From: Deltaproteobacteria bacterium
Lineage (GTDB): Bacteria > Desulfobacterota > Binatia > UTPRO1
Assembly: GCA_029262315.1 (NCBI GenBank)
Contig: JAJCZP010000198.1
Coordinates: 1 to 47,476 of the forward strand
Length of the DNA: 47,476 bases
Direction of reading: 5' to 3'
Below are positions 1-47,476 of the stretch, one piece after another. The notes beneath the pieces were generated by a model that was given only the letters and a program-made list of their open reading frames with translations, was not told where the DNA came from and did no database searches. Each line of letters starts with the position of its first letter. Within the stretch, counting starts at the first letter, position 1. The position numbers were made by a program, and so were the translations under genes.

Positions 1-1780
1 ACCGCAACCCAGTCTCCGAGCGACCGCGGTTCAGACCGCCAAGCCCCCACGGCTCGAAGTTCAATTGTCGTTTTGGATTGATGATGTAGCGCTGCGCCAG
101 ATTCACGACGAAGTTCGGCGTGACGTAGTAGTCGACTCCCCACGCCACTTCCTGACTGTAGTCGTTGACCGGATCGATGATGTAGAGGAACGCCGGTATG
201 ACACTCCCGCCCTTGTAGAAGCCGATGATGGCCAACGTCATCAGCATCTCCCACTCGCGCACATCGTCTCGATACGCCACGGCAGGGTCTTGATTGAGAG
301 GCCGTGAGACGCTCGGGAGGTCGAGCGCGCCGATCACGCTGTCATGCTTGTTGATCATGTAGTTCCAGAAGAACTGTCCGGTGATGAAGAACGTCGACTT
401 GTTGTTGAGAAAACGAATCCAGGTCGGGCGGTCGAACGCAAACAACCCCGACCACACATCCTGATTTCGAATACCGGGCAGGAAGGGTGCGAACGTGCTC
501 TCACGGACGCAGCGGTCCTGCTGTGCGATGGTCTCAGGCTTAGGCCCGCACGAGAAGAACGGAAGGCCAAAGTCGTACGCTGTCTCGACCCGGTACACGG
601 TCGACGACCATTCGTCGAAGTAGTTCGTCGCGAGACCGATCGTGTGAATGTACGGCGCGTAGAACTCGACCGGCAACGTGCCATTCTGCACCAGCCGTGC
701 GGTCTCGATCTGGCCTTGCAGGGTCGGCTTCAATCCACGCGCCGGCGCGGCCGACGTGCTGATACCACCCGTCTGGGTGAACCGCTGATAGAGATAGCCC
801 AGTTGAAACTGGACTCCGGGCGGAAGCAGCGGAGTGTCATTGCCGGTGACGCCATTGAAGCGGATGCCGAACTGGCTGTTCTCCATTGGGTTCTTCGAGT
901 AATCGCCCCGCTTGAAGAGCTTGGAGCCGTTCATCAGGCGTTCGGCACGCTGGGGGAAAAAGTAGGCACCATCGCGCGGGTTGGTAAGCGGATTCGCGAT
1001 CTTCACACCCCAGGGATGTGGCAGGAAGCGAACCTTGTTCGGCTCCCAATCGCCCGGATTCCAGTAGGCCTCGGCGAACACGTTGTTGAAGGTGGCCACG
1101 CGGCCGAAATCGTAGATGGCCTTTGCCATCCAGAACGGACGCCGCAGCTCATCGAATCCGAAGTTCAGCCCAGGCAACTCCTGAAACTGGTGCCACGTCA
1201 GATCAAGGCTGTTGGCGCGATCGAGCATGCGGAAGCCGTCGGACTCGCCCCAAATGATCTGCTGACGCCCGAGGCGAAGCGTCAGCGGAATCTTGAACTT
1301 GACGTCTACGTAGAGCTCCCGGAGCACGTTCTCGAACTTCGCGCCGTCGCGCTGCGTGCGATCGAGGTCGTCGATGTTGTCGAATCGCGGATCGGTCTTG
1401 AGCCCTTGGAAGTCGCGGTCGGTATGGACGTCGGGAAGCGTGTCGTACACGCTGTCGTACGAGCCGCGGTACAGCAGGAAGAAATTCGAGCTTTCCACCC
1501 AGGGCACGTCGAAGCGCTCCATCCACTTCCCGTGTTTGTCTTTCCAGTTCCAGTCGACGCGAATGTGCACGGTGTTTCGCTGTTGAATGAACTGGTATTG
1601 GTCGATGTCCGGATGTCGCACCAGCTGCTGCGACTGAAGATTCCCGGAGAGCTCGAGTGGACCGAACTTCTGCGTGGCATCCGCACCGGTTCCTGAGATC
1701 AGTAACGCCGCCACCGCGAACAGCATGGCGCGGAACCAGATCGCCCGACTCCGTATCGTCTTCAATCGTCCTCTGTGCAT
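1..1780 (-). CDS. DUF1302 family outer-membrane-type protein, copy 1 (3' end cut by window edge)
   Basis: The reading frame is open from an ATG at 1780 to the window edge, giving 593 codons. By comparison with its neighbour it lacks only about the last five residues. The start follows an AGGGAGA ribosome-binding site. Residues 1-36 form a signal peptide (basic start, hydrophobic AMLFAVAALLISG, then ADATQ). The mature part is rich in aromatics and alternating strands, as in a beta-barrel. It contains LRLGRQQIIWGESDGF and a C-terminal EPWGLGGLNRGRSETGLR, both shared with the next gene. The two proteins are closely similar over their whole length. DUF1302 proteins are typically encoded near DUF1329 proteins and RND/MMPL exporters, none of which is visible here. 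The substrate is unknown; an outer-membrane channel or lipid/hydrocarbon role is inference. Confidence 0.85.
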   Translation of the reverse strand, partial: MHRGRLKTIRSRAIWFRAMLFAVAALLISGTGADATQKFGPLELSGNLQSQQLVRHPDIDQYQFIQQRNTVHIRVDWNWKDKHGKWMERFDVPWVESSNFFLLYRGSYDSVYDTLPDVHTDRDFQGLKTDPRFDNIDDLDRTQRDGAKFENVLRELYVDVKFKIPLTLRLGRQQIIWGESDGFRMLDRANSLDLTWHQFQELPGLNFGFDELRRPFWMAKAIYDFGRVATFNNVFAEAYWNPGDWEPNKVRFLPHPWGVKIANPLTNPRDGAYFFPQRAERLMNGSKLFKRGDYSKNPMENSQFGIRFNGVTGNDTPLLPPGVQFQLGYLYQRFTQTGGISTSAAPARGLKPTLQGQIETARLVQNGTLPVEFYAPYIHTIGLATNYFDEWSSTVYRVETAYDFGLPFFSCGPKPETIAQQDRCVRESTFAPFLPGIRNQDVWSGLFAFDRPTWIRFLNNKSTFFITGQFFWNYMINKHDSVIGALDLPSVSRPLNQDPAVAYRDDVREWEMLMTLAIIGFYKGGSVIPAFLYIIDPVNDYSQEVAWGVDYYVTPNFVVNLAQRYIINPKRQLNFEPWGLGGLNRGRSETGLR

Positions 1781-1801
1781 GTCGTCTCCCTGATGTGGCA
1801 T

Positions 1802-1821
1802 CGATCGTTTGAAAACTATCG
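1802..1821. repeat. Imperfect inverted repeat between the DUF1302 paralogs
   Basis: CGATCGTTT and AAACTATCG flank a 2-base centre (GA). The 9-base arms pair with one mismatch. The repeat lies in the 44-bp gap between the stop of copy 2 and the start of copy 1. It could be a weak transcript hairpin or a protein-binding site; there is no T-run to call it a terminator. Confidence 0.35.
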
Positions 1822-1824
1822 TCC

Positions 1825-3612
1825 CTAGAACTGGTAGGTGAGGCGCAGTCCGGTTTCCGACCGCCCGCCGTTCAGACCGCCCAAACCCCATGGCTCGAAA
1901 TTGACCTCACGCTTCGGATTGATGAGATAGCGTTGCGAAAGATTCACGGCGAAGTTGGGCGTGACGAAGTAGTCCACACCCCACACCACCTCCTGGCTGT
2001 AGCTGTTGACGGGATCGAGCAGATAGACCATCGACGGCAATACGCTCCCCCCGCGATAGAATCCCAAGATGGCAACGGTGACCAAGGCCTCCCACCGGCG
2101 CACGTCGTCCCGATAGGCAACGGCAGGGTCCTGATTGACTGGCCGCGACACCGTCGGCAGATCGAGACCACCAATGACGCTATCCGACTTCTGGATCATG
2201 TAGTTCCAGAAAAACTGACCCGTGATGAAGAACGTCGTCTTCTTGTTGAGAGGGCGAATCCACGTGGGACGGTCGAACGCCAGGAGGCCGGACCAGACAT
2301 CGTGGTTTCGGAGACCCGGGAGGAACGGCGCGAAGGTCGTCTCACGCACGCAGCGATCCTGCTCCGCAATCGCCTGGGGGTTGGGCCCACACGAATAGAA
2401 GGGCAGCCCAAAGTCATACGCCGACTCGAGTCGATAAACCGTACTGGTGAACTCGTCGAAGTAGTTCATCGCGAGCCCGACCGTATGGATGTACGGCGCG
2501 TAGTACTCGACCGGCAAGGTGCCGAGCGCTCTCAACCGCGCCGACTCAACCTGGCCCTCGACGGTGGGCTTCAATCCACGCGCGACGGCGGCCGAGGTAC
2601 TGACGCCACCCGTCGCCGTAAAGCGCTGATACAGATAGGCGAGCTGCACCTGGATGCCGGGCGGAACGACGGGCGTCGCGGGGCCGGTCATGAAGTTGAA
2701 TCGGATGCCCCATTGGCCGTTGTCGATGGGATCCCTGTCGTAGTCGCCCTGCTTGAAGAGACTCGTGCCGTTCATCAACCGCTCGGCGCGCTCTGGAAAG
2801 TTGAACGCTCCGCTTCGCGGATTCGTCAGCGGGTGGCCGATTTTCGCACCCCAGGGATGTGGCAAGAATCTGATCTTGTTGGGCTCCCAGTCGCCGAGGT
2901 TCCAATAGCCTTCGACAAAGACGTTGTTGAAGGTCGCAAAGTTGCCGACCTCGTACATCGCCTTCGCCATCCAGAACGGGCGTCGCGTCTCATCGAAGCC
3001 GAACGCTGGCGGCGGCAGCTCCTGCTGAAAATGCCATGTGAGATCGAGGCTATTGGCGCGATCGAGGATGCGAAAGCCGTCGGACTCCCCCCAGATGACC
3101 TGTTGCCGGCCGAGCCGGAGGCTGAGCGGTCCGAAGAAGTCGATGTCGATGTACGCCTCACGCAGCACGTTCTCGAACTTTGCACCATCGCGCTGGGCGC
3201 GATCGAGGTCGTCGAGGTTGTCGAACCGAGGATCCGTACGCTCCCCGGTAAACTCTCGACTCGTATGCACGTCGGGAAGCGTGTCGTAGACGCTGTCGTA
3301 GACGCCCCGGTACAGCAAGAAGAGCTTCGACGTCTTGACGCCCGGGACATCGAAACGATCGAGCCACTTCCCGTTGCGCCGCTTCCACTCCCAATCCACC
3401 CGCAGATGCATCGTGTTTCGCTGCTGGATGAGCTGGTAGGTGTCGATGTCGGGGTGCCGGATCAACTGCTGTGACTGCAGATTGCCGGAGAGTTCGAGCG
3501 GACCGAACTTCTGGGTTGCCAACGCGGGGCTCGCGAGACCAACGAGGCCCGCCGAGATGGCGAGGACCGCGCCGATCAGGATTCGATGAAGCGCCGGGAC
3601 CGTCTTCCCCAT
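1825..3612 (-). CDS. DUF1302 family outer-membrane-type protein, copy 2
   Basis: 595 residues. I place the start at the ATG at 3612, not at the 49-codon upstream extension, because residues 1-33 then form a clean signal peptide (MGKTVPALHRILIGAVLAIS, cleavage near SPALA-TQ). An AGGGGGG motif lies about 10 bases upstream. The protein ends in LRLTYQF, a terminal aromatic of the kind recognised by the BAM complex, which supports a beta-barrel. Shared blocks with copy 1 include QKFGPLELSGNLQSQQL, the LGRQQVIWGESDGFR region and PWGLGGLN. The two genes are co-directional and 44 bp apart, so a tandem duplication with divergence is the simplest origin. The family is poorly characterised, and function beyond an envelope role cannot be read from the sequence. 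Confidence 0.88.
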   Translation of the reverse strand: MGKTVPALHRILIGAVLAISAGLVGLASPALATQKFGPLELSGNLQSQQLIRHPDIDTYQLIQQRNTMHLRVDWEWKRRNGKWLDRFDVPGVKTSKLFLLYRGVYDSVYDTLPDVHTSREFTGERTDPRFDNLDDLDRAQRDGAKFENVLREAYIDIDFFGPLSLRLGRQQVIWGESDGFRILDRANSLDLTWHFQQELPPPAFGFDETRRPFWMAKAMYEVGNFATFNNVFVEGYWNLGDWEPNKIRFLPHPWGAKIGHPLTNPRSGAFNFPERAERLMNGTSLFKQGDYDRDPIDNGQWGIRFNFMTGPATPVVPPGIQVQLAYLYQRFTATGGVSTSAAVARGLKPTVEGQVESARLRALGTLPVEYYAPYIHTVGLAMNYFDEFTSTVYRLESAYDFGLPFYSCGPNPQAIAEQDRCVRETTFAPFLPGLRNHDVWSGLLAFDRPTWIRPLNKKTTFFITGQFFWNYMIQKSDSVIGGLDLPTVSRPVNQDPAVAYRDDVRRWEALVTVAILGFYRGGSVLPSMVYLLDPVNSYSQEVVWGVDYFVTPNFAVNLSQRYLINPKREVNFEPWGLGGLNGGRSETGLRLTYQF

Positions 3613-3656
3613 CGAAATGAGACCCCCCTGCGCGCTGCGTCGCGCGTTGGCTTCAG

Positions 3657-3689
3657 GTTTCGTCGACGCTCCCCCCGCGTCGACGAAAC
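3657..3689. repeat. Perfect 13-bp inverted repeat upstream of the DUF1302 pair
   Basis: GTTTCGTCGACGC (3657-3669) and GCGTCGACGAAAC (3677-3689) are exact reverse complements around a TCCCCCC centre. The repeat lies 45 bp upstream of the copy 2 start and about 100 bp downstream of the kinase stop, all on the minus strand. It could be an operator for the DUF1302 pair, a 5' leader hairpin, or part of a kinase terminator. No T-run follows on either strand, so I favour a regulatory dyad. Confidence 0.55.
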
Positions 3690-3792
3690 GCTGTACCGCA
3701 TGTTGCAGCTTGGGCGCAAGTTGCGGGAACAATTTGGATTCCGGAGCGGAACAGCGCATCGGACGAGCCCTTCGCGAGAGCGGTTTGCCGAG

Positions 3793-6204
3793 CTATCCGG
3801 TGATGGCGGCGGGCTCGGAAACCGCGGCCTGGTCGGACTGGGGGTTGGCGCGTACCACCGGCAACCGAACACGGAAACACGAGCCCTGCCCGACTTCGCT
3901 CTCGACCACGATCGATCCGCCGAGCAACGTCGTCAGGCGTTGGACGATGTACAGACCGAGTCCGACCCCATCGTGCCGGCGCCGGTCACTTCCGTCGACC
4001 TGACGAAACATCTCGAACACGATCGCTTGCCCTTCAGCTTCAATCCCAACCCCGGAATCGCGCACCGCGATGATCAGGTGCTGCCCCTCATCGTCGAGTC
4101 CGGCCTCCACCCGCACGAAGCCGGTATCGGTGAACTTGAGCGCGTTGTGCACCAGGTTGCGAACGACGGTCTTCAACTTCGCGTGATCGCTCACCATACA
4201 CGGCATGGAGGGATCGGTCGCGAAGGAGACCGTGACCCCAGGTTTCACGAGCGAGGTCGGAAGCTGGGCGTCGACCTCAGCCAGCATGGCCTCGATATCG
4301 AGGGCCTCCAGCGAGACCGGCAACGCCCCCGATTCGAGTCTACTGACATCGAGCGTTGCTTGGATCAGCTCGAGCAGCTGCCGGGACGCTCCGAGCACCT
4401 TGCCGCAGATCTCGCGTTGCTGGTCGGTGACGGTGCCGAACTCACCTTCGCCGAGAAGCTCGTTGTAGCCAATGATGGCATTCAGCGGCGTGCGTAGCTC
4501 GTGAGACATCGTACTAATGAACTCGGTCTTGAGACTATTGGCCGCACGCAAATTACGGACGAGACGACCGTTTTCGAGCGCCATCGCCGCCTGATGGGCG
4601 ATACCCGTAAGGAGGAGACGGGCCTCGGCGTCGAACGGGCCCGCTTGGTCGCGCGAGCCCGCGGCCAACATGCCGATGACGCTGCCCCGCACCCGCAGTG
4701 GCGCAGCCATCACCGAGCGGAGTCCAAGCCGCCCATACCACGGCGACTCGATCCAGCTGGTCGTATCGCCTTCGAACGTCTGCGCCCATCCCTCGAGCTC
4801 GGCCTGCGCGAGCAGCGGGAAGTCTCGGACCTCGAGATCCAGAGCGCGTATCTCGTCATGCTCCACCGCAGGCGTGCGATCGGTGCCAGCGGCCACCCGG
4901 AAGGTTCGATGCTCGTCGTCGTACAGCAACACGCTCACCCGATCGCATCTGAGAAGCTGGGCTGACAGCGCCGCGAGGTGATCGAGCGCATTCGAAGCTT
5001 CGAGCTTCGCATTTACGACCTCAGCCACCTTCAGCAATGCGGCCGACGTCTCGGCCTCTTTGCGCTGACGACCGTGCAGGACGCTGTTCTCGATGGCCAC
5101 CGCCGCCTGGGTCGCAATCCCAACGGCTAGCTCCCGCTGATGCCTCGCGAAGGACCCCGTACGCTCACGATAGCCTGTCGCAAAGACCCCAACGGCACGA
5201 TTGCCGTGCCGCATGACCGCGAAAAGGCCGGACGCGACCGGCCATCCCTGCAGTGCCCGCGCCTCCGGCGAACCTGGTCGCAGCTCGGTCAGCTCGACCA
5301 GATTCTCGGCAGCCAGCTGGACTCCGAAGCTCCAGAACGCGGAATCGAGTGCCGCTCGTGACGTGCGATTCCCGAGCCCGCGGCTCGCGAGCAAACGATA
5401 GCCCGCAGCACTCGCCGGCTCGACGAGAAAGGTGGCGCACCAGTCGGTCTTGAGTCGTTCGACGGCAACAGAGTGAAGGCGATCGACGACCACCCCGAGA
5501 TCGAGCGACTCACCGACCGCCCGCGACACTTCGCAGAGGCCGGTCGCGGTTTCGACCGCCGTCTGCAATTCCGCGTTGACCTCGGCAACGCGCACGCCGC
5601 TCGTCACCAGCTCGCGATTCTTGTCGCGCAGGTGCCCCTTGTAGAAGAAGCATTGATTGCCCACGGCGCCGAAGATGAAGACCGTCACCGCGAAGAGCCC
5701 CGCCTCGGTCGCGACATGGACTGCCTCGAGGGGCGCGTAGACCAGCAGCAACGCGTAGGAGCCCGCCGAGAGCAAGGTCATGACGAGCCCGCAGGTACCG
5801 GAGACCATCGTCGCCGGGACGATCGTCATGAAATAGAAATACCGGAAGAGATGCCCTTCGGGTCCAAGAACGAACAAGCCTGCGGTCACCAACAGCGTGT
5901 CGGCGATGAGCTGCACGTAGACGAGCGCGCGAAGATCGCGACCGGCCCGCATCCACCAGTAGTAGAGGGGACTCAGGCACGCCGCGATCAGCACGACCGC
6001 CGAGACGCGCTGCCACTGGAGATCGAGCCCGCCGAAGTAAGCGAGGGCCGGGAGCGCGAAGAGGACGATGAGCACCGTCCTGGTACGGGTCACGGACAAC
6101 CACCGGTTGATCGCCGCCAGATCGGACTGCTCGAGCGCGGCGACGCTCACCGCGGGAGCCGGATCCGTCCGCTCTGTCGAGGGCCGCACGAAATCGCGTA
6201 GCAT
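3793..6204 (-). CDS. Membrane-bound sensor histidine kinase with two GAF domains
   Basis: 803 residues. The N-terminal third (about 40-190) is hydrophobic with roughly six membrane segments. Two GAF domains follow at about 210-370 and 385-545. A HisKA domain carries the phospho-acceptor His568 in SHELRTPLNA. The HATPase_c domain shows the N box (NLVHNALKF), G1 box (DSGVGIE) and G2 box (GLGLYIV). There is no receiver domain, so it should phosphorylate a separate response regulator, and none is encoded in this window. The GAF domains suggest sensing of a small cytoplasmic ligand or redox state (inference). It starts at the ATG at 6204, downstream of ccmD on the same strand, and precedes the DUF1302 genes, so it may regulate one of these neighbours. 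Confidence 0.93.
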   Translation of the reverse strand: MLRDFVRPSTERTDPAPAVSVAALEQSDLAAINRWLSVTRTRTVLIVLFALPALAYFGGLDLQWQRVSAVVLIAACLSPLYYWWMRAGRDLRALVYVQLIADTLLVTAGLFVLGPEGHLFRYFYFMTIVPATMVSGTCGLVMTLLSAGSYALLLVYAPLEAVHVATEAGLFAVTVFIFGAVGNQCFFYKGHLRDKNRELVTSGVRVAEVNAELQTAVETATGLCEVSRAVGESLDLGVVVDRLHSVAVERLKTDWCATFLVEPASAAGYRLLASRGLGNRTSRAALDSAFWSFGVQLAAENLVELTELRPGSPEARALQGWPVASGLFAVMRHGNRAVGVFATGYRERTGSFARHQRELAVGIATQAAVAIENSVLHGRQRKEAETSAALLKVAEVVNAKLEASNALDHLAALSAQLLRCDRVSVLLYDDEHRTFRVAAGTDRTPAVEHDEIRALDLEVRDFPLLAQAELEGWAQTFEGDTTSWIESPWYGRLGLRSVMAAPLRVRGSVIGMLAAGSRDQAGPFDAEARLLLTGIAHQAAMALENGRLVRNLRAANSLKTEFISTMSHELRTPLNAIIGYNELLGEGEFGTVTDQQREICGKVLGASRQLLELIQATLDVSRLESGALPVSLEALDIEAMLAEVDAQLPTSLVKPGVTVSFATDPSMPCMVSDHAKLKTVVRNLVHNALKFTDTGFVRVEAGLDDEGQHLIIAVRDSGVGIEAEGQAIVFEMFRQVDGSDRRRHDGVGLGLYIVQRLTTLLGGSIVVESEVGQGSCFRVRLPVVRANPQSDQAAVSEPAAITG

Positions 6205-6369
6205 CGGCAGTCAGGTACGCAAGCCCCATGCCAGGAGACCCTCGGCGAACCAGCGCTCGAACGCTGCCGAACCCCGAGAACTGCGGCTTTCTGGCCTCCG
6301 GCTCATTCGGCTCGAATACGAAGCCGGACGATCGGTGGCGCCACGCCGCCGACCGTCACCTCGGTGACG

Positions 6370-6522
6370 CTACGCTCGCTTCTCGAGCCGGGCTTCGAGG
6401 GCGCGAACCGCCCGGTCGACCGCCCGATGGCGGCGCCCCAGGTGGACCAGGAAACCGGCGAGGAGCAGCCAGAAGGCCGAGTATGCGGCGTACAGAAACC
6501 AGAGTCGGTCCGGAGCACTCAT
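6370..6522 (-). CDS. ccmD: Heme exporter protein CcmD
   Basis: 50 residues, starting at the ATG at 6522 that overlaps the ccmC stop in ATGA. The protein has one membrane helix (residues about 7-28, LWFLYAAYSAFWLLLAGFLV) followed by a basic tail (HLGRRHRAVDRAVRALEARLEKRA). This is the layout of CcmD, the small subunit that releases holo-CcmE from the CcmABC complex. CcmD is barely conserved in sequence, so the call rests on size, topology and its place directly after ccmC. It is the last gene of the cytochrome c maturation run. Confidence 0.85.
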   Translation of the reverse strand: MSAPDRLWFLYAAYSAFWLLLAGFLVHLGRRHRAVDRAVRALEARLEKRA

Positions 6523-7229
6523 GCGGCGACCTCCGTGAAGCGATCTTCGATATTGTGGATCTCGTCGTGCAAACGCAGCGTCTCGTATCGCCGCCACAAC
6601 AACCACGCGACCAGCAGCAGGAACGCCGCCAGGGTAACGAGCAACGTCGTAATCATGCGCGGATCTTCGAGCCCGCCTTTTCCTTCGGGTGCCGAGATCA
6701 CCGAAGGATGCATGCCGCGCCACAGCCGCACCGACACCATGATCAGCGGAATGTCGAGGACGCCCACCAACGCGAGCACGGCGCCATAACGCGCAATCTC
6801 TGGATCATCGTGCGCGGTCGCCCGCAACAGCAGGTACACCGCGAAGATCGTCCACAGGATGACCGTCATCGTGAGTCGTGGGTCCCAGGTCCACCAGGTG
6901 CCCCAGATCGGCCGCGCCCAGATCGGTCCCGTCACGAGCACCATGGTGCAAAAGAGCATGCCAACCTGCACCCCGGCTTGCGCCAGATGATCGTACGCCG
7001 GACGCCCGCGCCATAGAAACAAGCCACTGGCACCCGCGGCGACAAAGAAGCCGAGAAACGCCGACCACGCGCAGTTCACGTGGAAATAGAAGATGCGTTG
7101 CACTGGGCCCTGCATGCGCTCGTCGGGCGCATAGATGAAGACACACCAGAGCGCGCCGAGCATCGTCAGCGTCGCCGCGTAGGGCAAGACGTGCTCGGCA
7201 ATCGGGGCGAGGCGTGTACGCACAGTCAT
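6519..7229 (-). CDS. ccmC: Heme exporter/handling protein CcmC
   Basis: 236 residues with about six membrane helices. It carries the tryptophan-rich WWD heme-handling motif (IWARPIWGTWWTWDPRLT, residues 103-120). His50 and the His in RGMHPSV (about 173) are the expected external heme ligands on either side. CcmC loads heme onto CcmE at the outer face of the inner membrane, working with CcmA, CcmB and CcmD. It starts at the ATG at 7229, 7 bp after the ccmB stop, and overlaps ccmD by 4 bases. Length and motif match the family well. Confidence 0.96.
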   Translation of the reverse strand: MTVRTRLAPIAEHVLPYAATLTMLGALWCVFIYAPDERMQGPVQRIFYFHVNCAWSAFLGFFVAAGASGLFLWRGRPAYDHLAQAGVQVGMLFCTMVLVTGPIWARPIWGTWWTWDPRLTMTVILWTIFAVYLLLRATAHDDPEIARYGAVLALVGVLDIPLIMVSVRLWRGMHPSVISAPEGKGGLEDPRMITTLLVTLAAFLLLVAWLLWRRYETLRLHDEIHNIEDRFTEVAA

Positions 7230-7236
7230 GACATCC

Positions 7237-7890
7237 TCATTCCTGAACCAGCTGCTCGAAAAGCATCCACCCTGCGACAGTGAATATCACGTCGAAGGTC
7301 ACTAGCACGCGCAACCACGGACCGGTGCTCGCCAGGTCGCCTCCCGCCAGCACGATCCGGGTCGCTTCGACGGCACAGATGACCAACGGCACGAGCAACG
7401 GCAAGACGAGAAGCGGGAGCAGCATCTCACGAGCCCGCAACCGAACCGACAGGGCCGCAAAGAGTGTTGCGAGCGCTGAAAATCCCACCAGCCCGAGCAC
7501 GTTTACGATCAAGAGAGATCCCGGCGCCGCCGGCAACGGCACCTGCAGAAAGAGCATCAGCAACAACAGGAGTACGCACTGGGCGAGGGCGAGCACGATG
7601 AGGTTCCCGAGCATCTTCGCAACGAAGATGGCGCCACGATCGATCGGCGTCAGGAGCAGGCCGTACCAGGAGCCGTTCTCTCGTTCGAGCAGAAAGGTGC
7701 GCTGCACCGAGAGCAGGCCTGCGAAGATGAACGTCACCCAGAGTACCGCCGGTGCAGCCTCGCGTGCGCCAGCGGGATCAAAGGCGAAGGTGAACGTGAG
7801 CAGCACGAGCAACATGAGCACGACCAATGCCGACAACGCCTCCCGCGTCCGGAACTCGAGGAGCAGATCCTTGCGAAGAATGGTCCACAT
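7237..7890 (-). CDS. ccmB: Heme exporter protein CcmB
   Basis: 217 residues and six predicted membrane helices. It opens with MWTILRKDLLLEFRTRE, the typical cytoplasmic start of the CcmB ABC permease. It contains FAGLLSVQRTFLLERENGSWYGLLLTP, the conserved loop of the family. With CcmA it forms the ATPase complex needed to release heme-loaded CcmE; it is not thought to transport heme itself. The ATG at 7890 lies 4 bp after the ccmA stop, so the two are translated together. Confidence 0.95.
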   Translation of the reverse strand: MWTILRKDLLLEFRTREALSALVVLMLLVLLTFTFAFDPAGAREAAPAVLWVTFIFAGLLSVQRTFLLERENGSWYGLLLTPIDRGAIFVAKMLGNLIVLALAQCVLLLLLMLFLQVPLPAAPGSLLIVNVLGLVGFSALATLFAALSVRLRAREMLLPLLVLPLLVPLVICAVEATRIVLAGGDLASTGPWLRVLVTFDVIFTVAGWMLFEQLVQE

Positions 7891-7894
7891 CGCG

Positions 7895-8644
7895 TCAGGC
7901 CGCCACCGGAGCCGTCACCCGGCGGTACGCGTCATTGAGTGCCGCGCGCGCCCCACCCAGCCCGTCGGGCCCGTCCCCTCCATGCTGGACGGCGCCTTCC
8001 CAGGCGATTTGCCCCCGATGCAGGATGCAGGCGCGATCGGCGATCGCGAGTCCACGATCGAGATCGTGCGTCACGGTAATCACGGTCCGCCCCTCGCATT
8101 TGGCCGTCGCAAGAAGCACCGTGAGGACATCCGCAGCGGTCGCGTCCAACCCGCTCCAGGGCTCATCGAGCAACACGAGATCGGGCGTAGGCAGCAGCGC
8201 GCGTGCCAACGCCAAGCGTTGCTCCATCCCACGAGAGAGGACGCGCAGCGGGCGATGCGCAACATCGGCGAGCCCAACGCGGGCGAGCCACGACACCGCC
8301 TCCGCCTCCGGAGCAGCCGCGCCGTATGCGCGCGCGAAGAACGTCAGGTTCTCGCGCGCGGTGAGGTCGGGATAGCAAAAACTCTGATGCGAGACGACGC
8401 CGATCCGACGACGCACCTCCGGCCCAATGGCGTCGCTGCCGAACAACCGCAGGCATCCTCCCGTCGGCCTCGTGAGTGTCGCGCAGAGGCGCAGCAACGT
8501 GCTCTTGCCCGCGCCGTTCGGTCCGAAGATCGTCAAGGCCTCGCCGCGCACCACCCGCAGAGTGACGTCACGAAGCACCGGCGTCCGACCAAAGGACTTG
8601 CTCAGGCCGTCAGCCTCGACGGCGAAGTCGCAAGCGGCCGTCAC
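7895..8644 (-). CDS. ccmA: Cytochrome c maturation ABC ATPase CcmA
   Basis: 249 residues. It shows Walker A GPNGAGKS (41-48), the Q-loop region SHQSFCYPDLTARENL, an LSRGMEQR signature and Walker B LVLLDEPWSGLD with a downstream THD switch. The signature glycine is followed by MEQR, a CcmA-like variant. The start is a GTG at 8644 that overlaps the ccmI stop (GTGA). It pairs with CcmB to power release of holo-CcmE from CcmCD. Its position between ccmI and ccmB separates it from generic ABC ATPases. Confidence 0.94.
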   Translation of the reverse strand: MTAACDFAVEADGLSKSFGRTPVLRDVTLRVVRGEALTIFGPNGAGKSTLLRLCATLTRPTGGCLRLFGSDAIGPEVRRRIGVVSHQSFCYPDLTARENLTFFARAYGAAAPEAEAVSWLARVGLADVAHRPLRVLSRGMEQRLALARALLPTPDLVLLDEPWSGLDATAADVLTVLLATAKCEGRTVITVTHDLDRGLAIADRACILHRGQIAWEGAVQHGGDGPDGLGGARAALNDAYRRVTAPVAA

Positions 8645-8946
8645 GACAAGTGCTCCAATGCCTCCAGTGCCCCAAGCGCGCGCGTCTCGTACTTCTCTCG
8701 GAGCGCCGCGTAGTCCTCGGCGGAGAGCTTGCCCATCTGAAAGTCGAACTCCGCCTCTTTGATCGCTCCGTAGGCGAGATCCTTCTCCTTCTCGAGGCGA
8801 TGACGCTCGTGCTCGGTCGCATCAACATCCCCAAGTGCACGCGCGCCCCGACCCCCCGCATCAGAGTCCCGGAGCAACGGCAGGGCCGTGGCAATGGCGA
8901 CCAGGATGATCACCACCAATCCCGCCAAGAACAGGAGCTCACTCAC
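8641..8946 (-). CDS. Short CcmI-like cytochrome c biogenesis protein
   Basis: 101 residues from a GTG at 8946 that overlaps the ccmH stop (GTGA). One N-terminal membrane helix (LLFLAGLVVIILVAIATAL) is followed by a charged coiled-coil-like stretch containing LEKEKDLAYGAIKEAEFDFQ and GKLSAEDYAALREKYETRA. This pattern is the N-terminal domain of CcmI/CycH. Full CcmI also has a periplasmic TPR domain that chaperones apocytochrome c, and that is absent here. The role in haem-ligation assembly is therefore inferred from position and the N-terminal domain alone. It lies between ccmH and ccmA in an unbroken series of overlapping genes. Confidence 0.8.
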   Translation of the reverse strand: MSELLFLAGLVVIILVAIATALPLLRDSDAGGRGARALGDVDATEHERHRLEKEKDLAYGAIKEAEFDFQMGKLSAEDYAALREKYETRALGALEALEHLS

Positions 8947-9353
8947 CCGTCGAACCTGTCCAACTCGGCTTGCAGTCGGGCGCGTCGTTCCGCCGTCGGC
9001 ACGTCGTCCTCGACCGGCGGCGTCGCACTCGCCGGCACGGCGCGTGTCCGCCAACGGACCACGAACGCCACGACCGCTACGGTCGCCACGAACACCGCCA
9101 AGAAAGGCATTACCCACGCAACGACATTGAAGCCAGTCATCGTCGGCGCCGACAGAATCTTCTCGCCGTACGTCGAGGAGAACCCCGTTAGGATCTCCGC
9201 ACGGGTCTGACCCGCCGCAAGATGCTCGGCAATCTCCCCCTTGAGAGGAATGGCCGACGGGCATTGCAGATGGTTACAGCTGTGAACGGTCAGCCCGCAG
9301 CCACACTGGCAGGTGAGCGACTCCTCGATCTCGGTCTGGCTGGGACCCTTCAT
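8943..9353 (-). CDS. ccmH: CcmH/NrfF-type cytochrome c biogenesis protein
   Basis: 136 residues from the ATG at 9353 (ATGA overlap with ccmF). The N-terminal domain carries four close cysteines and two more (LTCQCGCGLTVHSCNHLQCP, residues 13-32). This is the CGC form of the LRCxxC thiol motif that reduces the apocytochrome CxxCH. One membrane helix lies at about 77-100, followed by RWRTR, so the positive-inside rule puts the Cys domain in the periplasm. No signal peptide precedes the domain, unlike E. coli CcmH; the longer upstream frame is arginine-rich and not a leader. It lies between ccmF and the short ccmI. No thioredoxin-like CcmG is present in the cluster. Confidence 0.88.
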   Translation of the reverse strand: MKGPSQTEIEESLTCQCGCGLTVHSCNHLQCPSAIPLKGEIAEHLAAGQTRAEILTGFSSTYGEKILSAPTMTGFNVVAWVMPFLAVFVATVAVVAFVVRWRTRAVPASATPPVEDDVPTAERRARLQAELDRFDG

Positions 9354-11359
9354 CGCACGACACGCGCTGCCCCCTCGAGACCACGCTCCTCCACAGCGAG
9401 CGCGGCCGCGAGCACGCGCTGCTCGGCGGCGGTCGGCGACATTACGATGACGGTCCCGAGCGCCATCACCAGCGCTCCGATCCACAACCACGCGACCAGC
9501 GGGCTCACGAAAACCAACAACGTGACCAACCCACTCTCGGCGTCGTAGTTGCCAAGCACGACGTAGAGATCGTCAAGGAGCGTGCTTCGAAGTGCGACTT
9601 CGGTCGTCGGCTGCTGTTGGCGTTTGTAGAAGCGTTTCTCCGGATAGAGCGTCGTCACGGGCCGACCGTTCCGGGTCACCTGGACCTCGGCGAGCATCGA
9701 CGCCACGTGCGGAGAGTCCGTATTTTTCAGGTCGGTGTACGTGAGCGTATAGGGGCCGGCTTCGAAGGACTGTCCGCGCTCGATCGTCTCCTGCACCTCG
9801 ACGCGAAATGCCGATGAGGCGGCCATGCCGACCGCGATCATGACGATGCCGATGTGGACGACGTAGCCGCCGTAGCGCCGCCTGTTCTTGCCCACGAGAT
9901 TGGCGAGCGCCATCGCCGGCGACTCGTGCATCAGCGATTGGCGCGCGCGGGTACCGCGATAGAACTCCATCGCGATCGTCGTGAGCACGAACGTCGCCAG
10001 CGAGAAACACACGACCGCGTAGTAGTGCCGATAGCCCAGCGCGAAGATCACCACTCCCGTTGCGAACCCCAAGGTCAGCGGCCACAGGAAACTGCGGCGG
10101 AGGTTCCGGGCGCTCGCACGCCGCCATGCAATGACCGGCCCGACGCCGGTCATGAACAGGAGTGCCAGCCCGAGGGGTGCATTCACCTTGTTGAAGAACG
10201 GCGGCCCGACGGTGATCTTGATGCCCCGGACGGCTTCCGAAAGCACCGGAAAGATCGTCCCCCAGAACGTCGCGAAGGCGAGTCCGACCAGCAGCAGATT
10301 GTTGAACAGGAAGGCCCCCTCGCGGGACAAGAACGAGTCGATATCGTTCTCGCTTCGCAAGAGAGGACGGCGCCACGCAATCAATGCGATGCACGTGACG
10401 ATCACCATCACCAGGAATCCGACGAAGAACGGCCCGAGCCCCGACTGCGTGAACGAGTGCACCGAGGATACGATGCCGCTGCGCGTCAGGAAGGTGCCAA
10501 AGATCGTCAGGGTGAACGTCAACAACACGAGCACCATGTTCCACATCTTCAGCATGTTCTTCTTCTCTTGAATCATGACTGAGTGCAGAAACGCGGTGCA
10601 CGTGAACCAGGGCATGATCGCGGCGTTCTCGACCGGATCCCAGGCCCAGTATCCACCCCAGCCGAGCTCCTCGTAGGCCCACCGCGCGCCGAGCACGTTG
10701 CCGACGGTCAGGAAGAACCAGGCGAACAACGTCCACCGCCGGGTCGTACGAATCCACACGTCGCTGAGTCGCCCCGAGGCCAGGGCCGCCATCGCGAAGG
10801 CGAACGGGATCGCACAGCCGACAAAGCCCAGGTAAAGCGACGGCGGGTGGATCATCATCCAATAGTTCTGCAAGAGCGGGTTGAGATCGGCGCCCTCGAT
10901 CGCGGGCACGGGCAAGCGCTCGAAGGGGTCCGTAATGAACACCAACAACGAGAGAAAGAACGCCGCGATAACGAGCAGCGTCGCGGTGACGTAGGGCATC
11001 AGCGCCGCGTTGCGCTCGCGATTCTGGAGATGAGCGATCGAACTCATCGTCATCAGGATCAGCACCCAGAAAAGCAGCGAGCCCGCCTGCCCACCCCAGA
11101 AGGCGGCAATCGTATAGGGAAGGGCCAACGTGCTCGACGCATACGAGGCGACGTACTCCAACGAGAAATCGTGCGTGAGCAGCGCACGCCAGAGAGCAAC
11201 CGCCGCCAGCACGACGAGCCCGTGCACCGCGTAGGCCGCATGCCGACCGGACCGCACCATCTCGCTGCGTTGGCGCGCGGCGCCCACGAGAACGACCACG
11301 ATGCCGTAGATGGCGGTGAGGAGCGCCAACTGGAGCGCGAGCGAGCCGAGTTCAATCAT
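9350..11359 (-). CDS. ccmF: Heme lyase subunit CcmF
   Basis: 669 residues with many membrane helices. The WWD heme-binding block lies at residues 234-248 (WGGYWAWDPVENAAIMPW). Conserved His residues include those in MMIHPPSLYLG and FLHSVMIQEKKN. The C-terminal periplasmic region (about 540-610) includes GPYTLTYTDLKNTDSPH. CcmF takes heme from holo-CcmE and, with CcmH/I, attaches it to apocytochrome c. It starts at the ATG at 11359, 15 bp after ccmE, and overlaps ccmH by 4 bases. Length and motifs are standard. Confidence 0.97.
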   Translation of the reverse strand: MIELGSLALQLALLTAIYGIVVVLVGAARQRSEMVRSGRHAAYAVHGLVVLAAVALWRALLTHDFSLEYVASYASSTLALPYTIAAFWGGQAGSLLFWVLILMTMSSIAHLQNRERNAALMPYVTATLLVIAAFFLSLLVFITDPFERLPVPAIEGADLNPLLQNYWMMIHPPSLYLGFVGCAIPFAFAMAALASGRLSDVWIRTTRRWTLFAWFFLTVGNVLGARWAYEELGWGGYWAWDPVENAAIMPWFTCTAFLHSVMIQEKKNMLKMWNMVLVLLTFTLTIFGTFLTRSGIVSSVHSFTQSGLGPFFVGFLVMVIVTCIALIAWRRPLLRSENDIDSFLSREGAFLFNNLLLVGLAFATFWGTIFPVLSEAVRGIKITVGPPFFNKVNAPLGLALLFMTGVGPVIAWRRASARNLRRSFLWPLTLGFATGVVIFALGYRHYYAVVCFSLATFVLTTIAMEFYRGTRARQSLMHESPAMALANLVGKNRRRYGGYVVHIGIVMIAVGMAASSAFRVEVQETIERGQSFEAGPYTLTYTDLKNTDSPHVASMLAEVQVTRNGRPVTTLYPEKRFYKRQQQPTTEVALRSTLLDDLYVVLGNYDAESGLVTLLVFVSPLVAWLWIGALVMALGTVIVMSPTAAEQRVLAAALAVEERGLEGAARVVR

Positions 11360-11374
11360 CGCGTGCTCCCGGGC

Positions 11375-11812
11375 TCAGCTTTCGGGGATCTCGGCTTCGT
11401 ACTTCGACGGACAGCTGGTGAGCAGGGTGTGCGCTTCGAGCGTGCCGCCCGTGAAGCTCCCCTCCACGATCACGTCCCGCCCCTCGGCGAACATGTCCGG
11501 GAGAATGCCGTTGTACGCGACGGGCACACTCTCGGCGCCGTCGAACTCCGCAAGCTCGAAGTGCAAATCGAGGGTACGGGAGTCCCAGTCGACGCTATCC
11601 GCACCGACGCGCCCCGCCACGCGCACCTCTTCTTCCACCATGGACGCGCGCTCGGCCAGAAACTCGTCGATGGTGAAGTAGTAGACTGAAGTCTCACGTA
11701 TTCCCGTGTACACGAGATACGCGACGGCGACGATGATGATGCTCGCGCCAATGACGAAACGCCGGTTGCGGTCCACCGAGCGAATGTACCCGGCAATCCG
11801 GAGGGTCCGCAA
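11375..11812 (-). CDS. ccmE: Heme chaperone CcmE, Cys-type (CxxxY) variant
   Basis: 145 residues. An N-terminal basic stretch and a membrane anchor (about 18-36) precede an OB-fold. The usual heme-binding HxxxY is replaced by Cys134-x3-Tyr138 in LLTSCPSKYEAE. Such a CxxxY form of CcmE is known from Desulfovibrio and archaea (System I*), where Cys binds the heme. The listed start is a TTG at 11812, 6 bp after the lpxA stop, with only a weak ribosome-binding site. A GTG at 11776 is an alternative. It is the first gene of the ccm block proper. Confidence 0.9.
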   Translation of the reverse strand: MRTLRIAGYIRSVDRNRRFVIGASIIIVAVAYLVYTGIRETSVYYFTIDEFLAERASMVEEEVRVAGRVGADSVDWDSRTLDLHFELAEFDGAESVPVAYNGILPDMFAEGRDVIVEGSFTGGTLEAHTLLTSCPSKYEAEIPES

Positions 11813-11818
11813 GCAGGG

Positions 11819-12625
11819 TCAGTCCTCACGGGCAGATGCGTCCGCCTGACGGTGTCGCCGTGGCGCCACGCATACCCCGCGCTCCGAGGCGCGCACGAAC
11901 GCCAGGAGGTCTCGCACATCGTCGGTGAGCGGCCCCCCCTCGAGCTCTACAAGCGCGCGCCCTAGATGGGTGGGCCGCCCGAAGAGACGCGTCACCGCGC
12001 GGCGCACGGCCGTAATTCGCTCGGCGTCGAAGCCGGCCCGGCGTAGACCGACGACATTCACGGCCCGCACGGTGTGTGTACCGTCGACGATGCAGAAGGG
12101 CGGGACATCGCGACTGGTCCGCGCAAGACCACGCATCATCGCAAGCGTCCCGATCCGCACATGCTGATGCACGACGCAGTTCCCCGACACGAAGGCCCGA
12201 TCCGCGACGGCGACGTGTCCCGCGAGGAGAGCGCCCCCCGCGATGATCGTCTCGTTGCCGATGACGCAGTTGTGCGCGACGTGGGCGTTCTGCATGAAGT
12301 AATTGTCGTTGCCGATGAGCGTCACACTGCCCGCGGTCGTACCCCGATGCACCGTGACGTGCTCCCGAAAGACATTGTCGTCGCCAACACGGAGGAAGGT
12401 CTCAGCACCGTCGAACGCGAGATCCTGAGGCTCGCCCCCAAGAACCACGCCGGGATGCAGCACATTGCGCGCGCCGATCTCGGTCGCGCCGCGCAGCACC
12501 GCGTGCGCGAGGACCCGGGTCTCCGCACCGATACGCACCGGGCCTTCGATGACCACGTAGGGCCCGATCGTCGCTGACGGATCAACCGTCGCGTCGTCGC
12601 TGACGACCGCCGTCGAGTGGATCAT
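11819..12625 (-). CDS. lpxA: Acyl-ACP--UDP-N-acetylglucosamine O-acyltransferase LpxA
   Basis: 268 residues. The first about 190 form hexapeptide repeats of a left-handed beta-helix. Family hallmarks are GGEPQDLAFDGAETFLRVGD, FREHVTVHRGT and NAHVAHNCVIGN, with His118 matching the catalytic base (His125 in E. coli). The C-terminal about 70 residues are the helical domain. It catalyses the first step of lipid A synthesis, which marks a Gram-negative envelope. Usually lpxA sits with lpxD and fabZ; here it lies alone between yacG and ccmE, overlapping yacG by 4 bases (ATGA). The C-terminal tail after residue 245 is basic and not conserved. Confidence 0.95.
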   Translation of the reverse strand: MIHSTAVVSDDATVDPSATIGPYVVIEGPVRIGAETRVLAHAVLRGATEIGARNVLHPGVVLGGEPQDLAFDGAETFLRVGDDNVFREHVTVHRGTTAGSVTLIGNDNYFMQNAHVAHNCVIGNETIIAGGALLAGHVAVADRAFVSGNCVVHQHVRIGTLAMMRGLARTSRDVPPFCIVDGTHTVRAVNVVGLRRAGFDAERITAVRRAVTRLFGRPTHLGRALVELEGGPLTDDVRDLLAFVRASERGVCVAPRRHRQADASARED

Positions 12626-12795
12626 CCGTCATCGTCCGCGTCGGGATCGACGGCCTCACCAGGAACCTGGTACCCCTCCGTCATCCAGACCCCGAGGTCG
12701 ACCATCCGACAGCGCTCGGAGCAGAACGGCCGATGCGGGTTCCCCTCCCAAACGACTGCCTGGCGACAGATAGGGCACCGGGGCTCGAAGGACAT
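12622..12795 (-). CDS. yacG: DNA gyrase inhibitor / zinc-binding protein YacG
   Basis: 57 residues from the ATG at 12795. It contains the YacG zinc site: CPICRQAVVWEGN, then RPFCSERCRMVDLGVW, with cysteines at positions 7, 10, 26 and 30. An acidic tail (VDPDADDDG) follows, as in the family. YacG from E. coli binds the GyrB C-terminal region and inhibits gyrase; elsewhere its role is less certain. It begins 3 bp after the rng stop and overlaps lpxA by 4 bases, so it is translated with both. Confidence 0.92.
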   Translation of the reverse strand: MSFEPRCPICRQAVVWEGNPHRPFCSERCRMVDLGVWMTEGYQVPGEAVDPDADDDG

Positions 12796-12798
12796 GGA

Positions 12799-15153
12799 TC
12801 AGGAATCGACGGGTGGCTCGAAAGAACTGGCCACCGCCTGCTCCGGAACCGCCGCCGCTTCGGGGGCGGCCTCCGTTGCGACCGCGGAATCGCTGCCGGT
12901 CTCGGCAGCCACCGATGGACGTCGCCGACGACCGGTGCCGCCGCGGCGTCGCCGCCGTGGGGCCGGCGTCGCCGCGCTGGGCGCGTCTCCCTCGGGAGTA
13001 GGCGCCGCATCATCCGACGCCACAGCCTCGGACGCCTCGCCCACAGCCGCCGCAGGACTGTCGCGCTTCCGGCCGCGCGTGGTCCGTCGCCCACCGCGCC
13101 GCCGTCTTCGTCGCGTACCGGCATCGGTGCCGTTGTCCGTCACGGTGGCCATCGGATCGCCGGCAAGCATGCTCTGGCCACTCGGAACATCGCTCAAGAG
13201 ATAGAGCGCCAACCGCGGATCAGCGTCTTCAGGTACCGTGGCCGCGGCATCGCTGGGGGCCGCCACCGCAGGGGCCGCCTCATCGACCGCCGTGGGCGTA
13301 ACCGTTTCCGTGACCACCGTGGGCGTAACCGTTTCCGTCGCCGGCGCGTCCTCAGCCGGCGTCGCGGCCGCCGCCGTGCCGTTCACTGCCCCACTCGCAG
13401 ATTCCGTCGTCTCGTCGACCGCATCCGCCTTCCGACGACCGCGCCCACCGCGTCTCCCGCGCCGACGCTTCTCGCCATCCTCGGCGGTCTCTTCCGTCGT
13501 TTCGGCAGCTGCTGCCGTCGCGGTACGTCTGGTCCGCGTCGTCGGGGTGCGCGTCGTCGCCGTGCGCCGCGAGGAGGATGCGCGTCGCGCGCGCGGCGTG
13601 GGTGGCGCCTGTGCGGCCTCGGCACTCACGACCTCACCAGGACGCACCACGGGCAACGGCGCCATGACGTCGCGCGTCCGCACTTCGATCTCGGACTGAT
13701 GGGCCATCAGCGTCGGGCTCGACACGACCTCGATCCGCGTCGCAAACCGCGCCTCGAGCTGTGCGAGCGCATCGCGCTTGCGGTTCACCAGGTACATTGC
13801 GACTTCGTGCGGGACGCTCACCTTCATGAGGGCGACGTCGGCCTGCGCGATGCGTTGCTGAATCTGTCGGAGCGCCACGAGCGCCGCCGACTCCGTAGTA
13901 CGGACCGTGCCGTTGCCTTCGCACGTGGGACAGGTGGCGTAGGCGCTCGCCGCGGCCGCTGGACGCAACCGCTGGCGCGAAATCTCGATCAGCCCGAGTC
14001 GCGAGACCCGTCCGATGTCGTGGCGGGCTTTGTCCGGGTGCATGCAGTCCCGGACGGTCCGCTCCACATCGTTGTTGTGACTCTGGACCCGCATGTCGAT
14101 GAAATCGCACACGATGATGCCACCAAGGTCGCGCAGACGAAGCTGGCGAGTGATCTCCCGGGCGGCCTCCATGTTGGTTCGATAGGCCGTATCTTCCTGG
14201 CTGGCGCCACGCATCGACCCGCCCGAGTTGACGTCGATCGACGTGAGGGCCTCGGTTGCCTCGATCACGATGGAGCCGCCAGACTTCAGAGGAACCTGCC
14301 GCTTGTAGATCGACTCGATCTGATCCTCGAGACCGAAATGCGAGAATATCGGCGCCTCCTCGGTGTAGAGGTGCAGCAGATCCTCTTTGCCGGGCGCGAC
14401 GTTGGTCAGGAAATCGCGGGCACGCTCGTAGACGTCGGGATCGTCGACATAAATCGCACTCACGTCGGGCGTGAAGTAGTCACGGATGTTGCGCAGCACG
14501 ACGTCGTGCTCGCGATAGATCAGCTCGGGCGCGCGCTTCGACTCGGCGTTCTTCTTGATGCTGTCCCACAAGCGGCGCAGATACTCGAGGTCACGCGCCA
14601 GCTCCGCACTTTGGTCGTCATCGAACCCGGCGGCCGTGCGCACGATGATGCCGCACCCGGGAGGGGCTTTGAGACCGCCCAACAGCTCTCGGACACGCGT
14701 GCGCTCCTCGCCCTCGATCTTGCGTGAGATGCCGGTGTCTTCCGAGCCGGGGAGGAGCACGAGATACCGACCTGGCAACGAGTAGAAACTCGACACGGTC
14801 GGCGGCTTGTTGGTGAACTGCTCTTTGGTGATCTGGACCAGGACTTCGTCGCCGGACTTGATGACGTCCTTGATACGGCGCCGACCCCGCTCTCCCACGG
14901 GCGCCTTGCTGGCCCCGGGGTGGTTCTTGAAGCAAATCTCGTCGAGGGGCAGGAAAGCATCCCGCCCGGACCCGATATCGACAAAGGCGGCCTCGATAGC
15001 CGGATGGATCCGGCGAACGATGGCCTTGTAGATATTGCCTTTGACGTACTCGCGGCTGAGCGACTCGATCTCAAAAGATGCGAGCTGCCCGTCTTCAACG
15101 ATCGCCACACGGCTCTCCTCCGCGTGGGTCACGTTGATAAGCATTGTTTTCAT
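12799..15153 (-). CDS. rng: Ribonuclease E/G family protein
   Basis: 784 residues, starting at MKTMLINVTHAEESRVA (ATG at 15153), with a GGAGGGGG about 12-19 bases upstream. The catalytic half covers residues 1-500: an S1 domain (about 35-120), a DNase I-like domain with metal-binding Asp307 (TSIDVNSGG) and Asp350/353 (CDFIDMR), and the zinc link CPTC (408-411). The rest (about 505-784) is a disordered Ala/Thr/Pro region with Arg-rich blocks, as in RNase E scaffold or RNA-binding tails. In length it resembles RNase E more than the about 490-residue RNase G. It processes rRNA and degrades mRNA. It heads the run of eleven minus-strand genes that includes ccm. The ribosome-binding site is weak, so the ATG at 15144 is also possible. 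Confidence 0.93.
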   Translation of the reverse strand: MKTMLINVTHAEESRVAIVEDGQLASFEIESLSREYVKGNIYKAIVRRIHPAIEAAFVDIGSGRDAFLPLDEICFKNHPGASKAPVGERGRRRIKDVIKSGDEVLVQITKEQFTNKPPTVSSFYSLPGRYLVLLPGSEDTGISRKIEGEERTRVRELLGGLKAPPGCGIIVRTAAGFDDDQSAELARDLEYLRRLWDSIKKNAESKRAPELIYREHDVVLRNIRDYFTPDVSAIYVDDPDVYERARDFLTNVAPGKEDLLHLYTEEAPIFSHFGLEDQIESIYKRQVPLKSGGSIVIEATEALTSIDVNSGGSMRGASQEDTAYRTNMEAAREITRQLRLRDLGGIIVCDFIDMRVQSHNNDVERTVRDCMHPDKARHDIGRVSRLGLIEISRQRLRPAAAASAYATCPTCEGNGTVRTTESAALVALRQIQQRIAQADVALMKVSVPHEVAMYLVNRKRDALAQLEARFATRIEVVSSPTLMAHQSEIEVRTRDVMAPLPVVRPGEVVSAEAAQAPPTPRARRASSSRRTATTRTPTTRTRRTATAAAAETTEETAEDGEKRRRGRRGGRGRRKADAVDETTESASGAVNGTAAAATPAEDAPATETVTPTVVTETVTPTAVDEAAPAVAAPSDAAATVPEDADPRLALYLLSDVPSGQSMLAGDPMATVTDNGTDAGTRRRRRRGGRRTTRGRKRDSPAAAVGEASEAVASDDAAPTPEGDAPSAATPAPRRRRRGGTGRRRRPSVAAETGSDSAVATEAAPEAAAVPEQAVASSFEPPVDS
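13290..13338. repeat. Two 22-bp direct repeats inside the rng tail
   Basis: A 22-base unit (CCGTGGGCGTAACC followed by GTTTCCGT) occurs at 13290-13311 and again at 13317-13338, a 27-bp period. It encodes the repeated ETVTPT segment of the disordered C-terminal tail. This is a recent in-frame micro-duplication that keeps the reading frame. Confidence 0.75.
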
Positions 15154-15671
15154 AAGAGGTTTCTGCCCCCTCCCCAGCCCCAGTTCATCCAGAGGTTTTG
15201 TAGCATGGGGATGCGCTCCGGAGCTAGGACGAGCCAAAATGGGGACCCATGGGGCCTCGGGTGCCGCCCAAACAGCACCCCGGGGCATGTCGGCCAGTCG
15301 ACCGCCGCTGATGCGACGGCGTGGCTCCTGCTCTCAAATTGACAGGTTGAGGATCTACGTCAACCCAAAGGGCCCGGTGACGGCGACCCTCAGGCGGCGA
15401 GCAATCCACTGTCGCGGAGGGCATCTGCCACGAACGTCAGCACGTCGCGCCCATGGTCAGGATGCGGTCCCGCGGAAATCCCAATCGCTCGGTCAGCTGC
15501 ACGAGAACACTGGCCGTAGAGGAGGCATGGCAACGCCGCACCCCGCACAGCGACCTCCGCAGAATCCCTCATCCAGCTGGGCATGCGAGCACGCTGGCAG
15601 CGCCATCGTGCGAGGCACAATCCGCCCAGGATCACCTTGACATTGCGCCCCGGCCCGGCTCTGGTGCCTGC
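15154..15671. other. 518-bp divergent intergenic region (rng / WS-DGAT)
   Basis: No convincing gene, tRNA or riboswitch was found. The region must hold the promoters of both divergent genes. A TTGAC/GTCAA pair around 15340-15362 is the only dyad noted. A minus-strand frame ending near 15390 with FVADALRDSGLLAA looks protein-like at its tail, but it has no recognisable domain and its longer forms run into the WS/DGAT gene. Confidence 0.4.
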
Positions 15672-17210
15672 GTGGCACAGTACACTTACGAGCGCCTGAG
15701 CGCCCAGGACGCCTCTTTTCTCGTCGCCGAGCGGCCCACCGTCCCGATGCACGTCGCCGGCACGCAGATTTTCGAAGCCGGCCCACTAGCCAAACCAGAC
15801 GGTGGCATCGACATCATGGCGTTCAAGCGTGCCACGGAAGCGGTCCTGCACCTGATCCCGCGCTATCGCCAGCGTCTCAAATGGATTCCGCTCGAGAATC
15901 ATCCAGTGTGGATCGACGACCGGCAGTTCAACCTCGACTACCATATCCGGCATACAGCACTGCCCCGACCCGGCGGCGACGAGCAGTTGAAGCACCTCTC
16001 CGCGCGCATCATGGCGCAGCAGCTCGATCGCGCGCGGCCGCTCTGGGAAACATGGGTCGTCGAGGGCCTGGAGAACAATCGCTTCGCCGTCATCAGCAAG
16101 ATCCACCACTGCATGATGGACGGTGCCGCGGGTGTCGACCTGGCACAGATTCTCATGTCCGCGACGCCGGAACACGAGATCGCGGAGCGCATGCCGTACA
16201 TCCCGCGACCGTCACCGTCCGGATGGGAGCTTCTTCGCGATTCGCTGGGGCGCCGACTGACCCTTCCGGTCGAGCTCCTTCGTGGCATCGAGCGCTTCGC
16301 CGAGCAGAGCAACCCGCGACAAGAGGTCATGACGCGGCTAAACGCCGTCCGCGAGCTGCTCTCGTGGGCGATCCGTCCCGCCTCCGAGACACCAATGAAC
16401 GGGCGGCTCGGCCCGCATCGCCGGTTCGATTGGCTCACGATGCCGCTCGCCGACGTGAAGGCCGTGCGGAAGGCGTATGGCTGCTCACTGAACGACGTCG
16501 TGTTGACCATCGTCGCTGGCGCCGTGCGCGAGTTCCTGATGCAGCGCCGCGTTCACCCCGAGCTTATCGATTTCCGCGTCTCGGCACCCGTCAGCATGCG
16601 CCGGGGCGACGAGCAGGACACCATGGGCAATCGCGTATCGTCGTGGATCCTCCGGCTACCCGTCGGGGAGAAGGATCCGAAGAAACGCCTCGAGCAGATT
16701 CATCGGGTCACGCAGGAGCTCAAGGAATCACGCCAAGCGCTCGGCGTCGAAACGATGATGGCCATGGCCGAATGGACGCCGACGATGCTGCTCTCGCTGG
16801 GCGCCCAGGCGGCTTCTGGTCCGATCAACATGATCGTCACCAATGTGCCCGGCCCACAGATTCCTCTCTACATGCTGGGCGCAAAGCTCGTGGAAGCGTT
16901 CCCGCTGGTACCACTGCTCGCCAACACCGGGTGCGGCGTCGCGCTCTTCAGCTACGACGGCAAGTTGTGCTGGGGCTTCAACGCCGACTACGAATTGATA
17001 CCGGACCTCCGGACGTTCGTCCGAGCGGTCGAATCGTCGTTCAAAGAGCTCGCGGCCGCCGCCGATGTCTCGACGGACGTCCGACGCACCCTGCAAAGCG
17101 ACCTCGACACGTCGTCGCAACCTGCGGGGGGTTCCGCGGGCGACTCCACGACAGCACCCATCGCCATCACACCTCCCGCTGGCAGACCAGACTCCGGCCT
17201 AGGTCACTAA
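15672..17210 (+). CDS. WS/DGAT wax ester synthase/diacylglycerol acyltransferase
   Basis: 512 residues from a GTG at 15672. That start is chosen because the family begins with a (R/P)LS..D..FL..E...MH.G block, seen here as YERLSAQDASFLVAE...PMHVAG. The active-site HHxxxDG is at 145-151 (HHCMMDG). The C-terminal PLY.LGA region and NVPGPQIPLYMLGAK also match. The enzyme esterifies acyl-CoA with alcohols or diacylglycerol to make storage wax or triacylglycerol. The next gene downstream is an esterase on the opposite strand. The ribosome-binding site is weak. Substrate preference cannot be told. Confidence 0.93.
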   Translation: MAQYTYERLSAQDASFLVAERPTVPMHVAGTQIFEAGPLAKPDGGIDIMAFKRATEAVLHLIPRYRQRLKWIPLENHPVWIDDRQFNLDYHIRHTALPRPGGDEQLKHLSARIMAQQLDRARPLWETWVVEGLENNRFAVISKIHHCMMDGAAGVDLAQILMSATPEHEIAERMPYIPRPSPSGWELLRDSLGRRLTLPVELLRGIERFAEQSNPRQEVMTRLNAVRELLSWAIRPASETPMNGRLGPHRRFDWLTMPLADVKAVRKAYGCSLNDVVLTIVAGAVREFLMQRRVHPELIDFRVSAPVSMRRGDEQDTMGNRVSSWILRLPVGEKDPKKRLEQIHRVTQELKESRQALGVETMMAMAEWTPTMLLSLGAQAASGPINMIVTNVPGPQIPLYMLGAKLVEAFPLVPLLANTGCGVALFSYDGKLCWGFNADYELIPDLRTFVRAVESSFKELAAAADVSTDVRRTLQSDLDTSSQPAGGSAGDSTTAPIAITPPAGRPDSGLGH

Positions 17211-17215
17211 CGGAC

Positions 17216-17233
17216 GGGGGCACTCCCGCCCCC
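17216..17233. terminator. Possible terminator hairpin between convergent genes
   Basis: GGGGGC (17216-17221) and GCCCCC (17228-17233) pair perfectly around ACTCCC, 5 bp after the WS/DGAT stop. The plus strand continues with AAATA and lacks a T-run. The minus strand enters the hairpin through TATTT. It probably ends the WS/DGAT transcript or helps separate convergent transcription. Confidence 0.4.
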
Positions 17234-17272
17234 AAATACCAACGCGGGGGCCACCCGCACGGCCGCGACGGG

Positions 17273-18544
17273 TCAGCCCGCAGCGTGGGAGGGCGCCTTG
17301 TCGGATGCGCGATGCTCGGCGTGCACGTGCTCGACGAACCAGCACACCGCGTCGATCGCATGCGCGCTCCGCCAGGAGTGAAACACTTCGAACGCGTGCT
17401 GCGCGCCGGGAAGTTCGGCGAACGCCACCCGATTCCGCGACACCGCGCGCAGCTTCTCGACGAACTCGCGTGCATCCTCGATGAAGGCGAGTGAGTCGTG
17501 CGACCCGTGAATGACGAAGAAGGGCGGCGCATCGGCATGCACGCGCATGATCGGCGAAGCTTTGTCCCACCGCTCCGGGTACTCCGTGGGTGAGCATTTC
17601 ATGACGACACGCTCGAGAAACGGCGTCATCGAAGCGCGCCCACGGAGACCGCGCCGATCGAGAAAATCGTAGACGCCATAGAACGGCACGCAAGCGGCCA
17701 CCGACGTATCCACGTGCTCGAACCCTGGTTGGTACTCCGGGTCGTTCATGGTCAGGCCCATCAACGAGGTGAGGTGCCCTCCGGCTGAACCGCCGGTCAC
17801 GATCACGAAGTTCGGGTCGGCGCCGTGCTCGTGCGCGTGCTGTCGGATCCACGCGAGCGCGCGCTTCACGTCGATCAGGTGATCGGGAAACGTGACGCGC
17901 GGACTCAAACGATAGTTCGGCGCGACACACACCCATCCGCGCGACGCCATCCGATGCATCAGTGGCTGGCCCTGTTGATGCTTCTGGCCGATCACCCACC
18001 CACCACCGTGCACCTGCAACAACACGGGACAACGCTCCCGCCGGCCCGCGGGGCGATACACATCGAGGCGGGTGCGACGCTCTCCGTCTCCGTACTGGAG
18101 GTTGCGAATCACCTCGACACCGCGCGCGCGCATCTTGAACGGACGTACGATGTGGCGCGGGGAGACCCCGGCGCGAAGATCCTCGACCATCGCCGGATCT
18201 ACGCTCTCACGATAGTCGCCGCCAAACACCTCGCGCAGTGCGGCGTCAAACACCGCGGGGGCGTGAGCGGCGCGTCGTTGCAGCGTGACCAATCCCCACC
18301 ACGACAGCAGCGTCACGCCGAGACCCACCCAGCCCGGCCACGCGCCGAGGGCGCCGTAGTACACGAACGCAATCGTGGAGATTGCCTGCCACACGATATG
18401 ATGGATGGCGAGCTCTCCGGTAAGCCAGGCGCCAAAGAAGTACGGCACGACGAGCAGGCCCATTCGACGACCGCGTACCAGCGCACTCGCCGTAAACAGC
18501 GCGCCAACGACGGTGACGATGAGGAAGAGCCACGGGATCGTCAT
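17273..18544 (-). CDS. Membrane-anchored alpha/beta hydrolase (HSL/carboxylesterase type)
   Basis: 423 residues. Residues 1-90 contain about three membrane helices. The rest is an alpha/beta hydrolase of the hormone-sensitive-lipase/BD-FAE group. The oxyanion motif HGGGW is at 179-183, with nucleophile Ser253 in GGSAGG, Asp350 in HGSHD and His383 in QHAF. An ester is the likely substrate. It converges on the WS/DGAT gene, so a role in mobilising stored lipid is possible but is inference. The start is the ATG at 18544. The N-terminal anchor is unusual for the soluble members and places the enzyme at the membrane. Confidence 0.88.
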   Translation of the reverse strand: MTIPWLFLIVTVVGALFTASALVRGRRMGLLVVPYFFGAWLTGELAIHHIVWQAISTIAFVYYGALGAWPGWVGLGVTLLSWWGLVTLQRRAAHAPAVFDAALREVFGGDYRESVDPAMVEDLRAGVSPRHIVRPFKMRARGVEVIRNLQYGDGERRTRLDVYRPAGRRERCPVLLQVHGGGWVIGQKHQQGQPLMHRMASRGWVCVAPNYRLSPRVTFPDHLIDVKRALAWIRQHAHEHGADPNFVIVTGGSAGGHLTSLMGLTMNDPEYQPGFEHVDTSVAACVPFYGVYDFLDRRGLRGRASMTPFLERVVMKCSPTEYPERWDKASPIMRVHADAPPFFVIHGSHDSLAFIEDAREFVEKLRAVSRNRVAFAELPGAQHAFEVFHSWRSAHAIDAVCWFVEHVHAEHRASDKAPSHAAG

Positions 18545-18595
18545 ACGCGATCTGTAGCGACGGACCGAGGCCCGTGCAACCCGAATTCGCCCGGG

Positions 18596-19297
18596 TCAGG
18601 TACCGCGCCGATCGCCCCAGAGCTCGATATGCAAGCGAGGACTGAAGCGGAACCCACGCTCGCGGCACAGGGCGGCGAGCCATGGCCCACGTGCGGCGAG
18701 TTCCTCGCGCGTCGTCCCGAGCGGCATCAACATGACGGTTGCCGGTGCCACCGCTGGGAGCTCGGCGAGCACTGCCTCGATCTCCCCGAGATCGCTCGGC
18801 TCAGCCACGACGAACTTCAGCTGACAGAAGAACCCATCGATCAGCCGACGCAGGACATCCCGATCGATCCTGCTGGTGCGATGATCCTCGCGTACCGACG
18901 CCGAACGCGCCGGCCCAGGATCCGAGTTCGAGAGCTTGGGACTGACCGACATCAGATCGCAGGTGAGGTCCTGGTAGATCGTACCGGCCGTCTCGATCGT
19001 CACATGGCACCCCCGGGCTCGGAGCGCCGCGGTGAGAGCCGGCAGACTCGACCACAGCATCGGTTCGCCGCCCGTCACCACGACGTGACGCATACCCGAC
19101 GGTACCGCCTCCACGAGTTCGTCAACGCGCTGCCACTCCCCCTCGGGCTCCCACGAGGTGTAGGGCGTGTCGCACCACTCGCAACGCAAGTTGCATCCGG
19201 TGGTGCGAATGAAGAACGAGGGCACGCCGGAAAGGCCGCCCTCCCCCTGGAGGGAGGCGAACGTTTCCGCGATGCGCAGACGATCGTCGGAGGACAC
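18596..19297 (-). CDS. queE: 7-carboxy-7-deazaguanine synthase QueE
   Basis: 233 residues from a GTG at 19297. It is a radical SAM protein with the CxxxCxxC cluster motif at Cys35, Cys39 and Cys42 (GCNLRCEWCDT). It begins with the family block IAETFASLQGEGGLSG...FIRTTGCN and has the SAM-contact VTGGEPML. QueE rearranges 6-carboxytetrahydropterin to 7-carboxy-7-deazaguanine in queuosine synthesis. Other que genes are not in this window. It lies 51 bp upstream of the esterase on the same strand, which is probably incidental. Confidence 0.93.
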   Translation of the reverse strand: MSSDDRLRIAETFASLQGEGGLSGVPSFFIRTTGCNLRCEWCDTPYTSWEPEGEWQRVDELVEAVPSGMRHVVVTGGEPMLWSSLPALTAALRARGCHVTIETAGTIYQDLTCDLMSVSPKLSNSDPGPARSASVREDHRTSRIDRDVLRRLIDGFFCQLKFVVAEPSDLGEIEAVLAELPAVAPATVMLMPLGTTREELAARGPWLAALCRERGFRFSPRLHIELWGDRRGT

Positions 19298-19373
19298 CCC
19301 GCAACGCTAGCCGCGTCATCCCGCCGGGTCCACGATTTCATCCGGCGAGATTCGCCGTGCTGTATCTTGACTC

Positions 19374-19403
19374 AGATAGATTGGTTTGTTACCCAATCAA
19401 TCT
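19374..19403. promoter_or_regulatory. Likely TetR operator overlapping the tetR start
   Basis: AGATAGATTGG (19374-19384) and CCAATCAATCT (19393-19403) form an 11-base imperfect inverted repeat (one mismatch) around an 8-base centre. It ends at the base before the tetR ATG (19404). A TTGACT at 19367-19372 could serve as a -35 element. A repressor bound here would block its own transcription or translation start, so autoregulation is likely. Binding itself is inferred. Confidence 0.65.
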
Positions 19404-20093
19404 ATGGGGCGTCCGAGTCTCGCGGGGCCGCGTCGGCGGCAAATCATCGACGGCCTCCGCGCCGCCATCATCAAGCACGGTCTCGCCGACGCCTCGGTAC
19501 AGCGCATCGCGACAGAGGCCGGCGTGCCCTCCGGCCTCATTCACCACTACTTCGCGTCGAAGGAAGCGCTGCTGATCGCAACGGTCGACCAGGTCGTCGA
19601 AGACCTCCGCACACCCCTGATGTCGGAGTTGAACGTACTCGATCCCGAGCGCGCCCTCACACGCGCGCTCGACTTTCTGCTGCTCGAGTTTCCTGCCGAT
19701 CGCGAGCGGCGCCTGCTGCTGGCCGAGATCTGGATCGCGGCCCTCCGGCGCCCTCAGCTCCGCGAACGCATCGCCGAGCTGAACACGGAAATCGTCACCG
19801 AACTGACGGCGCTGCTCGATCGTCTCCCGGATCGCGCGCGCCATCACGCCGAGAATCACGACCTCGCCATGCTGCTGATCTGCTACGCCGACGGCGCCGA
19901 TCAGCAGCGCATGTTCAACCCGAAAGGCATAGACCCGCGCCAGCTGCGCCGTACGGCGGACGAGTTGATCGCGACGTATCGAGGAGCGAACGATGGAAAA
20001 ACTGATGGCCGAGCATCGCCGCATGATCGGCGACTTCGAAGTAATCGAACACGTGGACGAAAAGAAGATCGCCGATCTGCGCGCTCAGGTTGA
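19404..20093 (+). CDS. TetR/AcrR family transcriptional regulator
   Basis: 229 residues from the ATG at 19404. The N-terminal helix-turn-helix includes IIDGLRAAIIKHGLADASVQRIATEAGVPSG and the hallmark LIHHYFASKEAL. The middle is the helical ligand-binding domain. The last about 34 residues (after IATYRGAND) overlap the next gene by 101 bp in another frame and are Arg-rich, an extension that does not look like domain sequence. A strong dyad sits at its start codon. It probably represses itself and the di-iron protein downstream. It has BetI-like general organisation, but the ligand is unknown. Confidence 0.9.
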   Translation: MGRPSLAGPRRRQIIDGLRAAIIKHGLADASVQRIATEAGVPSGLIHHYFASKEALLIATVDQVVEDLRTPLMSELNVLDPERALTRALDFLLLEFPADRERRLLLAEIWIAALRRPQLRERIAELNTEIVTELTALLDRLPDRARHHAENHDLAMLLICYADGADQQRMFNPKGIDPRQLRRTADELIATYRGANDGKTDGRASPHDRRLRSNRTRGRKEDRRSARSG

Positions 20094-21063
20094 TATCGCC
20101 GCTCCGATCTCGCTCCATTGGACGTGGGAGTACGGGAGCGAAGTCGAGGAACTCCGCGCCCTCTACGAGCGCGGCAAGCATGGCCAGTGGGACGCCGAGA
20201 CCGACCTGGACTGGTCGATCCCCTTCGAGCGCACCGAATGGTTCATGCCACAGGAAAACGCCTCACTCCTCGGCACCGTGCTGAAGAACCTCGGCGCCGA
20301 CGAGAAGACCTGCCGCGAAGCGCAGTGGGACGAGTTCTGTCACACCATGTCGCAGCTCCTGCACGGCGAACAGGCCGCGCTGCAGCTCTGCGGACAGCTG
20401 ACCAACGTGTGCCCGACGATGGATCAGAAGTGGTACGCCGGCTCGCAGGTCATAGACGAAGTGCGCCACGTCGAGGTGCTCTCGAAATTTCTCGCCCGGA
20501 AGACCGGCGCGCTCTACCCGATCGATCCCACGCTGAAGCTGCTCCTCGACAGGCTCCTCGAGGCCCCCACGTACAAGATGAAGACGCTCGGCATGCAGTG
20601 CCTGTTCGAGGGCATGGCGGTCGGCATCTTCGACGTCATCAAAACCATCACGACGAACCCACTACTGAAGGAGATGCTCCGTCGGGTGGAGCTGGATGAG
20701 GCGCGGCATGCCGCCTTCGGCGTGCTGACGATGCGTCGCATCGTCGCCGATGCGACCCCGGAAGAAATGATCGAACTCGAGGACTTCGCGTTCGAGGTAC
20801 TCGAAGCGCTGAACGCCAACCAGCAACTCGACATGCTCCAGCTCTTCGGCCCGAAATACGGGCTGAATCCGGAAGAAGTCGTCCAGCTGCTCCACAGCTC
20901 GCCGCACTGGACCGCATTCAACAGCGAAATCTACATGCACACGGTCATACCGAATCTGCAGCGCCTCGGCCTCGTCACCGAGCGCACCGAGGCTCGCTAC
21001 CGCGCCGTTGGTATCCTCTCGGACACCCGCACACCGCCCCGCGATTTGCCGTTGCTGAACTAG
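19993..21063 (+). CDS. Ferritin-like di-iron oxidase (AurF / R2-like)
   Basis: 356 residues from the ATG at 19993, preceded by AGGAGCG. A complete carboxylate di-iron site is visible in the right order: Glu126 (HGEQAAL), Glu156 and His159 (DEVRHVE), Glu206 (LFEGMAV), then Glu236 and His239 (DEARHAA). This is the E/ExxH/E/ExxH pattern of ribonucleotide reductase R2-like and AurF-like oxygenases. A catalytic oxidation is likely, but the substrate cannot be read. It overlaps the tetR gene, so it is co-transcribed and presumably induced by the TetR ligand. A ribonucleotide reductase role is unlikely, because no large subunit is nearby. Confidence 0.83.
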   Translation: MEKLMAEHRRMIGDFEVIEHVDEKKIADLRAQVDIAAPISLHWTWEYGSEVEELRALYERGKHGQWDAETDLDWSIPFERTEWFMPQENASLLGTVLKNLGADEKTCREAQWDEFCHTMSQLLHGEQAALQLCGQLTNVCPTMDQKWYAGSQVIDEVRHVEVLSKFLARKTGALYPIDPTLKLLLDRLLEAPTYKMKTLGMQCLFEGMAVGIFDVIKTITTNPLLKEMLRRVELDEARHAAFGVLTMRRIVADATPEEMIELEDFAFEVLEALNANQQLDMLQLFGPKYGLNPEEVVQLLHSSPHWTAFNSEIYMHTVIPNLQRLGLVTERTEARYRAVGILSDTRTPPRDLPLLN

Positions 21064-21081
21064 GTCATTGGTTTCGCCCGA

Positions 21082-21098
21082 GCCCCGCAGCTCGGGGC
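21082..21098. terminator. Candidate bidirectional terminator
   Basis: GCCCCG (21082-21087) and CGGGGC (21093-21098) pair around CAGCT between two convergent genes. On the plus strand CTAGTCTTT follows. It lies 18 bp past the di-iron gene stop and touches the glycosyltransferase stop. The T-tract is short, so efficiency is uncertain. Confidence 0.45.
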
Positions 21099-22115
21099 CT
21101 AGTCTTTGAAGGCCAGGTCGCGCGCGGGGAGACGGTAGCGGATGAACAGCCGGTAGATCTCGCCGCGCGAGATCTTGCGCTGGGCGTAGATGGCCCGACG
21201 CTTGCGCCACATTGCCGGAAGGGCGCGAAAGGCGTCCCGGTACGCGCGCACCAGGATGCCGAGGAGTTCGCGGCGGGAGTAATCGCGGACAAAGCCACCG
21301 GAGGCGCCCCGCTTCGTGAGGGCGGCGAACGCCTGCAGACCGTAGCGATAGAACGTAAACACGGGACTCAGCACCACGATCGGCAGCGGAGCATGCTTCA
21401 CGAGGTTGAAGATCCGGTTCCGCTCGACGTGGTACGCTTTCACTTTGGAATGTTTGCCGGCGGTTGAACTCTTGAGATGGTAAGCGACGGCACGGGGCAC
21501 GTACACACACCCCCACCCGGCAAGCCGACCGCGCATCCCGAGATCGGCGTCCTCGAGGTAGAGAAAATAGTCCTCGTCGAACCACCCGACCTCGTCGAGC
21601 ATGGCCCGTCGGTAGACGGCCGCAGAAGCGCAGGGAAAGACGGCTTCCTCCTCATGCGCGAAGGCCGCCCCGTCCGGCTCTTGCCACCCGCGCGGACGGT
21701 AGATGCCGTCGGCGTAGATGAGCAAGCCCGCCGAGTCGATACGCGTTGGATCGGTGGAGATCAGTGTTCTCGGCGCCAACATGCCGGCGTCGGGATGGCG
21801 GTCGGCCGCGGCCGCGAGTTCGGCGAGGCACTCGGGCGCGAGCCGCGCATCGTTGTTGAGGGTCACGATGAGGTCACCGGTCGCGACCTTGAATCCTTCG
21901 TTGTTGCCACGCGCGAAGCCCGTATTCTCGCCGAGCGCTAGCGTCTGCGCTCCGGGAAACGCGGTATCGACCAACGCAAGCGACCCGTCGTCCGAGCCAT
22001 TGTCGACAACGATGGTCTCGAAATCACGAAACGTCTGCGCACGAAGACTCTCGAGACACTCCCGAAGAAGCGTCCCGCCGTTGCGGTTCACGATAATGAT
22101 GGAGGCTCGCGGCAT
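21099..22115 (-). CDS. Glycosyltransferase family 2 protein
   Basis: 338 residues from the ATG at 22115. It has a GT-A fold: SIIIVNRNGGTLLRECLESL at the start, VVDNGSDDGS for UDP-sugar binding, NTGFARGNNEG, and the DxD-like NNDARL. Acceptor-side ED is in YLEDADLGMR. The group resembles rhamnosyl- and other cell-surface polysaccharide transferases (GT2, WcaA/RfbF-like). The C-terminal basic region (about 235-335) has amphipathic segments and may associate with the membrane. It stands alone with no other polysaccharide genes near, so the product is unknown. Confidence 0.9.
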   Translation of the reverse strand: MPRASIIIVNRNGGTLLRECLESLRAQTFRDFETIVVDNGSDDGSLALVDTAFPGAQTLALGENTGFARGNNEGFKVATGDLIVTLNNDARLAPECLAELAAAADRHPDAGMLAPRTLISTDPTRIDSAGLLIYADGIYRPRGWQEPDGAAFAHEEEAVFPCASAAVYRRAMLDEVGWFDEDYFLYLEDADLGMRGRLAGWGCVYVPRAVAYHLKSSTAGKHSKVKAYHVERNRIFNLVKHAPLPIVVLSPVFTFYRYGLQAFAALTKRGASGGFVRDYSRRELLGILVRAYRDAFRALPAMWRKRRAIYAQRKISRGEIYRLFIRYRLPARDLAFKD

Positions 22116-22178
22116 GCGGGGTCCGCCTCGCTAGCGCGCCCGACGCCGCCCAGCAAGCAGGACTCGCGACAGTCGCCG

Positions 22179-22207
22179 TTGACTCAATAGTACGACTCTC
22201 GTATCAT
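22179..22207 (+). promoter_or_regulatory. marR promoter with overlapping dyad
   Basis: TTGACT (22179-22184) and TATCAT (22202-22207) are separated by 17 bp, a near-consensus sigma-70 promoter. Between and over the -10 lies TACGA-CTC-TCGTA (22191-22203), which extends imperfectly to ATAGTACGA / TCGTATCAT. A MarR dimer there would occlude RNA polymerase. A half-site match (ATAGCACGA, 22673-22681) recurs between marR and the SDR gene. The elements are seen; binding is inferred. Confidence 0.7.
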
Positions 22208-22222
22208 CCGGAGTTCGAGCCA

Positions 22223-22657
22223 ATGAAAGAGCGAGTTGAAGAGCTAGCGCGCTTCATCGATTTCGTCTCGGCGCGCTTCAAAGAGAACGAGGGCCTGTTC
22301 GAGAGCCGCCTCGAAGTATCGCACCGCGAGCTGGCACTCCTGCGCACGCTTGCGGCCGAGGGACCGATGATCAGCAAGAATCTCGGCGCTCGCTTCCAGG
22401 TACCCGTAAGCACGATGACCGGGCTCGTCGATCGCATGGAGAAGAAGGGCCTGCTTCGCCGGGCTCCGAACCGGCGCGACCGGCGCTCGATCGAGCTCGT
22501 GGCCACGCCCGCCGGGACGCTGGTGCTGGAAGAGCAACACCGCGGGTTACAGGCGATGGCGCGCGGCATTCTCGATGCACTCCCGAAATCGGATCAACAG
22601 ACGCTCATCGCCATTCTGCGCCGCGTCGAGCACGGCGGGAACCGGAAGGCCAGCTAG
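22223..22657 (+). CDS. MarR family transcriptional regulator
   Basis: 144 residues from the ATG at 22223, with CGGAG about 9 bases upstream. The winged helix-turn-helix is clear: REL ALLRTLAAEGPMISKNLGARF, then recognition helix PVSTMTGLVDRMEKKGLLRR and wing PNRRDRRSIELVATPAG. No cysteine is present, so it would sense a ligand and not sense oxidation by a Cys switch. The start lies only about 10 bases after the predicted transcription start, so the leader is very short. It heads an operon with an SDR and a putative selenoprotein and probably represses all three from the dyad at 22187-22207. Confidence 0.92.
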   Translation: MKERVEELARFIDFVSARFKENEGLFESRLEVSHRELALLRTLAAEGPMISKNLGARFQVPVSTMTGLVDRMEKKGLLRRAPNRRDRRSIELVATPAGTLVLEEQHRGLQAMARGILDALPKSDQQTLIAILRRVEHGGNRKAS

Positions 22658-22732
22658 TATTTTTTTGATCATATAGCACGAGGGCGGGACTATCCGCTCT
22701 ACGAAACATCCGGCTACGGAAGGAGAAACCCC

Positions 22733-23779
22733 ATGAAACCAACGCTCGTCACCGGTGCCAACGGGCACCTCGGGAACAACATCTGTCGACAGCTCGTCGA
22801 ACGCGGAGAGAAGGTACGTGCGATGATCCGCGCTAGCGCCGATCCGGCCCCGCTCGCAGGTCTCGACCTCGAGATCGTCCGCGGCGACATCATGGATGCC
22901 GCATCAACCCAGGACGCCACTGAGGGCTGCGGACGCGTCTACCATACCGCAGCCGCCTTCGTGATGTGGTCGACCGATCCCGAACGGGAAATCATTCAAC
23001 CGTGCCGCGACGGCACGCGCATCCTCATGGAGGCAGCCGCCAAGGCTGGCGTCGAAAAGGTCGTCTACACGAGCACCACAGGCACCATCGGCTTCTCCGC
23101 TGATCCGGGCGCGCCGGCGGACGAGAGCCATCGGAACACCGATCCACATACCGCCTACGTCCGGGGGAAGATCGCGGCCGAGAAAGAGGCGTTCGCCGTT
23201 GCCGCCCGCACGAAGCTCGCGATGAGCACCATCCATCCCGGACTGATCCTCGGCCCGCGCTTCTTCAAGGTGAGCGAGTCGGTGAAGCAGATCGCCGACT
23301 TCGTGAATCAGGGCGCACCCGCGTACTTTGACGGCGGCTTCGACATCGTCGACGTGGAAGACGTCGCGCGCTGCTCGCTCCTCGCGATGGAGAAAGGCGG
23401 CGATCGCGAGCGCTACATTGCGTCGGGCGAGCACATGACGATCAAGCACGCCTTCGAGACGCTGGGCGAGTTGACCGGTTTGAAGGCGCCGTCGCTCCGA
23501 CTGCCAACGCCGGTGCTTCGAGTTGCCGCCGGCCTGATGGAGATCGGCGCGAAGGTCACGGGCGGACGTCCAATGCTCGACCGACACCAAGTCGACGAGT
23601 TCGCCGGCAAGTTCTCCTACTTCGACAGCGGGAAAGCGGAGCGGGAGCTCGGCTACACGTACCTGCCAGCGCGCACGGTCTTGGCCCGAACGGTGGCGTG
23701 GCTCGTCGATCGCGGTTTCGTCGAGGAAAAGCGCAAGGCCGTCCTGCAGCTGGACCCCTCGCTCAAGGGGGCGTACTAG
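22733..23779 (+). CDS. NAD(P)-dependent extended SDR (epimerase/dihydroflavonol-reductase type)
   Basis: 348 residues from the ATG at 22733, with a strong AAGGAG site. The Rossmann motif TGANGHLG covers residues 7-14. The catalytic Tyr142-x3-Lys146 (YVRGK) and the upstream STTGT serine match extended SDRs. The best general likeness is to dihydroflavonol-4-reductase/HpnA-like enzymes; it probably reduces a carbonyl or oxidises an alcohol with NAD(P). It follows marR by 75 bp and ends 6 bp before the AhpD-like gene, so the three form an operon. The substrate is unknown, but co-regulation with a thiol/selenol peroxidase-like protein hints at reactive carbonyl handling (inference). Confidence 0.88.
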   Translation: MKPTLVTGANGHLGNNICRQLVERGEKVRAMIRASADPAPLAGLDLEIVRGDIMDAASTQDATEGCGRVYHTAAAFVMWSTDPEREIIQPCRDGTRILMEAAAKAGVEKVVYTSTTGTIGFSADPGAPADESHRNTDPHTAYVRGKIAAEKEAFAVAARTKLAMSTIHPGLILGPRFFKVSESVKQIADFVNQGAPAYFDGGFDIVDVEDVARCSLLAMEKGGDRERYIASGEHMTIKHAFETLGELTGLKAPSLRLPTPVLRVAAGLMEIGAKVTGGRPMLDRHQVDEFAGKFSYFDSGKAERELGYTYLPARTVLARTVAWLVDRGFVEEKRKAVLQLDPSLKGAY

Positions 23780-23785
23780 AGGACC

Positions 23786-24355
23786 GTGGCTGGCACGAGA
23801 GTCCGTTCACTGGAAGGCCGTGAGGCGGGCCTCGTGGCCCGCCTCGTGCAGCTCATTCTGCGCGTCAACGTCGGGAAGAGCGTCAACCCGATCAAGGTCC
23901 AGGCACACTCCACACGGGCAATGCTGGCGAGCTTCCTGGCCAACGCGATCATGAGTACGGGCCGCGCCCGGATCGGCAACGATCTCCGCGAGCTGGTAAA
24001 GATCCGGGCAGCGACACGGAACGGCTGCCCCTTCTGAATGGACATCCACGCTGCCGTCGGCGGTGACCAGGGCCTGAGCCAGCGACAGATCGACGCCGCC
24101 CTGCTCCGCACCGATGCGTCCATGCTTCCGATGCGAGAACAACTCGCCCTGGAGTACTCTGATCGGGTAAGCGCGACGCCGGTAGACGTTCCCGACGAGT
24201 TCTTCGACAAGCTGCGCGCCGCGTTCTCCGAAGTGGAGATCGTCGAGCTGACCTCGCACATCGCGCACGAGAACTACAACGCCAAGTCGAACCGCCCGCT
24301 ACGCGTCGAACCGAACGACTTTTGTCCGATCCCGCCGCCCGCCGTGAAGGACTGA
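23786..24355 (+). CDS. AhpD-like/carboxymuconolactone decarboxylase family protein, probable selenoprotein (in-frame TGA = Sec84)
   Basis: Read through the TGA at 24035-24037, the gene encodes 189 residues from a GTG at 23786 (AGAGGA upstream, 6 bp after the SDR stop) to the TGA at 24353-24355. The motif is NGC81-P-F-Sec84-MDIH88, matching the NGCxxCxxxH redox centre of AhpD. Glu69 lies 12 residues before Cys81. The spacings 12, 3 and 4 equal those of Glu118, Cys130, Cys133 and His137 in M. tuberculosis AhpD. The frame beyond the TGA is intact and family-like (ELTSHIAHENYNAKSN). A SECIS-like hairpin follows at 24049-24065. It probably acts as a selenol/thiol peroxidase or disulfide reductase in the cytoplasm. 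Alternatives are a Cys-to-stop mutation, a sequence error, or two polypeptides with reinitiation at the ATG right after the TGA. Confidence 0.85.
24049..24065 (+). promoter_or_regulatory. Candidate bacterial SECIS hairpin
   Basis: CGCTGCC (24049-24055) and GGCGGTG (24059-24065) pair along all 7 positions (two of them G-U) around the triloop GTC. The stem begins 11 bases after the TGA and the loop G is 19 bases after it. Bacterial SECIS models ask for a stem-loop with a G among the first loop bases about 16-37 bases past the UGA, so this fits. SelB binding is inferred. Confidence 0.7.
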
Positions 24356-24368
24356 CGACAGGGCCCCG

Positions 24369-25367
24369 CTACGCGCCCCGCGTTGCGAGATGTGCTTTGA
24401 TCTCAGCGAGCCCCTCGGCGTAGCTCACCCGCGGCGACCAACCGAGTTCGGTACGAATGCGCGTGGTGTCGAACCGGTTGTCCGAGCCGATGAGATTCAA
24501 AGCCTCGAGCGGCATGAGCGCCTCGTCCTTCGGCGCCACCTGGCGCGCTGGATCCTCGTTTGCGAGCGCCGCCGCACGGAGCGGCTCGAGGGGTGTCGCG
24601 GGGAGGGACCCCACGCCAACTAGCGCTGCCAGATCGTCCAGGTAGCGCCGCCACGTCACGTCCGATCCGTCGCACACATTGTAGACGCGGCCGATCGCGC
24701 CTTCGTGTGCGCCGAGCAACAGCAGCGCGTCGACGAGATTGTCGACGTAAACCAGGCCCGCGTTTCCGCTACCCGTGCCGACCACCATGCCGAGACCCAT
24801 CTGAATGAGCGCGATCATCCCTTCGACCCAGGGACCACTGCCAACACCGTACACGTTCGACGGCCGCACGATGGTCACCGCCAGTCCGGTCTTCTCGCGG
24901 ACTTCGTCCGCGACGTCCTCTTGCGCCTGTTTCGCGCGTCCGTACTGGCCCTGGTAGGCGCCACGCTCCGAATCCTCCGCACACACGTCCTTCGCAATGC
25001 GATCGCCGTAGGCACAGATCGACGTAGTCACCACGACTCTGGCACCCACCGCTGCCGCTGCCTCGTAGACATTCCGACTCCCCTCGACAGTCACGGCCCA
25101 GTGGTCCTCATAACTCCCCGCGGTTCCCACGAGCGCCGCCAGGTGAAAGACCGTACCGATGCCGCGGAGCGCCTGCTCAACGTCGGCACGCTGCCGCACG
25201 TCGCCCCGCACGATCCGCACGCGGTCTCCCCACACCTCGGGCGTCGCCTCGTCGGGCAACGCCAGTGCCACCACCGCCACGTCGCGATCCAAAAGTTGCG
25301 CTACGAGCCGCCGGCCGATGAATCCGCCCGCACCCGTCACCAGAACCGGAGTCCGAAGATTCGCCAT
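24369..25367 (-). CDS. NAD-dependent epimerase/dehydratase (extended SDR)
   Basis: 332 residues from the ATG at 25367 with a TAGGAGAT site. The Rossmann motif TGAGGFIG covers residues 11-18. Catalytic Tyr142-x3-Lys146 (YGRAK) is present, as is STSICAYG-like VVVTTSICAYG with the active-site Thr/Ser. RPSNVYGVGSGPWVEGM matches the substrate-binding block of sugar epimerases and 3-beta-hydroxysteroid-type dehydrogenases. It converges on the selenoprotein gene with only 13 bp between stops. No sugar-nucleotide pathway is adjacent, so the substrate stays open. Confidence 0.88.
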   Translation of the reverse strand: MANLRTPVLVTGAGGFIGRRLVAQLLDRDVAVVALALPDEATPEVWGDRVRIVRGDVRQRADVEQALRGIGTVFHLAALVGTAGSYEDHWAVTVEGSRNVYEAAAAVGARVVVTTSICAYGDRIAKDVCAEDSERGAYQGQYGRAKQAQEDVADEVREKTGLAVTIVRPSNVYGVGSGPWVEGMIALIQMGLGMVVGTGSGNAGLVYVDNLVDALLLLGAHEGAIGRVYNVCDGSDVTWRRYLDDLAALVGVGSLPATPLEPLRAAALANEDPARQVAPKDEALMPLEALNLIGSDNRFDTTRIRTELGWSPRVSYAEGLAEIKAHLATRGA

Positions 25368-25469
25368 GGCCCCATCTCCTACTCGAATCGCCCCCGGGAT
25401 GGCCAGCGCGGGAAGCAGAGATTCTCGCCATGCGGCGCGGGCGCGCGACGGTGACGAACAGCGAATATC

Positions 25470-26303
25470 TCAGTCGAGCTGGAACACGCGGGCGGCCGTC
25501 TCCCACAGAAACAGCTGTCGTGTCGCGTCGTCGAGGCCGAGGGCGTCGAGGTCGGCCAGGCAGTCGCTTGGAGTGACCATCGGGTAGTTGGTGCCGAACA
25601 TTACCTTCTTCGCGCCGTGGCCCCGCATGTAGGACACGAAGTCAGCCGGGTAGCGCCGCGCTTTGTACGCCGAGGTGTCGACGTAGACATTCGGGAACTT
25701 CGTCGCCAACGAGATGATCTCGCTCGTCCATGGAAATCCGATGTGGCCAGCGACGATGCGAAGCTCGGGAAACTCGAGCGCGACATGCTCGAGATAGGGA
25801 ATGGGACGCCCGGGCTCGGACGGACAGAGCGGACCGGTATGCCCGACCTGCGTGCAGAACGGCACGTCGAGCTCGATGCACTCGGCGTAGAGGGGATAGT
25901 AACGGCGGTCGTCGGGCGGCAGATCCCACAGCCACGGGACGATCCTGAGACCCTTGAAGCCGCGCTCGCGGACACAGCGGCGGAGTTCCCGGACGGCGTC
26001 CATCGGACGATGCAGATCGGCGGACGCGATTGCCACGAAGCGGTCGGGATGCGCCGCCGCGATCGCCGCCACTTCGTCGTTCGAGATGAGCGCGCCGCGC
26101 GGGCCGTACCACGCGGCCAGGCACCCCTTGCGAACACCGCCAGCGTCCATCGCCGCGAGTGTCAGCGAGAGCGGAATCTCGGCATCGCGCAGGCCTCCGG
26201 TCCAGCGACGAAGCGAATCAAAGCACGGCTCCGCGAGAAACCGCGGGGTGGGATGTTGCATCCATACGTCGATCGTCGTCGCCGCAGGGCGGGGGTCAGC
26301 CAT
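25470..26303 (-). CDS. Amidohydrolase-2 family TIM-barrel protein
   Basis: 277 residues from the ATG at 26303. The C-terminal metal and fold motifs are clear: VGHTG, IVAGHIGFPW and MFGTNYPM with its terminal Asp-equivalent region. The N-terminal HxH of the superfamily is replaced by IDVWMQHPTPRF, so the usual binuclear metal site cannot form in the standard way. The group includes ACMSD-like decarboxylases and uncharacterised hydrolases linked to aromatic or acyl degradation. It is monocistronic or follows the upstream divergent DUF3817 promoter region. Hydrolase versus decarboxylase cannot be settled. Confidence 0.85.
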   Translation of the reverse strand: MADPRPAATTIDVWMQHPTPRFLAEPCFDSLRRWTGGLRDAEIPLSLTLAAMDAGGVRKGCLAAWYGPRGALISNDEVAAIAAAHPDRFVAIASADLHRPMDAVRELRRCVRERGFKGLRIVPWLWDLPPDDRRYYPLYAECIELDVPFCTQVGHTGPLCPSEPGRPIPYLEHVALEFPELRIVAGHIGFPWTSEIISLATKFPNVYVDTSAYKARRYPADFVSYMRGHGAKKVMFGTNYPMVTPSDCLADLDALGLDDATRQLFLWETAARVFQLD

Positions 26304-26352
26304 GTGGGTCTCTCTACAACGCGCACACCGCCGGAACCAAGCACCCCGCCTT

Positions 26353-26381
26353 CTGACATCCCCCCCGATCGTGGCTATAAC
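26353..26381 (+). promoter_or_regulatory. Promoter for a probably leaderless DUF3817 mRNA
   Basis: CTGACA (26353-26358) and TATAAC (26376-26381) are 17 bp apart, each one mismatch from consensus. Transcription would start about 7 bases later, at or next to the A of the ATG at 26388. No ribosome-binding site precedes that ATG, which fits a leaderless mRNA. Confidence 0.6.
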
Positions 26382-26387
26382 GATCGC

Positions 26388-26696
26388 ATGGCATTGGCCG
26401 ATGCAATGTTTCTCGACCGCCTACGCGTGATCGGCACCATCGAAGGCACCTCGACGTTGGTGCTCTTCTTCGTGGCGATGCCGCTCAAGTACCTGGCCGG
26501 GTTCCCCCTCGCGGTCTCGATCGTGGGCCCGATCCACGGCGTGCTGTTCATCTTGTTGGCCAGCATGTCCCTGTTGGCGATCGAGCGCGTACCCATCGCG
26601 GCGCGTCTCGGGTACGCGGGGATTGCCGCGGCGGTCTTCCCGTTCGGGCCATTCGTGATGGACCGATGGCTGAAAGAGATCGCCGAGCGCGGCTAG
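26388..26696 (+). CDS. DUF3817 family integral membrane protein
   Basis: 102 residues with three or four membrane helices. FLDRLRVIGTIEGTSTLVLFF, AMPLKYLAGFPLAVSIVGPIHG, and the final PFGPFVMDRWLKEI are the characteristic DUF3817 (YdzA-like) blocks. The function of the family is unknown. The long frame that continues upstream is the complement of the amidohydrolase gene, so I start at the ATG at 26388. This start coincides with the predicted transcription start. It is divergent from the amidohydrolase. Confidence 0.88.
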   Translation: MALADAMFLDRLRVIGTIEGTSTLVLFFVAMPLKYLAGFPLAVSIVGPIHGVLFILLASMSLLAIERVPIAARLGYAGIAAAVFPFGPFVMDRWLKEIAERG

Positions 26697-26792
26697 GCGG
26701 TACGGACGCCAGTCTCACCCACCGTCGCGAACGAGGCTCCATCCTGAGCGCGTGAAGCGCGCGACACGACCGGCGGGGGACTCGGCCGTCGG

Positions 26793-27770
26793 CTAGAACT
26801 CGACGACGACGTCTGGCGTACCGTCCAGGTGCACGGTGTCCACGAAACGGACGTGGTGATCCTGGAGTGACATGATGATCGAGCTGGTACGGCAGCCGTG
26901 GCCGAAGAAGCGGACACCGCGCATGAAATTGCCATCGGTGACACCGCTAGCCGCGAACACGATCTCCGGGCCCGGGGCGAGATCGCGCTCGGTGAAGATG
27001 CGCTTCGGATCGTCGATCCCCATCTTCTTCATGCGCTGCTCCTGCCCTTCCTTCGTTTTGACCAGGCGGCCCTGCATGCCGCCATTCAGGCAGCGAATCG
27101 CGGCCGCGGCCAGCACACCCTCGGGCGCGCCGCCGGTTCCCATGACGGCGTGCACGTTCGTCCCGCGAACGGCAGCCGAGATACCCGCCGCGAGATCACC
27201 GTCCGAGATCAATCGAATACGCGCACCGGCGCTCCGGATCTGCTCGATCAGTGGTTGATGCCGCTCGCGCTCGAGCACGATGACGACGAGGTCCTTCACC
27301 TCACGATGCAATCGCTTGGCGATCGCAGTGAGATTCTCCTTGGGCGTCGCATCGAGGTGCACCGCGCCTTTGGCCGCCGGCCCGACGATGATTTTCTCCA
27401 TGTAGCAGTCGGGGGCGTGCAACAACCCACCCTTGTTGGCGGCAGCGAAGGTGGCGATGGCATTCGACTCGCCCGTAGCGCAGAGGTTGGTGCCCTCGAG
27501 CGGATCTACGGCGATATCAATTTCAGGGTCGTCGTCAGCACCGCGACCGACCTTCTCGCCGATGTAGAGCATTGGCGCTTCGTCGCGCTCCCCCTCGCCG
27601 ATGACGATCGTGCCACGCATGTGGACCCCGTCCATGGTCTTCCGCATGGCCTCGGTGGCCACGTGGTCGGAGTGCCGCCGATCGCCCTTGCCCATGGTGC
27701 GTGCCGACTCGATGGCCGCAACCTCGACGACGTGAAGAAACTCGCGCGAAAGCGTGCGCTCCATACCCAT
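26793..27770 (-). CDS. glpX: Class II fructose-1,6-bisphosphatase GlpX
   Basis: 325 residues from the ATG at 27770, with TCAGGAGGATC upstream. Family motifs include [35 protein letters not shown], the metal/phosphate site [24 protein letters not shown], and the late GRLV and FGHGCRTSS. It hydrolyses fructose-1,6-bisphosphate in gluconeogenesis, a fit for a bacterium that grows on acyl-CoA-derived carbon. It sits 87 bp downstream of the dienoyl-CoA isomerase on the same strand. Length is standard (about 320). Confidence 0.96.
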
Positions 27771-27857
27771 GTCTTGGATCCTCCTGAAGATAGATTAGAT
27801 CAGTCTGCCAAAAAGCGGTCGTACCGTGTAGCCGTCAAAAGGCTGTCCTGAAGGATG

Positions 27858-28676
27858 CTACTTTCCCTGAAACTGAGGAACTCGCTTCTCGAAGAAGGCC
27901 CGCATCGCTTCACGGAGGTCGTCACTCGCCACGAAGGCGGCGTTCCAGGTGGCAACGTACGTCAACCCGTCCTCGATGCTCTTCCCTTCGCAGAACGCGA
28001 GCACCCGCTTCGTGCCGGTAACAGCAAGCGGCGAGTTGGCCGCCATACGGGCCGCCATGGCCTGCGCTGCCCCGACCGTCGCGGCCTGGTCGGGGTAGAC
28101 CTCGTTGACGAGGCCCATCGCTTTGGCTCGTTCGGCGTCGAAATCGTCCCCAGTGAATGCGAGCTCGGACACCAGCCCTTTGCCGATGATTGCTGGCAAT
28201 CGTTGCAGGGTGCCGACGTCGGCCACCATCGCCATCCGGGTCTCACGAATACCGAAACGGGTACTCGCCGCCGCGAGCCGGACGTCACATGCCGTGATCA
28301 GATCGATACCGCCCCCGAGACAGTATCCGTGTGTGGCCGCGATCACTGGCTTCTCGCACCGCGCAAGCGCCGTAATCGATCCCTGCAGATGGATAATGTT
28401 GTCGAGCAACCGCTTCCGCCCACCGGCACCTGCCGAGCCCTCACCATCGGCGATCTGTTGCCCCATCGACTTCAGGTCGAGACCGACCGTGAAGTGCTCT
28501 CCGCGCGCCGCGAGTACGATCGCCCGAACGCTCTCGTCGGCGACGAGTTCGTCGACCGCACGCGGGAGGTCCACCCAAAAAGCGGGACCCATCGCGTTCC
28601 GGTTCTCGGGCTGCGCGAGCCACATCGTGGCGACGTGCTCGTTCTGCTCGATCTCGAGAAAGTCGTACGTAGCCAA
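27858..28676 (-). CDS. Delta(3,5)-delta(2,4)-dienoyl-CoA isomerase-like enoyl-CoA hydratase family protein
   Basis: 272 residues from a TTG at 28676, 7 bases after GGAGG. It has the crotonase fold with oxyanion-hole blocks FTVGLDLKSM and HGYCLGGGIDL. Three acidic residues match ECH1: Asp125 (GGGIDL), Glu145 (IRETR) and Asp153 (VADVGTLQRLP), with the same spacings (20 and 8) as Asp176, Glu196 and Asp204 of rat ECH1. This favours dienoyl-CoA isomerase over plain hydratase. It would handle unsaturated fatty acid intermediates. Neighbouring acyl-CoA dehydrogenases support a beta-oxidation context. Confidence 0.88.
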   Translation of the reverse strand: MATYDFLEIEQNEHVATMWLAQPENRNAMGPAFWVDLPRAVDELVADESVRAIVLAARGEHFTVGLDLKSMGQQIADGEGSAGAGGRKRLLDNIIHLQGSITALARCEKPVIAATHGYCLGGGIDLITACDVRLAAASTRFGIRETRMAMVADVGTLQRLPAIIGKGLVSELAFTGDDFDAERAKAMGLVNEVYPDQAATVGAAQAMAARMAANSPLAVTGTKRVLAFCEGKSIEDGLTYVATWNAAFVASDDLREAMRAFFEKRVPQFQGK

Positions 28677-28819
28677 TGGGTTACCTCCAAAGCACGCAGG
28701 ATCGGATCAGCACAGGCGGAACGCTTAAATATGCTTCCCGTCCGAGGGGAGCAAGTCGCGCCGGTCGCGGCTTGCGCCCCAGATTAGACAGGGCGCCCGA
28801 ACGCCGCTAGACCTCGCGC

Positions 28820-29011
28820 GTGAGGCTCACCACGGCGCACAAGATTCTGATCGGCTCAGCGGTCGTCTTCTTCGCAGGCTACGGGGTCTGGGAGCTGGCC
28901 CGGTACCTCGACTCGGGCGCGCAGTCGTCCCTGATCGCTGGCGTGCTGGCCCTTGGCGGGACGGCATGTTTGGGAATCTATCTCCGCAGCTTCCTGAAGA
29001 GCCTTCCCTAG
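28820..29011 (+). CDS. Small two-helix membrane protein
   Basis: 63 residues from a GTG at 28820. Two hydrophobic segments (about 9-27, ILIGSAVVFFAGYGVWELA, and 38-55, LIAGVLALGGTACLGIYL) are separated by a polar loop, and the tail is basic. No family is recognised and the ribosome-binding site is weak. It is divergent from the isomerase gene and converges on the acyl-CoA dehydrogenase. I accept it because the hydrophobic pattern and codon positions look coding, but function is unknown. Confidence 0.6.
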   Translation: MRLTTAHKILIGSAVVFFAGYGVWELARYLDSGAQSSLIAGVLALGGTACLGIYLRSFLKSLP

Positions 29012-29057
29012 GAAATCGCCGCACGCCTCGAAGAAAAGCGGCGTGCCCCGGCTGAGA

Positions 29058-30110
29058 TCAGTAGCCTGCGGCCGCTAGCGCGTTCTCCAGCTGCGCCTCC
29101 GTGGCTCCGTAGCGTTGCTCGAGCGTCTTTGCGCGCTTGAAAAAGAAGTGCAGATCGAGTTCCCAGGTAAACCCAATGCCGCCGTGCAGTTGGATCGCCT
29201 GCCCGCACACATAGCGCGCGGCATCACCGGCGTACGCTTTCGCGCTCGCACAAGCGAGCGCCGTCTCGACGACGCGCGTATCGCAACACCAGGCACCCCG
29301 ATAGACCGCGGACCGCGACGACTCGGCGCGAAGCAACATATCCGCCATCCGATGCTGCAGTACCTGAAACGCGCCGATGGGCCGGCCGAATGCCTCGCGC
29401 GTACGTACGTAGTCGAGCGTGATCTCGAGCGTCCGATCCATCACGCCAAGCAGCATCGCGGCGGCGCCGACCGCGCCGATCTGATCGATACGCTCGAGCA
29501 GGGACAGCGGACCGACGAACGTTGCCGGATGATCAAGGGCCACCGCCACGAACCGCTGGCCCTGATCCATCGTCTCGAGGGCGGTCATGTTGCCGGGAGC
29601 GTCGACGAGCACGAGTCCATCCGATGTGACCACCAACAGGGCGTCGGCGCGGGCTCCGAAGGGCACGAAGTACTTCGTCCCACGGACGCGCCCATCCGAG
29701 AATCGTGTGGGCTCGGCGCGATTTCCGCGATACGGCGAGTCATCCCGTGCGAGCACGACGAGCTTTCGCCCCGATACGATCTCCGCGAGGAGCTGCTCAT
29801 GTCCGCCTGCGGTGGCAAGTACCGACGCCGCGAGGACGGCGTCGAGGTACGGTCCGGGAACACAAACGCGCCCCATCTCCTCCATCACGACCGCCAACTC
29901 GATCGCACCGAGGACTTGGCCGCCGACGCTTTCGGGAAGAAGCAGGCCGAGATAGCCCATGTCGGCGAAGCTCCGCCACATGCCGGGCTCGTATCCGTCC
30001 TTCGACTGCTCCATCACGACCCGGGTCTTGTCGATCGGCAACTCGCGCTGACAGAAATCACGCGTCGAACTGCGGAGCAGCGCTTGATCCTCGGAGAGCT
30101 CGAACCTCAT
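29058..30110 (-). CDS. Acyl-CoA dehydrogenase, second subunit of a pair
   Basis: 350 residues, overlapping the previous gene's stop by 4 bases (ATGA). It has the acyl-CoA dehydrogenase layout: MRFELSEDQALLRSSTRDFCQ, MGYLGLLLPESVGG, REAFGRPIGAFQVLQHRMADML, and near the end QLHGGIGFTWELDLHFFFKRAK. The middle beta-domain is short. In actinobacteria such adjacent pairs form heterotetramers (FadE pairs) in which each subunit contributes half of the active site. A heteromeric enzyme is my inference. It would oxidise branched, steroid-type or other unusual acyl-CoA substrates with FAD. Confidence 0.9.
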   Translation of the reverse strand: MRFELSEDQALLRSSTRDFCQRELPIDKTRVVMEQSKDGYEPGMWRSFADMGYLGLLLPESVGGQVLGAIELAVVMEEMGRVCVPGPYLDAVLAASVLATAGGHEQLLAEIVSGRKLVVLARDDSPYRGNRAEPTRFSDGRVRGTKYFVPFGARADALLVVTSDGLVLVDAPGNMTALETMDQGQRFVAVALDHPATFVGPLSLLERIDQIGAVGAAAMLLGVMDRTLEITLDYVRTREAFGRPIGAFQVLQHRMADMLLRAESSRSAVYRGAWCCDTRVVETALACASAKAYAGDAARYVCGQAIQLHGGIGFTWELDLHFFFKRAKTLEQRYGATEAQLENALAAAGY

Positions 30111-31285
30111 CGTGGATCCTGCGGCAGTTTGAGCACTCGCTTGGCGATGATGTTCCGCTGCACCTCGGACGATCCGGAAAAGATCGTCTCAGCGCGCGAC
30201 CACAAGAATTGCCGGGCCCAATCGCAGTCGTCGCGCGCCTCGGGGCTGGTGCGCACGAGCTGGCCGCCGGGCCCAAGAAGATCGAGCGCCGTCTCGCGGA
30301 AGCGCTGATCGAACTCACTCCAATACACCTTCTCGATCGACGACTCCGCGCCTGGCGCTTTCCCGTCGGCGAAGTTCGCAAGTGTGCGGATACCGTTCGC
30401 GCGCATGACCTCGTTCTCGACCAACAGCCGGCCGAGCTTCTCCCGGACCGCGCTTCCGGTTCGTCCAATCTCCTTGCACGCTGTCGCGAGACGACCGAGA
30501 TCGCGGCCATACTGCACGGCCTGGGTGAACGAGATCGCCCCGCGCTCGTAGGCGAGGACCGTCATGGCGATCCGCCATCCTTCACCGATCTCTCCAACGA
30601 GATTCGTCCGCGGCACACGGGCATCCTCGAAGAAGACCTCGCCGAACTCGCTCTCCCCGGTGATCTGGCGGAGAGGTCGAACCGTGATGCCGGGAGTGTC
30701 GAGCTTGCAAAGAATGAACGAGATACCGCCGTAGCGATCCTTCCCATCGGTGCGAGCCAACACGAAGATCCAATCCGCCCACGGGCCGAACGTCGTCCAT
30801 ACCTTCTGCCCATTCAGGATGAAGTCGTCGCCGTCGAGCACCGCGCTGGCCTTCAGCGATGCGAGATCGCTCCCGGAACCCGGCTCGCTGAATCCCTGAC
30901 ACCAGATTTCCTCGGCCGCGAGCATCGGCGGGATGAAGCGACGCCGCTGCTCCTCGCTGCCATGATGAATGAGCGCCGGGCCGAGCAGGCCGATGCCGAG
31001 AGTATTCAGGATGGGAGGGGCGTCGGCCTCGATCAACTCGGTCTCGAGAATCGCCTGCTCGACGGGACCCCCGCCGCGTCCGCCCCATTCGGCGGGCCAG
31101 TCCATGCCGAGGTAGCCCGCGCCGTGGAGCTTTCGCTGCCAAACACGCCGCGCCTCGATCAGGCTGTCTTCGGTGGCCGTCGAGCCGCGCAGCACCTCAC
31201 GCCACGGTCGGTCAGCATTGGCGGCAAGCCAACCGCGCACCTCCTCACGAAAGGCGAGATGCTGCGGGGACAGTTGCAGATCCAT
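30107..31285 (-). CDS. Acyl-CoA dehydrogenase, first subunit of a pair
   Basis: 392 residues from the ATG at 31285, with GAGGAGG upstream; the longer upstream frame is arginine-rich noise. Landmarks are CQGFSEPGSGSDLASL (FAD/acyl-CoA site), GQKVWTTFGPWADW, and the C-terminal AETIFSGSSEVQRNIIAKR. The YEG glutamate of the medium-chain type is replaced by FSG, as in heteromeric FadE-type enzymes. It is translationally coupled to the next acyl-CoA dehydrogenase. A GST lies 77 bp upstream on the same strand and may be in the same transcript. Confidence 0.93.
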   Translation of the reverse strand: MDLQLSPQHLAFREEVRGWLAANADRPWREVLRGSTATEDSLIEARRVWQRKLHGAGYLGMDWPAEWGGRGGGPVEQAILETELIEADAPPILNTLGIGLLGPALIHHGSEEQRRRFIPPMLAAEEIWCQGFSEPGSGSDLASLKASAVLDGDDFILNGQKVWTTFGPWADWIFVLARTDGKDRYGGISFILCKLDTPGITVRPLRQITGESEFGEVFFEDARVPRTNLVGEIGEGWRIAMTVLAYERGAISFTQAVQYGRDLGRLATACKEIGRTGSAVREKLGRLLVENEVMRANGIRTLANFADGKAPGAESSIEKVYWSEFDQRFRETALDLLGPGGQLVRTSPEARDDCDWARQFLWSRAETIFSGSSEVQRNIIAKRVLKLPQDPR

Positions 31286-31362
31286 GGGGAACCTCCTCGG
31301 CGAGCGCGCACTGGGTACGCGATCTCCCAAACTACGGCAAGACGAGCGCGCGACACGACCCG

Positions 31363-32142
31363 CTAGGTCAACTCGACCGAAAAGCGAATGTTCTTCTTCA
31401 TCATCCCATCGAGCACGATCTCCGTCCCGCCCGTGCGAAGCATCCACTCGAGCCGGTGATCGCGGTACTCCCGAATGAACCGCCCCTGACGCACCATCTC
31501 GGGCAACGACTCGAACCCGGCGAACGCCGCCAACGCTTCCTGAATCGTGTCGGCAACACTCGGCCGCACGCGCACCCGTTCCAACCAGCGCGCCAGACCC
31601 GTGCCAGCCGCGGGCGGGTTTCCGTTCAGCTCCGCCAGCACCACTGGCGGAAGGACGGAAAGATCTCCCCAGCCAAAGGCATCGCCGTTGAAATACTCCG
31701 CGGTCCCGAGTTCTCGATCGAGATATCCGTTGATACCAGTAACCTGTGCGGCGGCACGCGCGTTCATGGCCTTGGCGAGCGCGCCGTCCGCACGTCCGAA
31801 GACATTCACCTCGGCGGTGCCCCAATTGATGGCCTCGTAGTAGGTGTCGCACAACTCCTCGAGCGCGCGGACGCGCGCCCGCTCGGCGGGTGTCGCCGGC
31901 AGGAGCGCCGGCGTTGGCCACTTGTCCTCGAGATACTCGAGGATGATCGTCGAGTCGAAGACTCTGGTGTCACCATCAACCAAGGCCGGCACTTCGAGAC
32001 GCGGATTCACGTCGGCGAGCGCCGCGTCGTGTCCGCTCACGATATCAGGCAGCTCAACCTGAAACTCAATTCCCTTTTCGCGAAGTGCGATCTTCACCTT
32101 CTGCGCATAGGGGGACAGGGGGTGTTCGAAGAGCGTCACCAT
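31363..32142 (-). CDS. Glutathione S-transferase family protein
   Basis: 259 residues from the ATG at 32142, preceded by AAAGGAG. The N-terminal thioredoxin-like domain (1-80) reads VTLFEHPLSPYAQKVKIALREKG and ends with the gamma-Glu-binding DSTIILEYLEDKWP. The C-terminal helical domain covers about 90-205, followed by an extra about 50 residues (REYRDHRLEWMLRTGG...) not found in short GSTs. The catalytic residue is probably Ser10 or Tyr12 of PLSPYAQ. It is divergent from fetA. It probably conjugates or isomerises an electrophile; the substrate is unknown. Confidence 0.88.
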   Translation of the reverse strand: MVTLFEHPLSPYAQKVKIALREKGIEFQVELPDIVSGHDAALADVNPRLEVPALVDGDTRVFDSTIILEYLEDKWPTPALLPATPAERARVRALEELCDTYYEAINWGTAEVNVFGRADGALAKAMNARAAAQVTGINGYLDRELGTAEYFNGDAFGWGDLSVLPPVVLAELNGNPPAAGTGLARWLERVRVRPSVADTIQEALAAFAGFESLPEMVRQGRFIREYRDHRLEWMLRTGGTEIVLDGMMKKNIRFSVELT

Positions 32143-32270
32143 GGGGGCTCCTTTCTGCATCGTCGGGTGCTGGGTGAAACACCACATCCGACCGGAGCCG
32201 GCAAGCGAGCGTACCATTGCGGCTCGCCGACATTGACAACGTCATCGGGCACTGTCCAAATCGAGTCGAC

Positions 32271-32894
32271 ATGAGCAGGCTCACCGTCGAGGCACTGCGC
32301 TACCATCGATGCGGGCCGATCGACTTCACGATCGCCGACGGCACGTGCATGAGCCTCACCGGCGCCTCGGGAGCCGGGAAGACGTTGCTCTTGCGCGCGA
32401 TCGCCGATCTCGATCCGCACGCGGGCCGTGCACTGCTGGACGACGTCCCCGCAACGGCACTGCCCGCCCCAACCTGGCGACGGCGCGTCGCGATGCTCCC
32501 GGCGGAAAGCGCGTGGTGGCACGAGTCGGTCGGTGAGCACTTCGGCGTCGGCCAAGCGGCAGGCAACGTGCCCTCGGCCGAGAGCCTGGCGCGGCTCGGC
32601 TTCACGCCCGACGTCATGCGTTGGGAAATCGTACGCCTGTCGACAGGCGAGCGACAGCGGCTCGCCCTGCTCCGCCTTCTCGCGAACGGCCCGCGCGCGC
32701 TCCTCCTCGACGAACCAACCGCGAACCTCGACGGACCAAACGTCACCGCCGTCGAGTCCCTCATCGCCGCCTTCCAGCGCGACGAGCAAGCACCCGTGCT
32801 GTGGGTGACCCACGATCGCGAGCAGCGAGAGCGCGTCGCCGCGCAACACTACCGCATCGAGAACGGAACCCTGCGAACGGAGCCCTCCCCGTGA
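32271..32894 (+). CDS. fetA: FetA-like iron efflux ABC ATPase
   Basis: 207 residues from the ATG at 32271, not the upstream in-frame start, because the conserved protein begins at MSRLTVEALRYH. Walker A is GASGAGKT (31-38), the signature is LSTGERQR, and Walker B is ALLLDEPTANLD. It is short for an ABC ATPase, as FetA/YbbL is. A TTGACA at 32233-32238 may be the -35 element. It overlaps fetB by GTGA, so the two are co-translated. FetAB exports iron and protects against peroxide stress. Confidence 0.88.
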   Translation: MSRLTVEALRYHRCGPIDFTIADGTCMSLTGASGAGKTLLLRAIADLDPHAGRALLDDVPATALPAPTWRRRVAMLPAESAWWHESVGEHFGVGQAAGNVPSAESLARLGFTPDVMRWEIVRLSTGERQRLALLRLLANGPRALLLDEPTANLDGPNVTAVESLIAAFQRDEQAPVLWVTHDREQRERVAAQHYRIENGTLRTEPSP

Positions 32895-33682
32895 GCGTGA
32901 TCACGCTGACCCCGCTCGATCTCGTGCTCGCCGCGGCGCTCGTCGTGCTGCTCGCCGGGCTCAGCCTCCGATTCGACCTCGGACTCGAAGGCCGCATCCT
33001 CGTCGCCGCGGGCCGGATGACGGCGCAACTGCTCCTGATCGGCTTGATCCTCCGCACGATCTTCGCGCATGTCCATCTTGCTTGGGTCGTGCTGATCGCA
33101 GTCGGAATGCTCCTCGCCGCCGGGCGCGAGGTCATGGCGCGGCAGCAACGGCGTCTGCGCGGTTGGTGGGGGCTCGGGACCGGCACGGGAGCCATGTTCG
33201 TATCGTCGTTTTCCGTCACCGTGTTCGCCCTGTGTGTAATCGTCGGCACCGAGCCGTGGTACGCACCACAGTACGCCATCCCGATGCTCGGCATGCTGCT
33301 CGGCAACACGATGACCGGCATCGCACTCGCGATGGATCGACTGACACAGGCCGCCTGGCAGCAACGGGCCGTCATCGAGCAACGGCTCCTCCTCGGCGAG
33401 GAGGCGCAGACTGCCTTCGGGGAGATGCGCCGCGAGAGCATGCGCACCGGCATGATCCCGATCGTCAACGCCATGGCTGCCGCCGGCATCGTCAGCCTGC
33501 CAGGCATGATGACGGGTCAGATCCTGGCCGGCAGTCCCCCCCTCGAAGCCGTAAAGTACCAGATCATGATCATGTTCCTGATCGCGGCGGGCACGGGCTT
33601 TGGCGTCATGATAGCGATCGCGCTCACGTCGCGACGCCTGTTCGACGAGCGCGACCGACTACGCCTGGACGTCCTGCGGTAG
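32891..33682 (+). CDS. fetB: FetB-like iron efflux ABC permease
   Basis: 263 residues from the GTG at 32891 that overlaps the fetA stop. The upstream frame is the fetA complement and is not coding. It has about seven membrane helices. Family blocks are GRMTAQLLLIGLILR, the PMLGMLLGNTMTGIALAMDRL segment and SLPGMMTGQILAGSPPLEAVKYQIMIMF, which identify the UPF0014/FetB group. With fetA it forms the exporter. No regulator is adjacent. A promoter is only predicted in front of fetA. Confidence 0.93.
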   Translation: MSVITLTPLDLVLAAALVVLLAGLSLRFDLGLEGRILVAAGRMTAQLLLIGLILRTIFAHVHLAWVVLIAVGMLLAAGREVMARQQRRLRGWWGLGTGTGAMFVSSFSVTVFALCVIVGTEPWYAPQYAIPMLGMLLGNTMTGIALAMDRLTQAAWQQRAVIEQRLLLGEEAQTAFGEMRRESMRTGMIPIVNAMAAAGIVSLPGMMTGQILAGSPPLEAVKYQIMIMFLIAAGTGFGVMIAIALTSRRLFDERDRLRLDVLR

Positions 33683-33818
33683 GGGCGTGTGGACGAGATT
33701 GGCTGGACCGCGAGCACACGGCCCGGCCAGTACAGCGAATGAGCGGTAGTCGGGTAGACCACGGCTGGGTGCTCACGTATCTTCCGCCCATCCACCATCT
33801 CGGGGAGGAGAGGTTGCC

Positions 33819-34013
33819 GTGAAGCTTACTGTCGATGCCAAGGGTGTAGATGCGAAAATGGAGAACCTGAATGCCGCGCTCGAGCTGACCAACACATGGA
33901 TCAGCGTGTCCGGCGAGTGTGATCCGGAGGATGCCGAGGCTTTCCTGGACGCCATGAACAAGAAGATCAGCGATCTGCGAAAGAAGGCTCTGAAGCAAGA
34001 GAAGGAAGAGTAG
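33819..34013 (+). CDS. Small charged hypothetical protein
   Basis: 64 residues from a GTG at 33819 with AGGAGAGG upstream. The sequence is MKLTVDAKGVDAKMENLN followed by an acidic-basic helix ending KKALKQEKEE. It has no cysteine pair or membrane segment and one Cys. The good ribosome-binding site and amphipathic composition support coding. No family is recognised. It is followed by a TAGGTC dyad and then a tetR gene. Confidence 0.65.
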   Translation: MKLTVDAKGVDAKMENLNAALELTNTWISVSGECDPEDAEAFLDAMNKKISDLRKKALKQEKEE

Positions 34014-34025
34014 TCGTTGCATTTC

Positions 34026-34094
34026 TAGGTCGATAGACCTAATCACTAATCAATGCTTTTGGTCCCGCGACCTAATTTGGTTCGATGTCGAACC
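34026..34094. promoter_or_regulatory. Two dyads upstream of a tetR gene
   Basis: TAGGTC-GATA-GACCTA (34026-34041) is a perfect 6-bp-arm repeat. GGTTCGA-TG-TCGAACC (34079-34094) is a perfect 7-bp-arm repeat. GACCTAAT occurs twice (34036-34043 and 34069-34076). These could be TetR operators 85-150 bp upstream of the gene, or hairpins ending the upstream transcript. No T-run follows. Confidence 0.5.
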
Positions 34095-34176
34095 AGGTAC
34101 CGGCGATTTGGCTGAGACCCGGGGACATCGGGCGGCCGATCTGCACGGGTCCTCGGGCCACGGCGCTGGCCTAGGT

Positions 34177-34785
34177 ATGGCCAGCGCCGGCTCGCGTAGG
34201 CTCGGCACCAAGGGACGCAAGCGGGCGAGCATCCTGTTGGACTCCGCTCTGTCCGTGTTGACGAGCGAGGGCTACGCAGCCTTCTCTCTTCGACGCGTTG
34301 CCGTGCATGCGGGCGTCCGACTTGGCCATCTCCAATACTACTATCGCTCGAAACCGGAGCTGCTACGGGCGGTCACCCAACGCGAGCTCGAACGGCGCGC
34401 TTCGGCCATCGAAAACCTCGTCGACACGAGCACCGCGTCGGGCGCTACCAGTCTCCCGTCATTGCTGGCGGGCATGCTCGACACGCAGCAAGATCGGAAG
34501 ACGATTCAGCTGTTCGGCGAGCTGCGAGCCCTCTCGATCCGGGATGCGGAGATCGGGGAGCTCATGCGCGGGTACACCACCCGCTACTGGCGCGCGATCG
34601 TCGCCGCTTTCCTTGCGGTAAACCCGGGCATCAGACGACCGCGGGCCGAACGTCGCGCCGCACTCCTGGTTTCGCTCCTCGAGGGACTGATGCAGTTCCG
34701 GTCCGCGGAGCGCCCAAGCGAACTCCCGCTGCTCGGCCTCGAACGCGAACTCGGGGACCTGAGCCAATGGCTGGTCGACCCGTGA
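34177..34785 (+). CDS. TetR family transcriptional regulator
   Basis: 202 residues from the ATG at 34177; the upstream frame starts at a TTG with no ribosome-binding site. The N-terminal domain shows TKGRKRASILLDSALSVLTSEGYAAFSLRRVAVHAGVRLGHLQYYYRSKPELLRAV, a clear TetR helix-turn-helix. The C-terminal helical domain ends with LSQWLVDP. Dyads lie upstream. It converges on the LLM oxidoreductase with 76 bp between stops. The target genes cannot be told from position. Confidence 0.9.
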   Translation: MASAGSRRLGTKGRKRASILLDSALSVLTSEGYAAFSLRRVAVHAGVRLGHLQYYYRSKPELLRAVTQRELERRASAIENLVDTSTASGATSLPSLLAGMLDTQQDRKTIQLFGELRALSIRDAEIGELMRGYTTRYWRAIVAAFLAVNPGIRRPRAERRAALLVSLLEGLMQFRSAERPSELPLLGLERELGDLSQWLVDP

Positions 34786-34861
34786 ACTGCCGAGCGACGT
34801 TGCCACCATCGGGGCGCCGTCGGCCGCGCAAAGGCCGCTCATGGGCCTAGGCTCGCCCTCT

Positions 34862-35788
34862 TCAGCCTCGAGCGATCGTCTCGATCAGGAACGCCCGCGT
34901 GCGAGCGACAGCGTCGGCATCACCATCGACGGCAAACGGGATGGCCAGAAAGTCGGTTGTCCCGACCTCGGCCAAGCGGCTGAGCTGCTCGCCAACGGCG
35001 CTCGCGTCGCCAGCAATCACGACGTCACCCGGCCCACCGGCGCCTTCGCGATCGAGCATGGCGCGATAGGAGGGCAGCGTGCCGTAAATGGCGAACTGCT
35101 GCGTCGCCGAGGCGCGAGCTTTGTCGACATCCTTCGTCACGGCCACCGGCAACGCCACCACGACCCGCGGCTCCGGACGTCCGGCCTTGCTTGCTCCCTC
35201 ACGAATCCGGGGGACCGTATGATCCCGAATCGTCTGCAGACCGGTCATCCACGTGATCGTCCCGTCCGCCTCTGCGCCGGTGAGCGCCAGCATCTTCGGG
35301 GCAAGCGCGGCAACGAGTATCTGGCACGGATTCCCGCCCGGCACCGAAACACCAGCCGTGACCTTGTACTCCTCGCCCTGAAAGCTCGTGTTCCCGGTCC
35401 GGATCAGTGGCGCCAGGACACCCAGATATTCCTTCATGTGACTGTAGGGCTTCGCGAACGACATCCCGAGCATGGTCTCGATGACGATCTGGTGGGATAA
35501 GCCAATGCCGAGCGTGAAGCGTCCCTTGGCCGCGGCGTTGGCCGTCAGGGCCTGCTGGGCGATGGCCACCGGATGGCGGGGATAGGTGGGCACGACCGCG
35601 GTCCCAAGCTCTATGGTACTCGTTTCCCGGGCACAGATCGTGGCGGCAATGATGGCGTCCATGCCAAAGATGTTGGCAAACCAACCACTTTTGAAGCCAT
35701 CGGCCTCGGCCTGCTTGGCCTGTGCGATGATCCCGTCGATATCGGCGGGCACGCCCGCGATGTCCCCAATCCCGATTCCGATCTTCAT
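34862..35788 (-). CDS. LLM class F420-dependent oxidoreductase
   Basis: 308 residues from the ATG at 35788 (MKIGIGIGD). The luciferase-like TIM barrel shows the usual blocks: TSTIELGTAVVPTYPRHPVAIAQQALT, GRFTLGIGLSHQIVIETMLG, and the C-terminal GTTDFLAIPF. The closest pattern is the F420-using mycobacterial-type LLM family and not FMN luciferase. It would need coenzyme F420, whose synthesis genes are not in the window. The substrate is unknown. The ribosome-binding site is weak. Confidence 0.87.
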   Translation of the reverse strand: MKIGIGIGDIAGVPADIDGIIAQAKQAEADGFKSGWFANIFGMDAIIAATICARETSTIELGTAVVPTYPRHPVAIAQQALTANAAAKGRFTLGIGLSHQIVIETMLGMSFAKPYSHMKEYLGVLAPLIRTGNTSFQGEEYKVTAGVSVPGGNPCQILVAALAPKMLALTGAEADGTITWMTGLQTIRDHTVPRIREGASKAGRPEPRVVVALPVAVTKDVDKARASATQQFAIYGTLPSYRAMLDREGAGGPGDVVIAGDASAVGEQLSRLAEVGTTDFLAIPFAVDGDADAVARTRAFLIETIARG

Positions 35789-35944
35789 AGCGGACGTCCA
35801 TAGCCCACGGGCCTCTCTAATGGGAGCCCAACGCACCGCGGCGAAACCCCGGGAAACGAACCTCGAAAAGGGCTTCGCCAGACGACGAGTTTTCAGGCAT
35901 CCTAGAGGGCGCTTGGATTCAGCTGCGCCACAAGGACGCTCGGA

Positions 35945-37228
35945 GTGATCCCCCTAGCAGCGCTGGTCGTGCTGCTGGTCGGCTTCGGCTCGGTCCTTGC
36001 GATCGCCGAAGCCTCCATCAGCCGTATGAGCCGGGCCAAGGCCCTCGCGCTCAAGGAGGAAGGCCACCGGAACGCCGCACGCCTCGAGCGGATCCAATCC
36101 GATCCCGCCACCTACCTGAACTCGATCTATTTCGCCGTGATGTGCGTGCAGAACGGCTCGGCCATTCTGGTCGCCGTCATTGCGAATCGCTACTTCGGTG
36201 AAGTCGGGTTCGTGGTGTTGTCCATCGCCTTCACGGTCGCCTATTTCGTGCTCGTCGAGGCGATGTCGAAGACGCTCGGCATTCTGCACAGCGCCACGGC
36301 CGCACTCGCGGTGGCCCCTCTGGTGTGGTTCCTCGGGCGGGTGCTGCACTATCCCACCAGTGCCCTGATCTTGTTGGCGAACGTCCTCGTGCCAGGCAAG
36401 GGTTTGAAGCAGGGGCCTTTCGTGACGGAAGAAGAGATCCGCTCGATGGCCGAGGTCGGCCACGAGCAGGGCGTGCTCGAAGAACACGAGAAAGAACTCA
36501 TCCATTCGGTGTTCGAGTTCGGCGACACGGTCGTCCGCGAGGTCATGATCCCGCGACCGGATCTCATCGCGATCGATGTCGAGGAACCGCTGCGCGCCGC
36601 CGAGGAACTCATCCTGAAGCACGGCTACTCGCGCATTCCCGTCTACCGCGAGGAAATCGATCGCATCGAGGGCGTGCTCTACGCGAAGGATGTCCTCCGC
36701 GCACGGCACCAGGGCAGACACGATGCGCCCCTCGCCGAGCTCTGCCGTCTCCCGCGCTTCGTTCCCGAATCGAAGCACGGTGCGGATCTGCTCCGCGAGA
36801 TGCGCCAACAGAAGTTCCACATGGCAATCGTCACCGACGAGTACGGCTCGGTAGCCGGCCTCGTAACGCTCGAGGATCTCATCGAAGAACTGGTAGGCGA
36901 GATCGCCGACGAGCACGATGCCGACGAACCGCAGTTCGAAGAGCTCCCAGGCGGGGCGTTTCGCGTGAGCGGCCGCTTACCCATCACCAAGCTGAACGAT
37001 CTCCTCGACGCCAAGCTACCGCACGAGGAATGGGACACCGTTGCCGGCCTGATGCTCGGCGTGCTCGGCGCGATCCCGAAAGAGGGTCAGGACGTCCAGT
37101 GCGAGAATCTGCGGTTCCGCGCCATCGAAGTGAACGGTCACTCGGTGGATCTCGTCCTGATTACGATGCTCGAACCCGAGGAAGACACGGAGGAGCCGCA
37201 AGCGGTCGCTGACGCGAAGCGCAGCTGA
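35945..37228 (+). CDS. CNNM/CorC-HlyC family membrane protein with CBS domains
   Basis: 427 residues from a GTG at 35945. DUF21 membrane domain (1-150) begins MIPLAALVVLLVGFGSVLAIAEASISRMSRAKAL. A CBS pair follows (about 190-310, VVREVMIPRPDLIAIDVEE and AIVTDEYGSVAGLVTLEDLIEELVGEI), then a CorC_HlyC C-terminal domain (EELPGGAFRVSGRLPI...). It ends in an acidic tail. The family transports or regulates Mg2+/Co2+; the HlyC name does not imply haemolysis. It precedes rmuC by about 10-15 bp, so they share a transcript. Confidence 0.93.
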   Translation: MIPLAALVVLLVGFGSVLAIAEASISRMSRAKALALKEEGHRNAARLERIQSDPATYLNSIYFAVMCVQNGSAILVAVIANRYFGEVGFVVLSIAFTVAYFVLVEAMSKTLGILHSATAALAVAPLVWFLGRVLHYPTSALILLANVLVPGKGLKQGPFVTEEEIRSMAEVGHEQGVLEEHEKELIHSVFEFGDTVVREVMIPRPDLIAIDVEEPLRAAEELILKHGYSRIPVYREEIDRIEGVLYAKDVLRARHQGRHDAPLAELCRLPRFVPESKHGADLLREMRQQKFHMAIVTDEYGSVAGLVTLEDLIEELVGEIADEHDADEPQFEELPGGAFRVSGRLPITKLNDLLDAKLPHEEWDTVAGLMLGVLGAIPKEGQDVQCENLRFRAIEVNGHSVDLVLITMLEPEEDTEEPQAVADAKRS

Positions 37229-37243
37229 CGCGAGGGAGTGGGG

Positions 37244-38737
37244 GTGGACGTGACTGGCATCATTCCGATCGTCCTACTCGCCGGGTTCGCCGGCCTGACG
37301 CTGGGCGCGGTCGTCGCCTGGGTCGTGGCCCGATCGCGCGCCGATAGGAATCTCGCCGCGGCAACGGACACGGCGACCGAGCTCCGGACACGCCTCGACG
37401 AACGTTCTGCACGCGTCCGCGAGTTGGAAGCGGGTGCGCAACGGAACGAGGAGGCCGCCGCGACCCTCCGCGCCGACGCGGCGAGTGCCCGTGAGGCTCA
37501 CGCGCGCATCGACGCCGAGCTTGCCCGTGAGCGACGTGCGACGGTCGAGAAGCTCGCCCTGGTAACGGACGCCGAGCGGACGCTCCGCGAAGCGTTCCAG
37601 GCATTGTCCGCGGACGCGCTCCGGCACAACAACGAATCGTTCCTGCACCTCGCACGGGAATCCTTCGCGCAACTGCAGAAGAGCACGACCGGAGACCTCG
37701 ATGGCCGCCAGAAAGCCATTGACGCGTTGATCAAACCGCTGCGCGAATCGTTGACCGAAGTACGCAGTGAGATTCACAAAGTTGAGAAATCGCGCATCGG
37801 CGCCTACGAGGCGCTGACCGCGCAGGTGAAGTCCCTCGCCGACACGCAACGGGAGCTGGAGGGGGAAACCGCGAGCCTGGTACGTGCCCTCCGAACACCG
37901 CACGTGCGGGGGCACTGGGGTGAAGTGCAGCTGCGCCGAGTCGTGGAGCTCGCCGGCATGATCTCCCACTGCGACTTTCGCGAACAGCAAACCGCCGATG
38001 GCGACGACGGACGGCTTCGGCCGGATCTGCTCGTCCATCTTCCCGGTGGAAAGTTCATGGTCGTCGACTCGAAGGTGGCGCTGCAGGCTTACCTCGAGTC
38101 GATCGAAGAAACCGATGATGCCCTGCGCGAGGTCCACCTCGCCAACCACGCCCGACAGGTACGCCAGCACATCACACAGCTCAGCTCGAAGGCATACTGG
38201 GAGCAGTTCCAACCGACGCCGGAATGCGTGGTGATGTTTCTCCCGGGGGAGACCATCTTCGGTGCCGCAATGCAGCAGGACCCCGGCCTGATGGAGTACG
38301 CGGCCACACACCGGGTCGTCCTCGCCAGTCCAATGACCCTGATCGCCCTCCTCTACGCCGTCGCCAAAGGATGGCAGCAAGAGCAGATCGCGGAGAACGC
38401 GCAGCAGATCAGCGCGCTGGGGCTGGAACTCTACAAACGGCTACGCGTGCTCGCCGGCTACTTCGAAGATCTCCGAAAATCACTCACCAACGCCACGACC
38501 GCCTACAATCGCGCGGTCGGCTCGATGGAATCCCGGGTTCTGGTAGCCGCACGCAAGTTTCGCGATCTCGGCGCAGCGCCAGGCGAGGAGATCCCCAACC
38601 TCGACGTTGTCGAGCGAGCGGCGCGCGAGTTGCGGATCGATCAGCTCGAGCTGCTCACGGATGACGGGGAGAACGAGCAGGAAGACGACGGCGTACGCGT
38701 GGATCCTCTCGCGGCGCCGAAGCAACCGCGCGGCTGA
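37244..38737 (+). CDS. rmuC: DNA recombination protein RmuC
   Basis: About 497 residues. One N-terminal membrane helix ([24 protein letters not shown]), a long coiled coil (about 25-150), and the RmuC nuclease-like domain follow: [35 protein letters not shown], and [19 protein letters not shown]. Starts at 37238, 37244 and 37250 are all GTG in frame; 37244 is placed best behind GAGGGAG. E. coli RmuC limits inversions at short repeats. It lies between the CorC-like gene and a HAD phosphatase 3 bp downstream. Confidence 0.93.
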
Positions 38738-38740
38738 CGA

Positions 38741-39379
38741 GTGCTCCGCGACTGGCTCGACACGACGACGCGGGTCCTCCGCGACCTGCCGCGACTGCGG
38801 CAGCACATCCAACCAACGTTCCGGTTCCAGGACGTACGGGCCGTCGATCGCGCCTTCCTCGCACGACACGGCATTCGTGGCGTCATCTGGGACGTCGACG
38901 GCACGCTGATGGCCTATCACGGGCATGCGATCGCGTCCGAGTTCGGTCCGCACATGAGTGCGCTCTTTGGTGACACGACCCTTCAGCACGCCATCGTCTC
39001 GAACTGCGACGAAACACGCTTCGACGAACTCACGCGCATTCTCCCGGACGCGGCGCTGATCCGCCTCTACGACGCCCCCGGAGGACCCGTCACGCGGTGC
39101 GTGCGACGCGGCGTCGATTCCCTCGAACCCGCGGGGCCGCCAAACGCCCTGGCAATACGGAAGCCGAGTGCCGCCTTGATTCTGGCCTCGGCCGAGGCGC
39201 TTGGCGGCCTTGGCGCCGAGCAACTCCTCGTGGTGGGCGACCAGCACTGCACCGACATCGCCTCGGCCAATCTCGCAGGCGTACGTTCGGCGAAGGTCGC
39301 GACCTACCGACGCAACACGTTTCCGATCATCGTTCAGCTGGCGCAACGGCTGGAGGCCCTGGCGGCGGGGCGGCGCTGA
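38741..39379 (+). CDS. YqeG-like HAD family phosphatase
   Basis: 212 residues from a GTG at 38741, 3 bp after the rmuC stop. HAD motifs are in order: motif I VIWDVDGTLMAYHG, motif II VSNCD, motif III Lys in IRKPSAALIL, and motif IV LVVGDQHCTDIASA. This fits the YqeG HAD-IIIA group; the usual YqeG Asp pair after motif III is QHCTD here. The substrate is unknown. Its last 53 bp overlap the cstA 3' end on the other strand. Confidence 0.85.
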   Translation: MLRDWLDTTTRVLRDLPRLRQHIQPTFRFQDVRAVDRAFLARHGIRGVIWDVDGTLMAYHGHAIASEFGPHMSALFGDTTLQHAIVSNCDETRFDELTRILPDAALIRLYDAPGGPVTRCVRRGVDSLEPAGPPNALAIRKPSAALILASAEALGGLGAEQLLVVGDQHCTDIASANLAGVRSAKVATYRRNTFPIIVQLAQRLEALAAGRR

Positions 39380-41021
39380 TCAAGACGCGGAGACCCTCCA
39401 CCGTGATCCAGACGTCGAGAATGAGCACCAGGCTCCCGCTGACGGCGAGTAACCAGAGTTCACGAAAGTCGCGAAAATAGTCGACGACGTTCGCGACCAT
39501 GGCGAACGCGGTCACCGCACCGACGGCGATCATCGGCACGAGTGTGTACAGATAGTTGCGACCGAGGCGCCGCAACCAGATCGAAACGATCAAAAGTGTG
39601 ACCCCGGCCACGAGCTGATTGGTCGTACCGAAGAGCGGCCAGAGGGCCAGCCCACCCTTGCCGCCTCCCTGGGTAATCGCGAGCACGAGCGCGGCCCCGA
39701 TCCCAAGGGCGCCTGCGGCAAAACGATTGGTCAGCGCGCGCACGCCGTAGGCTTCGGCCAACTCCGCGATCACCAATCGTTGGATGCGTGCGCCGGTATC
39801 GAGTGACGTGGCCGCGAATGCGATCACCATCACCGCCATGAAGGTCTCGGCGACTTCGACGGGAATTCCCAGACTCGCGACGAAGGTCGCGCCGCCAGAG
39901 ACGAACGCACCAAGCTTCGCCGACAGTCCGTTGGCCGCCCCCCAGCTGGCGTAGTGACTGGCCCAGTCGGCCTCCGACGCAAACCCGGCGGTCGCCGCGA
40001 GGGCCGCGAGAAGTCCGAGCGCCCCCTCGGCCAGCATGCCGCCATACCCGATCGCGCGGGCGTCGGTCGCGCAGGCGAGCTGTTTCGAGGTCGTGCCCGA
40101 CGAGACGAGCCCATGAAATCCCGAGATCGCACCACAGGCGATCGTGACAAACAGGAACGGAAACATCGCTGGCGCGCCCTCTGGATGGAGGTTCACGATT
40201 GGAGCCACGACGGTCGGCTGCGCGACCATGAGCCCGAGGGAAAGCAGCACCAGCCCCGTCACGAGTTGATGCGAGTTCAGATAGTCGCGCGGCTGAAGCA
40301 GGAGCCACACCGGCAGCACCGACGCCACGAAAGCATAGCCGAGCAGGAGCCACACCCACGTCGTGACCGAAAACCCGGCGATCCATGGCACCGCCTGCGC
40401 CATCGCATCGCCGTAGAAGACCGCCAGGAGGAGCACGGCATAGCCGATCACTGACGGCAGCAAGATATCGACACCGCGGCGATAGACGAGCCACCCGAGC
40501 GTCATCGCGACGACGATCTGGATGTTGATCGGGAAGATCGACCCTGGATTGCTGACGAAGAGCGTTGCAATGATGACCGCGAACACCGCGAGCACGACCC
40601 AGATCAGAAACGAGATGACGATGAGAAAAAGCGTACGAACGCGCGGACTCACTACCTGCCCGGCAATGTCCCCGATCGAACGACCGCGGTGCCGCACGCT
40701 AATCACCAAGGCAGAAAAATCGTGCACGGCTCCCATGAAGATCGTGCCGAGACCGACCCACACGACGGCAGGTAGCCATCCCCAGATGACAGCGATCGCG
40801 GGACCGACGATCGGGGCCGCGCCGGCGATCGATGCGAAGTGGTGGCCCCACAGCACGTGCTTCTTGGTCGGCAGATAATCGATGCCGTCCTCGAGCTCAC
40901 GCGCCGGCATGGGCTCGCCGGGCAGCAGGCGGAAGACCGTCCGCGCGAGAAAACCCGAGTAGAAGCGGTACGCCACGCCAAACAGCGCGAAGACGATGAG
41001 CGCCAGGAGCGCTGCGTTCAT
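39327..41021 (-). CDS. cstA: CstA-like carbon starvation protein/pyruvate-peptide transporter
   Basis: 564 residues from the ATG at 41021, which overlaps the DUF502 stop (ATGA). The longer upstream frame is the DUF502 complement and is not coding. CstA hallmarks are GHHFASIAGAAPIVGPAIAVIWGW, SGFHGLVSSGTTSKQLA and GIGAALVLAIT. It has about 16 membrane helices but is shorter than E. coli CstA (701). It would import pyruvate or peptides. Its 3' end overlaps the convergent HAD gene by 53 bp. Confidence 0.93.
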   Translation of the reverse strand: MNAALLALIVFALFGVAYRFYSGFLARTVFRLLPGEPMPARELEDGIDYLPTKKHVLWGHHFASIAGAAPIVGPAIAVIWGWLPAVVWVGLGTIFMGAVHDFSALVISVRHRGRSIGDIAGQVVSPRVRTLFLIVISFLIWVVLAVFAVIIATLFVSNPGSIFPINIQIVVAMTLGWLVYRRGVDILLPSVIGYAVLLLAVFYGDAMAQAVPWIAGFSVTTWVWLLLGYAFVASVLPVWLLLQPRDYLNSHQLVTGLVLLSLGLMVAQPTVVAPIVNLHPEGAPAMFPFLFVTIACGAISGFHGLVSSGTTSKQLACATDARAIGYGGMLAEGALGLLAALAATAGFASEADWASHYASWGAANGLSAKLGAFVSGGATFVASLGIPVEVAETFMAVMVIAFAATSLDTGARIQRLVIAELAEAYGVRALTNRFAAGALGIGAALVLAITQGGGKGGLALWPLFGTTNQLVAGVTLLIVSIWLRRLGRNYLYTLVPMIAVGAVTAFAMVANVVDYFRDFRELWLLAVSGSLVLILDVWITVEGLRVLISAAPPPGPPAVAPAER

Positions 41022-41677
41022 GAGGGCGTCGTCACGGGGGTGCTTCCATCCGGCGTGACGAGCCCAGCCGACATCACGACCTTGAACGCCTCTTCCACGG
41101 ACAAGTCGACATCGCGCACGTCCTCCTCGGGAATCACGAGGTAAAAGCCCGAGGTCGGGTTCGGCGTCGTTGGCACGAAGCAATTGAGCAAGCGCATCCC
41201 CGGAAGCGCGTCTCGTACGGGACCACGGACCGGGCCCGTGGTGAACGCCAGACAGTAGAGACCCGCCCGCGGATACTCGATGATGATGACCCGATTGTAG
41301 GCGGCGGGGCCTGCCTGCAAGATAGCTTCGAAGAGTTGCTTCACGCCGATGTACACCGTGCGCGCCACCGGCACGCGGTGCAGAACACGCTCTCCGAGTC
41401 GGACGAGTTCCTGGCCGAAGAAGTGACGCACGATCACGCCGAAGAGCAGGATCATCAGGACGGTGAAGATCGCACCGACGAGCGGCGGGAGGTCGGGGGC
41501 CGCTTCCAAGTTCGGGAACAGCAGGCTGATCAGCCGCGGAAGAAGCAGGTTGTCGAGACTCTGGATAATCCATGCGACCACCCAAAACGTCACCACGATG
41601 GGGGCGAGCGCGAGCAGCCCGGTGACGAAGTACAACCGGACCACGTTTCGCACTCGCTGCCAGATAGATCGGAACAT
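41018..41677 (-). CDS. DUF502 family membrane protein
   Basis: 219 residues from the ATG at 41677. Two membrane helices near the N terminus (LYFVTGLLALAPIVVTFWVVAWII and VGAIFTVLMILLFGVIV) are followed by the DUF502 core: RVPVARTVYIGVKQLFEAI, RVIIIEYPRAGLYCLAFTTG and CFVPTTPNPTSGFYLVIPEEDV. The family is of unknown function and is often annotated as an integral membrane protein. It is 17 bp downstream of the CoA-transferase and overlaps cstA. Confidence 0.92.
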   Translation of the reverse strand: MFRSIWQRVRNVVRLYFVTGLLALAPIVVTFWVVAWIIQSLDNLLLPRLISLLFPNLEAAPDLPPLVGAIFTVLMILLFGVIVRHFFGQELVRLGERVLHRVPVARTVYIGVKQLFEAILQAGPAAYNRVIIIEYPRAGLYCLAFTTGPVRGPVRDALPGMRLLNCFVPTTPNPTSGFYLVIPEEDVRDVDLSVEEAFKVVMSAGLVTPDGSTPVTTPS

Positions 41678-41694
41678 ATCCCGAAGCGCCTCTC

Positions 41695-42888
41695 TTAGAT
41701 GACGGCCGCCGCCGCGAGCCGCGCGAGATCCGCCGCGTCCAGCCCGAGCTCGCCGTAGACCGCGCCGTTGTCCTCACCGAGCACGGGTGCGAGCGCACGC
41801 GCACGCGGCGCGGCTGCCGGGAACTTGAGCGGGTTGCCATGAAACAGGACCTCGCCAACGTCTGGATGTGGATGGCGCTCGATCATGCCGCGTGCGAGCA
41901 GCTGGGGATCGTCGACCAATTCGTCGGGACTGCGCACACGTGCACATGGCACGTCGGCCCCGCGCGGCCCAAAAGCCTCGAGGACCTCGTCGCACGTCCG
42001 CGTACGCACCCAGTCGCCGATGATGGCGTTCAATTCCACCCGGCGCGCCGCGCGCCCGCGGTGGCTCCGGAAACGTTCATCGGTGCCGAGCTCGGGCTGG
42101 CCAATCGCGTCGGTAATCTTCCGGAAGAGCTTGTTGGAAGCACTGCCGACCGCGACCCAGCCATCGCGGGCCTGGAGGCAGTCGTACGGGGCGGTGAACG
42201 CGTGCTGGTTACCGACGCGCTCGGTGGTAACGCCAAGGCCAGCGGCAATCGTGGCCCACGAGTCGGTGATGGCGAACATCGCATCCTGATTTGAGAGATC
42301 GAGCGCCCGCGCCTTCCCTGTCTGATCGCGATCACGGAGTCCGGCCAGCACGCCGACCGCAAGATACAGCCCGCCAACGAAGTCCGCGAGCGCACCACCG
42401 CCTCGAAGAGGCGGCCCGTCGGGCGTACCCGTCATGGCCATGAAGCCACCCGACGCCTGCGCGACGATGTCGTACGACGCCATCCCCGCACGCGGTCCGG
42501 TCGCGCCGAAGCCGGACAGCGCGGCAACCACTAGTCGCGGGTTGCGCTCCTGGAGGACGGCGGCGGCGAGCCCCTTGGAGGCCATCCAGCCAGAACGGAA
42601 ATTCTCCACCACCACATCGGCGCCCTCGCACAACTTGAGGAAGATCTCCCGCCCCTCGGGGTGGCCGACATCGAGGGTGATCGAGCGTTTGCCGCGATTG
42701 GTATTCTGAAACGACAGCGATGTTTGCCCCTTCTCCGACGGACCATATCGATAGTCGTCGCCGGTGTTCGGACGCTCGATCTTGATGACGTCGGCGCCGA
42801 GGTCGGCAAAGATCGCCGTCGCGAACGGGCCCGCAACGACACGAGTGAGATCCAGAATGCGAAGCCCTTCGAGTACCCGTCCGGCCAT
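41695..42888 (-). CDS. CaiB/BaiF family acyl-CoA transferase
   Basis: 397 residues from the ATG at 42888 (MAGRVLEGLRILDLTRVVAGPF); the upstream extension is Arg/Cys-rich noise. Blocks include ADLGADVIKIERP, RGKRSITLDV, VVVENFRSGWM and ASYDIVAQASGG. Catalytic Asp169 (GALADFVGGL) matches formyl-CoA transferase Asp169. It transfers CoA between carboxylic acids. Neighbouring genes on the strand (DUF502, cstA) do not reveal the substrate. Length is standard. Confidence 0.93.
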   Translation of the reverse strand: MAGRVLEGLRILDLTRVVAGPFATAIFADLGADVIKIERPNTGDDYRYGPSEKGQTSLSFQNTNRGKRSITLDVGHPEGREIFLKLCEGADVVVENFRSGWMASKGLAAAVLQERNPRLVVAALSGFGATGPRAGMASYDIVAQASGGFMAMTGTPDGPPLRGGGALADFVGGLYLAVGVLAGLRDRDQTGKARALDLSNQDAMFAITDSWATIAAGLGVTTERVGNQHAFTAPYDCLQARDGWVAVGSASNKLFRKITDAIGQPELGTDERFRSHRGRAARRVELNAIIGDWVRTRTCDEVLEAFGPRGADVPCARVRSPDELVDDPQLLARGMIERHPHPDVGEVLFHGNPLKFPAAAPRARALAPVLGEDNGAVYGELGLDAADLARLAAAAVI

Positions 42889-43350
42889 GGAGCGGGATCG
42901 TACAGCGCGAGCCTGTGCGCCGCCATCAAACCCTCGGCAAACCCGAAGCGTGTCCCGCAAAAGACGATTGCTGACTACCCGCTCGCACGACGCCAGGGTC
43001 CCCACGACTCGTCGGGGAGGGTCCTGAGGAACGTCCTGAGGAACGTCCTGGGGGAGGGTCCTGGCGAAGATCCGCCGCGGCCGCGCGGGATCTCATACCC
43101 GTCCCACAGTGGGGTAGGATGGGGGCACGATGCGACCTGGGGTTCGACGAATCCTCGCCAGGGATGGGGACCGGGGAGTGCCGGATGGGGATGTTCCTGG
43201 CAGGGCGAAGAATAGGCGAAACTGAGTCTCTGAGTCAAGTCTTCCAGCAGAGATTCTTGCGACGATGCGGAGCAACAGACATCGGGACGGGGTTGCCACG
43301 AACGCTATGCGTTCTTAGTATCAATCTCAGCGAAGGCGGGAGGTGACGAC
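42889..43350. other. 462-bp divergent intergenic region rich in G tracts and short repeats
   Basis: No coding frame with a recognisable domain. From about 42990 to 43240 the plus strand is dense in GGGGA/GGGAT motifs, with an inverted pair GCCAGG (43157-43162) and CCTGGC (43196-43201). A minus-strand frame here reads as a Pro/Arg-rich string (PHPALPGPHPWRG), the look of dispersed intergenic repeats translated by chance. The promoters for both divergent genes must lie here. Confidence 0.5.
43021..43064. repeat. 12-bp tandem repeat
   Basis: GTCCTGAGGAAC occurs at 43021-43032 and 43033-43044. A diverged unit GTCCTGGGGGAG follows at 43045-43056, with a partial GTCCTGG after one extra G. It lies in the divergent promoter gap upstream of the CoA-transferase and the small membrane protein. 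It looks like slippage within an intergenic repeat; no regulatory role is shown. Confidence 0.7.
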
Positions 43351-43608
43351 TTGCAGAGCATGCTCACATTGGCGACCCAACTCACGATTCTAGCTGTAGC
43401 CACCGGTAGCGCCGCGGCCCATTCCGGTCACGGAGCCGATGGCGGGTCCTACGGTTTCCTCCACTACGCCACCGAGCCCCAACATCTGGGCGCCGGCATC
43501 GCGGTGGCACTCTTCGCAGCGCTCAGTATCGCGGTCGCTCGGAGGGCACGCGCGCTTCGGCCTGCGCGTGCCACCCACAGCCGCCGCACACCACGACCGC
43601 CCGCGTAA
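43351..43608 (+). CDS. Small secreted/membrane protein, HupE-like N-terminus
   Basis: 85 residues from a TTG at 43351, placed 5-6 bases after GGGAGGTG; an ATG at 43360 is the alternative. A signal-like segment (LTLATQLTILAVATGSAAA) is followed by HSGHGADGGSYGFLHYATEPQHLGAGIAVALFAALSIAVA, one more membrane helix and an Arg-rich tail. The HSGHG...GFLH..T...HL pattern resembles the start of HupE/UreJ nickel or metal permeases, but the rest of that family is missing. A truncated relative or a separate His-rich small protein are both possible. It is followed 7 bp later by a lipoprotein gene. Confidence 0.65.
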   Translation: MQSMLTLATQLTILAVATGSAAAHSGHGADGGSYGFLHYATEPQHLGAGIAVALFAALSIAVARRARALRPARATHSRRTPRPPA

Positions 43609-43650
43609 GGCAACGTTGCACCACCGCCCGCGTCAGGCGACGTTACGCCA
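43597..43650. repeat. 27-bp tandem duplication at a stop/start junction
   Basis: Units at 43597-43623 and 43624-43650 match at 23 of 27 positions, followed by a partial third copy (CCGCCCG). Unit 1 contains the TAA stop of the small membrane protein; the same place in unit 2 is TCA. The TTG start chosen for the lipoprotein is also inside unit 1. Confidence 0.75.
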
Positions 43651-44134
43651 CCGCCCGCCCGGTCGACATACCGCGGCGCGATTCGCGTTGGTCGCACTCG
43701 CATGCGCGGTCGTGGTCACGGGCTGCCTCGACCCAAAGGACCGACGCCCGGGCCTACGGCTCGCGGGCGAGGTCATTGCAGATCCCGTCGAGGATTGGTC
43801 GTTCACTGACGGCAACCCGGAGATCTACATCGAGGTCGCCACGCCGTACCTCGTACCGCACTCCGTCACGATCGTGTGCGCCGCGCTGGACGGCCGACTC
43901 TACGTCGGCGCCCGTCATCCCACCACGAAACGGTGGGTCGCCTTCGTCGAGCGCGACCCGAATGTCCGGCTGAAGATCGGCGAGCGCGTCTACGAACGAC
44001 GCCTAGAAGTCATCGACGACCCAACGAAGCACGAGGCCGTCTTTCACGCCTATGCAGCGAAATACGGTTGGCGTCCGGCGCCACCCGAGAATCGCCCGCC
44101 ACTGCGCTTCTTCGAAGTCGTCACCCGCGGGTGA
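43616..44134 (+). CDS. Lipoprotein with PNPOx-like split-barrel domain (tentative)
   Basis: About 172 residues from a TTG at 43616, 5 bases after AAGG and 7 bp after the previous stop; a GTG at 43568 is possible. A basic stretch and hydrophobic FALVALACAVVVTGC give a lipobox with the lipid-bearing Cys at residue 38. The mature part has LYVGARHPTTKRWVAFVERDPNVRLKIGERVYERRLEVI, a pattern like pyridoxamine-oxidase/F420-nitroreductase-type split barrels. That likeness is from pattern only. The N-terminus runs through the 27-bp repeats, so the true start is uncertain. It would sit in the envelope. Confidence 0.65.
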   Translation: MHHRPRQATLRHRPPGRHTAARFALVALACAVVVTGCLDPKDRRPGLRLAGEVIADPVEDWSFTDGNPEIYIEVATPYLVPHSVTIVCAALDGRLYVGARHPTTKRWVAFVERDPNVRLKIGERVYERRLEVIDDPTKHEAVFHAYAAKYGWRPAPPENRPPLRFFEVVTRG

Positions 44135-44207
44135 GCCTCACGCTCGTCGACGGCAGGACCACCAGTGCCGGTTGGCTCACCGATGCCCCACTGGTAAAAC
44201 ACCGCCC

Positions 44208-44858
44208 ATGAAGATCTACGATGCGTTTGGCCCGAATCCGCGTGCGCTTCGCATGTATCTGCACGAAAAGGGACTCGACATCGAAAAGGTCGACGTCGAC
44301 CTTATGGGGGCGGAAAACCGCAAGCAGCCCTACACCGATAAGAATCCAGGCGGCCAGCTCCCGGCACTCGAGCTCGACGACGGCCGGGTGTTCGGAGAGA
44401 CGGTCGCCATCTTCGAATATCTCGAGGAAATGCACCCGACACCACCGCTCATCGGCACGACGGCCGATGAGCGCGCTGAGGCCCGCCAGTGGCAACGACG
44501 GGTCGAACTCAAAATCACCGAGCATCTCTACAACGGATTTCGGTACAGCGAAGGACTCGATCTCTTCAAAGCCCGAATGCGTGTCCTTCCCGAAGCGGCC
44601 GTCGGGCTGAAGGCCATTGTGCAAGACAATTTGGCGTGGCTCGACTCGCTCCTCGCCGGGAAGGACTACATCGTCGGCGATCGATTCACCGTCGCCGACA
44701 TCATCCTCTTCGCCGCCGTCGAGTTCGGAGCAAGCGTCGGGCAACCGCTCGACCCGACACACGGAAACGTCGCCGCATGGCGTACTCGAGTCGCCGCGCG
44801 CCCGAGCGCCGATGCCAGTCTCCACCCACATGCCGCCGCCGTAGGCATGGCGGGATAG
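44208..44858 (+). CDS. Glutathione S-transferase
   Basis: 216 residues from the ATG at 44208 (MKIYDAFGPNPRALRMYLHEKG); the upstream frame is the lipoprotein gene in another frame. The thioredoxin-like half (1-80) carries NPGGQLPALELDDG and the glutathione-binding ETVAIFEYLEE. The helical half ends with DYIVGDRFTVADIILFAAVEFG, the GST N-capping box. It precedes an alpha/beta hydrolase by 6 bp in the same operon. The substrate is unknown; detoxification of an electrophile is plausible. Confidence 0.93.
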   Translation: MKIYDAFGPNPRALRMYLHEKGLDIEKVDVDLMGAENRKQPYTDKNPGGQLPALELDDGRVFGETVAIFEYLEEMHPTPPLIGTTADERAEARQWQRRVELKITEHLYNGFRYSEGLDLFKARMRVLPEAAVGLKAIVQDNLAWLDSLLAGKDYIVGDRFTVADIILFAAVEFGASVGQPLDPTHGNVAAWRTRVAARPSADASLHPHAAAVGMAG

Positions 44859-44864
44859 ACGCGC

Positions 44865-45710
44865 GTGAGCACCAGCGTCGAAAGTCGCTTCGTCACCGTC
44901 GACGGCCTCCGGCTTCACTATCTAGAGGGCGGATCCGGAGATCCAGTCCTCCTCCTGCACGGGTGGCCGACGTCGGCGTTTCTGTGGCGCAATGTGGCCC
45001 CGGAGATCGCGGCACACCATCGAGTACTGGCCCTCGATCTCCCTGGCTTCGGCAAGTCCGACAAGCCGCTCGACGTCACGTATAGCTTTCGCTTCTTCAC
45101 CGACGTCCTCGACGGTTTTCTCGACGCGGTCGGCATCGACCGCGTCAGTCTCGTCGTCCACGATCTCGGAGGTCCTGTCGGACTGCATTGGGTGAGCGAA
45201 CATCCGGAGCGACTGCAGCGCTTGGCACTGCTGAATACGCTCGTCTACTCGAATCCATCCTGGGCCGTGGTCTTGTTCATGCTGGCCGCCAGGTTGCCGC
45301 TGCTCAGCTCGCTCCTGTCGAGCCCGACGGGTCTGCGATTCGCGATGCGGGTCGGCGTCACCGACCCGGCTCGCCTCACCGACGACGTCATGCATGGCGT
45401 GCTGGAGCCATTCGACACCACCGACGCCCGCACCGCGCTGCTAAAAGCGGCGCAGGGGCTGCAGCCCGACGGATTCAAGGACATCGAGCGCGTGCTCCCG
45501 ACCCTCAAAATCCCGGTGCGTGCCATCTACGGCGAGCGCGACTGGATTCTTCCCGACGTTGCGGAAACGATGAAGCGCGTCGCCGAAGATCTCCCCCAAA
45601 CACAGATCACCGCACTTCCCGACTGCGGACACTTCCTTCAGGAAGAGCAACCGGAGCAGGTGGGAAAACTCCTGGCGGGATTCCTCGGCGGCGTACGGCG
45701 CGCGTCCTAG
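44865..45710 (+). CDS. Alpha/beta hydrolase with Asp nucleophile (haloalkane dehalogenase/epoxide hydrolase type)
   Basis: 281 residues from a GTG at 44865. The oxyanion block is HGWPT (32-36). The nucleophile elbow is VVHDLGG with Asp100, not Ser, which marks the dehalogenase and epoxide hydrolase branch. Base His256 is in CGHF, and a catalytic acid region is YGERDWILPD. The Trp that follows the nucleophile in most haloalkane dehalogenases (HDWGG) is Leu here, so halide binding must differ. It might be an epoxide or ester hydrolase. It shares an operon with a GST. Confidence 0.88.
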   Translation: MSTSVESRFVTVDGLRLHYLEGGSGDPVLLLHGWPTSAFLWRNVAPEIAAHHRVLALDLPGFGKSDKPLDVTYSFRFFTDVLDGFLDAVGIDRVSLVVHDLGGPVGLHWVSEHPERLQRLALLNTLVYSNPSWAVVLFMLAARLPLLSSLLSSPTGLRFAMRVGVTDPARLTDDVMHGVLEPFDTTDARTALLKAAQGLQPDGFKDIERVLPTLKIPVRAIYGERDWILPDVAETMKRVAEDLPQTQITALPDCGHFLQEEQPEQVGKLLAGFLGGVRRAS

Positions 45711-45800
45711 CACCACGCCGCACGCTTCGCCGAGCGCACGACGCGCCCTCCGGAGGCCTTGACTGTGGCGGGCTTCAGCGCGCAATCTAGGGCCCGATCG

Positions 45801-45892
45801 CTGGGGGAGCCGCGGACCTCGCGGCTGAGAGGGCAGGCAGTGGGCCTGCCGACCCCTCGAACCTGACCCGGTTCATACCGGCGGAGGGAAGC
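45801..45892 (+). promoter_or_regulatory. TPP riboswitch (THI element)
   Basis: The conserved string is visible in order: GGGGAGCC, GGCTGAGAGGG, a variable hairpin (GGCAG/CTGCC), CGACCCCTCGAACCTGA and GCGGAGGGAAG. The last block includes the GGAGG ribosome-binding site just upstream of the thiC ATG (45897). When TPP binds, that site is expected to be masked, so control is probably translational. The position directly before thiC is the usual one. Confidence 0.95.
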
Positions 45893-45896
45893 GGAC

Positions 45897-47476
45897 ATGT
45901 CGACGATCTCAACGCAACTCGAAGCAGCGCGCGCCGGAACGATCACTCCTGAAATGCAACGGGTCGCGGAGCGCGAGGGCGTGACCGCGGAAATGATCCG
46001 CAGCGAGGTTTCCCGGGGTCGCCTCGTCATTCCCGCCAACAAACACCATCTCGCGGGAAGCGCGGCGTCGACACCAACACGCGCATGGGGCCGTGCCCTC
46101 GCGAAAGGAACGGGCGACACCGCCACCGGCCATCCCGGCGCCACGGGACAGGCACGACTCTGGGTGAACCAAACGGTGACGCAACGATGGACCGAGATCA
46201 CCGACGCCACACACCTCCAGGGCGAGCACGCGCCAAAGCGCCTCGACCCGACCGGCATTGGCCGGATGGTCACGACGAAGATCAACGCCAACATCGGCGC
46301 GTCACCGGTGGCCAGCACCACCGACGACGAGGTGGAGAAGCTTCAGTGGGCGCAGAAGTATGGCGCCGATACGCTGATGGATCTCTCAACCGGTGGCGAC
46401 CTCGTCGGCTGTCGGCAGGCCATCATCGATCATGCCACCATTCCGATCGGCACCGTTCCGATCTACTCGATGATTCTCGGACGCTCGATCGAAGAACTCA
46501 GCTACGACGTCATCCTGGAGGAGATCGAGCGCCAGGCTCGTCAGGGCGTCGACTACTTCACGATCCACGCCGGCGTCTTGCGTGAGCACCTGCCCCTGAT
46601 CGAACGCCGCGTCACCGGCATCGTGTCGCGCGGCGGGTCGCTCCTCGCAAAGTGGATGATTCACCACCGCAAAGAGAACCCCATGTACGAGCTCTTCGAC
46701 GAGATCAGCGCGATCATGCGGGAGTACGACGTCACGTATTCGCTCGGTGACGGGCTCCGTCCGGGATGCCTCGCCGACTCGTCCGACCCAGCACAGCTCG
46801 CCGAGCTGAGCACCCTCGGCGAGCTCGTCGCGCGCTCACGCGAGGCGGGAGTCCAGGCCATGGTGGAGGGTCCGGGGCACGTTCCGCTCGACCAGGTCGG
46901 CACGAACATGCGCCTGGAGCAGCAGGTCTGTGACGACGCGCCCTTCTACGTACTCGGCCCGCTCGTGACTGACGTCTTCCCTGGCTACGATCACATCACC
47001 AGTGCCATAGGCGCCACCGAGGCCGCGCGCCACGGCGCCGCGATGCTCTGCTACGTCACGCCGAAAGAGCACGTCGGACTTCCGAAGGCCCAGGACGTCA
47101 TGGCCGGATGCATCGCCTACAAGATTGCCGCCCACGCCGGCGATCTGGCCCGAGGCATCACCGGCGCGCGCGACTGGGACGATGATCTGTCGCGTGCCCG
47201 CGCCGCGCTCAACTGGCCGAAGCAGTTCGAGCTGGCCTTCGATGGCGACACCGCCCGCGCCCTCCACGATGAGGATCTCGACGTCGACACCGACTTCTGC
47301 GCCATGTGCGGCCACGACTGGTGCAGCATGCGGATCTCCAAGGAGATCGTCGCGTTCACCAGCGGTAAAGACGCCGCGTTCCAGCCCGATCGCAAGGCGA
47401 TGCCGAGCCCGGGCGTCAGCGAGCAGGGGAAGGAGTTGCTCGCCGCGCGAGGCTCGCTGCCGATCGTCGACGGTCA
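45897..47476 (+). CDS. thiC: Phosphomethylpyrimidine synthase ThiC (3' end beyond window)
   Basis: 526 codons from the ATG at 45897 to the edge, with no stop seen. It makes the HMP-P pyrimidine of thiamine from aminoimidazole ribotide by radical SAM chemistry. ThiC blocks are [57 protein letters not shown] and the C-terminal cluster [11 protein letters not shown]. Between VIPANKHH (about 51) and DPTGIGRM (about 117) lies about 60 extra residues, Ala/Thr/Gly-rich, where most ThiC have only a few. The extra segment is in frame and uninterrupted. The gene is controlled by the TPP riboswitch just upstream. Confidence 0.95.

Follow-up and report, generated by a model that had tools for sequence, protein, structure and literature searches.

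The locus and its interrupted reading frame

The DNA analysed here, which we call the window, is a 47,476-nucleotide stretch (contig JAJCZP010000198.1, positions 1 to 47,476) of a Deltaproteobacteria genome. A predicted AhpD-like selenoprotein gene lies behind two other genes on the same strand, and the features of the locus are these:

22223-22657, + strand: gene for a MarR-family regulator, upstream of the SDR gene
22733-23779, + strand: gene for an extended SDR/NAD-dependent epimerase (best NCBIfam match TIGR03466 HpnA, below cut-off), ending 6 nt before the GTG start of the next gene
23786-24355, + strand: predicted AhpD-like selenoprotein gene, GTG start at 23786, 189 codons, Sec at codon 84, TGA stop at 24353-24355
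23945-24106, + strand: Pfam CMD (PF02627) match, residues 54-107, with the internal TGA inside the match
24026-24028, + strand: TGC codon of Cys81, which opens the redox motif C-P-F-U; 71 of the 75 aligned homologues have Cys here
24035-24037, + strand: in-frame TGA, predicted Sec84, at the second redox position of C-P-F-U in the AhpD/CMD domain
24049-24065, + strand: SECIS-like hairpin, 7-bp stem (24049-24055/24059-24065) with a GTC triloop (24056-24058)

The selenoprotein gene follows the SDR gene by 6 nt and the SDR gene lies behind the MarR gene, so co-transcription of the SDR and selenoprotein genes is plausible. The preliminary description of this locus spoke of an undescribed operon form; neither the SDR nor the MarR gene was found beside the homologues examined, and no conserved operon was found. 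Elsewhere in the window are a TPP riboswitch (45793-45906, + strand, 73.8 bits) and a gene at 19993-21063 whose product has a weak but over-threshold match to AurF (p-aminobenzoate N-oxygenase) and is possibly a diiron oxygenase.

The frame 23786-24355 contains a single internal stop, the TGA of codon 84 within NGCPFU-MDIH, and a standard gene caller would split it into ORFs 23786-24037 and 24038-24355. The preliminary description had predicted such a split, had placed the TGA at the codon of the second Cys of the AhpD/CMD motif in a frame that is family-like on both sides, and had given spacings of 12, 3 and 4 residues for E69-C81, C81-U84 and U84-H88; the coordinates, the CPFU motif and all three spacings proved correct for the window sequence. 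The PF02627 match (36.9 bits against a gathering cut-off of 23, E 3.6e-9) spans the TGA. Comparison with the homologue of genome G023 gives pN values of 0.09 upstream of the TGA and 0.07 downstream of it (pS 0.64 and 0.56), and comparison with that of G060 gives 0.16 and 0.19 (pS 0.61 and 0.64); the after-TGA value for a third homologue, L044, was left out, being spoiled by a one-codon gap. Purifying selection is thus similar on either side of the TGA. With a CMD match running across the TGA, the TGA kept in independent MAGs and low dN on both sides, the existence of the TGA-containing frame is beyond chance.

Homologues of the TGA codon and a downstream hairpin

A homologue is present in 114 of 145 relatives, with dozens containing exactly one internal TGA. 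In an alignment of 75 sequences, into which G023 and G060 were each entered twice (L011/L040 and L012/L041), 52 have Sec (TGA) at column 84, 16 have Cys there, 6 have another residue and one has a gap. Conservation of an in-frame UGA at a position that holds Cys in homologues is a pattern by which bacterial selenoproteins are recognized, and the exchange with Cys that the preliminary description proposed to look for is therefore seen in the family, the close relatives all being of the Sec form. These close relatives are 86% (G023), 73% (G060) and 62-69% (L042-L044, from MAGs filed as Bacillota and Acidobacteria) identical to the window protein, and all have the TGA at the same codon. Six close sequences, all Sec, form one clade in the tree (support 100/100), and several exchanges between Sec and Cys occur outside it. 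One 65% identical homologue (L032, G029:C56:50054-50260) is without residues ~73-168 in frame, so that the CxxU core is gone; the join falls at an Ala-Lys found at both ends of the deletion, the genome has selA and selC, and the gap may be either a real deletion or an assembly artefact.

Of the 59 genomes in which the homologue occurs in a TGA form, 56 also encode SelA, versus 15 of 28 with non-TGA forms only (Fisher P 1.1e-5, from the matches listed and ignoring the relatedness of the genomes). The five other genomes in the family to which the window's genome belongs lack SelA, and no TGA form is among their listed matches. DNA similarity of the window to G023 and G060 is restricted to the selenoprotein gene. 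The window protein and its G023 homologue are 86% identical and the SelA proteins of the two genomes only 52%, which, with SelA as the one yardstick protein, suggests that the selenoprotein gene was probably spread horizontally.

The hairpin that follows the TGA has a TGA-to-loop spacing of 18 nt and a folding energy of -11.2 to -14.7 kcal/mol. The published bSECIS model specifies a loop of 3-9 nt with a G among its first two nucleotides, a stem of 4-16 bp, a distance of 16-37 nt from the UGA and an MFE of -7.5 or lower (PMC13188914), and the window hairpin agrees with it in loop, stem, spacing and MFE. Across 24 Sec homologues, 96.4% of cells are paired, five of the seven pairs show two-sided changes and slid registers fail, and a set of 14 clustered sequences has 93 of 98 possible pairs versus 57-59 for synonymous recodings; the members of both sets were chosen among Sec genes with the stem in this register, a choice that favours pairing. 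With no preselection, folding compared with synonymous recodings gives a mean z of -1.38 for all 50 Sec genes and -0.47 for the 16 Cys genes. At least five of the seven stem pairs are formed in 35 of the 50 Sec genes, most of the other 15 pairing better with a loop 1 nt longer; the Cys homologues mostly form two. For the window sequence alone the excess of stem over synonymous recodings is marginal (P ~0.10), and an Rfam scan at the TGA gave no SECIS-type match. Taken over the family, the hairpin is covarying and conserved in the Sec homologues and missing from the Cys homologues.

It is formally conceivable that an ordinary AhpD-like gene of the Cys type has suffered a nonsense mutation here, or that the TGA is a base-call error in such a gene, as the two ORFs seen by a standard caller and the selC gene not seen in this assembly (below) would allow. 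Such an origin does not sit with a TGA at exactly the same codon in independent MAGs and dozens of homologues, with dN low relative to dS on both sides, or with a conserved hairpin. We regard a pseudogene or sequencing error as extremely improbable, and rejected it on the conserved TGA position and the coding constraint.

Selenocysteine machinery and TGA-bearing paralogues in the genome

The genome to which the window belongs (5.92 Mb, 298 contigs, 99.96% complete) encodes the following proteins of selenocysteine synthesis and insertion, all above their curated cut-offs:

contig C145, 33021-34142: selA
contig C145, 34212-36107: selB, directly after selA
contig C79: selD

The selA-selB pair is intact. 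No selC gene for tRNA-Sec was recovered from the 298 contigs of the draft with the Rfam tRNA-Sec covariance model, a class-specific covariance model built from the selC genes of 16 relatives, or three patterns, and all candidates were rejected as tRNA-Ser/Leu-like or chance matches; selC was not found in G060 either. An evident tRNA-Sec gene, with the loop CTTCAAA, is present in 16 of 21 chosen relatives of the class, and a candidate in G003 that reaches the Rfam cut-off was rejected as tRNA-Leu-like in sequence. In G024 a contig end truncates the tRNA-Sec gene (L079), and in G044 and G083 the gene (L061 and L063) lies no more than 350 nt from such an end, so that an assembly gap is the simplest reading of the missing selC. 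The preliminary description had made its selenoprotein call depend on these genes: selA, selB and selD are there, and selC, which was not seen in the draft, is found in most of the close relatives checked. A tRNA fragment in this genome (L084, contig C87 near 8378-8390) consists of the 3' half of a tRNA-Ser, as in L091 from the anticodon stem onward, with an unrelated 5' flank and no ARAGORN call; it looks like the attachment-site remnant of an integrated element.

Nine CMD matches were found in the genome. A single internal TGA, always at the C-x-x-U-x-x-x-H position, interrupts five of these genes, namely that of the window, two CHYU genes on contig C190 and CFYU genes on contigs C256 and C73. 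One of the C190 proteins scores above the TIGR01926 cut-off, and the C73 protein, with 446 bits against a cut-off of 175, falls within the curated (seleno)protein family NF041238 (AhpD_rel_CFYUT). These TGA-bearing paralogues are the strongest internal control for the use of Sec at this position in the organism. The CHYU genes (L144, C190:9344-9553, and L145, C190:6180-6326) are ~3 kb apart, a possible selenoprotein gene cluster, and the CFYU genes (L147, C73:2300-2419, and L146, C256:15748-15960) encode long proteins.

Reading of UGA as another amino acid (Cys, Trp or Arg), by suppression or code reassignment, would accommodate the failure to find selC in this genome and in G060. However, other genes in the window end in TGA and TAG and selA of this genome ends in TGA, so there has been no genome-wide code change; among the CMD genes an internal TGA occurs in five, always at the same redox position, selA, selB and selD are intact, and the relatives have a canonical tRNA-Sec. 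We consider a residue other than Sec highly improbable, and code reassignment was rejected on the conserved TGA position and the normal TGA stops. The interpretation as an AhpD-like selenoprotein, first put forward in the preliminary description, is supported instead by the Sec machinery, the Sec/Cys exchange, the SECIS-like hairpin and the TGA-bearing AhpD paralogues. With a probability of about 95%, the gene encodes an AhpD-like (CMD-family) thiol/selenol oxidoreductase in which UGA codon 84 is read as Sec via the downstream hairpin, and the predicted insertion of Sec at codon 84 is very strongly supported by the comparative sequence evidence.

Probable chemistry and relation to known AhpD-like proteins

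In the proposed mechanism, SelB with Sec-tRNA(Sec) would be recruited by the mRNA hairpin at 24049-24065 and the UGA at codon 84 would be read as selenocysteine during translation. In the mature protein it is most likely that the Sec84 selenolate would attack an oxidised substrate such as a peroxide or a disulfide, that Cys81 would act as the resolving residue to form a selenenylsulfide, and that a cellular thiol system would then re-reduce the selenenylsulfide. The AlphaFold model of the window protein (mean pLDDT 93.2) is all helical and has the AhpD-like fold. Its best Foldseek matches in the PDB are the AhpD-core peroxidase-related proteins 6k40, 2oyo and 2prr (TM 0.81-0.83 for 6k40 and 2oyo), and the debrominase Bmp8 (6ohj, 6ohi) is among the matches at TM ~0.76.

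The proton relay of M. tuberculosis AhpD consists of Glu118, Cys130, His132, Cys133 and His137 (PMC3141380). The Glu-Cys-Cys-His residues, whose spacing in that AhpD the preliminary description had recognized here, are present in the window protein, Sec taking the place of the second Cys. The pattern does not extend to the family, in which neither E69 nor H88 is conserved, the position of H88 being mostly Asn even in the 62-69% identical relatives. The full M. tuberculosis AhpD relay is therefore not defining, and the Cys/Sec pair alone is a firm functional feature.

Instead of reducing peroxides or disulfides, the protein might have its main role in reductive dehalogenation or another thiol-dependent reduction, comparable to that of Bmp8, a debrominase with the CMD fold. 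The Bmp8 matches, the unconserved Glu69 and His88 and the lack of an ahpC or peroxiredoxin gene among the scanned neighbouring genes would fit such a role, although AhpD-core and peroxidase-related proteins give the best matches in both structure and sequence, and we think it unlikely. It is a comparably speculative idea that a Sec-only subfamily was passed horizontally between distant lineages (its MAGs bear the labels Deltaproteobacteria, Bacillota and Acidobacteria) and employs selenol chemistry for a reaction not linked to AhpC, for example reductive dehalogenation or detoxification. In the literature searched, nothing useful was found on the selenoproteins of this lineage or on Bmp8.

Our preferred interpretation, an AhpD-like thiol/selenol oxidoreductase with Sec84, concerns a kind of protein that is already well catalogued. 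AhpD-like CxxU selenoproteins were reported from the Sargasso Sea in 2005 (PMC1088965) and from the GOS data in 2008 (PMC2398784), and the family has an entry in a 2026 review table (PMC13188914), so the precedent claimed for the class in the preliminary description is a real one. What is added is a small, deeply separate subfamily, and a single uncultured bacterium in which at least five redox genes of the AhpD family are TGA-coded and would be split or lost in routine annotation. The subfamily has no Cys counterpart among close relatives, making it feasible to test why selenium has been kept at position 84.

The window protein passes only the cut-offs of Pfam CMD and the AhpD core domain. 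Its best curated match is NF053654, GroundWater_YciW 'YciW-related (seleno)protein' (E 5.9e-27, residues 61-175), followed by TIGR01926 and the AhpD core domain TIGR00778. NF053654 by its name occurs with and without Sec, and 32 of 32 alignment members match the model; at 94.6 bits against a cut-off of 310, however, the window protein is placed by that model in a sister subfamily and not among the members. It shares with the AhpD-like selenoprotein family TIGR01926 the CMD/AhpD fold, a CxxU motif with Sec for the second Cys and a downstream bSECIS, but it scores 48.6 bits against a cut-off of 81.8 and belongs to its own clade (100/100), in which the other members found are 62-86% identical. 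NF041238 has CxxU at the corresponding position but is a two-domain CFYU family of ~350 aa, whereas the window protein has 189 aa and gives no match to the model at E 0.1. In common with M. tuberculosis AhpD (1KNC, 1GU9), the window protein has CxxC(U) and the 12/3/4 spacing of Glu118, Cys130, Cys133 and His137. In contrast to that likeness, the overall structural match is weak (TM ~0.5, E 0.5), the folds of 6k40, 2oyo and 2prr are closer, TIGR00777 (AhpD) scores 13.9 bits against a cut-off of 191.95, and the relay Glu and His are not kept in the family. The window protein thus represents a distinct, so far Sec-only subfamily of the already known AhpD-like selenoproteins.
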